This document shows, piece by piece, positions 1 through 41,303 of a DNA stretch of 41,303 nucleotides (position 1 is the first letter of the stretch; each line of letters starts with the position of its first letter). The translations under genes and the position numbers were made by a program. The notes beneath the pieces are model-generated. The model saw only the letters and a program-made list of their open reading frames with translations, had not been told where the DNA came from and made no database searches. Location: the IMG/VR virus record IMGVR_UViG_3300028666_000010, positions 1 to 41,303 of that record; one strand, given 5' to 3'. This DNA is from a virus.

Positions 1-127
1 GTACGGGCGCGGACAACTTTCTTGATCGCCCGTTTCCATTCGACGGGAACATCTGTGCCGTAGGAACGCTCAATCAAGTTGTCAGCCAAATCGAGCGCCG
101 TGAACGCTTCGCTGGCTCCAGGCGTTT
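1..127. repeat. Direct terminal repeat, left copy (circular assembly overlap)
   Basis: Identical over 127 bases to 41177-41303. An exact overlap of this length at both ends is what a k-mer assembler leaves on a circular or circularly permuted molecule. A biological direct terminal repeat is less likely, because the repeat lies inside a reading frame that only closes when the two ends are merged. Confidence 0.95.
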
Positions 128-371
128 CACGTTCCTCCATCTCCTTCACTCGGATAGAGAGGCGAGCGTTTTCTTCTGTGAGGGTGGAATGGGAATTTAC
201 TGCGGTGACGATGGCCCTGGCCTGTTCCTCGTTAAACTGCTTGATCGACACGCCGCGCGCATCAACAACGTCCCAACGCCAAGTACTTTTACCGACTTTC
301 CCAAGCCGTTCTGCTTTGAGCGGCATAGCCCATCGCCTCGCCGTCGCCTCCTGTGTGTCGGATGTGGTCAT
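1..371 (-). CDS. Hypothetical 130-aa protein spanning the circle junction (5' part)
   Basis: Leftward gene starting at ATG 371 and running off the left edge. Joining base 1 to base 41176 continues the frame to a TGA at 41155-41157, giving 130 aa. The ATG overlaps the TGA of the preceding gene (ATGA), which suggests translational coupling. The protein is charged and soluble, with a likely coiled coil around the stretch LTEENARLSIRVKEMEERE and a basic C-terminus. I do not recognise the family. Its stop in turn overlaps the next gene's ATG at 41158, so it is one link of the left-arm operon. Confidence 0.75.
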   Translation of the reverse strand, partial: MTTSDTQEATARRWAMPLKAERLGKVGKSTWRWDVVDARGVSIKQFNEEQARAIVTAVNSHSTLTEENARLSIRVKEMEERETPGASEAFTALDLADNLIERSYGTDVPVEWKRAIKKVVRAR

Positions 372-541
372 GGCTGTAATTCCTTCTCGGCCCGCGCGAT
401 GGCGGCGTCTAAATTCCGCACTGCATCTGCATTTGCCATGAACACGACACGTCCGTTTCTATCAGCAAATTCATGGATCAATTCGTGCAAATCCTTCGCC
501 GCCTCCAACAACTCCCTCGCTATATGGTCTGTGTCGCTCAC
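368..541 (-). CDS. Small hypothetical protein, GTG start (57 aa)
   Basis: The frame starts at GTG 541 behind a good Shine-Dalgarno (AGGTGGGAA). Both ends are coupled: the GTG overlaps the TGA of the upstream gene (GTGA), and its own TGA overlaps the next ATG at 371. The product is a mostly helical, acidic-basic protein with motif HELIHEFADRNGRVVF and a helical C-terminus ending AIARAEKELQP. No family is recognised. The tight junctions make it a convincing gene despite its length. Confidence 0.65.
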   Translation of the reverse strand: MSDTDHIARELLEAAKDLHELIHEFADRNGRVVFMANADAVRNLDAAIARAEKELQP

Positions 542-987
542 TTCCCACCTTCCTGTATGTTGTCTGGGTTGGATTGGAGGGCGGTGACAACGCGGTCACG
601 AACAGCATTCAACAGGCGTTCGATCTCAGGGCAGCCCCATGGCAATGGAGGCACGCCATCGCCGCTAAGCAATGGATCGCACCAATTGCCGGGAACGGCG
701 TTGATCGCCGCCTCTACCAGTTCTGTGTTGGTTTGTGTCATGGTTGCGATTCCGGAATAATCATTGTTGAGGCCCCGCACATGACGCTCATGCCGAAGTT
801 GGGCGAGTGTGTTTCCCAAGTGTTCGAAATCTTCCCATGCAATCTCTATCGTTTCTGGTACAGGCCGCGCGCCGCGAAAATACAAATCCCCAAGCACACA
901 ACAGGTCACTGCCACCGGCTCTTGCCCGACGCCAATGTCTACATACTCAAATGGATGGTGGCCACAGAAGGGGCAGGTCATGTTCAT
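538..987 (-). CDS. Zinc-ribbon-type hypothetical protein (149 aa)
   Basis: The N-terminus carries CPFCGHHPFEY followed by a CC pair near residue 30, a zinc-knuckle arrangement like that of restriction-alleviation (Lar) type phage proteins; actual Lar membership is not established. The C-terminal 60 residues (from the internal MTQTNTELVEAA) look like a separate helical domain, so the gene may be a fusion of two small proteins. ATG 987 overlaps the stop of the upstream gene, and its TGA overlaps the GTG at 541. Confidence 0.65.
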   Translation of the reverse strand: MNMTCPFCGHHPFEYVDIGVGQEPVAVTCCVLGDLYFRGARPVPETIEIAWEDFEHLGNTLAQLRHERHVRGLNNDYSGIATMTQTNTELVEAAINAVPGNWCDPLLSGDGVPPLPWGCPEIERLLNAVRDRVVTALQSNPDNIQEGGK

Positions 988-1211
988 GTAGCGCGCCCCG
1001 CTTTAATTTCGTCAGCAATCCATTTCTGGACGGCGTTCGCGGCCATCAGATACGCTTGCGACGGTGTCTTGCTGATTTCCTGACCCGGCTTGTACGTGCG
1101 CCAGATTTCGTCTCGCAGCGTCTTCGGTAGCTTGAACCAATGCTGTTTGCAGCCCCACATCGCAGGCGGCACAGCCTTGTTGCATGTCGGCCAATGACAA
1201 TGGTGCGCCAT
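984..1211 (-). CDS. Conserved phage hypothetical protein with Cys/His N-terminus (75 aa)
   Basis: The N-terminus MAHHCHWPTCNKAVPPAMWG, followed by C, H and W residues, suggests a small metal-binding head. The remainder is helical with motif LRDEIWRTYKPGQE, a pattern I associate with small unknown proteins in many alpha- and betaproteobacterial phages. The start follows directly after the upstream stop (TAGATG), with GAGGGG as Shine-Dalgarno. Function unknown. Confidence 0.7.
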   Translation of the reverse strand: MAHHCHWPTCNKAVPPAMWGCKQHWFKLPKTLRDEIWRTYKPGQEISKTPSQAYLMAANAVQKWIADEIKAGRAT

Positions 1212-1469
1212 CTACCCCTCCCCATCTGAGGCGCGGGAAAGGGCGATGGCGCACGAACAGGGTAATGTGTTGCAGAATATGCAGGCCCCGACAGGTGGCG
1301 CCCAATGCGCGGGGCGAGGACGCGGCCGGATTTGATATTCCGCGCCGTCATAGAAACTCTCGCGGCGATAAAGCTGCAAGTTGAGGTGGACGAACAGCAC
1401 CGAAAGCACGTCACGCACTTCTTCGAGCGGGGCACGGCTGACATCTATTGGTTCGAAGCCGTCGCTCAT
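1212..1469 (-). CDS. Hypothetical protein (85 aa)
   Basis: Starts at ATG 1469 with AAAGGGACGAAGGG upstream. The N-terminal half is acidic and helical (EEVRDVLSVLFVHLNLQLYRRE). The C-terminal half is proline- and arginine-rich and ends with a CIFCNTLPCSC cluster that could bind a metal. No family is recognised. Its stop abuts the start of the next gene at 1211. Confidence 0.6.
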   Translation of the reverse strand: MSDGFEPIDVSRAPLEEVRDVLSVLFVHLNLQLYRRESFYDGAEYQIRPRPRPAHWAPPVGACIFCNTLPCSCAIALSRASDGEG

Positions 1470-1507
1470 CCCTTCGTCCCTTTGAACTGTAGAGTGGTGG
1501 TAGACAT
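1466..1507 (-). CDS. Possible 13-codon coupling micro-ORF
   Basis: The frame MSTTTLQFKGTKG begins at an ATG sharing one base with the stop of the upstream gene (TGATG) and ends at a TGA overlapping the ATG at 1469. It carries the Shine-Dalgarno of the downstream gene. It could be a real micropeptide, or only a reinitiation bridge that keeps ribosomes on the message. Length alone gives little support. Confidence 0.2.
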   Translation of the reverse strand: MSTTTLQFKGTKG

Positions 1508-1701
1508 CACGCGAGGTCTTTCACGCTTAGGTAGACTGTGCGCACATCTTCGTACTCGGCTTGGGCATCCTTCTTGCGAAGGAAGAGGGCTGGTTGATGC
1601 GTGAACGACTTGCCCCAACCGCCAAACCCAGAGTCCACGAGACGGACGTGCAGCTTGCCTTTTGTGAAGCCGCCATACATTTTAATTTGCTTATCGCTCA
1701 T
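1507..1701 (-). CDS. Hypothetical protein (64 aa)
   Basis: ATG 1701 is preceded by GGAGAAGGTAGATAG, a strong Shine-Dalgarno region. The product is small and basic with beta-strand-like stretches (KMYGGFTKGKLHVRLVDSG) and many aromatic residues. No recognised domain. Part of the leftward operon. Confidence 0.55.
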   Translation of the reverse strand: MSDKQIKMYGGFTKGKLHVRLVDSGFGGWGKSFTHQPALFLRKKDAQAEYEDVRTVYLSVKDLA

Positions 1702-1733
1702 CTATCTACCTTCTCCGGTGTGGGGTGGTCATG

Positions 1734-1940
1734 TCACGCGACCGGGCTTATGATGACGCGGACAACGCGGTAACCGGATTTGCGGCATTCGTCCCAAGTC
1801 ATCGACGCATCCTTGACGAAGGCGGCTATGCACTCCCTGCGAGTGCGGGCCGTCGTGTTGTGAATCAGGTACGAACTGCGTGGAAAGTCGATGCAGATCG
1901 CCCATCCGTAAATTGGTCGCGCCTCACCTTTTTTCGCCAT
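1734..1940 (-). CDS. Hypothetical protein (68 aa)
   Basis: Starts at ATG 1940 with AGGAGAGAG just upstream; a GTG three bases earlier is the alternative start. The sequence (IYGWAICIDFPRSSYLIHN, then a helical segment and VVRVIISPVA) suggests a small alpha/beta fold. It overlaps the end of the upstream gene by about 17 bases. Function unknown. Confidence 0.55.
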   Translation of the reverse strand: MAKKGEARPIYGWAICIDFPRSSYLIHNTTARTRRECIAAFVKDASMTWDECRKSGYRVVRVIISPVA

Positions 1941-2088
1941 CACTCTCTCCTAACCGTTGTGGGTTGACTGGAGGGCGCCGGGATATTTCCCCTCGAAACC
2001 TCGTCGTCATCACGTAATTCCATTGCCATTGAAACCAGAGCGGCATGAGCAATGCTGAGTAATAATAGAGTTCGTCAAGCAGCTTCAT
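1924..2088 (-). CDS. Hypothetical protein, possibly membrane-associated (54 aa)
   Basis: ATG 2088 overlaps the TGA of the HNH gene (ATGA), which fixes the start. The first 27 residues are hydrophobic and aromatic (YYYSALLMPLWFQWQWNY), consistent with one membrane or interfacial helix. The C-terminus is basic and polar. No family is recognised. Confidence 0.5.
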   Translation of the reverse strand: MKLLDELYYYSALLMPLWFQWQWNYVMTTRFRGEISRRPPVNPQRLGESDGEKR

Positions 2089-2456
2089 GATCTGCGCTCC
2101 ACTGTGCCGTCCATGCGTTTCTTCCATCCTGAATCTCTTGAGCCTGGGAATCTGCTGCGTTTACGAATGCCGTTGTTCTTGTCCTGTTGGCGAAGCGTCT
2201 TAGCAGCGGTCGGCGTATCTATGTGTGATGTTTTCCAACGGTGACATGACGGGCAACACGCACAGCAATTTTCCAGCGAATTGTCTTTGGAGTTCGCGTC
2301 CAGAATGATGTGATCGTATTCGACTCCATAGGCCAGATCGGCATTGCAGCGTTGGCCGGGAGCAAGCCCGTACATCGCGCCAGCGGCCTCGCATTTGCCG
2401 CCAGAGCGCTTTAGGGCTTCGCGCTTCGTGGGCTTGGAGAACTCGGCGCGGCTCAT
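2085..2456 (-). CDS. HNH endonuclease
   Basis: A 123-aa protein with the HNH signature: YDHI supplies the first His, the SLENC stretch the central Asn, and PSCHRWKT the last His. Cysteine pairs (CEAAG, RCNAD, CACCPSC) probably form the structural zinc site. HNH proteins nick or cut DNA. In phages they serve as homing enzymes, as packaging nickases when next to terminase, or in recombination. This one lies in the recombination arm far from terminase, so a role in DNA processing or host DNA attack is more likely than packaging. The start overlaps the upstream stop by four bases. Confidence 0.85.
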   Translation of the reverse strand: MSRAEFSKPTKREALKRSGGKCEAAGAMYGLAPGQRCNADLAYGVEYDHIILDANSKDNSLENCCACCPSCHRWKTSHIDTPTAAKTLRQQDKNNGIRKRSRFPGSRDSGWKKRMDGTVERRS

Positions 2457-2905
2457 GCCGACACCTCACTTGGCGGCGGTAACAAATCAGTCGTTCGTAA
2501 CCGGTCGATCAGTGGCGTCCCATCCGCTGTCAGCATGTAAGGCATGAACACCGCCTCGAATGACAGCATGCCGGTTTCGACGGCGGTAAGTTGGCCCTTG
2601 ACCCAATCCCGTAGAATTGAGTTTATCGCGATGCTGCCTTGGTTGAGCGCAGCTCGCTCGTGCGCCGTCTGTGACTTCTTGACGTAACTGGAGTATGGAT
2701 GTTCTTTGAGGTACATCGCCGCCCACCCGCGAGCGGACGCCTTAAGTTGAATCTGTCTCCCGCGATGAACGAATGCCAATAAAACTTCATGGTTCTCGAA
2801 ATCGTCCATGAAGCCAACGGACTCGCAACCAAACCGACGCAGTAGCTTCACGATCTCATCGCGAGCCTTGCCACCAGTCGTTGCGCCCTCGTACGGAACG
2901 GTCAC
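2453..2905 (-). CDS. Conserved phage hypothetical protein (150 aa)
   Basis: Starts at GTG 2905, overlapping the TGA of ninB (GTGA). The N-terminal motif (GGKARDEIVKLLRRFGCESVGFMDD) and following strands (VLLAFVHRGRQIQLKAS) look like a compact alpha/beta domain. It resembles an unnamed family seen beside recombination genes in alphaproteobacterial phages; I recall no function. Its position between NinB and the HNH nuclease suggests DNA metabolism. Confidence 0.65.
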   Translation of the reverse strand: MTVPYEGATTGGKARDEIVKLLRRFGCESVGFMDDFENHEVLLAFVHRGRQIQLKASARGWAAMYLKEHPYSSYVKKSQTAHERAALNQGSIAINSILRDWVKGQLTAVETGMLSFEAVFMPYMLTADGTPLIDRLRTTDLLPPPSEVSA

Positions 2906-3300
2906 GCTGCCCTCGCTTCCGGCTCATGGAACGTGACGCCGTGTTCTGCGCCCCAGCTTTGCATTAGCTCCAGCAAATCCGACATTTCCTTTTTCGATAG
3001 ATCGGAGGACGATTGTCCAAATGGTATGAAGCCGGAGCCGTCCAGCGCGGGTATGAATTGCGTCTCGCGACCCAAGGCATGGAGAAATAAAACTTTCCAC
3101 TGGTCCGTCGAGTATTTGCGGCCACCATGCGTTGCTTGGGCCGCAATGTCCGTTAAACCCGCCCACATCTTTGCGTTCTGATCGAGCGACCGTTGCGGCT
3201 CCTTGAACTCGACGCGGCAGCCATCCGGCGCCCGGCGAATCCAATCAATCGCCCGTTCACGAATCGCGTCAGAACGCAGTATGAGAAGCGCGCGGCTCAT
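2902..3300 (-). CDS. ninB: NinB/Orf-family recombination mediator
   Basis: A 132-aa protein with the NinB family core: the RSLDQNAKMWAGLTDIA helix near residues 37-53, then the segment containing STDQWKVLFLHAL. NinB (Orf) of lambda binds single-stranded DNA and SSB and helps load recombinases, standing in for host RecFOR. The gene follows ssb with a TGATG overlap, and the next gene overlaps its stop, so it is translated as part of the ERF-YqaJ-SSB-NinB module. The length matches the family. Confidence 0.85.
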   Translation of the reverse strand: MSRALLILRSDAIRERAIDWIRRAPDGCRVEFKEPQRSLDQNAKMWAGLTDIAAQATHGGRKYSTDQWKVLFLHALGRETQFIPALDGSGFIPFGQSSSDLSKKEMSDLLELMQSWGAEHGVTFHEPEARAA

Positions 3301-3719
3301 CAGAAGGGCGGAGCCTCATCATCGAAGTTGTCGGATTGACTTGAGGTGCCGCCTTGTCCGCGCTCGGCCCCACCGCTCAGGATTTGCAGCTCACCCTTGA
3401 AGCGATTGAGGACGATTTCGGTCGAGTATTTTTCGTTGCCGTCCTTGTCCGTCCACTTTCGGGTTTGAATTTGGCCCTCAAGATAGACCTTCGTTCCCTT
3501 CCGAAGGTATTGCTCCGCAACTTTGGCAAGGTGTTCGTTGTAGATCGTAATGCGATGCCACTCAGATTTTTCCTTCCGTTCGCCGGAAGTTTTGTCTCTC
3601 CAGCTTTCCGAGGTTGCCACGCTAAGGTTGACAATTGGGTCACCGTTGGTTGTCCGGCGAACCTCCGGGTCTTTTCCAAGGTTTCCGACAATGATTGCGC
3701 GATTGACTGTTCCTGACAT
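3300..3719 (-). CDS. ssb: Single-stranded DNA-binding protein
   Basis: A 139-aa SSB. The OB-fold starts with NRAIIVGNLGKDPEVR and covers about residues 1-110, with WHRITIYNEHLAKVAEQYL and GTKVYLEGQI as typical strands. A short Gly/Gln linker leads to an acidic tip, DDEAPPF, the tail that recruits DNA repair and replication partners. It coats ssDNA made by the YqaJ nuclease and during replication. Shine-Dalgarno GGAG lies 7 bases before ATG 3719. Confidence 0.97.
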   Translation of the reverse strand: MSGTVNRAIIVGNLGKDPEVRRTTNGDPIVNLSVATSESWRDKTSGERKEKSEWHRITIYNEHLAKVAEQYLRKGTKVYLEGQIQTRKWTDKDGNEKYSTEIVLNRFKGELQILSGGAERGQGGTSSQSDNFDDEAPPF

Positions 3720-3728
3720 TGATATCTC

Positions 3729-4346
3729 CTATGCCGCTATCTGAAATTCGCGGATGCGTTCAACAACAGCGGCCAATTCCTCATTGAATTTGTCCACCGC
3801 GTCCGAAAGGGTTGCGATATATTTCTCGTCTCTGTATGCGCGCCGCGTTACCAGGGGCAGCTTCGGCCAGTAGATCGCGATATCGACCCACTCTCTTTCC
3901 GAGACCCATAGCGCACCCTGACACTGCGCTTTGTGCTCTGGTGGGAAGTCGTCACGCAGCATTGCCTCAATTAGCAGATGCGGCAGTTTCGTTTTGATTT
4001 CGAGCAAGCCATCCACACCTATGAGCGAATCCGGGCTGCATCCCTTGGCACCGTTTCGGATGAATCCGACTTGCTGGGTTTTGGTATCCGTGCCGAACTC
4101 GTAAAGCTCGCGCGCCTCTGGCTCCAAGACGTGCCCGCGCTCGGTATGAATGTTTGAGAAGCTTTCCGTGACTTCTCCGGTAATGATTTCCCCCGCCAGC
4201 TTGAGCATGTAGGTTTTGCGGGTTTTGCTTTCCTTGCCATCCTTGCCGTTCGCCAAGATAGAGGCGAACTCGGAGGATGTGGGAATACCAAGCCTGCTTT
4301 GGAACCACTCGGGCGAGCCCTGCTCACAATCGAAAACCTGGATCAT
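3729..4346 (-). CDS. YqaJ-type viral recombinase exonuclease
   Basis: A 205-aa protein of the YqaJ/lambda-exonuclease (PD-(D/E)XK) family. Visible active-site elements are Glu in HTERGHVLEPEARELYE (about 70-82), Asp in GCSPDSLIG (D106), the LEIKTK motif (E116, K118) and Gln in KAQCQGALW (about 142). These enzymes resect linear dsDNA 5'-3' to leave 3' tails for the annealing protein. Its ATG overlaps the stop of the ERF gene (ATGA), pairing exonuclease and annealase as in lambda Exo/Beta. Confidence 0.92.
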   Translation of the reverse strand: MIQVFDCEQGSPEWFQSRLGIPTSSEFASILANGKDGKESKTRKTYMLKLAGEIITGEVTESFSNIHTERGHVLEPEARELYEFGTDTKTQQVGFIRNGAKGCSPDSLIGVDGLLEIKTKLPHLLIEAMLRDDFPPEHKAQCQGALWVSEREWVDIAIYWPKLPLVTRRAYRDEKYIATLSDAVDKFNEELAAVVERIREFQIAA

Positions 4347-5098
4347 TTTTTGCGGGCCTTCATGTTCAGGGCCTCAATGGCCCGTGGGAAGGATTTCACG
4401 GTGATATCCTTGAGAGCCTCCACCTTCATAAAGGCGCAGAACTTCTCGATATCCGTGCCCGTGCGTTCGATGAGATCGCGCAGCTTGTCCATCTGCATTT
4501 GATCTATGGGGCCGTCCCCGCCGCCCGCACGGTTGCCATCGTCATCGTCGCCTACCACAATGTTGAAAATCAGCTTGAGCAGGTAGCGTTGGCCGTAGGA
4601 CATGGCAGAGCCCATCGCGTGGGTCTTTGTCATAACGTCGCCGCCCTTGGCACCCTTGCCGTCGGCGGGAACATCGGCCTGGTATGTGCGGCTATGGCCG
4701 TCCTTGTGCGAGACGTAGCAAAGGATCTTGATATGACTGTCGTGCGCTGCCGCGCCTGTGTCGAAGCTCAATGAAAAGCCGTGCTTCGTGTAGATTGGCC
4801 TGACAGCGCGGTCCAGGGCGTGGTAGCTTGCATAGGTGCTTCTGGTCTGTGGATTGGAAGCATCGGCAGCGATTGGGCGAATATCGGTCTGCGCCGCGTT
4901 CATCGCATCGTTGAAGGCTTGTTCTGCCTTCCTGCCCTCGACGCGCTCGTAAAGGCCCATCAGGCGTTCGAGTTTGTCAACGTCAGTGTTCGGATCGCGC
5001 GCGGCCCGGCCGATAACCTCCATCAAGGATGATGCATCATCCGAGAGCGGTTCCGAGACGACCCGTGTGCCGGTTTTTTCAATTGTCAGAGCAGTCAT
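4343..5098 (-). CDS. erf: ERF-family single-strand annealing protein
   Basis: A 251-aa protein. The ERF core spans about residues 45-195 with the hallmarks YASYHALDRAVRPIYTKHG and THAMGSAMSYGQRYLL, followed by an acidic GDDDDGN turn. The C-terminal third is a separate helical domain. ERF proteins of P22 type anneal complementary ssDNA and promote genome circularisation and recombination. Shine-Dalgarno AGAGG precedes ATG 5098, and that ATG overlaps the stop of a 25-codon frame. The partner nuclease (YqaJ), SSB and NinB follow directly. Confidence 0.93.
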   Translation of the reverse strand: MTALTIEKTGTRVVSEPLSDDASSLMEVIGRAARDPNTDVDKLERLMGLYERVEGRKAEQAFNDAMNAAQTDIRPIAADASNPQTRSTYASYHALDRAVRPIYTKHGFSLSFDTGAAAHDSHIKILCYVSHKDGHSRTYQADVPADGKGAKGGDVMTKTHAMGSAMSYGQRYLLKLIFNIVVGDDDDGNRAGGGDGPIDQMQMDKLRDLIERTGTDIEKFCAFMKVEALKDITVKSFPRAIEALNMKARKK

Positions 5099-5172
5099 TG
5101 TTTAACCTCTTGAAGTCGTGAGATAGACCGCCATACTTCATCGGCAAGGATTTCTATGTGGTGGGAGGTCAT
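5095..5172 (-). CDS. Candidate 25-aa microprotein upstream of erf
   Basis: The frame begins at ATG 5172, overlapping the TGA of the upstream gene, and ends in a TGA overlapping the erf ATG. It therefore bridges the two genes with ATGA junctions on both sides. The peptide begins MTSHHIEILADEVWRSISRL and is amphipathic and helical. It contains the erf Shine-Dalgarno near its end. It may be a real peptide or a coupling device; composition and exact junctions favour translation. Confidence 0.45.
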   Translation of the reverse strand: MTSHHIEILADEVWRSISRLQEVKQ

Positions 5173-5402
5173 GGGGTTTTCTTCCCCAGCGAACAATTTC
5201 TGCTCGCGTGCTCAAGCCAGCAGCGCGTAATGAACATCATTTCATCCGGCGAAAGCTGTAGTTTGAAGTCCTTGCCATCGTCTGCGGCAATCCAAAACCC
5301 AAACGTCGGAAGCCCTGTCGCTGACTGGACGCCGAAAACCGGCAATAACCGGCCATTCGTAGCGATGAATTTTCTCGCTCCGTCTTTTGTCAGGCTCGCC
5401 AT
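5169..5402 (-). CDS. Hypothetical protein (77 aa)
   Basis: ATG 5402 is chosen because GGGGAGGTGGTG lies immediately upstream and the ATG shares a base with the preceding stop (TGATG); a longer frame to 5483 has no such support. The sequence is alpha/beta-like (KFIATNGRLLPVFGVQ, FGFWIAADDGKDFKLQLSPDE). No family is recognised. Confidence 0.6.
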   Translation of the reverse strand: MASLTKDGARKFIATNGRLLPVFGVQSATGLPTFGFWIAADDGKDFKLQLSPDEMMFITRCWLEHASRNCSLGKKTP

Positions 5403-5599
5403 CACCACCTCCCCAAGAGGCAAACAACGATTGCCCCGATAAGAGACAGCACGCCGAACCAATAAAGGGCGGCTAGGCCCCATGCTTTGATTGGCTTGCT
5501 TGGCGTGAAGGCTAGGCCATCAAACTGCGAACGAACTTGTGTCGTCGTCGCCTTGTAATATGAACTCTCTATGTTCCAGGGGCGGGTGTCGGTGGTCAT
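5402..5599 (-). CDS. Single-span membrane protein (65 aa)
   Basis: The N-terminal 38 residues are polar. Residues about 40-62 (WGLAALYWFGVLSLIGAIVV) form one clear transmembrane helix, ending CLLGRW. ATG 5599 overlaps the upstream stop (ATGA). Small membrane proteins in an early phage arm may act in superinfection exclusion or host takeover, but nothing here identifies a function. Confidence 0.6.
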   Translation of the reverse strand: MTTDTRPWNIESSYYKATTTQVRSQFDGLAFTPSKPIKAWGLAALYWFGVLSLIGAIVVCLLGRW

Positions 5600-5817
5600 G
5601 ACGCCACCACATCGTTTTCGTTGATGTAGAATTCTTTGTGTGCCTTGATAATAAGGTTTGAAACCAAGCTCCTGACTTGGTGAACCTCATACTTCGTGCC
5701 GGTTTTCAAGGAATCGATTTGCTCCTGAAACCGTTTCCATTCTGCCAGCGTCATTTCTATGCTGACGGACAGAACACAATTGTCAGGGTTACGAAGGCTC
5801 GCGCGACCGACGATCAT
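5596..5817 (-). CDS. Hypothetical protein (73 aa)
   Basis: The N-terminal half has strand-like sequence (NCVLSVSIEMTLAEWKRFQEQI) and the C-terminal half is helical (QVRSLVSNLIIKAHKEFY), somewhat like small ribbon-helix-helix proteins; this is only an impression. ATG 5817 overlaps the stop of a 19-codon frame, with GAGAGGCGG as Shine-Dalgarno. The 3' end is coupled to the membrane protein at 5599. Confidence 0.55.
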   Translation of the reverse strand: MIVGRASLRNPDNCVLSVSIEMTLAEWKRFQEQIDSLKTGTKYEVHQVRSLVSNLIIKAHKEFYINENDVVAS

Positions 5818-5873
5818 TTCCGCCTCTCGTCATAAGTTTCATTGATCCGATCCGACCACCCGTTGTCGCTCAC
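5814..5873 (-). CDS. Candidate 19-aa microprotein
   Basis: The GTG-started frame MSDNGWSDRINETYDERRK overlaps the TGA of the upstream zinc-ribbon gene (GTGA) and ends in a TGA overlapping the ATG at 5817 (ATGA). It exactly fills what would otherwise be a 52-base gap. Highly polar, probably helical. The double coupling in a densely coupled operon argues for translation. Confidence 0.4.
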   Translation of the reverse strand: MSDNGWSDRINETYDERRK

Positions 5874-6043
5874 GCTGCAATCTCCATTGCTTCCGGTTTG
5901 TCGAATATCCAGTTCAAGGCCATTGCGAGTTCGTCTAAATCTCCACAGAGAAATTCCGTGAAGCACGTCTCGCATACGTCATCGTTTCCAACGCGCTGCG
6001 TGGAATAACATTCGAGGTGGCAGTTATCGCAATAGCGTCTCAT
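5870..6043 (-). CDS. Four-cysteine zinc-ribbon protein (57 aa)
   Basis: The N-terminus is MRRYCDNCHLECYSTQRVG and continues to CETCF, giving CxxC...CxxC spacing typical of a small zinc ribbon. An acidic helical tail follows (DLDELAMALNWIFDKPE). ATG 6043 overlaps the upstream stop; the longer upstream frame lacks support. Such proteins often mediate protein-protein or nucleic-acid contacts; no specific role can be assigned. Confidence 0.65.
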   Translation of the reverse strand: MRRYCDNCHLECYSTQRVGNDDVCETCFTEFLCGDLDELAMALNWIFDKPEAMEIAA

Positions 6044-6321
6044 GCTGCGGCCTGCTCGTTTTCGAGAACCTTCAACGCCACATCCCATTCGCCCCGCAGC
6101 TTGGCAGCAGTACGGAGGGCAAGTTCGTGTTGGAGATCGCGTTCGGCCCGCTCATCTTCGGAAAGCCCATGGATATTGGCGAAACTGAGGGCCGTAAGCT
6201 TGTCCATCGCGGCGCGGTATTCTTTCGCCAGACGAAGTGCATTTTCGCGTGCGCTCATACCAACCTCACTGTCAGATGTGGTTATGTGTGTTCCGTTGAA
6301 ACGGGCGAGGGGAAGGTTCAT
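6040..6321 (-). CDS. Hypothetical helical protein (93 aa, start uncertain)
   Basis: ATG 6321 overlaps the preceding stop (ATGA). The internal ATG at 6258 (MSARENALRLAKEYRAAMDK) has the better Shine-Dalgarno (GTGAGGTTGGT), so a 72-aa product is also possible. The conserved-looking part is helical and charged (SEDERAERDLQHELALRTAAKL). No family is recognised. Confidence 0.55.
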   Translation of the reverse strand: MNLPLARFNGTHITTSDSEVGMSARENALRLAKEYRAAMDKLTALSFANIHGLSEDERAERDLQHELALRTAAKLRGEWDVALKVLENEQAAA

Positions 6322-6623
6322 GGCTTGCCTGCCATGCCGCAGAATCCGCGACGTTCACCAAGCGTGGCTGAGACCCATTTTGAATGCGTCCTAGTTTTGA
6401 TCTCGTACTTTCGTACTACCCCCTCTTCGTCGATACCGTCGAACCATTGCCACGCCATGCACTTGGAGCCAATGCAATAGGTCAGCGGTATTTCCATGCG
6501 CGCTTCGGCATTGTGACCGCGATTAAAACCCGTAGCCGTTTCTTCACGAGAAGTAGCGCGAATCATGCCGCGTCCAAAAGGACACCATTTCGTCTTTGCC
6601 TCTTCTTCCGTGTAAACGCTCAT
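6318..6623 (-). CDS. Conserved phage hypothetical protein with paired cysteines (101 aa)
   Basis: Starts MSVYTEEEAKTKWCPFGRG behind GGTGAGGTGG. It then has YCIGSKCMAWQW and a C-terminal GFCGMAGKP, so four cysteines could bind a metal. The KWCPF...CxxSxCMAW pattern is familiar from small unknown phage proteins. The start overlaps the stop of a 23-codon hydrophobic frame. Confidence 0.65.
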   Translation of the reverse strand: MSVYTEEEAKTKWCPFGRGMIRATSREETATGFNRGHNAEARMEIPLTYCIGSKCMAWQWFDGIDEEGVVRKYEIKTRTHSKWVSATLGERRGFCGMAGKP

Positions 6624-6691
6624 AACCACCTCACCACTAAACAAGCCAGAGAAATGAGAGCCAGTAAGGCTAGTGTGCGATTGTCAGGCAT
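6620..6691 (-). CDS. Candidate 23-aa hydrophobic microprotein
   Basis: ATG 6691 shares a base with the upstream TGA (TGATG) and has an excellent Shine-Dalgarno (GGGGAGGTGG). The TGA overlaps the ATG at 6623. After MPDNRT the peptide is an almost uninterrupted hydrophobic helix (LALLALISLACLVV) ending RWL, long enough for one membrane pass. It is one of the best-supported very small frames here. Confidence 0.5.
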   Translation of the reverse strand: MPDNRTLALLALISLACLVVRWL

Positions 6692-7032
6692 CACCCCACC
6701 TCCCCAACAGAATTGAGGGGCTTTTCATCGCCGTAGTGCGCGTCGAGCATTTCCAGCGCTGCCCGAAGCACCTTCCGAAGATCGCGCTTGCCCCAGAATG
6801 TCACCGCGCTAGAATCGTCGTCACCTGGCCGATGAATGAACGGCGCTTGCAGATGTGAAGCCTGCACATCGTCGCTCATCGTTGCTGGGCGAACGATTTT
6901 GCTGCCGTCATGGAAATAACTGGCCGGAAGTTCGAGATAGAATCGCAGCCCTGTAAACGTGCGACCGTCGATTTCCTTGCTGATTATTTCCAGTCGATCC
7001 GTCATTTCCTCGGCGTATACGTTCACGCGCAT
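6691..7032 (-). CDS. Conserved phage hypothetical protein (113 aa)
   Basis: The start at ATG 7032 (MRVNVYAEEMTDRLEIISKE) lies just after the stop of the upstream gene. The internal motif PGDDDSSAVTFWGKRDLRKV and C-terminal helix are typical of an unnamed family in rhizobial-type phages. It looks like a strand-rich domain followed by a helix. Function unknown. Confidence 0.65.
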   Translation of the reverse strand: MRVNVYAEEMTDRLEIISKEIDGRTFTGLRFYLELPASYFHDGSKIVRPATMSDDVQASHLQAPFIHRPGDDDSSAVTFWGKRDLRKVLRAALEMLDAHYGDEKPLNSVGEVG

Positions 7033-7033
7033 G

Positions 7034-7249
7034 TCAGTTCTCCGTGCCAAGAAACGGGTTCGGAACAGAATTGAACTGACGAGCACGGTTCAATCTAAAC
7101 AGTGCTTCGAAATGAGCCCTGCTATCGTGACCTGCACGGATACGATCTCTCAAAGCATCTGCCGACATATTGTCGAGAGGATTTGCTTTTGAAGCTCCGC
7201 AGAAACGAAGTACTTTCTCGGGGAAGCCAACAGGCAGGTCTGCGCGCAT
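7034..7249 (-). CDS. Hypothetical protein (71 aa)
   Basis: ATG 7249 follows a TAA that shares its last base with it (TAATG). The product is basic and helical (SADALRDRIRAGHDSRAHFEALFRL) and ends in a polar tail. No family is recognised. Confidence 0.5.
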   Translation of the reverse strand: MRADLPVGFPEKVLRFCGASKANPLDNMSADALRDRIRAGHDSRAHFEALFRLNRARQFNSVPNPFLGTEN

Positions 7250-7485
7250 TATGCGGGCTCCGCTTTGCTTGTGGGTTGGGAGGCGCGACGAGCAAGTTTC
7301 GCGCGTTGCTTTGCGCCGAAGTGTGGTTTGTATTTCGATTGGCTCGGTGAGCGGCGCGCTGGCGGTTCATCGAGCAAAGGTGTTGGAACATCAAGTTCTT
7401 CAATCGGAACGGCAAAGCCTGCTCCAGATGAAGCCAGCAATGCGGCTGCGGCTAGCGCCATGTGATGTGTGCGGTTCAAGCTCAC
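7249..7485 (-). CDS. Small exported protein (78 aa)
   Basis: GTG 7485 has a good GAGGGG upstream. The N-terminus contains a signal-peptide-like segment (MALAAAALLASSGAGFA) with a plausible cleavage after GFA. The mature part is proline-rich and then strongly basic (KQRAKLARRASQ). A start at the internal ATG 7461 is possible. A periplasmic or envelope role is inferred from the signal only. Confidence 0.5.
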   Translation of the reverse strand: MSLNRTHHMALAAAALLASSGAGFAVPIEELDVPTPLLDEPPARRSPSQSKYKPHFGAKQRAKLARRASQPTSKAEPA

Positions 7486-7489
7486 CCCC

Positions 7490-7729
7490 TCACCCCTTCA
7501 TGTGTTGGGTGGGGGAGGCGATGTGCTTCGCATTCGGTTTACACAGAACCGTCATCGCGATAGGAAGTACGCTCGCGTCCGTTTTACGCTGCTTTTTTGC
7601 TGCCGCTATCGCATCTGACTTAAACTTGAAAAGTATGGCCTTTTTCGACGGACCATTTGGCGTCACCATCCAGCCATAGGAATGGCGTTTGACAAAACCG
7701 TCCGGCGTTTCAAACTTGTCCTTCGCCAT
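7490..7729 (-). CDS. Hypothetical basic protein (79 aa)
   Basis: ATG 7729 is preceded by AGGTAAGGGA. Its leader carries a 17-base sequence identical to the leader of the next gene upstream. The product is lysine-rich with a beta-turn region (KRHSYGWMVTPNG), then a helix (KSDAIAAAKKQRK). No recognised domain. Confidence 0.55.
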   Translation of the reverse strand: MAKDKFETPDGFVKRHSYGWMVTPNGPSKKAILFKFKSDAIAAAKKQRKTDASVLPIAMTVLCKPNAKHIASPTQHMKG

Positions 7730-7741
7730 ATTCCCTTACCT

Positions 7742-7758
7742 CTCCAATGATCGTGTGG
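7742..7758 (-). repeat. 17-bp leader repeat (partner at 8138-8154)
   Basis: CCACACGATCATTGGAG on the minus strand occurs here and at 8138-8154, each time just upstream of a start codon and ending in the GGAG of the Shine-Dalgarno. At the second site it coincides with the predicted 5' end of the left-arm transcript. It may be an RNA-level regulatory site or the trace of a gene duplication. Confidence 0.6.
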
Positions 7759-7784
7759 TTGGTGTTAAGGTGCTGTTGTTGGGG

Positions 7785-8129
7785 TTAGGCGGCGGCTGAC
7801 TTGCTGTAGATCGACGGATATTTGTCGAGCAGCCGCTGTCCGTTCTGAATGTGCTTTTCGGTGATGTAGAAGTTCATCCCGAACGGGTCAGTCATTCGCT
7901 CGATGTCGATAGGAAGGCCACGAATGGCGGTGAGACCATTGATGACCGCGAGTTCGCGAATTGCGCGCTGCTCGCTTTCGGTAAATTCAATGCGCGGGCC
8001 AGTGGTGAAGACTTGGATACCGAATTTAGACCCCGGCACCTGACGAACGCGGGCCCTGATGCCCATGTGTTTGATGCGGCCACGAATGTGGCGGACCATT
8101 TCGTTCCGAACATCGATAAAGCCCTGCAT
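7785..8129 (-). CDS. First gene of the left arm, hypothetical (114 aa)
   Basis: ATG 8129 is chosen for its strong Shine-Dalgarno (GGAGGCGGAG); a longer frame to 8357 would run through the predicted promoter. The product starts MQGFIDVRNEMVRHIRGRIK, with strands around FGIQVFTTGPRIEFTESEQ and a helical C-terminus. Being first behind the early promoter it may be the most abundant early protein, a position often held by antitermination or host-control factors. I see no sequence proof of such a role. Confidence 0.6.
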   Translation of the reverse strand: MQGFIDVRNEMVRHIRGRIKHMGIRARVRQVPGSKFGIQVFTTGPRIEFTESEQRAIRELAVINGLTAIRGLPIDIERMTDPFGMNFYITEKHIQNGQRLLDKYPSIYSKSAAA

Positions 8130-8159
8130 ATCTCCGCCTCCAATGATCGTGTGGGAGGG

Positions 8160-8188
8160 AATATACGGATACGTATGCGAATGTGCAA
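8160..8188 (-). promoter_or_regulatory. Predicted left-arm early promoter (pL) with operator
   Basis: On the minus strand, -35 TTGCAC (8183-8188) and -10 TATATT (8160-8165) are separated by 17 bases. Transcription would start near 8153, about 24 bases before ATG 8129. The spacer holds ATACGTATGCG (plus strand 8169-8179), which matches 10 of 11 positions in the spacer of the predicted rightward promoter. That makes it a likely repressor/Cro operator. Confidence 0.5.
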
Positions 8189-8204
8189 GCGGAAAAATAC
8201 GCTG

Positions 8205-8641
8205 CCGAATAAAAAAGTTCTTGCGGTCCCATTCCGTCAGGAATACCAATGGGAACAGACCGGCATTGTTCTCCGGTTCGAGGTAGCCGGTATGGTTCGA
8301 AAGACGGCGGCGGCTACCACCCTGGAAAGGCAGGGGAGCGTTACCGTTGGGCGCCACAAAGCGCAGGGGCAGTCCGCAAGCGAGAAGCCCTGTGGCAGCG
8401 GGAATAGAGACCCGTATTAGTAGCTCGCAACCAAGCCGGGACTATTTACCAGGCTTGGGCCGATAGCGACGGCGGCTCCGGGACTATGGCTCCGGTGGGC
8501 ATGATCGCAGAGGCTGGGAACGACCCTCTCCTAGACCGGAGGGCTGGGTCGTCCTATGCCTCCGCTCTGGCTCTCCAAAACTATTCTCCAATAGGCATCG
8601 GTCGCTTCGCTAAAGCAAAAAAGGGCCAGTTTAGAGCCGTC
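8205..8641. other. Gene-free, hairpin-rich stretch between immunity genes and left arm
   Basis: About 435 bases without a convincing gene on either strand. Perfect inverted repeats are 8282-8289 with 8311-8318 (8 bp), 8431-8437 with 8452-8458 (7 bp) and 8520-8526 with 8546-8552 (7 bp, inside a larger CAGAG/CTCTG helix). CCGGGACTAT is repeated directly at 8436-8445 and 8478-8487. The stretch may encode a structured RNA or be a cis site. A T6 run on the minus strand near 8619-8624 may end the repressor transcript. Confidence 0.4.
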
Positions 8642-9172
8642 CTAATGGCAATTTGTGTAGGTGTATTGCCCGATAGCGTTGCTTGTGCAGCTAAGCGACG
8701 GGCTAAGCGGCCTCTGCGCTGGCGGCGGGATAGAGATCGGCGGGATAGGTTTAAAGCTATTGCGAATCATATTCGCGAGCGCCGCTCGACGTTGGAATTC
8801 AAGCTCCTGCCGTCGCGCCTCATCCGCTTGCTCGGCCTGTTCCCGCTGCTGCTGAATGCCAGCATCCCGCGAAGATAGCTGCACCATGCAATTTACATAG
8901 ACCTGCGACCCCGGCCTGGCCCCATAGGACTGGCATTCGGCAGACCGCCTCTCAAATGCCGAGTCCACATAGGAGGCCGGCGAAGGGGGCGAGACAGCAT
9001 CCGGGGTCGAATAGTATTGGGCCACGCAAGCGTTAAATTCAGGCGTTCCAGCGTTTAAGTGGCGGTTAAGACAAAGCTTTTCCAGTTGGTCGGCAGAGAG
9101 CATTGCACTTGCGGGGAAAGGAAAAATTCCGAGCGCGGCAACGCTAAACATAGCAATAAGCAGGTTTTTCAT
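8642..9172 (-). CDS. Secreted Cys-motif protein downstream of repressor (176 aa)
   Basis: A clear signal peptide (MKNLLIAMFSVAALGIFPFPASA) precedes three related cysteine segments: CLNRHLNAGTPEFNACVAQ, CQSYGARPGSQVYVNCMVQ and a C-terminal SCTSNAIGQYTYTNC. Between the second and third lies a Gln/Glu/Arg-rich helix and a proline-rich linker. The protein should be periplasmic or envelope-bound. It lies 17 bases behind the repressor stop on the same strand, so it is probably expressed in lysogens. A lysogenic-conversion or superinfection-exclusion role is inferred from position and export, not from homology. Confidence 0.75.
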   Translation of the reverse strand: MKNLLIAMFSVAALGIFPFPASAMLSADQLEKLCLNRHLNAGTPEFNACVAQYYSTPDAVSPPSPASYVDSAFERRSAECQSYGARPGSQVYVNCMVQLSSRDAGIQQQREQAEQADEARRQELEFQRRAALANMIRNSFKPIPPISIPPPAQRPLSPSLSCTSNAIGQYTYTNCH

Positions 9173-9189
9173 AGCACCCCCGAAAACAA

Positions 9190-9798
9190 CTATAGATCGT
9201 AAATGCTCCGGCGAACACGGCCAATTACAATCAAAGAGTTGCGTTTATCAATGAAAATGGGCTCGTGCGAAGGGTCTGTGGAATAAGGCTCCAGCCTCGG
9301 CGGATGGGATCGCCAAAGTTTGTATGTGACCTCTCCCCGAACGGCAAAAACGAATGGTTTGCCTTCCTGCAACACCTTTTCACGCCGATTTACGACGATA
9401 ATCGACTTGTCGGGCGAAATGCGGTCCATCGATGTTCCGGATACTGTAAGCGCAAAAAACTCCCCAGACCCGAGACCGGCCAAGGAAATTTCCCGCGACT
9501 CCGAGTGTGGAATTTGGGTGTCGCTGTCGATCAGCTTCCCGGCACTTACCCAAGAGATCAATGGCACCTGTATGAACTTGCTTGCAGGAGCCGCTTTCGT
9601 GACTTTCTGGCCGCTTGCCGGGAGAATACCGTAATCCTGCGCCACCTTGTGAATTCGTTGTAGCGTATCACCATAGGGCTGTGCGCCCGACTTCCAGCGG
9701 GAAACCTGGGGCTGGCTTGCGTCCAATGCCGCTGCAAGCCCGGCCTGCTTTCCGGGCACAACAAGCAGTAATTGTTCGATTATTTCGCTCGTTTTCAT
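9190..9798 (-). CDS. cI-like repressor, HTH plus S24 peptidase domain
   Basis: A 202-aa LexA-fold repressor. The N-terminal HTH is about residues 18-37 (KQAGLAAALDASQPQVSRWK). The self-cleavage site is Ala86-Gly87 in WVSAGKL, and the catalytic dyad is Ser123 in VSGTSMD and Lys160 in GEVTYKLW. It should hold the prophage silent and be cleaved during RecA-mediated SOS. ATG 9798 is preferred: it begins the folded domain and leaves 97 bases for operators. Upstream starts at 9850 and 9897 would run through the operators. No Shine-Dalgarno is visible, so the message may be leaderless. Confidence 0.93.
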   Translation of the reverse strand: MKTSEIIEQLLLVVPGKQAGLAAALDASQPQVSRWKSGAQPYGDTLQRIHKVAQDYGILPASGQKVTKAAPASKFIQVPLISWVSAGKLIDSDTQIPHSESREISLAGLGSGEFFALTVSGTSMDRISPDKSIIVVNRREKVLQEGKPFVFAVRGEVTYKLWRSHPPRLEPYSTDPSHEPIFIDKRNSLIVIGRVRRSIYDL

Positions 9799-9805
9799 GG
9801 ACGGC

Positions 9806-9836
9806 GATATACGTCCAAGAATTTTCGGCAGTCCAA
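9806..9836 (-). promoter_or_regulatory. Possible repressor-maintenance promoter
   Basis: On the minus strand TTGGAC (9831-9836) and TATATC (9806-9811) are 19 bases apart, a long spacing. Transcription would begin at about 9799, at the repressor ATG. The absence of a Shine-Dalgarno there fits a leaderless message as for lambda cI from PRM. Weak prediction. Confidence 0.3.
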
Positions 9837-9858
9837 TACGCGAAGGCATAAAATCCGA

Positions 9859-9887
9859 TTGCGTATCCTCATGCGTATGCGTATATA
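9859..9887 (+). promoter_or_regulatory. Predicted rightward early promoter (pR) with operator repeats
   Basis: TTGCGT (9859-9864), 17 bases, then TATATA (9882-9887). The spacer contains ATGCGTATGCG (9871-9881), nearly the same as the motif in the leftward promoter. The hexamer GCGTAT occurs at 9861, 9873 and 9879, with its inverse ATACGC at 9836-9841. Repressor and Cro probably bind here. The start point would fall at about 9894, right before the Cro-like ATG. Confidence 0.5.
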
Positions 9888-9895
9888 TGCGTTCC

Positions 9896-10132
9896 ATGAG
9901 ACCGCTACTTCACGTCCGAAAGCAAGTTCTGGGTATCACCCAGCAGGAAATGGCCAGCCTCACCGGGGCTACCCAAGCAACTGTTTCGCGCTGGGAGCAG
10001 GGCGAACTTGAGCCTGACCGCGATCAACTCGAGCGCATCCGGGACGAAGCAAAGCGGCAAGGCAAGGATTGGGATGACTCATGGTTTTTTGACGTTCCCC
10101 CAAAGCCTGACGATCAGCGGAGCGCCGCCTAA
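9896..10132 (+). CDS. Cro-like HTH (XRE) regulator
   Basis: A 78-aa protein. The HTH spans about residues 8-35 (KQVLGITQQEMASLTGATQA, then TVSRWEQGELEP), a classical XRE fold with recognition helix ATVSRWEQG. The C-terminus is charged and ends in a Trp-rich tail. It diverges from the repressor gene and should oppose it at the shared operators. ATG 9896 is preferred over 9887 because the predicted promoter starts transcription there; neither has a Shine-Dalgarno. Confidence 0.85.
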   Translation: MRPLLHVRKQVLGITQQEMASLTGATQATVSRWEQGELEPDRDQLERIRDEAKRQGKDWDDSWFFDVPPKPDDQRSAA

Positions 10133-10387
10133 ATGCACACCGGGGGCTACTCGCATATCAGCAATCACGAATTTGAAACCGTGCAGGGAGCCGTCTCCCA
10201 CGGCGAAACCCTCGGCGTATTCGCAGCCCCCCTGCGTAACGTCGAGGGTGGAATTCTTGAAGGTGCTGCATGGAGCGCCTTTCCCCAACTTGATTTTGGA
10301 AAAGGCCCCGACGCGAAGAACGCTGCGCCGGAGCCAGTTGGTCGCTGCGAGAACCAGCAGCAAGTTCATTTAGGGGAACTCCGGTGA
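10133..10387 (+). CDS. Hypothetical protein of uncertain strand (84 aa)
   Basis: The frame follows the Cro-like stop directly (TAAATG), and its TGA overlaps the GTG of the next gene (GTGA), which supports coupling. There is no Shine-Dalgarno and no recognised domain. A minus-strand frame over 10079-10369, beginning MNLLLVLAATNWL with a hydrophobic N-terminus, covers the same DNA and looks at least as protein-like. The plus strand is preferred only for its junctions. Confidence 0.4.
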   Translation: MHTGGYSHISNHEFETVQGAVSHGETLGVFAAPLRNVEGGILEGAAWSAFPQLDFGKGPDAKNAAPEPVGRCENQQQVHLGELR

Positions 10388-10884
10388 ACAATTCTCGCGT
10401 CGCGATTGCTGGAAATGTTCATGGGGCGCAGCACTCAAACTTTCGCGCCGATCCGCCCCGTACTTTTCAGGGAGACCGGCGCGGAAACTTTCGCGGAGAA
10501 TGTACGCAGCCTGAGGCGTTCGGTTTAAGCACCAACGAATGGAACAAGATCAGCGCGGCGGCCTTGAACGAGCACGCCGAAACGGAGCGCCTTTCTGCAA
10601 AAGAAATGGCAATCAAGATCGGTTGTAACGACCGCACACTTGAAAACTATCTCCAGGGTCGTACCGCGCCATCTGGCGTTTACTTCCTGAAATGTTTGGC
10701 GGCGATCCCAGAATTTCAATCTCGCGTGATGCGCCTTTGTGCATTGGAACGCGATTGCGATCCAGAAGCCGAACGTGCCCGTTCCGACCTCATCCGCGCC
10801 GCACAGAAATATGCCGATGCAAAGGCTCGGGCATCCATCCGCAACGGCGAACCTGTCTCCGATCTATTCGAGGTGGCATCATGA
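10384..10884 (+). CDS. HTH DNA-binding early regulator (166 aa)
   Basis: GTG start at 10384. The first 50 residues are low-complexity and polar. Residues about 62-85 (SAKEMAIKIGCNDRTLENYL) form a helix-turn-helix, followed by a helical region. By position (second regulator after Cro, before replication genes) it is comparable to lambda CII, but the similarity is positional only. It could regulate lysogeny or the right arm. Confidence 0.65.
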   Translation: MNNSRVAIAGNVHGAQHSNFRADPPRTFQGDRRGNFRGECTQPEAFGLSTNEWNKISAAALNEHAETERLSAKEMAIKIGCNDRTLENYLQGRTAPSGVYFLKCLAAIPEFQSRVMRLCALERDCDPEAERARSDLIRAAQKYADAKARASIRNGEPVSDLFEVAS

Positions 10885-11087
10885 GCTTCCGCACCTACGA
10901 GCGCTTACCGGCCCGTGAATACGCAATTCGTCACGCCCGCGTTCATCGCGAGCTTCGCAACGAATTGAGCATTCCCGAACCTGCAAACGATTTCACCTCC
11001 GATCCGTCAGGCAGCGGAAGAATGCTGGTCCTTGCCTTTGGATTGGGAGCTTTGTTCTGGATGATCTTGGGTTGGGCTGTCACCTGA
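10881..11087 (+). CDS. Single-span membrane protein (68 aa)
   Basis: ATG 10881 overlaps the stop of the HTH gene (ATGA). A basic, polar N-terminus of 45 residues is followed by one C-terminal transmembrane helix (MLVLAFGLGALFWMILGWAV), so it is probably tail-anchored with the N-terminus in the cytoplasm. Function unknown. Confidence 0.6.
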   Translation: MSFRTYERLPAREYAIRHARVHRELRNELSIPEPANDFTSDPSGSGRMLVLAFGLGALFWMILGWAVT

Positions 11088-11132
11088 TTTTCTTGGCGTA
11101 ACTGTCGAACCGCAGAAGGCGGTATAGGGCGA

Positions 11133-11540
11133 ATGGGCACGAAGTTTACGGTCGATCATATTCGGCCTCGAAAGCGTAAGATCGCACGTCCAGAACAGGA
11201 CTTGCAGGCTGGCCTTTGCCGGTTTCTGGATCGCACGCTGCCAGACGATTGCTTTTACTTTGCCTGCCCGAACGGCGGCTGGCGCTCGCCCATAGAGGCC
11301 GCTATTTTCAAAGGCCAAGGTGTCAAAGCTGGCGTTCCCGACCTCATCTTTGCCTATCAGGGCAAGATGTTCGCGCTCGAAATGAAGTCCGAAAAAGGAT
11401 CGCTAACGGTTTCCCAGCGTGGCGTTCACGACCTGCTTCGCAATGCAGGTGTTCGCGTCGAAGTCGCCCGGTCCTTTCCCGAAGCAATAGAACGATTGCG
11501 GGAATTTGGGATTCCTGTGGCGGGGAGGATCGCGGCATGA
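11133..11540 (+). CDS. VRR-NUC domain nuclease
   Basis: A 135-aa stand-alone VRR-NUC (PD-(D/E)XK) domain. Active-site residues are Glu21 in PEQDLQ, Asp70 in GVPDLIF, Glu83 and Lys85 in FALEMK, and Gln95 in VSQRG; the basic tip motif is GQGVKAG. Family members cut branched DNA or flaps, and small phage versions are common beside replication genes. It probably resolves replication or recombination intermediates. It overlaps the next start by four bases. Confidence 0.9.
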   Translation: MGTKFTVDHIRPRKRKIARPEQDLQAGLCRFLDRTLPDDCFYFACPNGGWRSPIEAAIFKGQGVKAGVPDLIFAYQGKMFALEMKSEKGSLTVSQRGVHDLLRNAGVRVEVARSFPEAIERLREFGIPVAGRIAA

Positions 11541-11749
11541 GCGACGAACACAAACTAATCGCCTTCGAACTTGCACGTCGGGGCTGGGGATACACGCAGA
11601 TTGCCCAAGAGCTTGGGCACGCCTTCACGACGATTCAGAAGCTATTCGAGAAGCCCGCCTCGTCTTACGCTATTCCCGTTCCAGCATCGAGCGATTGGAA
11701 ACTGCGGATAGAACGGGCGTGTGTCTCAAATTCGATGGAGGCAGCATGA
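11537..11749 (+). CDS. Small HTH protein (70 aa)
   Basis: ATG 11537 overlaps the VRR-NUC stop. Residues about 8-32 (IAFELARRGWGYTQIAQELG, then HAFTTIQKLF) form a homeodomain-like/GcrA-like HTH. The rest is short and polar. Possibly a DNA-binding accessory factor. It overlaps the next gene by four bases. Confidence 0.6.
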   Translation: MSDEHKLIAFELARRGWGYTQIAQELGHAFTTIQKLFEKPASSYAIPVPASSDWKLRIERACVSNSMEAA

Positions 11750-11895
11750 GCGATGACGTTCGCAAGGCTATAGCCGAGGTGCGGAAAATAGCCGACGCCA
11801 TCTATGAAATCGCGGATCGCCAACAGGACGAAAAGCTGAGAGCCTTGGCGCGCGACATCTATCTCGGCCTTCGCAAGATTCAGGTGCGTCTATGA
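11746..11895 (+). CDS. Small helical protein, tandem copy 1 (49 aa)
   Basis: An all-helical, charged peptide with KIADAIYEIADRQQDEKLRA. It aligns with the next gene product (IYE[IL]AD, a D four residues later, then KA/RA and a terminal IY/LY), so the two look like diverged tandem duplicates. ATGA overlaps occur on both sides. No known function. Confidence 0.55.
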   Translation: MSDDVRKAIAEVRKIADAIYEIADRQQDEKLRALARDIYLGLRKIQVRL

Positions 11896-12086
11896 AGGTG
11901 CTGACCGACCCACTGGGAAACCTGTCACCGATCATCCGAGAGATTTACGAACTCGCGGACCAATCCCATGACGTTCAAATCAAAGCGCGCTGCCTCAAAC
12001 TGTACACTGAGGTTGCCAAAGCCAGGAAGGCATTAGGCTTAACCGACATGCCGGTCGGACTCCTGCATGAAAGTGGGAGGGCATGA
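11892..12086 (+). CDS. Small helical protein, tandem copy 2 (64 aa)
   Basis: ATG 11892 overlaps the previous stop. The core IIREIYELADQSHDVQIKAR matches the upstream neighbour in spacing and character; an extra C-terminal tail follows. Probably dimeric helical hairpins acting near replication genes, which is inference from composition and position. Confidence 0.55.
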   Translation: MKVLTDPLGNLSPIIREIYELADQSHDVQIKARCLKLYTEVAKARKALGLTDMPVGLLHESGRA

Positions 12087-12457
12087 TGGAGACCGCTGTT
12101 TATTTGGTAACGGAAGATGGCCGGCCTTTCTTCAAGATTGGTGTCGCCGCTGACCCTAAGCGTCGGATCAAAGAGCTCCAAACTGGCAATCCACGTCAAC
12201 TTGAGATTGGCCACATAGAATGGTTTCCGACTCGTCAAATGGCTCGCACAGTCGAACGAGCGATGCACGCAAATTTCGCGACTCACGCAGCTAAAGGCGA
12301 GTGGTTCGGTGCAGACCTGGTGCGGGCATATAGAGAATTCGCCTCTTTTGCGATTTTTGTACGGTCGGGCGGCGATCCCAGTAACTCACCGTCGAACGTT
12401 GCCACGACCCACTGGGCGCTAAATGGCCATCAATATCCCGCGGCGGGGACTCAATAG
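12083..12457 (+). CDS. GIY-YIG-like (T5orf172/MUG113-type) protein (124 aa)
   Basis: The N-terminal half shows the GIY-YIG-like fold of the T5orf172/MUG113 group: VYLVTEDGRPFFKIGVAAD, the DPKRRIKELQTGNPR helix, ERAMHANFA with its Glu, and GEWFGADL. These are putative nucleases; the typical Gly-Ile-Tyr/Tyr-Ile-Gly signature is reduced to VYL/KIG. The C-terminal 30 residues are low-complexity. A second gene of this type is at 36700-37161. Start overlaps the upstream stop. Confidence 0.75.
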   Translation: MMETAVYLVTEDGRPFFKIGVAADPKRRIKELQTGNPRQLEIGHIEWFPTRQMARTVERAMHANFATHAAKGEWFGADLVRAYREFASFAIFVRSGGDPSNSPSNVATTHWALNGHQYPAAGTQ

Positions 12458-13432
12458 ATGGCACGCATCCGCTCGCTTCACCCTGGATTGTTCACGGATG
12501 AGAACTACGCCGTTCTCTCGTTTCCAGCACGCGAGCTGCTTAAGGGTTTGTGGGTGGACTCCGACGACAACGGCATTTTCGAGTGGAAGCCTCTGTCCCT
12601 CAAGATGAGGATATTTCCGGCTGACAATGTGGACGTTGTCGCGTTGCTGGCTGAGCTCGAAACAGCGTGGGTGCGGCGCTTTGAAGTGGCCGGCAGGGTG
12701 TACGGCGCGTGCAAGAACTTCTGCAAATACCAGCGGCCTAAGAAACCGAAGACGGTTCATCCTCTTCCCGAAGCCATAAAGCCTTACGTCAGGCATGGCT
12801 ACAAGGCCAGAGCTTCCGAACACGGCGATGATGATGCGGATGACGTTCCGCAAAAGTCGGAATCGGTTCCCCACCAGTTCCCCACCGATACGGAAAAGTC
12901 CGGTCAGATGGAGGAGGGAGGAGGGAAGATGGAGGATGGAAGAGGTAATTCCGAACTTCGTTCGGCCGCGGAGATCGAAAAACAGGTTTTCGATGTCGGC
13001 AAATTGCTGCTGGGCGAAAAATCAGGCGGCTTCATTGCGAAATTGCGAGCCAAGATCGGCGATGACGGCAAAACTTTGCAGTTGCTCGCGCTTGCTGGCG
13101 AAAAATCATCCCCTCGGGAATTTCTCGGGGCATGCTTGCGTGAGGCGAAGCCGCCAAGCTGGCCGCATCCTGATAGCCATGGCCGCCTTTCCGGGTTTGT
13201 CGATGGCAAAACCCTGTTCGCGATTGGTCGCGATGTCGTTGGGCCAGACAGCGACCAATTCGTGAGGGACTTGGTTGGAGCGGTTGGTGGACAGACGACC
13301 AAGGCCGCCGAAGTTTTGCTTTGGCGAAAGGAAAAACCGCCCGATTGGTGGGAAAAAATTGTTTCCGCGGTTCGATGTGGAGAGGCGATCAACGCCCCGT
13401 CCGATATTTACCCAAGGCACGCGTACCAATGA
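12458..13432 (+). CDS. Replication initiator/helicase-loader-like protein (324 aa)
   Basis: The N-terminal domain (MARIRSLHPGLFTDENYAVL, then RELLKGLWVDSDDNGIFEW) is a winged-helix type found in phage replication proteins. A charged, Gly/Glu-rich linker (about 130-165) joins it to a helical C-terminal domain. By position directly before the primase-helicase it is comparable to lambda O/DnaT-like proteins that recruit the helicase. The low-complexity GGAGGGAGGAGGGAAG tract at about 12911 encodes the linker. Overlaps the helicase start by four bases. Confidence 0.65.
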   Translation: MARIRSLHPGLFTDENYAVLSFPARELLKGLWVDSDDNGIFEWKPLSLKMRIFPADNVDVVALLAELETAWVRRFEVAGRVYGACKNFCKYQRPKKPKTVHPLPEAIKPYVRHGYKARASEHGDDDADDVPQKSESVPHQFPTDTEKSGQMEEGGGKMEDGRGNSELRSAAEIEKQVFDVGKLLLGEKSGGFIAKLRAKIGDDGKTLQLLALAGEKSSPREFLGACLREAKPPSWPHPDSHGRLSGFVDGKTLFAIGRDVVGPDSDQFVRDLVGAVGGQTTKAAEVLLWRKEKPPDWWEKIVSAVRCGEAINAPSDIYPRHAYQ

Positions 13433-15237
13433 CAGACATCACGCAAATCAAAATCAAACTGGCGGATCGCGCCGATGACGTTGCCAAGATGCTACTTCCC
13501 GCGGGAAGGCGCGAAGGCCACGAATGGCGTGCTGGGTCAATCGACGGTGACAAGGGCCAAAGCCTTGGGGTTCACCTGACGGGCAACAAGGCTGGGGTCT
13601 GGTCGGATTTTAGCACGGGGGAAAGTGGCGACTTGATCGACCTGTGGTGCGCGGTGAAGCGAGTTTCGCTGGTCGAGGCCTTGGACCAGGCGCGAGCCTA
13701 TCTCGGCATTTCACGGCCGCAGCCTTACCGCGATCCGAAGCCTTCCTACGCCCGCCCGCCCAAGCCGCAATGCCATGCGCCGCGGGGCCGTGTGATGGAT
13801 TACCTCTGCGAGGTGCGCGCCATCCCGCAGAGTGTGCTTGCTGCCTACAAGATCGGGGAAGATGGCGACCGCATCGTGTTTCCGTTCCTGCTGCCCGACG
13901 GCACGCTTGCGATGGCGAAAACACGCGAGGCCGTCGATGGCGCATCGCCGCGGCCAACGGCGGCGAACTGTGAACCTGTGTTGTTCGGGTGGCAGGCCAT
14001 CAACCCTAACGGCCGCGAGATCATTATCACCGAAGGCGAGATCGACGCGCTGTCGTTCGCGGCTTACGGCCTGCCGGCGGTATCTGTGCCCTACGGCGGC
14101 GGCAGCAAGGGCAAGCAGAATTGGATCGAAAATGAGTTCGACCGGCTGGAGCGGTTCGAGAAAATCTATCTTGCCACCGACATGGACGAAGTTGGGGAAC
14201 AGGCCGCGGCGGAAATCGCTTCCCGGCTAGGCCGGCATCGCTGCTTCCGGGTGAAACTGCCGCGCAAGGATTGCAACGAATGCCTCGTCGCGGGCGTGAC
14301 GGAAGATGTGATCAGAGACTCTGTGGCGACCGCCGAGGGTCTTGATCCCGATGGGCTGCGAAGGGCGGGCGGATTCTCGGATCGCGTTGTGCGCCTGTTC
14401 TGGCCCGCCAACGAGGAGCGGATTGGGTACACCGTCCCTTACAGCGCGCTTTATGGCAAGATCATCTTCCGCCCTGGCGAAGTAACGATTTGGTCGGGCG
14501 ATACTGGCGCGGGAAAATCCCAGATCATCAGCGACAGTGTGCCCAAATGGATCCAAGAGGGCAGCCGGGTTTGCATCGCGTCATTCGAGATGAAGCCGGA
14601 ATGGACGCTCAAGCGCATGGTGAAACAGACCGGTGGGGTTGATCGCCCAGTAGAGGCCTTCATTCGCGAGACGTTGGCGTTCCTTGATGCTGGGCTGCTG
14701 CTTTACGAGAAGGTCGGCAAGTCTGACGTCGAAGGCCTGCTGGAAATCTTCGACTATGCCCGCGCCAAATATGGCTGCGATCAGTTTGTCATCGACTCCC
14801 TGATGCGTCTTGGGATCGCCGCGGACGATTACACCGGCCAGGAACAGGCGGTGTTCAAGTTGGTCGATTGGGCCATTGCGAACAATATTCACCTGCACCT
14901 TGTCGCCCACAGCCGCAAAGGTGGCCGCGATGCTGGCGTGCCGGAAACTGGTGACATCAAGGGCGCAATGGAAATCGGGGCTAACGCCTTCAATATCATA
15001 ACGATTTGGCGAAATCGGAAGCTGGAGGAAATCACCTCGTCGGAAGGTGGCAGACCGACAATGACGGAAGAGCCGGGAGTGACGCTCAACATCGCCAAGC
15101 AACGCAATGGGGATTTCGAGGGCAAGGTCAAGCTGCACTTCAACGTCCAGACCTACCAATACTTTTCCGGCGGCGACAATCGAAGATATCCGCGCTGCTA
15201 CGTCCGCGATGACCGGGAAAATGCAGGCGCCGCATGA
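13429..15237 (+). CDS. Bifunctional primase-helicase (T7 gp4/Twinkle type)
   Basis: 602 aa from ATG 13429, which overlaps the upstream stop; a longer frame exists but lies inside the previous gene. The N-terminal region resembles a primase head (KAGVWSDFSTGESGDLIDLW). The Toprim domain carries IITEGEIDALSF (about 199-210) and ATDMDEVGEQAAAE (about 248-262). The DnaB-like RecA helicase has Walker A SGDTGAGKS (about 356-364), a Walker-B-like QFVIDSL and an LHLVAHSRK motif. It unwinds and probably primes the fork. No N-terminal zinc finger with four cysteines was found, so priming may be weak or lost. Confidence 0.9.
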   Translation: MTDITQIKIKLADRADDVAKMLLPAGRREGHEWRAGSIDGDKGQSLGVHLTGNKAGVWSDFSTGESGDLIDLWCAVKRVSLVEALDQARAYLGISRPQPYRDPKPSYARPPKPQCHAPRGRVMDYLCEVRAIPQSVLAAYKIGEDGDRIVFPFLLPDGTLAMAKTREAVDGASPRPTAANCEPVLFGWQAINPNGREIIITEGEIDALSFAAYGLPAVSVPYGGGSKGKQNWIENEFDRLERFEKIYLATDMDEVGEQAAAEIASRLGRHRCFRVKLPRKDCNECLVAGVTEDVIRDSVATAEGLDPDGLRRAGGFSDRVVRLFWPANEERIGYTVPYSALYGKIIFRPGEVTIWSGDTGAGKSQIISDSVPKWIQEGSRVCIASFEMKPEWTLKRMVKQTGGVDRPVEAFIRETLAFLDAGLLLYEKVGKSDVEGLLEIFDYARAKYGCDQFVIDSLMRLGIAADDYTGQEQAVFKLVDWAIANNIHLHLVAHSRKGGRDAGVPETGDIKGAMEIGANAFNIITIWRNRKLEEITSSEGGRPTMTEEPGVTLNIAKQRNGDFEGKVKLHFNVQTYQYFSGGDNRRYPRCYVRDDRENAGAA

Positions 15238-15422
15238 CCACCGATCTACAGGTCCTCGACCAAGCGTGCAGGAATACGCGGGGGTGGGCATGGATAGTGG
15301 GGACGGAGATATTTACCGGCGCGCGGTTGCCCTTACTGGTGTCGAATTCGTCAGAGCTGGCAATCCGCACCGAATACAACCGCCTGCTCCGACTCAAGAA
15401 AAAGAGGAAGAGGGCCGCATGA
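15234..15422 (+). CDS. Hypothetical basic protein (62 aa)
   Basis: ATG 15234 overlaps the helicase stop (ATGA). An N-terminal region with WAWIVGTEIFTGARLPLL leads to a strongly basic C-terminus (RLLRLKKKRKRAA), suggesting nucleic-acid contact. No family is recognised. Confidence 0.5.
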   Translation: MTTDLQVLDQACRNTRGWAWIVGTEIFTGARLPLLVSNSSELAIRTEYNRLLRLKKKRKRAA

Positions 15423-15652
15423 TCCCGAAGCGATTCAAGCAACATACGGAAAATAACCGAGGCGGATGGTCAAATTGGGTTTATCCCAATCCCACGAAAA
15501 ACTATTTCTTCAAATGCTGCGATTGTGGGCTTGTGCATGAGATGCAGTTCAAAGCCTTTGCGGAGGTCGAGCGGAAGCGTGGAGCGTTTCGCGTGGTCCC
15601 TTTGCCCTGGCCTATCAGGGCCATGTTCCGGGCACGGAGGGCGCGCCCATGA
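15419..15652 (+). CDS. Conserved phage protein with CxxC motif (77 aa)
   Basis: Starts at ATG 15419, overlapping the previous stop. The core is KNYFFKCCDCGLVHEMQFK, a half zinc ribbon in a strand-rich domain that recurs in phage genomes as an unnamed family; the C-terminus is basic (RARRARP). Function unknown. Confidence 0.6.
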   Translation: MIPKRFKQHTENNRGGWSNWVYPNPTKNYFFKCCDCGLVHEMQFKAFAEVERKRGAFRVVPLPWPIRAMFRARRARP

Positions 15653-16152
15653 CCATCCAACCAAAATTGCAGCCTGGGCACGATGGGGAGCCGCCGGTTC
15701 ACGTCCCTGCACGCGACATCGAAAGTATAGATCGCTGGACGGGCAAGAAGCGCCGGGAAACCCCCGACAGCCCCATGAACATCAACGTGGACCGCATCGA
15801 ATGGCTGTTCACACACGGGGTAATCGAGCAGCGCCATCACCAAGCCGCCCGCAGGCTACAACGAGACTGGGAAATAGGCCTCATCATGCCATATGCACAG
15901 ATGGGCGTTGTGGCTGGAAATTCGGGCAAGCCTGATTTCACTCCCGCTCACGCCAAGATGGATGCGATGGAGAGGTTTGGCGATGCAAAGCGCGCTGTCG
16001 GGCCAAAAGGATTCAGGATCATAGACTTAGTCGCCCTCCAAGCCATGAGCGTGCAGAAGGCGGCGGCGGCAATGCGGGTGCATCAGCAGCGCGCACAGGG
16101 TATGCTATTGGTGGCGCTGGACGTGCTGGCGGCTCATTACAGGATTGGATAG
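15649..16152 (+). CDS. DUF6456-like protein, candidate late-gene regulator (167 aa)
   Basis: After a polar N-terminus, residues about 45-167 are helical with RRLQRDWEIG, an AVGP motif, and a C-terminal ALQAMSVQKAAAAMRVHQQR followed by a helix ending ALDVLAAHYRIG. This pattern resembles the DUF6456 domain of alphaproteobacterial DNA-binding proteins. The gene ends the right early operon and lies just before the late terminator and operon, where phages usually encode their late activator or antiterminator. Role inferred from position. Confidence 0.6.
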   Translation: MTIQPKLQPGHDGEPPVHVPARDIESIDRWTGKKRRETPDSPMNINVDRIEWLFTHGVIEQRHHQAARRLQRDWEIGLIMPYAQMGVVAGNSGKPDFTPAHAKMDAMERFGDAKRAVGPKGFRIIDLVALQAMSVQKAAAAMRVHQQRAQGMLLVALDVLAAHYRIG

Positions 16153-16338
16153 ATGTTCACAGGCGAGCCATTTGTAGACCGCATTATAACGGCTGTTGTA
16201 TCGATTCTTTTTATCATCGGGTCGGTGTTGGGTGGCGTTGTTGGCTATGAGATAGCCAGTGCAAAATGGATGGGAGATGCGGTGGCGCATCATGCGGGCC
16301 ATTTTGACGCGAAGGGAGACTTCCGCTGGGACTCTTGA
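16153..16338 (+). CDS. Small membrane protein (61 aa)
   Basis: Starts immediately after the preceding stop. One N-terminal transmembrane helix with Gly-rich packing (IITAVVSILFIIGSVLGGVV) is followed by a polar, His-containing tail (HHAGHFDAKGDFRWDS). Not in the lysis cluster, so a holin role is less likely, but it cannot be excluded. Confidence 0.6.
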   Translation: MFTGEPFVDRIITAVVSILFIIGSVLGGVVGYEIASAKWMGDAVAHHAGHFDAKGDFRWDS

Positions 16339-16417
16339 CAGGTGGAAAGCTGGGACGCATAAAAAGCTCATTGTGGTGATTTGCACTCTGTAGTGCTTCG
16401 CCGCCCCAAAATTCCCC

Positions 16418-16457
16418 AACGGTGCCCCTCAATCCCGAGCGGCGCCGTTTTTCGTTT
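16418..16457 (+). terminator. Intrinsic terminator ahead of the late operon
   Basis: AACGGTGCC (16418-16426) pairs with GGCGCCGTT (16441-16449) over 9 bp with one wobble, followed by TTTCGTTT. It lies 13 bases before the first late gene. It would block early transcripts and could be the target of an antitermination-type late switch. Confidence 0.7.
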
Positions 16458-16469
16458 GGAGCGCCCTGA

Positions 16470-16886
16470 ATGGCGACCTTCAATAAGTTCAACGCCTTCG
16501 TGGAGTCGATGGCCGAGAAGAAGTTCGACCTAGGGTCGGACACTCTCAAGGTCTTGCTCACGAACACGGCGCCAATCGCGACCAATTCGGTAAAATCCGA
16601 TCTCACCGAAATCTCGGCTGGAAACGGTTATACGGCAGGCGGATCGCAGGCTACGCAATCGTCTTCGGCGCAGTCGAGCGGCACTTACAAGCTGGTTCTT
16701 GCTGACGTGACCTTCACTGCCACAGGGGCGGTTGGGCCGTTCCGGTACGCAGTCCTCTATGACGATACGGCTGCGAGCGACGATCTCATTGATTGGTGGG
16801 ACTATGGCTCATCCATCACATTGGCAAATGGCGACACTTTCACGGTCGATATGGACGCCTCTGCGGGCGTCCTGACCGTAGCTTAG
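16470..16886 (+). CDS. Virion-associated/decoration-type phage protein (138 aa)
   Basis: A strand-rich protein (FDLGSDTLKVLLTNTAPIAT, VGPFRYAVLYDDTA, WWDYGSSITLANGDTFTVD). I recognise it as a widespread phage structural family that commonly sits upstream of terminase, usually without named function. Shine-Dalgarno GGAG precedes the ATG. Its last six codons (GVLTVA stop) recur as a relic at 17143-17163. Confidence 0.75.
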   Translation: MATFNKFNAFVESMAEKKFDLGSDTLKVLLTNTAPIATNSVKSDLTEISAGNGYTAGGSQATQSSSAQSSGTYKLVLADVTFTATGAVGPFRYAVLYDDTAASDDLIDWWDYGSSITLANGDTFTVDMDASAGVLTVA

Positions 16887-16894
16887 GATTCTCG

Positions 16895-17152
16895 ATGTCC
16901 TTCGATAGAGAGGCGATGCGAGCTCGGTTTTTCGAGCTGCAAAGGTCAAAAGCCGAGATCCATTCAAAGGCTGCGCCATTTCGCGATCAGATGGAGCAGG
17001 CGGCCCAGGCCGAGCACGAGGCTGCTGCGCGCCGCAGAGGCTTCGCTGCTCAAGCCAAGGAAGCAGAAATTGGCCTCTTCGAGATCGACCAAGAAATTGC
17101 CTTTATCGCGCGTGGGCTTGGAAACGTAGGTTCCGACCCAACGGCGTCCTGA
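16895..17152 (+). CDS. Coiled-coil hypothetical protein (85 aa)
   Basis: ATG 16895 lies just behind the upstream gene. The product is almost entirely a charged helix with heptad character (MEQAAQAEHEAAARRRGFAA, AKEAEIGLFEIDQEIAF). It may be a chaperone or structural adaptor. The gene's 3' end runs into a relic of the upstream gene's terminus, suggesting that it was inserted or that a neighbour was deleted. Confidence 0.55.
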   Translation: MSFDREAMRARFFELQRSKAEIHSKAAPFRDQMEQAAQAEHEAAARRRGFAAQAKEAEIGLFEIDQEIAFIARGLGNVGSDPTAS

Positions 17153-17164
17153 CCGTCGCTTAGG
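17143..17164 (+). pseudogene. Relic of the 3' end of the 16470-16886 gene
   Basis: These 22 bases match 16866-16887 at 21 of 22 positions. Read in frame they encode GVLTVA and a stop, exactly the terminus of the upstream structural gene. Here they straddle the stop of another gene in a different frame, so they are not used as coding sequence in that frame. They look like the scar of a duplication followed by deletion, or of gene insertion by short homology. Confidence 0.65.
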
Positions 17165-17172
17165 TGGTCTAG

Positions 17173-18750
17173 ATGACCACGAAAACCATCCTCCTCACCT
17201 CCGGCACATCGTGGACCGTTCCAAGCGATTGGAACGCCACAGGCGCGACCATCGAGGCCATTGGGCCGGGTGGAAGGGGCGGAGATGGAAGAGCAAGCGC
17301 CAACTTTGCCGGTGCAGGCGGTCAAGGCGGCGGTTATGGCAAGGTCACGTCGCCGTCGAACATCAATGTCGGCGACACGCTCTCAATCCAGATCGGCGCT
17401 GGCGGATCGGCAAACCCAACATGGCTTAAGAACAACACCGGCACAATCTGCGTCCAAGGCGATTATGGCGGAAGCGCAACGCTCAACACTCCGAATAATC
17501 GTTCGCAGACGAATACCGGTGGTGTCACCAACTCTGGCGGCAACGGCGGGCTGACTAATACCCGTTATGGTGGCGCGGGCGGCGGCGGTGCCGGCGGGCC
17601 GAATGGGGCGGGTGCGGCTGGCGCGGATATAACGGCGGTCTTGATCGCTGGCGGCGGCGGCGGTGCGGCAGATGGCGGGTCGGCGGGCGCTGCACCTTCG
17701 GGCACTTCAAATCCCGGCGGTAACGGCGGCGCGGCCTTTGACAGCACAGCAGGCGGAACGGGCGGGACCGGAAACAATCCGGGTGGCGCAGGTTCGCACG
17801 GCTCCGGTGGTGGCGGCGGTGGCCCGAATACAACGGCCAGTACGTCAATCAATCTCGGCGGCAACGGCGGCGGTGGAATAAATTGGACGCAGACTTCCGA
17901 TAGCGCGACGGCAGGACCCGGCGGCGGCGCAGGCGGTGGTGGCGGGCGCAACGGAAGCACTGGCCCTGTATCTGGCGACGGTGGCAGCGGCGGACTCTAC
18001 GGCGGCGGCGGCGGCGGTGGCGGCTCCGGTGGCGCATCTTCGCCCTCTGGCCCCGGCGGAGCGGGCGCGCAAGGCATCATCGTCATCACCTATACGCCGA
18101 GTGCTGGCGGAACGACCTACACACTTACGGCTGATGCTGGATCATTCGCACTCACAGGCCAATCGGCTGGCTTAAGTTCATCTCGCAAGCTCGCGGCATC
18201 TGCCGGTGCGTTCACGCTCAGCGGTCAATCGGCGGCGCTGAAATCTGCAAGGAAGCTCACAGCTTCGGCAGGATCATTTAGCCTTACTGGCCAGGGCGCG
18301 GCGCTCAAGTCGGCCCGCAAGCTAACCGCAGGAGCGGGCAGCTTCACCCTAACAGGTCAAGACGCCAGTCTGACGAGCGCGCGAAAGCTGATCGCGGCGG
18401 CTGGCAGTTTTGTCCTGACCGGGATCGACGCGGCCCTAAAATCCGCTCGCAAGCTGATTGCAGATGCAGGCTCGTTCGTCCTTACGGGCAATGACGCCAC
18501 GCTCACCAAGCAGCTAGCAGGCTCGACGGCATACACACTGACGGCTGGCACCGGCCAGTTCACGCTGACGGGCAATGACGCAGGCCTGATCTACACGCCG
18601 CATTTCGATGCGGGCTCAGCCACACGAGTCGGAGAGCAGGTTCTAAGCCCACGCAATCCGAGGGTAAGCACGCTAAGTCCCAACAGAGCCCGCATCTCCA
18701 CTCTAAGCCCATCTTACCCAAGACGAACAACCCTGACCGGCAGAGGATGA
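17173..18750 (+). CDS. Glycine-rich repeat fiber protein (525 aa)
   Basis: The N-terminal region (1-75, starting MTTKTILLTSGTSWTVPSDW) is the strand-rich cap seen in glycine-rich phage fiber proteins. Residues about 30-310 are glycine-rich with many GGGG/GGxG turns, resembling polyglycine-helix adhesin tips. About 315-475 are seven 22-residue repeats (AGSFxLTGQ...L.SARKL). The C-terminus has three RxSTLSP-type motifs. A surface-exposed trimeric fiber or adhesin is likely, assembled with the adaptor-like protein encoded next. A long proline-rich frame on the opposite strand is only its shadow. Confidence 0.75.
   Translation: MTTKTILLTSGTSWTVPSDWNATGATIEAIGPGGRGGDGRASANFAGAGGQGGGYGKVTSPSNINVGDTLSIQIGAGGSANPTWLKNNTGTICVQGDYGGSATLNTPNNRSQTNTGGVTNSGGNGGLTNTRYGGAGGGGAGGPNGAGAAGADITAVLIAGGGGGAADGGSAGAAPSGTSNPGGNGGAAFDSTAGGTGGTGNNPGGAGSHGSGGGGGGPNTTASTSINLGGNGGGGINWTQTSDSATAGPGGGAGGGGGRNGSTGPVSGDGGSGGLYGGGGGGGGSGGASSPSGPGGAGAQGIIVITYTPSAGGTTYTLTADAGSFALTGQSAGLSSSRKLAASAGAFTLSGQSAALKSARKLTASAGSFSLTGQGAALKSARKLTAGAGSFTLTGQDASLTSARKLIAAAGSFVLTGIDAALKSARKLIADAGSFVLTGNDATLTKQLAGSTAYTLTAGTGQFTLTGNDAGLIYTPHFDAGSATRVGEQVLSPRNPRVSTLSPNRARISTLSPSYPRRTTLTGRG
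18118..18597 (+). repeat. Seven tandem 66-bp coding repeats
   Basis: Seven units of 22 codons (consensus RKLxAxAGSFxLTGQDAxLKSA). The sixth is expanded by six residues and the first and last begin YTLTA. Units are diverged at DNA level, so the array is old or selected to vary. Repeat number could change fiber length by recombination. Confidence 0.85.
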
Positions 18751-18757
18751 CTACAGA

Positions 18758-19084
18758 ATGCCTTATGTCGGCCGCGACTTCGAACCGATGGACACGGGAG
18801 AGACGAAAGACCTCTCCTTCGATTTCTCGGGCGAGTTAGGCGATTGCGATTCCGTCACCTCGGCAACATGGTCGATCTCGGTCGTGACCGGAACCGACGC
18901 AAGCGCAGCGACCAGGCTTTCAGGCGATCCAACAATCACATGTGGCTCAAAAGTCACCCAGCGACACACAACGCTCCAAGATGGCGTCAGGTACAGAACA
19001 CAATGCACGGCAACCACGAGGAACGGAGAAACCCTCATCCTCTACAGCCATGTACGCGGGATAGCGGTGGACGATGAAGGCTGA
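18758..19084 (+). CDS. Phage fiber-tail adaptor-like protein (108 aa)
   Basis: A strand-rich Ig/fibronectin-like small protein: FEPMDTGETKDLSFDFSGEL, then a middle strand set, then TLILYSHVRGIAVDDEG. I associate this pattern with proteins annotated as fiber-tail adaptors in rhizobial and related phages. Adjacent to the glycine-rich fiber, it may link that fiber to the tail. It overlaps the terminase small subunit by 11 bases. Confidence 0.65.
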   Translation: MPYVGRDFEPMDTGETKDLSFDFSGELGDCDSVTSATWSISVVTGTDASAATRLSGDPTITCGSKVTQRHTTLQDGVRYRTQCTATTRNGETLILYSHVRGIAVDDEG

Positions 19085-19583
19085 GACAGGCAGGCCGTCG
19101 AAGTTCGACTCGGCATTCAGTGAGCAGGCCAGAAAGATTTGCGAGCTTGGCGCAACCGACCAGGAAATCGCTGACTTTTTCGAAGTCGATGTCAGGACAA
19201 TCTACCGTTGGAAGCACGACTTCCCAGAGTTTTGTCAGGCCCTAAAGGTCGGCAAGGAAGTTGCTGACGAGCGGGTCGAACGTAGCCTCTACCTCAAGGC
19301 GACCGGTTACGAGCAGGACGAAGTGAAGATTTTCATGCCTGGCGGGGCGATAGAACCTGTCTACGCGCCGTTCCGCGCCAAGATTGCACCTGACACAACG
19401 GCGGCAATCTTCTGGCTCAAGAACCGGAGGCCAGAGGCTTGGCGAGACGTGAACCGCACAGAGCACACGGGCGCGAACGGCGGGCCAATCGCGGCGTCAG
19501 TCGTTCCCGACCTGACCAATCTGACCAAGGAGCAGCGTGACCAGCTTAGAGGCATCCTCAGCCGCGTTACTGTCGAATCCTAA
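19074..19583 (+). CDS. terS: Terminase small subunit
   Basis: A 169-aa protein. The N-terminal HTH (about 15-48: EQARKICELGATDQEIADFF, then EVDVRTIYRWKHDFPEF) binds the packaging start. A central helical oligomerisation region and a C-terminal tail (LTKEQRDQLRGILSRV) for contacting TerL follow. Immediately followed by and overlapping terL by 47 bases. It should select pac on the concatemer; a headful mechanism is inferred from the P22-like head module. Confidence 0.88.
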   Translation: MKAETGRPSKFDSAFSEQARKICELGATDQEIADFFEVDVRTIYRWKHDFPEFCQALKVGKEVADERVERSLYLKATGYEQDEVKIFMPGGAIEPVYAPFRAKIAPDTTAAIFWLKNRRPEAWRDVNRTEHTGANGGPIAASVVPDLTNLTKEQRDQLRGILSRVTVES

Positions 19584-21102
19584 AGCCACATGGCGGGCGC
19601 TCGATTGTCTGGACGCAAAGGATAGCCTTCTCGATTTCTGCGGCCTGATAGAAATACCGGGCGCTCCGGTTGATGAAGACCCCGACTCAGATGTTGCGTT
19701 CAAGCCCATTCGCCAGCCGCCGGCAAAGCATCACCGGCTTCTGATCGACAAGCTGGAGGCGGTAGAGCGAGGCGAGATCAAGCGCCTGATGGTGTTCATG
19801 CCGCCCGGATCGGCAAAGAGCACCTATGCAAGCGTGGTGTTTCCGCCCTGGTTCATGGGCAGGAAGAAGCGCCGCAATGTGATTGTGGCGACCTATGCGA
19901 GCGACCTTGCCCGCAAGATCGGCAGGCGGGCGCGCAGCATCATCAAGCAGCCTGTCTATCGCGAGATATTCGGCACGGGTTTAAGCCCGGACAGTTCGGC
20001 GGCAGACGAGTGGTCGCTGGAGAACGAGAACGAGTTCATGGGCGGCGGTATCCTTTCGGGGATCACCGGCAACCGCGCGGACGGAATTATCATCGACGAT
20101 CCTATCAAGGGCCGTCAGGACGCGGACAGCGAGGTCATCCGCGAACGCACGCTCACTGAGTATCAGGACTCGATCAAGACCCGTCTTAAGCCTGGTGGTT
20201 GGATCGTTCTGATTCAAACCCGCTGGCATGAAGACGATCTTGCCGGTTCGATCCTGCCTGAAAAATACGATGGTGAGAGCGGGTTCATTCAGTGCCGCGA
20301 TGGCGAGCGCTGGTATGTGATCAGCCTGCCAGCCGAGGCGACACACGCGGACGATCCGCTGGGCCGCAAGCGTGGCGAGTTTCTATGGCCCGAATGGTTC
20401 ACGGCAGAGCATTGGGCGGCGTTTCGCGCCAATCCAAGAACGTGGTCTGCGCTCTATCAGCAAAGGCCGCAGCCTGACGAAGGCACATATTTCAAGCGCG
20501 AGTGGTTCAAGCGATACAAAACCGCGCCGAAGGAACTGCACTACTACGGCACCAGCGATTATGCGGTGACGGAAGACGGCGGTGACTTCACCGTTCATCG
20601 TGTGTGGGGCGTCGATCCCAATGGCGACATCTACCTGATGCCGGGCGGGTTTCGAGGCCAGACCGCATCCGATGTGTGGATCGACCGCAAGCTGGACTTG
20701 GTGAAGCGCTACAAGCCCTTTGCATGGTTTGGCGAGGCTGGCGTCATTCAGAAGGCGATAGAGCCTGCGCTGACGCGACGTTCGCGCGAGCGGCAAATCT
20801 ACTGCCGGTTCGAATGGCTTCCGAGCATTGCCGACAAGCCGACGAGGGCGCGAGGTTTTCAGGCCCGCGCCTCGATGGGAACGGTTTGGTTCCCCGAGGG
20901 CCAAGAGGGCGACGACATTCTGGACGAATATCTGCGCTTCCCTGCAGGCAAGAACGACGATGACGTGGACAACGGTTCGCTGATCGGCCGCGCCCTCGAT
21001 GAAGCGCATCCGGCGATTGCAGCTCAAGAACACAAGCCCAAACCAAAAGACCGCTGGGACAGCGACACAGAGGAAGACGAAGATTCATGGAAGACGGTGT
21101 GA
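19537..21102 (+). CDS. terL: Terminase large subunit
   Basis: A 521-aa packaging motor. The ATPase has Walker A PPGSAKST (89-96), Walker B GIIIDDP (D187/D188) and the coupling motif QTRWHEDDLAG (about 213-225). The C-terminal RNase H-like nuclease begins near YYGTSDYAVTEDGGDFTVH (about 333-351), whose Asp residues bind metal. Together with TerS it cuts concatemers and pumps DNA through the portal. The start inside terS is kept because it begins the family's N-terminus. It overlaps the portal gene by 16 bases. Confidence 0.95.
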   Translation: MTSLEASSAALLSNPKATWRALDCLDAKDSLLDFCGLIEIPGAPVDEDPDSDVAFKPIRQPPAKHHRLLIDKLEAVERGEIKRLMVFMPPGSAKSTYASVVFPPWFMGRKKRRNVIVATYASDLARKIGRRARSIIKQPVYREIFGTGLSPDSSAADEWSLENENEFMGGGILSGITGNRADGIIIDDPIKGRQDADSEVIRERTLTEYQDSIKTRLKPGGWIVLIQTRWHEDDLAGSILPEKYDGESGFIQCRDGERWYVISLPAEATHADDPLGRKRGEFLWPEWFTAEHWAAFRANPRTWSALYQQRPQPDEGTYFKREWFKRYKTAPKELHYYGTSDYAVTEDGGDFTVHRVWGVDPNGDIYLMPGGFRGQTASDVWIDRKLDLVKRYKPFAWFGEAGVIQKAIEPALTRRSRERQIYCRFEWLPSIADKPTRARGFQARASMGTVWFPEGQEGDDILDEYLRFPAGKNDDDVDNGSLIGRALDEAHPAIAAQEHKPKPKDRWDSDTEEDEDSWKTV

Positions 21103-22910
21103 CGACAGCGGATGTGGAGGATGTTGCAGACGCAGCGCCACAGCCCCTTCCTGTCGAAACGCTCATTCGGATGTTCGAGGCTTCGGAAGAATCGACGATT
21201 GACGAGCGCCAAGGCTCAGAGCGCGACCGGGATTATTACGACAACATCCAGCTCACGGCGGAAGAAGAAGCCGTTCTCAAGAAGCGCAAGCAGCCCATCG
21301 TCATCGACAACAAGATCAAGGGAAAGGTCGATTACCTCGTAGGGCACGAGATCAGGACACGCACCGATCCGAAGGCGTTCCCGCGCACCCCGAAGGAGGA
21401 GGACGCGGCCAACGCAGCCACAGACGCGCTGCGCTTCGTGGCCGACTCTACGCGCTTCTCGCAGGCCAAGACCAAGGTCTGGGAGAATGTGCTCATCGAA
21501 GGCATGGGCGGCGTTCTGATCGGCTGCAAGCACAAGAAGGATGGCAAGGTCGATATCACGATCAAGCAGATTCCGTGGGACAGGTTGTTCCGCGATCCTC
21601 ACAGCCGCGAACGTGATTTCAGCGATGCGACGTACAAAGGCATCGTCACATGGATGGACTACGATGTGGCGGTCAAGAAATGGCCGGACGCTACTGACGC
21701 GCTCGAAGTCACGCTATCGCAGTCCAATTCGCAAACCTATGACGACAGGCCCAAACATCGCATCTGGGCGGACGGCAAGCGCAAGCGCGTAAGGGTCTGC
21801 GAGATTTACTATCGCAATGACGGCGTGTGGTTCCAGGCGTTCTACACAGAGGGCGGACTTCTTAGCGGCAATGAGCCGGTCAAATACGTTGACCAGGACA
21901 AAGAGCCGGAATGCCCGCTTGAACTTCTTGGGGGCTATTGCAACCGCGAGAACGAGCGATACGGCATCGTTCGCCCGCTTATCTCGCTCCAGGACGAGCA
22001 GAACAAGCGCCGCTCCAAGGCTCTGCACCTTCTTAGCGTGCGCCAGGTCATTGCGGAGAAGGGCGCGGTGGCGAACGTCGCGACTGCCCGCGCCGAACTG
22101 GCCAAGCCTGACGGCTATGTCGAAGTCACGCCGAACATGCGCTTCGACATCGCGCAGACGAACGATTTGGCACAGGGCCAGTTCCAACTTCTGGCCCAGA
22201 CCGATCAGGCCCTTTCCCAGCAGGGCGCAAACGCGGCCCTTCTAGGCAAGGATCAGAACGCGCCATCAGGCCGCGCCATTCTTGCCAACCAGCAGGGCGG
22301 GCAGACAGAGCTAGCGCCGCTCCTTGATGGCTTGCGAGACTGGCAGCGCCGCGTGATGACGCAGGTGTGGAATCGTATCCGCCAGTATTGGACGGCGGAG
22401 ACATGGATTCGCGTCACGGATGATGAGAACAACCTGAAATGGGTTGGGCTCAACGTGCCGCAAGTGGCGCAAACGGCTTACGGCCCGCAACAGGTTGGCG
22501 TAGAAAACCCGGTTGCGGATTTGATGGTGGACATCACTATCGAGGAAGCGCCCGACACGGCGAACATCCAGGCCGAACAGTTCGAGCAGCTTACGCAGAT
22601 GGTCACGGCAGGCATTCAGATCCCGCCGGATGTTGTGATCGAGGCATCGTCCTTGCGGAACAAGGCAGCGATCCTTGACCGGATGCGCGGCGATCCGCAG
22701 GCGCAGGCGCAACAGCAGGCCGAGCAGAAGCAGAAAGCGGACGCGGTATTCGCGGCCAAGCTCGATATCGACAAATCGACGGCGGAGAAGAACAGGGCAT
22801 CCGCCATCAAATCAATTTCCGACGCGGCAACACAGCATCACCAAGCGACGTTGCCGCCTCCAGAAATCTCGCCGCCGGAGACATCGGGCGTGAACGTGCC
22901 GCCGACGTAA
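21087..22910 (+). CDS. P22-like portal protein
   Basis: A 607-aa member of the P22-like portal family, recognised by RDRDYYDNIQLTAEEE near the N-terminus, KQPIVIDNKIKGKVDYLVG, RTDPKAFPRTPKEEDAANAA and IPWDRLFRDPHSRERDFSDA. A dodecamer forms the DNA channel at one head vertex. The C-terminus (from about 535) is Gln/Ala-rich and helical, like the P22 portal barrel. This family, with the absence of tape measure and sheath genes, points to a podovirus. Confidence 0.95.
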   Translation: MEDGVTTADVEDVADAAPQPLPVETLIRMFEASEESTIDERQGSERDRDYYDNIQLTAEEEAVLKKRKQPIVIDNKIKGKVDYLVGHEIRTRTDPKAFPRTPKEEDAANAATDALRFVADSTRFSQAKTKVWENVLIEGMGGVLIGCKHKKDGKVDITIKQIPWDRLFRDPHSRERDFSDATYKGIVTWMDYDVAVKKWPDATDALEVTLSQSNSQTYDDRPKHRIWADGKRKRVRVCEIYYRNDGVWFQAFYTEGGLLSGNEPVKYVDQDKEPECPLELLGGYCNRENERYGIVRPLISLQDEQNKRRSKALHLLSVRQVIAEKGAVANVATARAELAKPDGYVEVTPNMRFDIAQTNDLAQGQFQLLAQTDQALSQQGANAALLGKDQNAPSGRAILANQQGGQTELAPLLDGLRDWQRRVMTQVWNRIRQYWTAETWIRVTDDENNLKWVGLNVPQVAQTAYGPQQVGVENPVADLMVDITIEEAPDTANIQAEQFEQLTQMVTAGIQIPPDVVIEASSLRNKAAILDRMRGDPQAQAQQQAEQKQKADAVFAAKLDIDKSTAEKNRASAIKSISDAATQHHQATLPPPEISPPETSGVNVPPT

Positions 22911-22931
22911 ACGGGCGTTAGGAGCAATGAC

Positions 22932-23666
22932 ATGAAGACCCTCGAAGAAGTGTTTAACAAGGATGATTCCGACAAGGCCGACGAACCTGTGACGGACATC
23001 GTTCCAAGCTCGCCTGACAACGAGCCGGACGAAGCGCCAAAGGTTGAAGAGCCGAAACCGGAGCCTCCGAAGGGCGAACAGGCTGCGCCGCCGGCAGCGA
23101 AACACGACGAAGAGATGGTTCCAAAGCGTGTCATTGTTGCGTTGCGCAAAGAGCTTCAAGAGCTGAAGCAGGAGAAGCAGGAAAAGCCGCCCGCGCCTGA
23201 TGTGATCTCCGACCCGGAAGGGTTTGAGAAGCACATTCAGTCACGGCTTGACCAGCAAATCCTGGATCGAACGGTCGCCATGTCGGAAGACTATGCGAAG
23301 CGTGCGAACCCGGACTTTGCCGAGGTTATGGGCACCGACGAAGACGGTTCACACACCGCCTGGGTCGAACTTGCCAAGGCCAATCCTCATCTCGTGCAGC
23401 AATTCCGTGCCTCACCCAATCCTGCGCTGTTCGCGTACGAGCAAGTGAAGCGCCACAAGGCCATGAGTGAAATCGGAGACCCGCTCACCTATCGCGAGCG
23501 GATCGAAGCAGAGGTCAGGGCCAAAGTGGAAGCGGATTGGAAGGCAAAGGAAGCCGCGCGCCCCGCCATCCCCGATACGCTTGCCGACGAACCTTCCCTG
23601 TCGCCACGCAAAGGCCCGGAATGGTCCGGTCCAAAGCCGCTCAAGGACATCCTCGGCAAGAAATAA
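22932..23666 (+). CDS. Scaffolding protein
   Basis: A 244-aa, very hydrophilic, mostly helical protein: acidic and Pro/Glu-rich N-terminus, central coiled coil (RKELQELKQEKQEK) and basic C-terminus ending KPLKDILGKK, the type of tail that binds coat protein in P22 scaffolds. Position between portal and coat gene is diagnostic. It guides procapsid assembly and then exits. Confidence 0.88.
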   Translation: MKTLEEVFNKDDSDKADEPVTDIVPSSPDNEPDEAPKVEEPKPEPPKGEQAAPPAAKHDEEMVPKRVIVALRKELQELKQEKQEKPPAPDVISDPEGFEKHIQSRLDQQILDRTVAMSEDYAKRANPDFAEVMGTDEDGSHTAWVELAKANPHLVQQFRASPNPALFAYEQVKRHKAMSEIGDPLTYRERIEAEVRAKVEADWKAKEAARPAIPDTLADEPSLSPRKGPEWSGPKPLKDILGKK

Positions 23667-23699
23667 CCCGTCGCGAGACGGCACGACCCTCGATGGACT

Positions 23700-23726
23700 G
23701 GGCGGGGAGCGATCCTCGCCCTTTTT
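23700..23726 (+). terminator. Intrinsic terminator between scaffold and coat genes
   Basis: GGGCGGGGA (23700-23708), GCGA tetraloop, TCCTCGCCC (23713-23721), then TTTTT: a 9-bp stem with one wobble. It probably attenuates read-through so that portal and scaffold messages differ in amount from coat messages; no coat promoter was identified with confidence. Confidence 0.85.
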
Positions 23727-23784
23727 GCTGACCAAACCAACGCACCGCTGAGAAGCGGCGCATCCCTATTGAAGGAAACTCAAC

Positions 23785-24858
23785 ATGGCAGACACACAAA
23801 CCGCCACTGGCTTGCGCGTGCAGCAGTGGGACGACAAATTCTTCACCGAGTTCCTGAACGAGAACCCGTTCTCCCGTTACATGGGTACGGACGAGAACTC
23901 GATCATTCAGGTGAAGGAAAACCTGACCAAGAAGAAGGGCGATAGCATTACCTTCGCCCTGGTCAATCGCCTGAATCAGGACGCCATCACCGGCTCGAAC
24001 ACGCTGGAAGGCAATGAAGAGAACGTCGAGCAGCGTTCTTTCAAGGTCTATGTGGACAAATGGCGCAAGGCCACTCGCGTCTCCGAAATGGAGGAACAGA
24101 AAAACGCGATCAACCTGCGCGATGCGTCACGTTCCGTCCTCATGGATTTCAAGATGGAATACATCCGGGACCGTGTGATCACGTCCTTGGGCTCCATCAA
24201 TGGCGTAGCCTATGCCGACGCCACGGAAACCCAGAAGGATGCATGGTTGGTGGACAATTCCGACCGTGTTCTGTTCGGCGCCGCCAAGTCCAACAATGCC
24301 GCGAACGACCATTCGGCTGCGTTGGCACAGATCGACGCCACAGCGGACAAGCTGACCCCGGATGCGCTTTCGATCATGAAGCGCATGGCTTACACGTCCA
24401 GCCCAAAGGTCCGTCCCATCCGCACCTCGAACGGCAAGTATTACTACCTTGCCTTCGCCGGTTCGTGGGCGTTCCGCGATCTCAAGACCAACTCGACCAT
24501 CACGCAGGCTCAGCGTGAAGTGATGCTCGCCAACCAGAACAACAAGCTGTTCGACGGCGGCGACATCGAGTGGGACGGGATCGTGGTGCACGAGGTTCCC
24601 GACATCGGGGTGATCTCGAACGGCACGATCAACTGCCAGCCTGTCTATCTGATGGGTGCGCAGGCGCTGGGCTACGCGATTGCGCGTCGCACCAAGACGG
24701 TGACCAAGGAGTTCGACTACGGCGACAAGTACGGCGTTGCAATCGACACCATCGACGGTCTCGAAAAGATGCTGTTCGGCTCGGGCTCGGGTGACACCGA
24801 CGACTTGAAGCAGCACGGCATTGTGACGGGCTACTTCTCGGGCGTGGCCGACTCGTAA
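23785..24858 (+). CDS. Major capsid protein, N4-gp56 family
   Basis: 357 aa. Marker segments are VQQWDDKFFTEFLNENPFSR, KKGDSITFALVNRL, WRKATRVSEMEEQKNAINLR, an SSPKVRPIR segment and a C-terminal RTKTVTKEFDYGDKYGVAID, all typical of the N4-gp56/DUF4043 group of HK97-fold coat proteins. It begins after GAAGGAAAC (Shine-Dalgarno) and is bracketed by terminators, indicating separately tuned expression. Confidence 0.95.
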   Translation: MADTQTATGLRVQQWDDKFFTEFLNENPFSRYMGTDENSIIQVKENLTKKKGDSITFALVNRLNQDAITGSNTLEGNEENVEQRSFKVYVDKWRKATRVSEMEEQKNAINLRDASRSVLMDFKMEYIRDRVITSLGSINGVAYADATETQKDAWLVDNSDRVLFGAAKSNNAANDHSAALAQIDATADKLTPDALSIMKRMAYTSSPKVRPIRTSNGKYYYLAFAGSWAFRDLKTNSTITQAQREVMLANQNNKLFDGGDIEWDGIVVHEVPDIGVISNGTINCQPVYLMGAQALGYAIARRTKTVTKEFDYGDKYGVAIDTIDGLEKMLFGSGSGDTDDLKQHGIVTGYFSGVADS

Positions 24859-24878
24859 TCGACAACCAACTGACGAAA

Positions 24879-24915
24879 GGGGCCAAGGCTTGAGGCTTTG
24901 GTCCCTTCTTCTTTT
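24879..24915 (+). terminator. Intrinsic terminator after coat gene
   Basis: GGGGCCAAGGC pairs with GCCTTTGGTCCC-type sequence (24879-24905, about 11 bp with wobbles), followed by TTCTTCTTTTC. Strong stem directly behind the coat gene. Confidence 0.8.
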
Positions 24916-24932
24916 CTGAAAGGAACACTTCA

Positions 24933-25391
24933 ATGGCAGAAAATCTCACAGCGGTTGGCGCGGCTTCGACCGATCCGGTTCCCGGCTCCGGCCTTGCTGG
25001 TTCGGTCAAAGGCTTCTCCCGCACGCTTGAGGTCACGGCGGCAGCAGCGGCCACTTCGACCTATACGTTCGGCTACGTCCCGTCGAATGCGATCATTCTG
25101 GGCCTTTCCAAGGTTTCCTGGGATGACCTCGCTTCGACCGGCTCGCCAACCCTCGACTTCGGTACGGCGACCGACGACGACTGCTTCAATGACGGCCTTG
25201 ATTTGGCGACGGCGGCAAGCACTGCTTCGCTCATCAAGGACATTGCCAACTATGGCAAGCAGGCATGGGACTATGACACGACACTGACCGAAGACCCGGG
25301 CGGCAAGCTCGCGATCATCGGTACGCTCAAGGACGCTGCGGCGAACACAGGCGGCACCGTTACGGTCGAAGTCCTCTACATCATCCCGTAA
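24933..25391 (+). CDS. Capsid-associated (decoration/cement-type) protein (152 aa)
   Basis: Ala/Thr/Ser-rich and strand-rich, with alternating hydrophobic strands (TSTYTFGYVPSNAIILGLSK and GTVTVEVLYIIP). Position directly after the coat gene, its own terminator on each side and a good Shine-Dalgarno (GAAAGGAAC) fit an abundant head decoration protein. Function inferred from position and composition. Confidence 0.65.
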   Translation: MAENLTAVGAASTDPVPGSGLAGSVKGFSRTLEVTAAAAATSTYTFGYVPSNAIILGLSKVSWDDLASTGSPTLDFGTATDDDCFNDGLDLATAASTASLIKDIANYGKQAWDYDTTLTEDPGGKLAIIGTLKDAAANTGGTVTVEVLYIIP

Positions 25392-25399
25392 ACGTGATC

Positions 25400-25430
25400 G
25401 GGGCCGGGGTTTAACGACTCTGGCCCCTTT
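25400..25430 (+). terminator. Intrinsic terminator after decoration gene
   Basis: GGGGCC (25400-25405) pairs with GGCCCC (25422-25427), extended by GGGG/CTCT wobble pairs, followed by TTT. It is the third stem-loop terminator in 1.7 kb, all around the two most abundant head proteins. Confidence 0.65.
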
Positions 25431-25447
25431 CCATTCCAGGCATTCAC

Positions 25448-25777
25448 ATGGCCCTGACCAAAGCAGATCTTCGCGACGCAATTGCCGAGGAACTTGGCAT
25501 CAAGCGTGCGGAAGAAGCTCTTTCTGCCGCCGATGCTGTTCTCATCGAGCGCAGAATTGATGGCGTCCACGAATATCTGTTGGGCGAAGGCTTGGTCTAT
25601 TGGGACATTGACGACATACCGGATGCGGTGCGCGAACCCATGACGATGATCGTGGCTTCACGCGCCGCTCCGGCCTTTGGCGTGCAGTATGCAGGTGGTC
25701 CGGAAGGCACGCGCCTGCTTCGGATTCATGCGGCCCAGCGCGGCTCCAGCGAGCCTGTGAAGGCTGAATACTTCTGA
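25448..25777 (+). CDS. Head-tail adaptor, P22 gp4-like (109 aa)
   Basis: A small helical protein (MALTKADLRDAIAEELGIKR ... LIERRIDGVHEYL) with a C-terminal segment PAFGVQYAGGPEGTRLLRIH. Size and position between head genes and the gp10-like hub match the P22 gp4 tail accessory factor that extends the portal. Its stop overlaps the next start by one base. Confidence 0.7.
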   Translation: MALTKADLRDAIAEELGIKRAEEALSAADAVLIERRIDGVHEYLLGEGLVYWDIDDIPDAVREPMTMIVASRAAPAFGVQYAGGPEGTRLLRIHAAQRGSSEPVKAEYF

Positions 25778-27183
25778 TGCTCCAGCCCATCCCGCTCGCC
25801 GTTGCATCGGACGCGGCGGCAAGCCCAGCCTTTTCATCGCAACGTCTTCGCAACTGGTATGTGGAAACGACGCCGACCCGGGCAAAGGGGCCGCTCGCAT
25901 TGTACTGCACCCCCGGCGCTAAGCCTTGGGCGAATGTCGGGACGGGGCCGATAAGAGGCGGTCGCAAGATCAAAGGCACGCTCTACATCGTGTCGGGATC
26001 GAGCCTTTACAAAGTTTCAAGCGATGGAACGGCAACGCTTATTGGGGCAGTAAGCGGCAGCGGCCCTGTTGTGATGAGCGTGAACGATGCGGCCCAGATG
26101 GCAATCTCATTGTCTGACGGCACCGGGTACATCTACGACAGCACGGCCAATACGCTAAACCAGATCACCGATGAGGATTTCTTCGGCGGTCCTTCGGTCG
26201 GTTATCTGAACGGGTATTTCATCTGGGGCACAGCAGACGAACGGTTCCAGATTTCCTCGATAAATGCGGGGGCGGATTACGACGCGCTGGATTTTGCGAG
26301 CGCCGAGTCCTCGCCAGACAATCTCAAGCGCGTCTTTGTCGATCACGGCGAAGTCTGGCTCATGGGCGAGGAGACGATTGAACCTTGGTACAATTCCGGC
26401 GCTGCGGACTTTCCGTTTGCACCTGTCAACCAGACGGTTATTCCGAAGGGTCTTATGGGCCGATACGCGGTCGGCTCACTCGACAGCACTGTGTTCTGGG
26501 TTGGGATCGACGCAGAGGCAGGCGGCGGGCCTATAGTTTATCGGGCAAACGGCTATGTACCGGAACGCATCTCGACACATGCGATAGAACGCATTCTCGC
26601 GACGGTAACCGACTTCGATCAGGTCGTGGCCGTAACCTATGTGCAAGACGGCCATTCGTTTTTTGGGTTGATCCTGCCGAGCGCGCCGGCTGTCTTCTAT
26701 GACGTGGCAACCGGTCTTTGGCATGAGCGCGAGAGTTATGGCCTAGGCCGCTGGATCGGGGCTTGCCATTTCTACGCCTATGAAAAGCAGCTCATCGGCT
26801 CTTACCGCGACGGCAAGATATTCGAACTAGACCAATCGACGTTCACGGATGACACCGATTTGCCGGTGATCAGCGAGCTTGTTTCGATTCCGACTGGCGA
26901 TGACGGCAGCTATCACTCTATGCCGCTGTTCCAGATCGACATCGAAGGCGGTTCGGGACTTGTCACGGGGCAAGGCTCCGATCCCCAGATGATGCTCTCG
27001 TTCTCGGATGATCGCGGTTTCACTTGGTCGAACGAGCTCTGGCGCTCCATGGGCAAGATGGGCAACTACGGTTTGCGCGTGATGTGGAGACGGTTGGGGC
27101 AATTCCGCTCGCGCGTCTTCAAGATCAGGATTTCAGACCCTGTAAAGCGGGTTGTCATTCAGGCATACGCGGACATTCAGTAG
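25777..27183 (+). CDS. Tail hub / packaged-DNA stabilisation protein, P22 gp10-like
   Basis: A 468-aa, strand-rich propeller-like protein. Markers are RLRNWYVETTPTRAKGPLAL, LYIVSGSSLYKVSSDG, YLNGYFIWG, and GEVWLMGEETIEPWYNSG, typical of the gp10/stabilise family of podoviruses. It closes the tail below gp4 and holds packaged DNA. C-terminal strands end FKIRISDPVKRVVIQAYADI. Its TAG shares a base with the next GTG. Confidence 0.85.
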   Translation: MLQPIPLAVASDAAASPAFSSQRLRNWYVETTPTRAKGPLALYCTPGAKPWANVGTGPIRGGRKIKGTLYIVSGSSLYKVSSDGTATLIGAVSGSGPVVMSVNDAAQMAISLSDGTGYIYDSTANTLNQITDEDFFGGPSVGYLNGYFIWGTADERFQISSINAGADYDALDFASAESSPDNLKRVFVDHGEVWLMGEETIEPWYNSGAADFPFAPVNQTVIPKGLMGRYAVGSLDSTVFWVGIDAEAGGGPIVYRANGYVPERISTHAIERILATVTDFDQVVAVTYVQDGHSFFGLILPSAPAVFYDVATGLWHERESYGLGRWIGACHFYAYEKQLIGSYRDGKIFELDQSTFTDDTDLPVISELVSIPTGDDGSYHSMPLFQIDIEGGSGLVTGQGSDPQMMLSFSDDRGFTWSNELWRSMGKMGNYGLRVMWRRLGQFRSRVFKIRISDPVKRVVIQAYADIQ

Positions 27184-27821
27184 TGGCAAGCGTCAAATCG
27201 GCATTGCCTCCTCCAAAAGTGCCGATGACTGATCCTAAAACAGGCCTCGTGACGCCCGCTTGGTATCGCTATTTCCAAACCGATCACGAGCGCGTGGGCG
27301 GCGGCGTTGAGGACAAGGTAGAGGTCGCGGCGCAGAGCGGCGAGGTCGCGCAAGTGGCGGCTGATACTGCGAACACGGCGGCGGCGACGGCACAGGCAGC
27401 GGCCACAGCCGCGAACACAGCGGCCTCAACCGCCCAAGGTGCCGCCGACAGTGCCAATACGGTTGCGGCAATCATCGGCGGCTATCCGAGCGGATTGACG
27501 CTGACGGCCTCCGCAGACGGCGCAACGGCAAAGATCGTCGTGAGCAGTCACACGATGATCTATCCGGACAAAACCGTGAGCGTGACGGGCGATACGCTGT
27601 CCGGCCTCGCTTACGGCACGTCCTACGACATCTATTACGACGATCCCGCCCGCGCTGGCGGGGCGGTGACATTCAACGCGGTAACGGACGGCACGGCTTT
27701 TCCAAGCCCGACCAATCCCAGCCGCATCTACATCGGCAGCGCAATGACACCGGCAACATCTGGCGATCCTGATGTGACGGGGGTCAATCGTGCGCCTTAT
27801 GGGAAGAACACGAGCGCATGA
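27183..27821 (+). CDS. Tail needle/appendage-like structural protein (212 aa)
   Basis: GTG start at 27183 (TAGTG junction). N-terminal anchor motif TPAWYRYFQTDHERVGGG, then an Ala/Thr-rich alpha-helical heptad stretch (AADTANTAAATAQAAATAAN) suggesting a trimeric coiled coil, then a C-terminal strand-rich domain with YGTSYDIYYDDPARAGGAV. The layout fits a short tail needle or appendage. Confidence 0.65.
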   Translation: MASVKSALPPPKVPMTDPKTGLVTPAWYRYFQTDHERVGGGVEDKVEVAAQSGEVAQVAADTANTAAATAQAAATAANTAASTAQGAADSANTVAAIIGGYPSGLTLTASADGATAKIVVSSHTMIYPDKTVSVTGDTLSGLAYGTSYDIYYDDPARAGGAVTFNAVTDGTAFPSPTNPSRIYIGSAMTPATSGDPDVTGVNRAPYGKNTSA

Positions 27822-28381
27822 AGTATTTTCAAAGGTTGGCAGAGCGGATCGACGTTGTTCCGTTGCTCAATGCCGCAACCCGGCAGCGCGGCCTTTGGAA
27901 CACAAACCCGCTCAGGCAGTCATTCAAGGATTCGCCCCACGAAGAAGTGGAGGATATCTGGCTTCGCTTCACAGATATGGCCGAGTTCGAGCGCACTGGC
28001 GATTTAAAGGTTGTTGGCGACGATCTGGAGTGTGTGGCGCAGCCTGCGTGGCACGCCCTCCCGCAGGCTCATGCCATCGTGTTCAGCGTCATGCGCATGG
28101 TGGAGGCCGAGCGACTTGGCCGGGTGATGATTACCCGCCTCGACCCCGGCAAGCGGATCAAGCCGCACAGCGACGTTCTGGGGGCCTATGCAGGCTATTA
28201 CTCGCGCTATCACGTTCCGCTCCTAAGCCTGCCAGGTTCAACATTCCGCGCAGGTAACGAGCAAGTGTTCATGGGGGCTGGCGAGCTTTGGTGGTTCGAC
28301 GCCTCGGCAGAGCATGAGGTGGTGAACAACAGCGTCGATGACAGAGTTCATCTCATCATAGACGTTCGGGTGCCGCGATGA
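27818..28381 (+). CDS. Aspartyl/asparaginyl beta-hydroxylase-like Fe(II)/2OG oxygenase
   Basis: A 187-aa cupin-fold protein of the AspH type. The metal triad is visible: H117-x-D119 in KPHSDV and H166 in SAEHEV, with R176 ten residues later as 2-oxoglutarate anchor. Core strands (RVMITRLDPGKRIKPH; FRAGNEQVFMGAGELWWF) match the family. Such enzymes hydroxylate Asp/Asn side chains or, in variants, other substrates, using O2 and 2-oxoglutarate. It sits inside the tail/ejection operon, overlapping the GNAT gene by four bases. The substrate may be a virion or host protein; this is inference. Confidence 0.82.
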   Translation: MKYFQRLAERIDVVPLLNAATRQRGLWNTNPLRQSFKDSPHEEVEDIWLRFTDMAEFERTGDLKVVGDDLECVAQPAWHALPQAHAIVFSVMRMVEAERLGRVMITRLDPGKRIKPHSDVLGAYAGYYSRYHVPLLSLPGSTFRAGNEQVFMGAGELWWFDASAEHEVVNNSVDDRVHLIIDVRVPR

Positions 28382-28839
28382 TTACGGCGCAGATCGAAAA
28401 CTTCATGCGCGGATTGGGCGAATTGCGTCCGCTCTTGCCGGTTCACTACGAAGAACTGGGGCTGAACCGCGACAAGGTTCCGCTCGATCCCATGTTTGAA
28501 GTCTATGGCGCGCGCGAAGCGGTTGGAGAGCTTCTCTACATCACGCTTCGCGAGGATGGGAGGCTTGTAGGGTATTACATCGGCTTTGTTGCTCCGGGCT
28601 TGCACTATCGCACATGCCTCACACTCACGATGGATATTTTCTATGTCGCGCCGGATCACCGCGGAAATGGCGGCGGCAAACTCCTGTTCGATGCGGTTCG
28701 CACGGAAGCACTGCGCCGTGGCGTGCAGCGCTGGTTTGTCGGCGACAAGTGCCACGCATCTTTCCACGCGGAAAAACTCTTTGAGTCCTTTGGGTTCGAA
28801 AAGGTCGAACACCACTGGAGCCTTTGGTTAGGGGCTTAG
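28378..28839 (+). CDS. GNAT-family N-acetyltransferase
   Basis: 153 aa. Motif A for acetyl-CoA is DHRGNGGGKLLFDAV (about 93-107), preceded by the strand TLTMDIFYVAP; motif B is around WFVGDKCHASFHAEKLFESF. Members acetylate amines on proteins or small molecules. ATG overlaps the oxygenase stop (ATGA), so the two are made together. GNAT proteins occur in several podovirus tail modules, but the substrate is unknown. Confidence 0.88.
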   Translation: MITAQIENFMRGLGELRPLLPVHYEELGLNRDKVPLDPMFEVYGAREAVGELLYITLREDGRLVGYYIGFVAPGLHYRTCLTLTMDIFYVAPDHRGNGGGKLLFDAVRTEALRRGVQRWFVGDKCHASFHAEKLFESFGFEKVEHHWSLWLGA

Positions 28840-28840
28840 A

Positions 28841-29770
28841 ATGGTTGCAGCAGCAATAGCGGCAAGTGCGGTTGTCGGCGCGGGCGCAAGCCTTATTGGT
28901 GGCAGCCAAGCCGCGAGCGCAGCAGAACAAGGCGCGCAAGCCCAAGCGGATGCCAACAAATACGCTGCCGATATTCAGAAGCAGATTTTCGAGCAACAGC
29001 GCAGCGACCTTGCGCCGTGGCGCGCCGCGGGGTCTGCCGCACTCAGCGAAATCACGGCGCTCAATGGCCTTGCACCTCCGACCGCCGGGACGACCACGAC
29101 GACAGGTGGAACACCCGGCACCACCGTTCGCGTTCCCGTAGGCAATTCATACGCCAATAGCTCGCATCCGATTTTCGGCGCAATCGCTTCGCGTGTGGGC
29201 AATATCGAACTTCCCGGTGGCTATCGGCTCGTAACCACTGGTGGGACGCCTGGTGTCACCACCACCACTCCAGGTCAAACGAGCGCACAGCAGCAGCAAG
29301 CCGCATACGACCGCTTCCGCGTCTCACCCGGCTATCAATTCTCGTTCGATCAGGGCCAGCAGGCGGTAGAAAACAGTGCCGCTGCGCGTGGCGGCGTGCA
29401 TTCCGGCGCGACCATGAAGGCGCTGGACAGGTTCGGAACGGGCTTGGCCAATCAGGAATATGGCGACTATTACAACCGCCTCGCGGCGGAAGCGGGGATT
29501 GGTCAGACGGCAGTTGCACAAGGCAATGCCGCCGCACAGAACTACGGCAATAGCGCGGCTCAACTTGCGCAGAATACCGGCGCCGCTCGCGCGAGTGCCT
29601 ACGGTCAAGCCGGGCAGGCGATGAGCAATGCTTACGGCGGCGTTGCAAGTGCCATCAATGGCGGGATCGGAAACTACCTCTACATGTCGCAAATGGGATC
29701 GCAACCGGCAGGCACATTCCAACCGGTTCAGGTCACGCCCCAAGTCTCTGCTGCAAGCTATGGATTTTGA
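28841..29770 (+). CDS. Virion DNA-ejection protein, first (309 aa)
   Basis: The N-terminus is a hydrophobic Ala/Gly segment (AAIAASAVVGAGASLIGGSQ), followed by a Gln/Ala-rich helix. The C-terminal half has FRVSPGYQFSFDQGQQAVEN and LANQEYGDYYNRLAAEAGIG, typical of P22 gp7-like injection proteins. Two TTGGTPG segments with Thr runs flank a central insert (about 84-145). It should leave the virion with the DNA and help cross the envelope. Confidence 0.75.
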   Translation: MVAAAIAASAVVGAGASLIGGSQAASAAEQGAQAQADANKYAADIQKQIFEQQRSDLAPWRAAGSAALSEITALNGLAPPTAGTTTTTGGTPGTTVRVPVGNSYANSSHPIFGAIASRVGNIELPGGYRLVTTGGTPGVTTTTPGQTSAQQQQAAYDRFRVSPGYQFSFDQGQQAVENSAAARGGVHSGATMKALDRFGTGLANQEYGDYYNRLAAEAGIGQTAVAQGNAAAQNYGNSAAQLAQNTGAARASAYGQAGQAMSNAYGGVASAINGGIGNYLYMSQMGSQPAGTFQPVQVTPQVSAASYGF

Positions 29771-29772
29771 CC

Positions 29773-31179
29773 ATGCCCGGATTCGCTGATGCCTATGGAA
29801 TAAACCTCCCGGCCATCGATCAGGCGGTAGCGCAAAAGCGCGCCTACGATCAGGCGTTCCAGCAGCAGGGCGCGCTACAGCGCTTCGGAGCCCAAGCCTT
29901 CGCGCCGGACGCGACCGATGCAACGCGCGCACAAGCGATTTCCGGCCTTGCTGCCGTCGATCCTGCAAAGGCGGTTCAGTTCCAGGAAGTCTTCATGAAA
30001 ATGAATGACGCCCAGCGCCAGCACGCCAAGGACTTGAACAACATCATCGGCGCGACTGCATATAGCCTCAAGCAACTGCCGCCTGAACAGCGTGCCGCGC
30101 GGCTTCAGTCGCAAATCCCCGATCTTGTGAAAAGCGGAATCTCGATGGACAAAATCCAGTCCGTCGATTTGAGCGATGCAGGGTTGGACGGCTTGGTCAG
30201 TCAGGCGCGCACGCTGGACCAGATGATCACGCAGGGCAATGCTGACCGCACCTTTCAGGCAGGCCGCTCGGATCATGCGGATACGATGCGTCATCAAGGG
30301 GTTATGGAAAATATCGCCATTCAAAACGCGAACAAGCCGATCTCTGTGTCGGCAGGATCAACTCTGATCGATCCTCGCACACATCAACCTATCGCGCTGC
30401 CCAACGGAATTAGCGGTCCTGAGGCCAGCCCATCGAATGGTCTACATGGTGACGAATACCTGAAAACGCTTTCTCCGCAGATTCAGCCTCAGGTGAGGGC
30501 GCTCGTGGAAGGCCGCATGCAATTCCCGTCTGGATACGCGCTCAAAACTCCTTACTGGCAGAATATGCTCCAGGCCGTCAGTCAGTACGACCCGTCCTTT
30601 GATGCGATCAACTACAACGCACGCTCGAAAACGCGGTCTGACTTCACGTCCGGGAAATCGGCGCAGAATATCAAGGCGCTCAATACCGCCATCGGCCATC
30701 TTGGCAAGCTGGGTGAGCAAATTGGCGGCACGGTTTCGACTGGCGGCTATCCGGGCGCAACGCTCGTGAACGCGGTTGGCAATGAATACAACCGGGCATC
30801 TGGCGATGCTGGAATCACGAACTTCGAGCAAACCGCATCGGCGCTCGCTACCGAGTTGACCAACGTGTTTCGTGGCAGCGGCGGCGCGGAAGCTGACGTG
30901 ACTCGTTATCTCGGCCAACTAAATTCCAACGCCTCCAAGGAACAGAAGCTGGGCGCGGTGCATAATATCGTCGGACTGCTCAACGCCCGCCTCGACGCTA
31001 TCAACGAGCGATATAAGGCAGGCATGGGCACGACCGCAGACGTGACGCAACTGCTCGATCCGCGCGCCGTCGAAACTTTGAAGAAGTGGGCGGAAGATGG
31101 GGGGGGCGCGCCAGCAGCGAGCGCCTCCGGTGGCGGCAATGTCATCCACTACGATGCCCAAGGAAACCGCGTGCAATGA
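29773..31179 (+). CDS. Virion DNA-ejection protein, second (468 aa)
   Basis: ATG 29773 (MPGFADAYGINLPAIDQAVA) is chosen over an upstream TTG. The product is long and mainly helical, Gln/Ala-rich, with a central domain RSKTRSDFTSGKSAQNIKAL and YNRASGDAGITNFEQTASAL. It resembles the large internal virion proteins of P22-like phages (gp20/gp16 class). The next gene overlaps its stop. Confidence 0.75.
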   Translation: MPGFADAYGINLPAIDQAVAQKRAYDQAFQQQGALQRFGAQAFAPDATDATRAQAISGLAAVDPAKAVQFQEVFMKMNDAQRQHAKDLNNIIGATAYSLKQLPPEQRAARLQSQIPDLVKSGISMDKIQSVDLSDAGLDGLVSQARTLDQMITQGNADRTFQAGRSDHADTMRHQGVMENIAIQNANKPISVSAGSTLIDPRTHQPIALPNGISGPEASPSNGLHGDEYLKTLSPQIQPQVRALVEGRMQFPSGYALKTPYWQNMLQAVSQYDPSFDAINYNARSKTRSDFTSGKSAQNIKALNTAIGHLGKLGEQIGGTVSTGGYPGATLVNAVGNEYNRASGDAGITNFEQTASALATELTNVFRGSGGAEADVTRYLGQLNSNASKEQKLGAVHNIVGLLNARLDAINERYKAGMGTTADVTQLLDPRAVETLKKWAEDGGGAPAASASGGGNVIHYDAQGNRVQ

Positions 31180-32711
31180 GTGTGACCGCAGTTTCAGCAG
31201 ACGGCGTGCAGCATCAATTTCCTGACGGCACTGATCCGTCTGTCATCGACAAGGTTATGAAGGACTACGCCACTCCGAAAGATACTGCACAGCCCTCCAT
31301 TGTAGACCGTGCTATCGCAAGCCCGGTTGGCCGCTTCGCGCAGGAGAATGTGGTAGAGCCTGCTCTTGGGCTTGGGACACTTGCTGCACGCCAGTTTACT
31401 ACCGATCCGCGTGTCAATACCTTGGTAAACAAAGAGGGCGCGGCCTACGAAGGCGCACTCGCGCGCAATCGCAACACGCCTGGCTATGCGACAGAGCGCG
31501 CAAAAGCCGACAAGGCGATGGCGAACACGGGAGCAAGTGCCGGGGCTTTCCTGCCGTCTGTACAATCAACGATTGCCGGAACGGTAGGGCTGGCAGGCGG
31601 TCTCGATTCCTCGAATGCGATGGCCGACGCCGCGAGCGCGAAGCAGCAGGATTTCTCTAAAAACCATCCTTTTCTGTCCACGGCGGAGGGGTTGGTTGGT
31701 AGCTTGGCAGGCACGCCAGCAGGCCGAGCCGCGCTCCCCGCAAAGATCGCCAAGGCCTCTACTCCGACTGTCGAGGCTCTAAAGTCGGAAGCCCAAAAGG
31801 CCTATCAGGTCGTGGACAATTCGGGGCTGAAAGTAGCCGCGCCTGCCGTGCAGGATTTGGCGACTCAGATCCAAGCCGACGTAGCGAAGCGCGGCTTTCA
31901 TCCGATGCTGCACCCAAAGGCGGATGCAGTAATGGATGCGCTCAAATCTGTTTCCGGAGATGCGAAAAAGAAAATCGCCGCACAGGATCAATCAATTCAG
32001 CAGATGGAAATCCTTCGTCGCGTTGCCAAGGAAGGGGCAAAGTCCTCCGACCGCGCTGACCGCGCCATGGCTCGCGTTGTGCAGGATCACATCGACAATT
32101 TCATGGAGAATTTGAAGCCAGATCAGCTTTCGAGCGCTCCTGACCCGCAGGCGCAAGAAGCACTCATCACCGCTCGCGATCTTTGGACGAAGGCAAGCCG
32201 AGGCGAGATTATCCAGGATGCGCTTGATAAGGCCAAGAACGCGGCTGGAGCAAACTACACACAGGCGGGATACGCCACGGCGGTTCGCCAACGCTTTCGC
32301 CAAATTGCGAACAATGCTCGCGCCATGTCACGGTTTACGCCGGAGCAGCAAGGCCTCATCAAACACATTGTCCGTGGCGGTAAGACGGAGAATGTGCTTC
32401 GTCTTGTCGGCAAATTGGCGGTTCGTGGGCCTGTATCTGGCGCCGCATCTGCTGGAGCGGGGTTCGCAGCATTTGGTCCCGCTGGAGCATTGGCCCTCCC
32501 CGCGATAGGTGAGGCGGCGAAGGCAGGTTCTACGGCGTTGACGCTCAAAGCTGCTCGCAAGCTATCGGAAGTGGCGCGTGGGGCAGAGGTCGTGAAGGAG
32601 CCGCTTCTGCGCGCTCCCAGCAACCTACCGACCGCCGCCTACGGAATACCTGCGGTCAATGCCCTGATTCAGAACGATCAACGGAATGCTCTGTCTGCGT
32701 ATGGGCAGTAG
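31176..32711 (+). CDS. Virion DNA-ejection protein, third (511 aa)
   Basis: Starts at ATG 31176 (ATGA overlap) with the segment DGVQHQFPDGTDPSVIDKVM, a small N-terminal domain common in podovirus internal proteins. A long helical body follows, then a Gly/Ala-rich hydrophobic region (VSGAASAGAGFAAFGPAGAL), a possible membrane-inserting part. Likely the gp16-like protein acting at the inner membrane. Confidence 0.72.
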   Translation: MSVTAVSADGVQHQFPDGTDPSVIDKVMKDYATPKDTAQPSIVDRAIASPVGRFAQENVVEPALGLGTLAARQFTTDPRVNTLVNKEGAAYEGALARNRNTPGYATERAKADKAMANTGASAGAFLPSVQSTIAGTVGLAGGLDSSNAMADAASAKQQDFSKNHPFLSTAEGLVGSLAGTPAGRAALPAKIAKASTPTVEALKSEAQKAYQVVDNSGLKVAAPAVQDLATQIQADVAKRGFHPMLHPKADAVMDALKSVSGDAKKKIAAQDQSIQQMEILRRVAKEGAKSSDRADRAMARVVQDHIDNFMENLKPDQLSSAPDPQAQEALITARDLWTKASRGEIIQDALDKAKNAAGANYTQAGYATAVRQRFRQIANNARAMSRFTPEQQGLIKHIVRGGKTENVLRLVGKLAVRGPVSGAASAGAGFAAFGPAGALALPAIGEAAKAGSTALTLKAARKLSEVARGAEVVKEPLLRAPSNLPTAAYGIPAVNALIQNDQRNALSAYGQ

Positions 32712-32841
32712 CCTTCGCCTCCCTGATCGTTTTCTGCACTGCTAGCCGCACAACCAGCATCGACAGAATAAAGACCACGAATAGAAGGATGTTCGGCAAG
32801 GGGCCAAAGAAAGGCTCTCTGCGGGGCGTCTGATCGTCCAT
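32656..32841 (-). CDS. Antisense small membrane protein (61 aa)
   Basis: The only plausible minus-strand gene inside the late operon. It has a polar N-terminus (MDDQTPRREPFFGPLP), one transmembrane helix (NILLFVVFILSMLVVRLAV) and a charged tail. An AGAGATGTGAG lies before ATG 32841. Its 3' end overlaps the third ejection gene by 56 bases. If real it would be expressed separately from the late genes, possibly in lysogens. Confidence 0.45.
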   Translation of the reverse strand: MDDQTPRREPFFGPLPNILLFVVFILSMLVVRLAVQKTIREAKATAHTQTEHSVDRSESGH

Positions 32842-32857
32842 CTCACATCTCTACCAC

Positions 32858-32886
32858 AAGCCGCTCCTCACCGGGCGGCTTTTTTA
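32858..32886 (+). terminator. Intrinsic terminator before tailspike gene
   Basis: AAGCCGC (32858-32864) and GCGGCTT (32875-32881), loop TCCTCACCGG, followed by a T-rich run. It separates the ejection genes from the tailspike and suggests that the spike's level is controlled separately. Confidence 0.8.
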
Positions 32887-32902
32887 TTGGAGCCGTTAAC
32901 CA

Positions 32903-34564
32903 ATGGCCGCTCGCTTTAGCTTGCCGATGATATCTGTGTTGGATTCGAACGCAAACCCTCTTGGTGGGGGTTCGCTGGAATTCTACGCCACCGGCACATC
33001 GACCCCGAAGACGGTCTATTCCGACAATGGGCTCGTAACGCCTGCGGCCAATCCTTACACGCTGGATTCGGCTGGTCGCCACGGCGACATCTTCCTTGAA
33101 TCCGCCGATTACAAAGTCATCGTCAAGGATTCCGCTGGCGCTGTCGTCAAGACGATGGACCCCGTGCATGGAGCGGCGACCGACGCAATCCCCACCCTCC
33201 AATCCGACGTTTCCACGCTGCAATCCGACCTTACGGATACGCAGGCCGATGTAGCCACCAACGCGACCGCGATTACGACGCTTACGACCAATACCCAAAA
33301 GGCGGTCAACTTCGTTGGTCGGCCAAACTCCAAGATAGCCATCTTTGGCGACAGCATCACAGCGCAGAATACATCCTCCGACGCACGGTCAAATCAGGCG
33401 CGCGGCTACATGGTCCAAGCCCACGCGCTTGCCATGCGCCGGTTTTCCTACGACTCCACCCTCAACTTTGGCGTGGGTGGCAACACCGTCACGCAAATGA
33501 TCGCACGAATTCAAGACGTGATCGATGCGGCTCCGGCCCGTGTTCTGTTTCTTGGCGGAACGAATGATCTGAGCGGGGGCGACACGGCGGCAACCATCTT
33601 TGCGCGCATCCAAACCGTCATCAGCACGCTCAACGATGCGGGCATTCCGGTTGATGTCATTCCGGTAACGCCTCGCTCCTACAACATGGACGCGACGAAG
33701 CGTAAGCACCTCAACCACCTCAACCACCTTATTTTGAACGAAGTAGGCAACCGCAATCCGGCCTTCTTCGGGGTCGTTCCCGCCAACATCCCGCTTATCG
33801 ACATCAATTCGTCTACAGGCGATCCGATCACAGGCGGCTTCTTCCCGGAGAGTGACAGCACCTTCCTCCATCCACAGGACTATGGCGCGACACTGATGGG
33901 TCAGGTGATATCGGACTACTATTCGGTCTTGTTCCCGACATTGCCAGTCTATTTCAACAATCAATCGGACGCCTACGACGCAACGTATAACCCATACGGC
34001 TACATCAATCTCAACCCGTTCCTGACAGGTACGAGCGGCACGGCAGGCACAGGCATCACCGGAAGCGTTGCGACAAGCTACACCATAGAACGCAATACCG
34101 GCTCTACGCTCACGGCAACGGTCAGCAAGGGAACGGATTCAGCGCCTCAAAATGGCGTAACACAGATTATCGCACTTGGAAGGTCTGCGACAGGTGTGGA
34201 TGGCGAGAACATCCGCATGAAGCAGACGCATTTTGATTTCAATTTCAGCGCGTTTGCTGCGGGTGACAAGTTCGTTCTGGAAATCGATGTGGAACAAGCC
34301 GATCTTGTCAACGTCAAGAACATCTCTGCACTCATAAGTTCCGGCACAACGTCCACTTGGTATGGGCTCAGCGCATCTGGCTTGACGGGTGACAGAACGA
34401 TAGCAGCTTGCCGCCGCCTGATCGCTACGCACACCTTCACGCTGACAAGCCCAAGCGAGACTGTGGATGTGTTTATGAACATCCAAGCCGATTGCTCGGA
34501 CAGCGGTACAGCGCCGAGCGGGACGATCACCGTTCGCAAGTTTGCCGTGCGCAAAGTCCCATGA
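32903..34564 (+). CDS. Tailspike with SGNH esterase domain
   Basis: A 553-aa protein. The N-terminus (1-90: MAARFSLPMISVLDSNANPL ... YTLDSAGRHGDIFLESADYK) is a head-binding domain shared by many podovirus tailspikes. A coiled coil follows (98-132). An SGNH hydrolase has block I FGDSIT (Ser151), block II FGVGGN (about 189-194), block III GGTND (N221) and block V with His323. In block V the canonical DxxH Asp is replaced (TFLH; an Asp lies five before His), so a Ser-His dyad may act. The C-terminal third is strand-rich. Likely removes acyl groups from host polysaccharide. Confidence 0.85.
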   Translation: MAARFSLPMISVLDSNANPLGGGSLEFYATGTSTPKTVYSDNGLVTPAANPYTLDSAGRHGDIFLESADYKVIVKDSAGAVVKTMDPVHGAATDAIPTLQSDVSTLQSDLTDTQADVATNATAITTLTTNTQKAVNFVGRPNSKIAIFGDSITAQNTSSDARSNQARGYMVQAHALAMRRFSYDSTLNFGVGGNTVTQMIARIQDVIDAAPARVLFLGGTNDLSGGDTAATIFARIQTVISTLNDAGIPVDVIPVTPRSYNMDATKRKHLNHLNHLILNEVGNRNPAFFGVVPANIPLIDINSSTGDPITGGFFPESDSTFLHPQDYGATLMGQVISDYYSVLFPTLPVYFNNQSDAYDATYNPYGYINLNPFLTGTSGTAGTGITGSVATSYTIERNTGSTLTATVSKGTDSAPQNGVTQIIALGRSATGVDGENIRMKQTHFDFNFSAFAAGDKFVLEIDVEQADLVNVKNISALISSGTTSTWYGLSASGLTGDRTIAACRRLIATHTFTLTSPSETVDVFMNIQADCSDSGTAPSGTITVRKFAVRKVP

Positions 34565-34662
34565 TCCCCCGTTCCGCCCGCAACAACAATCCCGGAAACC
34601 TCCGCATAGGCGAGCCATGGCAGGGCACCCCTAAACCCGAAAGGAAACAAAATGGATCTTGA
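34561..34662 (+). pseudogene. Truncated P5-like/lysozyme-type N-terminus (33 codons)
   Basis: The ATG overlaps the tailspike stop. The peptide starts MIPRSARNNNPGNLRIGEPW and stops after a short basic tail. RNNNPGNLR followed by W and G is the opening signature of the PRD1 P5-like muramidase domains found in many phages, which normally run well over 100 residues. Only the first part remains before the reading frame enters the Shine-Dalgarno and start of the next gene. It looks like the stump of a lost cell-wall hydrolase. Confidence 0.6.
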
Positions 34663-34774
34663 CCCTAATAAAGACGTGCAGGTTGTTGAAACCTTCTGGA
34701 AGAGATTCGATTGGTTCAAGGTGGCGGTGGGCTTTGTGGGTGGCCTGTTTTTCTGCCTAGCGTTTCACATCTAA
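34652..34774 (+). CDS. 40-aa membrane peptide, candidate holin
   Basis: Starts MDLDPNKDVQVVETFWKRFD with AAGGAAACAAA as Shine-Dalgarno. Residues about 21-40 are one transmembrane helix (FKVAVGFVGGLFFCLAFHI). It ends three bases before the endolysin start, the usual site of a holin. Its small size would fit a pinholin-like or holin-accessory peptide; the function is inferred from place and topology. Confidence 0.6.
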   Translation: MDLDPNKDVQVVETFWKRFDWFKVAVGFVGGLFFCLAFHI

Positions 34775-34777
34775 GCC

Positions 34778-35560
34778 ATGCGCAAGATACCGCAGGCGGC
34801 GCTCTATTTCACCAAGCCTCTGGAGCGCGCTGTTCTACGCGCCTATGACGACAAAAACCCAGACCGGATATTGAAGCCGGGCGATACCGTAGAAGGCACG
34901 CTCACTGCCGGAGCCGGACATACCGGCCCAGATGTCCTCATTGGGATGGATGTCACCGATGCGCTGTCGGATCAATGGCTTTGGGACGATCTGACAAAGG
35001 CGGCTCAGGGACTTAGCGCCAAGGTTGGTGATCAGGTTCTTAATGAGCTTACCGAGCACCAATACGTCGCTCTTTTGGACTTCGTACTGAACCTCGGCAC
35101 AGGCGATCCTTCCAAGCCAGAATGGACGATCTGGAAGCGTTTGCGTGCCCGCGAGTTCGATCAAATCCCAATAGAAATGGCGCGCTTCGTCAACTGGGAT
35201 GGGCACAAATCAAATGGTTTGGTGAATCGGCGCAATGCGGAGATTGCCGAATGGTCTATCGAGGAGCCGGGCGCGCAGCCGACCAATCCGCCTTCTAGCG
35301 CAACGCGAGTAGAACCAACGCCGCCGACGCCGACAGAACCAAAGCCGCCGTCAAAATCCGGGGTTCTTATAACCGGTGCGGCTGGAGCCGTGGCTTCTGC
35401 TGGACCAATGGTTCATCAGGCCACGCAAGCAATTCAGCCATATGCACCGCAATCAAGCATCGTTCGGAACACACTCGGAATCCTCGCGGCCGTAGGCGCC
35501 GTTCTCGCTGTTGTGAGCCTCGTCCTTGTGTACCTAAGCCGCAAGCGCACTCAGCAATAG
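34778..35560 (+). CDS. GH24 endolysin with C-terminal membrane anchor (260 aa)
   Basis: Residues 5-165 form a phage lysozyme (GH24) domain: KPLERAVLRAYDD places catalytic Glu16, with Asp24/25 and Thr43 in TLTAGAGHTG; LTEHQYVALLDFVLNLGTG and VNRRNAEIAEW are family helices. A proline-rich linker (170-200) leads to a transmembrane helix (about 233-253) and a basic RKRTQQ end, so the enzyme is tethered to the membrane by its C-terminus. Most GH24 endolysins are free or have an N-terminal signal anchor, so this layout is unusual. Cleaves peptidoglycan at lysis. Confidence 0.88.
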   Translation: MRKIPQAALYFTKPLERAVLRAYDDKNPDRILKPGDTVEGTLTAGAGHTGPDVLIGMDVTDALSDQWLWDDLTKAAQGLSAKVGDQVLNELTEHQYVALLDFVLNLGTGDPSKPEWTIWKRLRAREFDQIPIEMARFVNWDGHKSNGLVNRRNAEIAEWSIEEPGAQPTNPPSSATRVEPTPPTPTEPKPPSKSGVLITGAAGAVASAGPMVHQATQAIQPYAPQSSIVRNTLGILAAVGAVLAVVSLVLVYLSRKRTQQ

Positions 35561-35568
35561 GAGATTTC

Positions 35569-36156
35569 ATGTTCGGGCTCACACTCTCCCCATGGATCAT
35601 TATCGGTGCTGTTATCGCCCTTCTCGGCGGCGGCGCATACGGCGGATACCATTATGGCTATCTCGACGGCCAAAGCCAGGTATCGAAGCTGCAAAAGACC
35701 GTCATCGACCAGAAGCAGGCCCGCATCGATTATCTAGCCGGTGAGTACGTCAAACTCAGGGCAAGCGCGGCCGAGCAAAAGAAGCGTGACGATGACGCCT
35801 ACAACCAGGTGATTGCGGCGCGCGACAAGGCGAAATCGGACTACGAAGCCGCCCTTGCGCAACTTCGCATCGAACAGAGGTCAAACCATGCGATCAACCC
35901 TGATACTTGCATCCTGTCTGCTGCTGGGCGCGTGCTCTTCGACAAAGCCAGCGGAGCAAGACCCGATCAGCCTGTGCCCGCCAATTCCAACGCCCCCGGC
36001 GGTGCTCATGCAGGCCCCAGCCCCGACTCCTGCGTTACCATCGACCAGCTACAAACCGGCTACCTGAATTTGGGCCAGCATGATCGCGCAGTCGTAGCGC
36101 AGCTTCTTTCGCTGCAATCATGGGCGCGTGTGTCATTGAGGGGAACTGCACAATGA
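35569..36156 (+). CDS. Rz: Rz-like inner-membrane spanin (195 aa)
   Basis: An N-terminal transmembrane anchor (WIIIGAVIALLGGGAYGGYH) is followed by a periplasmic coiled coil (KLQKTVIDQKQARIDYLAGE ... QIEQ-like region to about 105). The C-terminal part is longer than usual and covers a nested lipoprotein gene. With Rz1 it would fuse the membranes after the wall is cut. It begins 8 bases after the endolysin. Confidence 0.8.
   Translation: MFGLTLSPWIIIGAVIALLGGGAYGGYHYGYLDGQSQVSKLQKTVIDQKQARIDYLAGEYVKLRASAAEQKKRDDDAYNQVIAARDKAKSDYEAALAQLRIEQRSNHAINPDTCILSAAGRVLFDKASGARPDQPVPANSNAPGGAHAGPSPDSCVTIDQLQTGYLNLGQHDRAVVAQLLSLQSWARVSLRGTAQ
35888..36067 (+). CDS. Rz1: Rz1-like outer-membrane lipoprotein spanin, nested (59 aa)
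   Basis: Lies wholly inside the Rz-like gene in another frame. Starts MRSTLILASCLLLGACSSTK: a lipoprotein signal with lipobox LLGAC. The mature part is proline-rich (PPIPTPPAVLMQAPAPTPAL) as in lambda Rz1. AGAGG precedes the ATG. The nested arrangement matches the lambda Rz/Rz1 layout and is strong support for both genes. Confidence 0.82.
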   Translation: MRSTLILASCLLLGACSSTKPAEQDPISLCPPIPTPPAVLMQAPAPTPALPSTSYKPAT

Positions 36157-36374
36157 CCGACGAACAACTCATAAACGAGCTTCGCGAGCGGGTGGCTGTT
36201 CTTGAAGAGCGCACACGCAAGATCGACACAATCGAGAACGACGTAAAGGCCATTCTTGGAAAACTCGCCGAATTGTCAGGCGGGAAAAAGGCCATGCTGG
36301 GGCTGTTCGCCGTTCTCGGAGGTGCCGTAACCGTCATTACCGGGCTGTTCTCCGGTAGACTGCATTGGGGCTGA
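36153..36374 (+). CDS. XhlA-like coiled-coil membrane protein (73 aa)
   Basis: N-terminal heptads (LINELRERVAVLEERTRKID, then ENDVKAILGKL) followed by one transmembrane helix (AMLGLFAVLGGAVTVITGLF). This resembles XhlA/hemolysin-type proteins that assist holins. ATG 36153 overlaps the Rz stop by four bases. Probably regulates or helps membrane permeabilisation at lysis. Confidence 0.7.
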   Translation: MTDEQLINELRERVAVLEERTRKIDTIENDVKAILGKLAELSGGKKAMLGLFAVLGGAVTVITGLFSGRLHWG

Positions 36375-36404
36375 CATGACCGCGACTGACGACAGGAAAG
36401 CCAA

Positions 36405-36560
36405 TTGCGGCTGGAAATACAGCTTCGAGATGTGATAGAAGGAATTGCTGCGGCGGCGTTGGAACCGAAGCGTGTGGTCCACCAGCCCGTCGAACCTGTG
36501 GACATCTGGCCCGGCACTTTGCGCCTGACGAGACGAAAGTCGAAACATCTTCGGATGTAG
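36405..36560 (+). CDS. Possible small gene, TTG start (51 aa)
   Basis: In the otherwise empty stretch after the lysis genes, a frame starts at TTG 36405 behind AGGAAAG and reads through 51 codons. The product is an amphipathic helix with RLEIQLRDVIEGIAAAAL, then PVEPVDIWPGTLRLTRRKSK. The non-ATG start and the lack of a homologue I recognise keep this tentative. Behind it, GAGGCC (36567-36572) and GGCCTC (36590-36595) form a stem. Confidence 0.4.
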   Translation: MRLEIQLRDVIEGIAAAALEPKRVVHQPVEPVDIWPGTLRLTRRKSKHLRM

Positions 36561-36644
36561 CGTGGAGAGGCCCCTGCCGGGGAATAACTGGCCTCCTAGG
36601 GCGGGCAACCATTTTACCACGCCGCCGCAGCAAGCATTCAGAAG

Positions 36645-36670
36645 CCGCTCACCTTCGGGTGGGCGGTTTT
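36645..36670 (+). terminator. Intrinsic terminator closing the late operon
   Basis: CCGCTCACC (36645-36653), TTCG tetraloop, GGTGGGCGG (36658-36666), then TTTT: a 9-bp stem with one wobble. It ends rightward late transcription before the convergent GIY-YIG gene. Confidence 0.88.
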
Positions 36671-36699
36671 CTGCTTTCAACGCCACCCCTTCCGGTAAA

Positions 36700-37161
36700 T
36701 CACTCAAGCACCCTTACGACATCCCTCAACCTCTCGACGCGGGCCTCCTCTTCTGGGGTCAGGTGCCAATCGACAGGCTCTATCGTCCGCTTTGGTGGCC
36801 TGTACGACTCGACGGGCGGGGAAATCTTTGGCGGCTTAGGTGGCAGTGTGGGCGGCTCTGGCGGGCTCTCGCGGAATCTCTCAATGCAGCCCAACAACTC
36901 CTCTACCGGCTCGAACCATTCCCCGTGCCGTCGCGCGCCCGCGAACCTCTTATGAAGTTCGCGCTCGTCCTTGCCTGTTCCATGTATTGTCAGAAGGATG
37001 CGTAACCGAACGGGACAATGCGACTGCATCCCCGCCAGACGAACTTCGGGCTTGGTCGCCCATCCGATTTTGATCAGCCCGCCAGCTACGCCTTGGATGA
37101 AATAGACGAAGCCGGGCGTGGTGAGAGTCGAGACGCCCTCCATCGTCCACGGGACGCTCAT
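36700..37161 (-). CDS. GIY-YIG-like (T5orf172/MUG113-type) protein at the prophage edge (153 aa)
   Basis: The N-terminal 90 residues carry the GIY-YIG-like set: GFVYFIQGVAGGLIKIGWAT, KPEVRLAGMQSHCPV, DERELHKRFAGARRHGEWF (Glu included). A long proline-rich linker (PPEPPTLPPKPPKISPPVES) and a charged helix follow. The gene lies between the late operon and attP, so in the prophage it is the terminal gene beside one attachment site, a usual place for accessory or defence-type cargo. A putative nuclease; target unknown. Confidence 0.75.
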   Translation of the reverse strand: MSVPWTMEGVSTLTTPGFVYFIQGVAGGLIKIGWATKPEVRLAGMQSHCPVRLRILLTIHGTGKDERELHKRFAGARRHGEWFEPVEELLGCIERFRESPPEPPTLPPKPPKISPPVESYRPPKRTIEPVDWHLTPEEEARVERLRDVVRVLE

Positions 37162-37253
37162 AAGTTTTCCATTTGGTCGCTAAGTCCTTGATTCTTTGCT
37201 AGGCGTTTTCCAGTGCGATAGATGTTAAGTCCATGATGCAAAAGCAATAGCGT

Positions 37254-37302
37254 TGGACTGAAAATCCGCGTGTCGGTGGTTCGATTCCGCCCCTAGGCAC
37301 CA
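37254..37302 (+). other. attP: 3' half of tRNA-Phe
   Basis: The sequence matches the tRNA-Phe 3' half: anticodon arm GGACTGAAAATCC with GAA anticodon, variable loop, T-arm GGTTCGATTCC and CCTAGGCACCA end. The 5' half is absent, so this is not a working tRNA. It lies 23 bases past the integrase stop, as expected for a phage that integrates into a tRNA gene and restores its 3' end. The host tRNA 5' acceptor strand should read GCCTAGG. Confidence 0.88.
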
Positions 37303-37325
37303 TTATAAAACAATGGTTTAGCATT

Positions 37326-38429
37326 TCAAGGCTGGTCGGATTTTCCGCTTTTTTTCGCGAGTTTTCCAATTCTCCGTCGTTCTGTGCGCTCCATTCGCTG
37401 CACAACCCCGGTCATTCGGCGCTTCGTATCGGCCTCTTTGCTGTAGTGTTTTGCCATCACCTGAGACTTATGCCCCAGAATCGCCGCGACATCTTCGACC
37501 GCCCCGCCAGCTTCGATCACAAGCTTGCCGACGGTGTGGCGCAGGCCGTGAAATGTCAGGCCCGATCCTATCTTCCCCTCTGATTCCAACCGGCGCAGAA
37601 GCTTGAAGAAGCTGGCCCGGAAACCGCTCTCCGTCCACGCTTGGCCCCATTTGTTCACCGCCAGCGTTGTGGCCCGCTCCCGGCCACGCCGAGTCCTCTT
37701 GGGCGGCTCCGGCTCTCGAGACAGGATTTCCCGCAGGCGGTAATGGGCTGGTATCCAATGCGGCTCGCCTGTCTTGCTGATAATCGTGGTGATGGCCTTC
37801 CCATCGAACTCGCTTTTCTCGAGCCGAACGGCATCTCCCTCCCGAAGGCCGGCAAACATCCCCAACGCAATGACCTTCAATTGCTCGAGCGGAGCCTCTG
37901 TCAGAACCGCTTCGCGTTCTTCATCCTTCCAAGCCCTGTTCGCGATCTTCATGGTCTTGGGGCGCTTGAGAAGATCCACCCCTTCCCCGACGTTGATTTC
38001 AACATGGTCGCGCTTCTTTCCCCAGCCGAGTAGCAGTCTGAAAACCTGCACCACATAATTGGCAAAGCGCCTGCCGTGCTTCCTGAGGGCCTTATCACGG
38101 GAGCCGTAAACCATCCCCGCATCTATATCGCTGACGGCAATCGCCCTGATCGGTGCCAGGTAATCGAACACTCTGTTGTAATCAGCCTGCGTGCGCTTCG
38201 CGAGCCGTTCAAACTCCGGCGATGATTTGTAGGCTACGATCAGCGCCCCCAGCGTCCCGTCTTTCGGCTTGGTGGCGTTGATCTTCTGCTCGAGCGCCAA
38301 GACCTCGGCGGCGAATTCATCGCTTCCATGCTTGGCCTTGATCCGGCAGTTGGTTTTGCGGTGATAGTAGTATTCGATGATCCGGCCGTTTTTGCGGGCT
38401 ACAACCCTCTTGATACCCCTAAGCCGCAT
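37326..38429 (-). CDS. int: Tyrosine-family integrase
   Basis: 367 aa from ATG 38429 (370 aa if ATG 38438 is used). The catalytic set is complete, numbering from 38438: Arg199 in FAGLREGDA, Lys222 in SKTGEPHW, His297 and Arg300 in FHGLRHT, His323 in LGHKS, and Tyr332 in KHYSKEA. An N-terminal arm-binding region and a core-binding helical domain (60-150) precede it. It should integrate the phage at tRNA-Phe through the adjacent attP. It overlaps the excisionase-like gene. Confidence 0.95.
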   Translation of the reverse strand: MRLRGIKRVVARKNGRIIEYYYHRKTNCRIKAKHGSDEFAAEVLALEQKINATKPKDGTLGALIVAYKSSPEFERLAKRTQADYNRVFDYLAPIRAIAVSDIDAGMVYGSRDKALRKHGRRFANYVVQVFRLLLGWGKKRDHVEINVGEGVDLLKRPKTMKIANRAWKDEEREAVLTEAPLEQLKVIALGMFAGLREGDAVRLEKSEFDGKAITTIISKTGEPHWIPAHYRLREILSREPEPPKRTRRGRERATTLAVNKWGQAWTESGFRASFFKLLRRLESEGKIGSGLTFHGLRHTVGKLVIEAGGAVEDVAAILGHKSQVMAKHYSKEADTKRRMTGVVQRMERTERRRIGKLAKKSGKSDQP

Positions 38430-38667
38430 GATCACCATCTAGGAGCGCCAGCCACTTTTCCCGCGAAAGGGACTTCGCTTCATCGGCGGAAAGGGAGTCA
38501 AGCCATCGATCTAGTGTCCTGCGGTCATAAAGGACGCGGGTGCGGATTTTGATGGGGGTAACTGGGCATTCGGAAACAAACGTAGGGGCGCTCACGCCGC
38601 AATAGGTCGCGGCCTGCTCCCGAGAGAGCAGCCGGGGTTCGACGGCCCTGCGCGCCGCCTTCGTCAT
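38419..38667 (-). CDS. Excisionase-like HTH protein (82 aa)
   Basis: Residues about 13-50 (LLSREQAATYCGVSAPTFVS, then IRTRVLYDRRTLDRWLDSL) form a MerR/AlpA-like winged HTH typical of Xis and helix_turn_helix_17 proteins. It directly precedes and overlaps int in the same operon, the usual xis place. Likely directs excision. Confidence 0.78.
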   Translation of the reverse strand: MTKAARRAVEPRLLSREQAATYCGVSAPTFVSECPVTPIKIRTRVLYDRRTLDRWLDSLSADEAKSLSREKWLALLDGDHAA

Positions 38668-38969
38668 TCCTTGCCATCCAGTACGGATTGGAGCATGGCG
38701 CGGAAGACGTGAACGCAGTTTCGTTTATTAAAATCGTCAGCATCAGGGCCAAACGAGTCGTCAAGATCGTGTTTCTCGTCACCCTTCTCTATCATCCGAT
38801 CTGTAGGCTCCATCAAGCAGCGGATGACGGCGCTGGCGAATGCCTCCAAATTGAATATGCCGTCCAAGGTCGTAAGGCCGTTATGGAACGCATAATCTCC
38901 GGTATAGTCTTCGTCCCTCGCGACCGCATGAATGGCCCTCGCGCATTCCTCAAGTTTGTTCATCGTCAT
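38664..38969 (-). CDS. Hypothetical acidic protein (101 aa)
   Basis: Starts MTMNKLEECARAIHAVARDE; a second ATG two codons later is also possible. Mainly helical and acidic, with FNLEAFASAVIRCLMEPTDR. This style of helical phage protein (ARAIHAV...A..VIR.LMEPT) recurs in rhizobial phages, function unknown. Its stop overlaps the excisionase-like start. Confidence 0.6.
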   Translation of the reverse strand: MTMNKLEECARAIHAVARDEDYTGDYAFHNGLTTLDGIFNLEAFASAVIRCLMEPTDRMIEKGDEKHDLDDSFGPDADDFNKRNCVHVFRAMLQSVLDGKE

Positions 38970-39180
38970 TCCTTATTGCCTTGGGGATGGGGCCTCTACC
39001 AAGCTGCCATTCACGATGAGCGCGGGTAAAATCAACCAATTTTGCTACGGCTTCGGACGGCGTAAGGCCGCGTGCATGGCAATCCCCGCAATCTGCCTGC
39101 CATTTCTCCTTGGTACCACGGATATAATCCGGCAACTCAAAGAGTTCGATATTGAAAACTTCTCGGCGTATCGCGCCCAT
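38950..39180 (-). CDS. Hypothetical protein (76 aa)
   Basis: ATG 39180 follows AAGGAATAG. Motifs IELFELPDYIRGTKEKWQAD and CGDCHARGLTPSEAVAKLVD: a strand, a CxxC and a helix, similar in style to small HicB-like or unknown phage proteins. No assignment. Overlaps the next gene by 20 bases. Confidence 0.5.
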   Translation of the reverse strand: MGAIRREVFNIELFELPDYIRGTKEKWQADCGDCHARGLTPSEAVAKLVDFTRAHREWQLGRGPIPKAIRNDDEQT

Positions 39181-39182
39181 GT

Positions 39183-39350
39183 CTATTCCTTATTGGGTTG
39201 GGTTGGGGTGAGCTTCTCGCGCTCATCGCAGCCGCAATGGCCTTTGCGAACGCAATCTTTAGCCGATCCATCGTCGCCATGAATTGGATACGGGCATGTT
39301 CCAGGAACGACCAGGAAGCATTGCTCTTTCTCTGACCAAGCTAAGCTCAT
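39183..39350 (-). CDS. Small Cys-rich protein (55 aa)
   Basis: The frame starts at ATG 39350, overlapping the upstream TGA (ATGA), and ends in a TAG just before the next Shine-Dalgarno. Five cysteines (EQCFLVVPGTCPYP; KDCVRKGHCGCDER) with two histidines suggest a small zinc-binding protein. Clean junctions on both sides support it. Confidence 0.6.
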   Translation of the reverse strand: MSLAWSEKEQCFLVVPGTCPYPIHGDDGSAKDCVRKGHCGCDEREKLTPTQPNKE

Positions 39351-39700
39351 TTCTTCCATCCCAGTGATTGAAGGGTGGAGATAGCGGCGTCGGCGCGAAC
39401 GAACGATGCGTTGCGATCAAAAGCAGATAATTCGTGCCATTCCAGCGTATTCAATTTGAAGTGCTTATTTTGAGCTTCATATAGCGCCCTCGCCACTTCT
39501 TCTCTATCATCTGCTGGGATAGTGGGCTTGGGGGCGGCGGCGAGCGTCTTCAGGTATGTATCTATGGCGAAATTTGTAATACGCCGTACTGTCCGAAGCC
39601 TTAGAATGCCGCGTACCACATCGGCAACTTCCACAGCAGCCGCCTCGCGAGCCCGCAACATCTCCTCACTCTGCTCTATGGGAACGAGCTTGTAGGTCAT
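39347..39700 (-). CDS. Hypothetical protein (117 aa)
   Basis: Helical throughout (EEMLRAREAAAVEVADVVRG), with a C-terminal segment REEVARALYEAQNKHFKLNT leading to ADAAISTLQSLGWKK. ATG 39700 overlaps the upstream stop. A C-terminal ARALYEA...ADAAI pattern is frequent in small unknown phage proteins. Function unknown. Confidence 0.6.
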   Translation of the reverse strand: MTYKLVPIEQSEEMLRAREAAAVEVADVVRGILRLRTVRRITNFAIDTYLKTLAAAPKPTIPADDREEVARALYEAQNKHFKLNTLEWHELSAFDRNASFVRADAAISTLQSLGWKK

Positions 39701-40002
39701 GGCGTCTTTCCGTTGCGGAAATGTGCCTTTATCTGCTCTACTATATGCTTTGGCTTTCCGGCTGGAACAATTAGTTCAAAATCAGGCGCACTATGACGAA
39801 ACGCAAAACTCTTTCTCAGAACATGATTGCTAATACGAATTTTCACTTCTTTCGCATCATTTGTAGTAACGTAAACATATGCGCTGGAATTGGACGCATT
39901 TGAGCGATCAGTTCGGATTAAGAATCCTTCGCCTTTCAAATGGTGTGTTAAAATTTCAACGGCTTCTCGAACGGCAAGTGTCAATGGCTTTGTGTTGCAC
40001 AT
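39697..40002 (-). CDS. Hypothetical protein (101 aa)
   Basis: Starts at ATG 40002 directly after a TAG, with GGAGGGG upstream. Strand-rich middle (SSAYVYVTTNDAKEVKIRIS) and a basic C-terminal helix, a layout reminiscent of small dsRNA-binding-like or HicA-type folds. The resemblance is too weak to name. Confidence 0.5.
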   Translation of the reverse strand: MCNTKPLTLAVREAVEILTHHLKGEGFLIRTDRSNASNSSAYVYVTTNDAKEVKIRISNHVLRKSFAFRHSAPDFELIVPAGKPKHIVEQIKAHFRNGKTP

Positions 40003-40287
40003 CTACCCCTCCACCCCATAAGCGGTACGGATTGAGGCGGCGATGGCTTCGCACATTTCGCGCTCTGCTTCGGTAGGCGAACCACCATCGGGCAGTACTA
40101 AGCAACCGTTCAAAGCTATGATCGCACAATCCCGTGCCGTATCACGGCGGATGTCTTGGATGTGGGAGAGGAGGGCCTTACGATCTGCCTCCGTTTGCTT
40201 TAACGTGGCCGCCAGGGAGTCCCATGAAAAAATAGCGCGACGAATCTTCGCCCTCTCCGCAATCGCCTTCAATTCGTCTGGTGTCAT
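40003..40287 (-). CDS. Hypothetical helical protein (94 aa)
   Basis: MTPDELKAIAERAKIRRAIF followed by a helix with EADRKALLSHIQDIRRDTAR, a pattern typical of small unknown phage proteins (ADRKALLA...). A C-terminal segment follows with SPTEAEREMCEAIAASIR. ATG overlaps the upstream stop. Function unknown. Confidence 0.55.
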   Translation of the reverse strand: MTPDELKAIAERAKIRRAIFSWDSLAATLKQTEADRKALLSHIQDIRRDTARDCAIIALNGCLVLPDGGSPTEAEREMCEAIAASIRTAYGVEG

Positions 40288-40448
40288 GGCTTCTGACCTT
40301 CTGGATGAAGGGGGAGGGCGCGGATTTCGTCAGCGATGCGTTTTTCAGTGATACAATCTAGGCAGGCAGATGGATATTCCTCCGCCACCTTCGCGCATCT
40401 CTCACGAAGGGCTTCCATGTCGGATTGGGTGTAGAGTTTGTCGGTCAT
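40284..40448 (-). CDS. Hypothetical protein (54 aa)
   Basis: The frame runs from ATG 40448 to a TGA overlapping the next ATG, and its start overlaps the upstream stop, so it closes a gap between coupled genes. Sequence MEALRERCAKVAEEYPSACL then ITEKRIADEIRAL: helical with three cysteines. Confidence 0.55.
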   Translation of the reverse strand: MTDKLYTQSDMEALRERCAKVAEEYPSACLDCITEKRIADEIRALPLHPEGQKP

Positions 40449-40627
40449 GGCTGCACCATAAGCATGATGTCTGCCGCCGCGTCTCTTCGGCCCATTCCAT
40501 ACTGGGTGGGCGGCTCTATTGTGCCTGACTGAGCCAGCGCTAGGCGAGCAGCGGTTTTGAACGTATTGTCGATAAGCTTCTGCACCTCAGCTTCGGTCGC
40601 AATGCGCCAGTGAAATATCTTAAACAT
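40445..40627 (-). CDS. Hypothetical protein (60 aa)
   Basis: ATG 40627 (MFKIFHWRIATEAEVQKLID) is preferred to a much longer upstream frame because that frame lies over the next gene and has no junction support. The N-terminus resembles a short strand-helix unit; the rest is helical. Function unknown. Confidence 0.5.
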   Translation of the reverse strand: MFKIFHWRIATEAEVQKLIDNTFKTAARLALAQSGTIEPPTQYGMGRRDAAADIMLMVQP

Positions 40628-40634
40628 CTTGCTT

Positions 40635-40955
40635 TCACCCTCCATCATTTGTCGTGGTGAGGGCGAGCATACAATCGTGATGTGACTTCCACGCGCGTTG
40701 CAGCACTTCTTCTGGTGTTGCCTTCTCTCCATTTGAAAAACCGTTTTCTTCAATGTCATTGATATGACGCTGTATACTCTCCACCCTTGGGTCTTGTGAT
40801 TGGGAGGTTTGTAGGGAAGGTAGGCAACACCAATATGATCCGTCTGCATCCCGCCACAGACGAGGGCAGCGACATCGAACACCTTTCAGAAGCGGTTTAT
40901 AGTTGGCGGGCCGCGCATCTACCGTATGTTTTGGGTCTGTGGTGTTTTGGGTCAT
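40635..40955 (-). CDS. Hypothetical protein (106 aa)
   Basis: A polar N-terminus with a Cys cluster (VRCRCPRLWRDADGSYWCCL) precedes a Gln/Ser-rich linker and a charged helix (DPRVESIQRHINDIEENGFS) ending near CMLALTTTNDGG. ATG 40955 overlaps the upstream stop. Probably metal-binding; no family. Confidence 0.5.
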   Translation of the reverse strand: MTQNTTDPKHTVDARPANYKPLLKGVRCRCPRLWRDADGSYWCCLPSLQTSQSQDPRVESIQRHINDIEENGFSNGEKATPEEVLQRAWKSHHDCMLALTTTNDGG

Positions 40956-41158
40956 GGGCGAGCGTCCTTGTGCGAATAATCGCGGATATCAGGCGAATAG
41001 TGATGCTCGTGTTTGCCGGGATGACCGGCAGCACGAACGCAGAAGAAATCCGCATTCGGTGATGGCGGACTATCCCAGCAGAGATTATCCGCTGGCGTGC
41101 TATATTCTTCTGACGGCCACCAGAACTTCCCCGCGAGATCGAAACCGCCGCGCCTCAT
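40952..41158 (-). CDS. Hypothetical Cys/His protein (68 aa)
   Basis: ATG 41158 overlaps the TGA of the junction-spanning gene (ATGA), which fixes the start. The C-terminal half has a CxxxxGHPGKHEHHY region (FFCVRAAGHPGKHEHHYSPD) that could bind a metal, with an earlier Cys in NLCWDSP. The pattern C...GHxGxH is common in unnamed phage and actinobacterial small proteins. Confidence 0.6.
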   Translation of the reverse strand: MRRGGFDLAGKFWWPSEEYSTPADNLCWDSPPSPNADFFCVRAAGHPGKHEHHYSPDIRDYSHKDARP

Positions 41159-41303
41159 TTCGATTGCTCCAAGGCTGTACGGGCGCGGACAACTTTCTTG
41201 ATCGCCCGTTTCCATTCGACGGGAACATCTGTGCCGTAGGAACGCTCAATCAAGTTGTCAGCCAAATCGAGCGCCGTGAACGCTTCGCTGGCTCCAGGCG
41301 TTT
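41155..41303 (-). CDS. Hypothetical junction-spanning protein (3' part, right copy)
   Basis: The 3' end of the 130-aa gene that starts at 371. Bases 41177-41303 duplicate 1-127, and the unique last 22 bases (41155-41176) supply the C-terminus TALEQSK and TGA. It is the same gene, not a second one. Confidence 0.75.
   Translation of the reverse strand, partial: TPGASEAFTALDLADNLIERSYGTDVPVEWKRAIKKVVRARTALEQSK
41177..41303. repeat. Direct terminal repeat, right copy (circular assembly overlap)
   Basis: Exact copy of 1-127. Removing it gives the circular unit of 41,176 bp. Confidence 0.95.

Follow-up and report, generated by a model that had tools for sequence, protein, structure and literature searches.

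Why does a temperate phage carry a predicted oxygenase gene and an acetyltransferase gene among the genes of its virion? The question is raised by a temperate phage record from IMG/VR (41,303 bp; "the window" means this whole stretch of DNA), in which the virion genes follow a P22-like order (Table 1). A preliminary description had placed the two genes, OX and GNAT, between tail needle-like and ejection genes with a shared ATGA junction; its coordinates and the junction at 28378-28381 are exact. A second ATGA (27818-27821) couples OX to the upstream tail gene, and EJ7 starts 1 nt past the GNAT stop codon. The head-closure gene is found two genes upstream of OX. The downstream gene is of the gp7 ejection type as described, but the needle name of the upstream gene comes from its position, because its tail-fibre matches are weak; a search found no Pfam family above threshold for it. 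Downstream of the ejection-region genes are the GDSL lipase-domain protein, possibly a host-surface deacylase, then a lysozyme, and an integrase on the opposite strand. The "major head protein" label that phrog_21712 gives to one gene of this region is doubtful, since the real major head protein is encoded upstream.

Table 1. Features of the virion region in the window.
Feature	Position	Strand	Evidence or remark
Large terminase	19537-21102		
Portal	21087-22910		
Major head protein	23785-24858		
Head-closure protein (Hc3), P22 gp10-like	25777..27183	+	phrog_578 1e-123, PF11134 8e-12; anchor gene for the independent sample
Tail gene, position of P22 gene 26 (needle)	27183..27821	+	identity from position; phrog_18920 tail 6e-4 (weak)
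OX, Fe(II)/2-oxoglutarate oxygenase, PF05118 family	27818..28381	+	187 aa; H117/D119/H166/R176
ATGA stop/start overlap of OX and GNAT (translational coupling)	28378..28381	+	sequence
GNAT acetyltransferase, OX-associated subfamily	28378..28839	+	153 aa; PF00583 5.8e-10, phrog_1249, family alignment
EJ7, ejection protein, P22 gp7-like	28841..29770	+	N-terminus MVAAAI; PF25688 3.7e-9, phrog_598 1.3e-48
Second ejection-region gene, position of P22 gp20	29767..31179	+	position; phrog_36852 (weak)
Third gene after GNAT	31176-32711		phrog_21712, labelled major head protein
Tail-region protein with GDSL lipase/acylhydrolase domain	32903-34564		PF13472 6e-17; phrog_6102

Predicted chemistry of OX and GNAT

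OX matches PF05118 (Asp_Arg_Hydrox) with an E value of 3.7e-19 (69.5 bits against a curated cut-off of 22.6). The residues H117, D119, H166 and R176 are placed as the preliminary description had claimed. In an alignment of 80 distinct relatives, the three metal ligands H117, D119 and H166 are invariant (80/80), as are Gly155 and Asn170, and the 2OG-binding R176 is kept in 78. The AF2 model (pLDDT 95.3) folds as a double-stranded beta-helix. Its nearest PDB fold is L-proline cis-4-hydroxylase 4p7w (Foldseek E 4.2e-11), followed by a nucleoside-antibiotic hydroxylase and AspH; by sequence profile, too, proline hydroxylases rank first and AspH lower. The earlier name "AspH-type" is too specific, because hydroxylases of free L-proline are closer among the solved relatives. 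AspH was therefore rejected as the best name. OX is predicted to carry out Fe(II)/2OG oxidation; the family does not reveal the substrate class.

GNAT scores 39.9 bits against PF00583 (E=5.8e-10; cut-off 20.7) and has a canonical acetyl-CoA loop, R95-G-N-G98-G-G100. The loop is thus intact in the window, as first described, but not across the family: Gly98 is kept in 17 of 85 relatives, with Arg95 and Gly100 common. H23, Y66, H76, D86 and K124 are nearly invariant in the family alignment. D86 is at the beta4 position, where many GNATs put an acidic base. Median dN/dS values among close pairs of relatives (about 0.05 for OX and 0.08 for GNAT) indicate purifying selection on both genes.

Conservation of the pair and exchange of its slot

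A tblastn search with OX matched three phage records in GenBank and no others: in Pseudomonas phage PfAn1 and Limnohabitans phage DC33 GNAT adjoins OX, and one environmental genome has OX alone. GenBank files DC33 (PQ492659.1, L002; 39 kb) under Inoviridae, which seems a mistake in view of the size and genes of this phage. IMG/VR contains at least 572 candidate stretches encoding OX relatives. Among the 80 best viral matches, chosen by similarity to OX and not as a random sample, the same GNAT family is directly downstream in 75 and EJ7 is downstream in 70. A -4 overlap is the commonest OX-GNAT spacing (39 of 78 relatives), usually with EJ7 within a few bases after. The order OX-GNAT-EJ7 is constant in diverse phages and the upstream gene varies. 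In the other five of the 80 loci, OX is followed by another GNAT (L050/L051) or by a cupin (L064/L065/L087). In one locus without the usual GNAT (L003), the next gene resembles an ejection protein. The 12 closest, prophage-type OX loci in bacterial genomes all carry GNAT, nearly all together with an ejection or head-closure gene, and the pair is absent from all 23 of the other, more distant bacterial OX homologues. These latter homologues (L134-L156, about 30-43% identical, without a GNAT neighbor) come from Sphingomonadales, Henriciella, Methylomonas, cyanobacteria and others.

Chance or isolated pairing was rejected, because purifying selection acts on both genes in relatives and the arrangement occurs widely. 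OX and GNAT, described before as a pair, do form a unit, and the earlier proposal is partly supported: two of the findings named as speaking against it, genes that never co-occur and broken active sites, are contradicted by the 75 of 80 co-occurrences and by the OX ligands (80/80). OX distances correlate weakly with GNAT, EJ7 and head-closure distances (0.19 at most), so there is no strong or tight co-evolution signal.

Since sampling by OX inflates co-occurrence, loci were re-sampled by the head-closure protein. This gave 57 loci that include EJ7 and 1.8 kb or more of the DNA before it. The slot preceding EJ7 is occupied there by a cupin in 24 (a cupin-SET fusion in five of these), GNAT alone in nine, other GNAT types in seven, OX+GNAT in four, a sulfotransferase-like-GNAT fusion in three and a helical protein in two; no occupant was recognized in eight. 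The idea that OX+GNAT is near-universal in such phages is wrong and an artefact of OX sampling, the pair being found in two of the 41 loci with 5 kb of room. Cupin and GNAT types are mutually exclusive in the 57 loci. Some slots look empty; therefore the slot function is dispensable or replaceable. Two kinds of false helper-HMM matches were corrected by eye: those of the GNAT3 model on L175, L179, L190 and L236, and those of the sulfotransferase fusion model, which matches ordinary GNATs via its GNAT half.

The cupin-SET fusions (L161, L162, L163, L174 and L184; 281-308 aa; phrog_34170, unknown function) carry NHS/NHA and IDYR motifs in their SET parts, and SET is above the Pfam cut-off in all except L161. 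The usual activity of SET domains is protein-lysine methylation. We consider these fusions putative phage protein-lysine methyltransferases beside ejection genes. The sulfotransferase-like-GNAT fusions (355 aa, with the weakly sulfotransferase-like domain at the N-terminus) are encoded at L206:3808-4875, L218:6237-7304 and L230:3232-4299; their sulfotransferase label is weak because it depends on weak Pfam matches. No useful match came from PDB sequence searches with either the SET or the sulfotransferase parts. Small slot cupins with conserved His residues (L168, L171, L176, L186, L193, L211, L221, L222 and L231) have their matches in PHROGs families that carry the label "short tail fiber protein" or "tail fiber adhesin"; that label may be wrong, or the cupins may be structural.

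A group of sibling phages (L200, L204-L206, L212, L213, L218, L223, L224, L226, L228, L230, L232 and L235) differ in slot occupant but share the surrounding proteins. Their head-closure proteins are 87-98% identical to that of L204; identity is 89-95% for a small upstream protein and 89-98% for EJ7 residues 61-160. L204 and L205 carry OX+GNAT. Their GNAT is 61-69% identical to the OX-linked GNATs of distant phages and has no sibling GNAT among its nine best matches; the best matches of the sibling GNATs are other OX-less GNATs. From these matches, OX and its own GNAT subfamily seem to be gained and lost together.

The same slot is present in P22 and T7. The P22 order is 10-26-14-7, so OX and GNAT occupy the gene 14 position; the T7 order is 12-13-14, with gene 13 directly before ejection gene 14. 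T7 gp13 (L090:3308-3724; PF11090) has a confident AF2 model (pLDDT 93) with Foldseek matches to RimI and PA4794, which predicts a GNAT fold, and its family alignment contains no acetyl-CoA loop. Pfam lists gp13 as a probable scaffold protein. Sequence homology of the window GNAT to gp13 was not found (hhalign probability 0.4%, no sequence-profile similarity), and only fold and position link them; a PHROGs search gave no phrog_651 match for the window GNAT either. P22 gp14 belongs to DUF2824 (PF11039)/phrog_651. It is probably GNAT-like too, because the slot proteins of L191 and L235 match both phrog_651 and phrog_1249 (phage acetyltransferase). Its loop is degenerate (PEIRGFSKE).

The EJ7 N-terminus and the candidate substrate

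The N-terminus of EJ7 differs with the slot class. Next to OX+GNAT it is mostly MVAAA or MVAVA (59 of 82 start with MVA). It is MA[IL] next to GNAT alone, MGL next to the sulfotransferase-like fusion, MP next to GNAT2, MGIET next to GNAT3, mostly MT[FW] next to cupins and MSG next to cupin-SET. EJ7 start codons were assigned by fixed criteria (ATG, ribosome site, distance), and these classes therefore contain a few errors. Among the siblings the N-termini differ by slot class as well (MVAAA, MA, MGL, MP), and the otherwise distant PfAn1 has OX+GNAT with an MVAAA EJ7. In leave-one-out prediction with close relatives masked, the slot class was predicted from 12 EJ7 N-terminal residues at 0.62, from 130 core residues at 0.48, from the whole head-closure protein at 0.38 and from shuffled data at 0.20, for loci that are not independent of each other. 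In eight loci (L062, L061, L060, L074, L008, L037, L023 and L045), including those of the OX+GNAT phages L062 and L074, EJ7 has an extension of 15-22 residues before VAAA. Several extensions have a Cys shortly before VAAA, and some contain KLRGE-like words resembling the cleaved P22 gp7 leader (MLHAFTLGRKLRGEEPSYPE). In P22, gp7 residues 1-20 form a leader that is cleaved by host OpdA and is largely dispensable (PMC8402733). A search for an OX-specific acceptor residue in EJ7 found none; the conserved Pro59 and Pro163 are also present in OX-less siblings. D, N, P or H occurs within residues 2-21 in 19 of 65 MV-type EJ7 N-termini. A single-sequence scan of EJ7 matched the window's own fragments only.

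We tentatively favor, at somewhat below an even chance, a role of OX and GNAT as a late maturation cassette for the ejection apparatus, with the neighboring ejection protein as the most likely target. The pair would be a two-gene cassette in the swap site that P22 gene 14 and T7 gene 13 fill, directly upstream of the first ejection protein (gp7/gp14-like). Translational coupling would make both enzymes alongside the virion proteins, and they would work on the ejection apparatus in the cytoplasm of the host, while heads are assembled or earlier. OX would hydroxylate and GNAT would acetylate the candidate ejection protein; since the GNAT partner replaces the GNAT-fold gp14 or gp13, it may in addition serve as an assembly factor that binds its client. 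The modification would tune the packaging, stability or release of the ejection protein. We infer both the protein modification itself and the ejection protein as its target. The ejection protein is favored over the fiber or needle because the downstream neighbor EJ7 is constant and the upstream one is variable. Position, coupling, exchangeability and N-terminal tracking are most simply accounted for by a slot that encodes factors acting on the adjoining ejection protein, with OX+GNAT as its hydroxylating and acetylating version. Against this maturation role, the EJ7 N-terminus adjoins the slot, and the co-swap could be hitchhiking by recombination inside EJ7. In addition, free-amino-acid hydroxylases are the closest relatives of OX, many GNAT relatives have a degenerate loop, EJ7 has no visible OX-specific target residue, the OX, GNAT and EJ7 distances are weakly correlated, and in DC33 the small protein that follows OX+GNAT starts with MGVTA. 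The possible hitchhiking, the lack of an OX-specific residue, the likeness of OX and the weak correlations hold our preference below even and leave weight on a small-molecule role and, behind it, on a structural GNAT.

A small-molecule role is somewhat doubtful. In that case OX would hydroxylate a metabolite such as a free amino acid, GNAT would acetylate the same compound or a polyamine, and the effect would be on the packing of DNA, on host metabolism or on a defence signal; late expression would be all that the virion operon provides. Among solved structures, those nearest to OX (the free L-proline cis-4- and 3-hydroxylases and the nucleoside-antibiotic hydroxylase) rank ahead of or level with AspH, OX relatives weakly match TIGR04531 (non-proteinogenic amino acid hydroxylase), and small amines are substrates of many GNATs. 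However, a metabolic pair would not be expected to keep a fixed place by the ejection gene, to be exchanged with SET fusions or with the GNAT-fold P22 gp14 or T7 gp13, or to track the EJ7 N-terminus.

Another rather unlikely reading makes the GNAT-fold protein a chaperone or morphogenesis factor without catalytic activity that serves the ejection protein, as P22 gp14 and T7 gp13 presumably do, with OX as an accessory enzyme whose chemistry has little relevance to the GNAT role. The GNAT fold of T7 gp13 without an acetyl-CoA loop fits such a factor, as do the retention of the canonical loop Gly in no more than 17 of 85 GNAT relatives and the fact that gp13 goes unmentioned in the mature-virion core structure paper (PMC11784390). 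The loop of the window GNAT is intact, however, with D86, H76 and K124 nearly invariant, and OX, with its invariant metal ligands, is tied to one GNAT subfamily. A host-directed, moron-like pair that modifies a host protein late in infection (e.g., a ribosomal protein, as RimI does) and is hotspot cargo without a virion role would agree with the optional presence, frequent swapping, discordant gene distances and weak RimI similarity, but it is improbable, as such cargo would be expected to vary randomly in kind and orientation, with no link to the first residues of EJ7, and gene order and overlaps here are uniform.

If the ejection protein is the target, injected phage proteins would be chemically matured by phage enzymes, a step that we did not find described for podoviruses, and the slot swapping would be explained. 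P22 14 and T7 13, two old orphan genes, could then be tested as GNAT-fold factors. Ejection proteins form channels, and hydroxylating and acetylating them could adjust how they insert into membranes, how stable they are in the head, or how they evade host proteases and exclusion systems. More broadly, and doubtfully, short-tailed phages may share a dedicated swap locus for ejection-protein maturation enzymes, each occupant recognizing a matching EJ7 N-terminal segment in the manner of an enzyme and its leader peptide, with P22 gp14 and T7 gp13 as decayed or specialized GNAT-fold members. Even with another substrate, the locus would be an index for uncharacterized phage modification enzymes in large contig collections.

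Comparison with known systems

In the literature, modification of any virion protein linked to this slot was not found, in agreement with the earlier statement that such a maturation step is not known for podoviruses. A GNAT at the slot, in contrast, is not new: one paper reports it beside the ejection genes of a T7-like phage (PMC10142737), and another had already treated the Cobavirus GNAT as the positional equivalent of T7 gp13 (PMC6775973). In Cobavirus/Zobellviridae, a GNAT of the same broad family is found beside internal virion protein or ejection genes. Unlike the window GNAT, it has no oxygenase partner.

OX shares the PF05118 fold and the HxD...H + Arg residues with L-proline cis-4-hydroxylase (4p7w) and AspH (5apa). 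It differs in being phage-encoded and paired with GNAT, and the identity is about 20%. It consists of the oxygenase domain only, lacking both the TPR domain of AspH proper and the C-terminal part of cis-P4H. Among cultured phages, PfAn1 has the adjacent OX-GNAT pair with an MVAAA ejection protein directly after; OX is annotated there as hypothetical and GNAT as a putative acetyltransferase, with no function proposed for the pair. DC33 has the adjacent pair too, but its next small protein starts with MGVTA. P22 gene 14 and T7 gene 13 are, like GNAT, immediately upstream of the first ejection gene. Their products are without a canonical acetyl-CoA loop and no oxygenase gene precedes them, whereas the window GNAT has this loop and follows OX.
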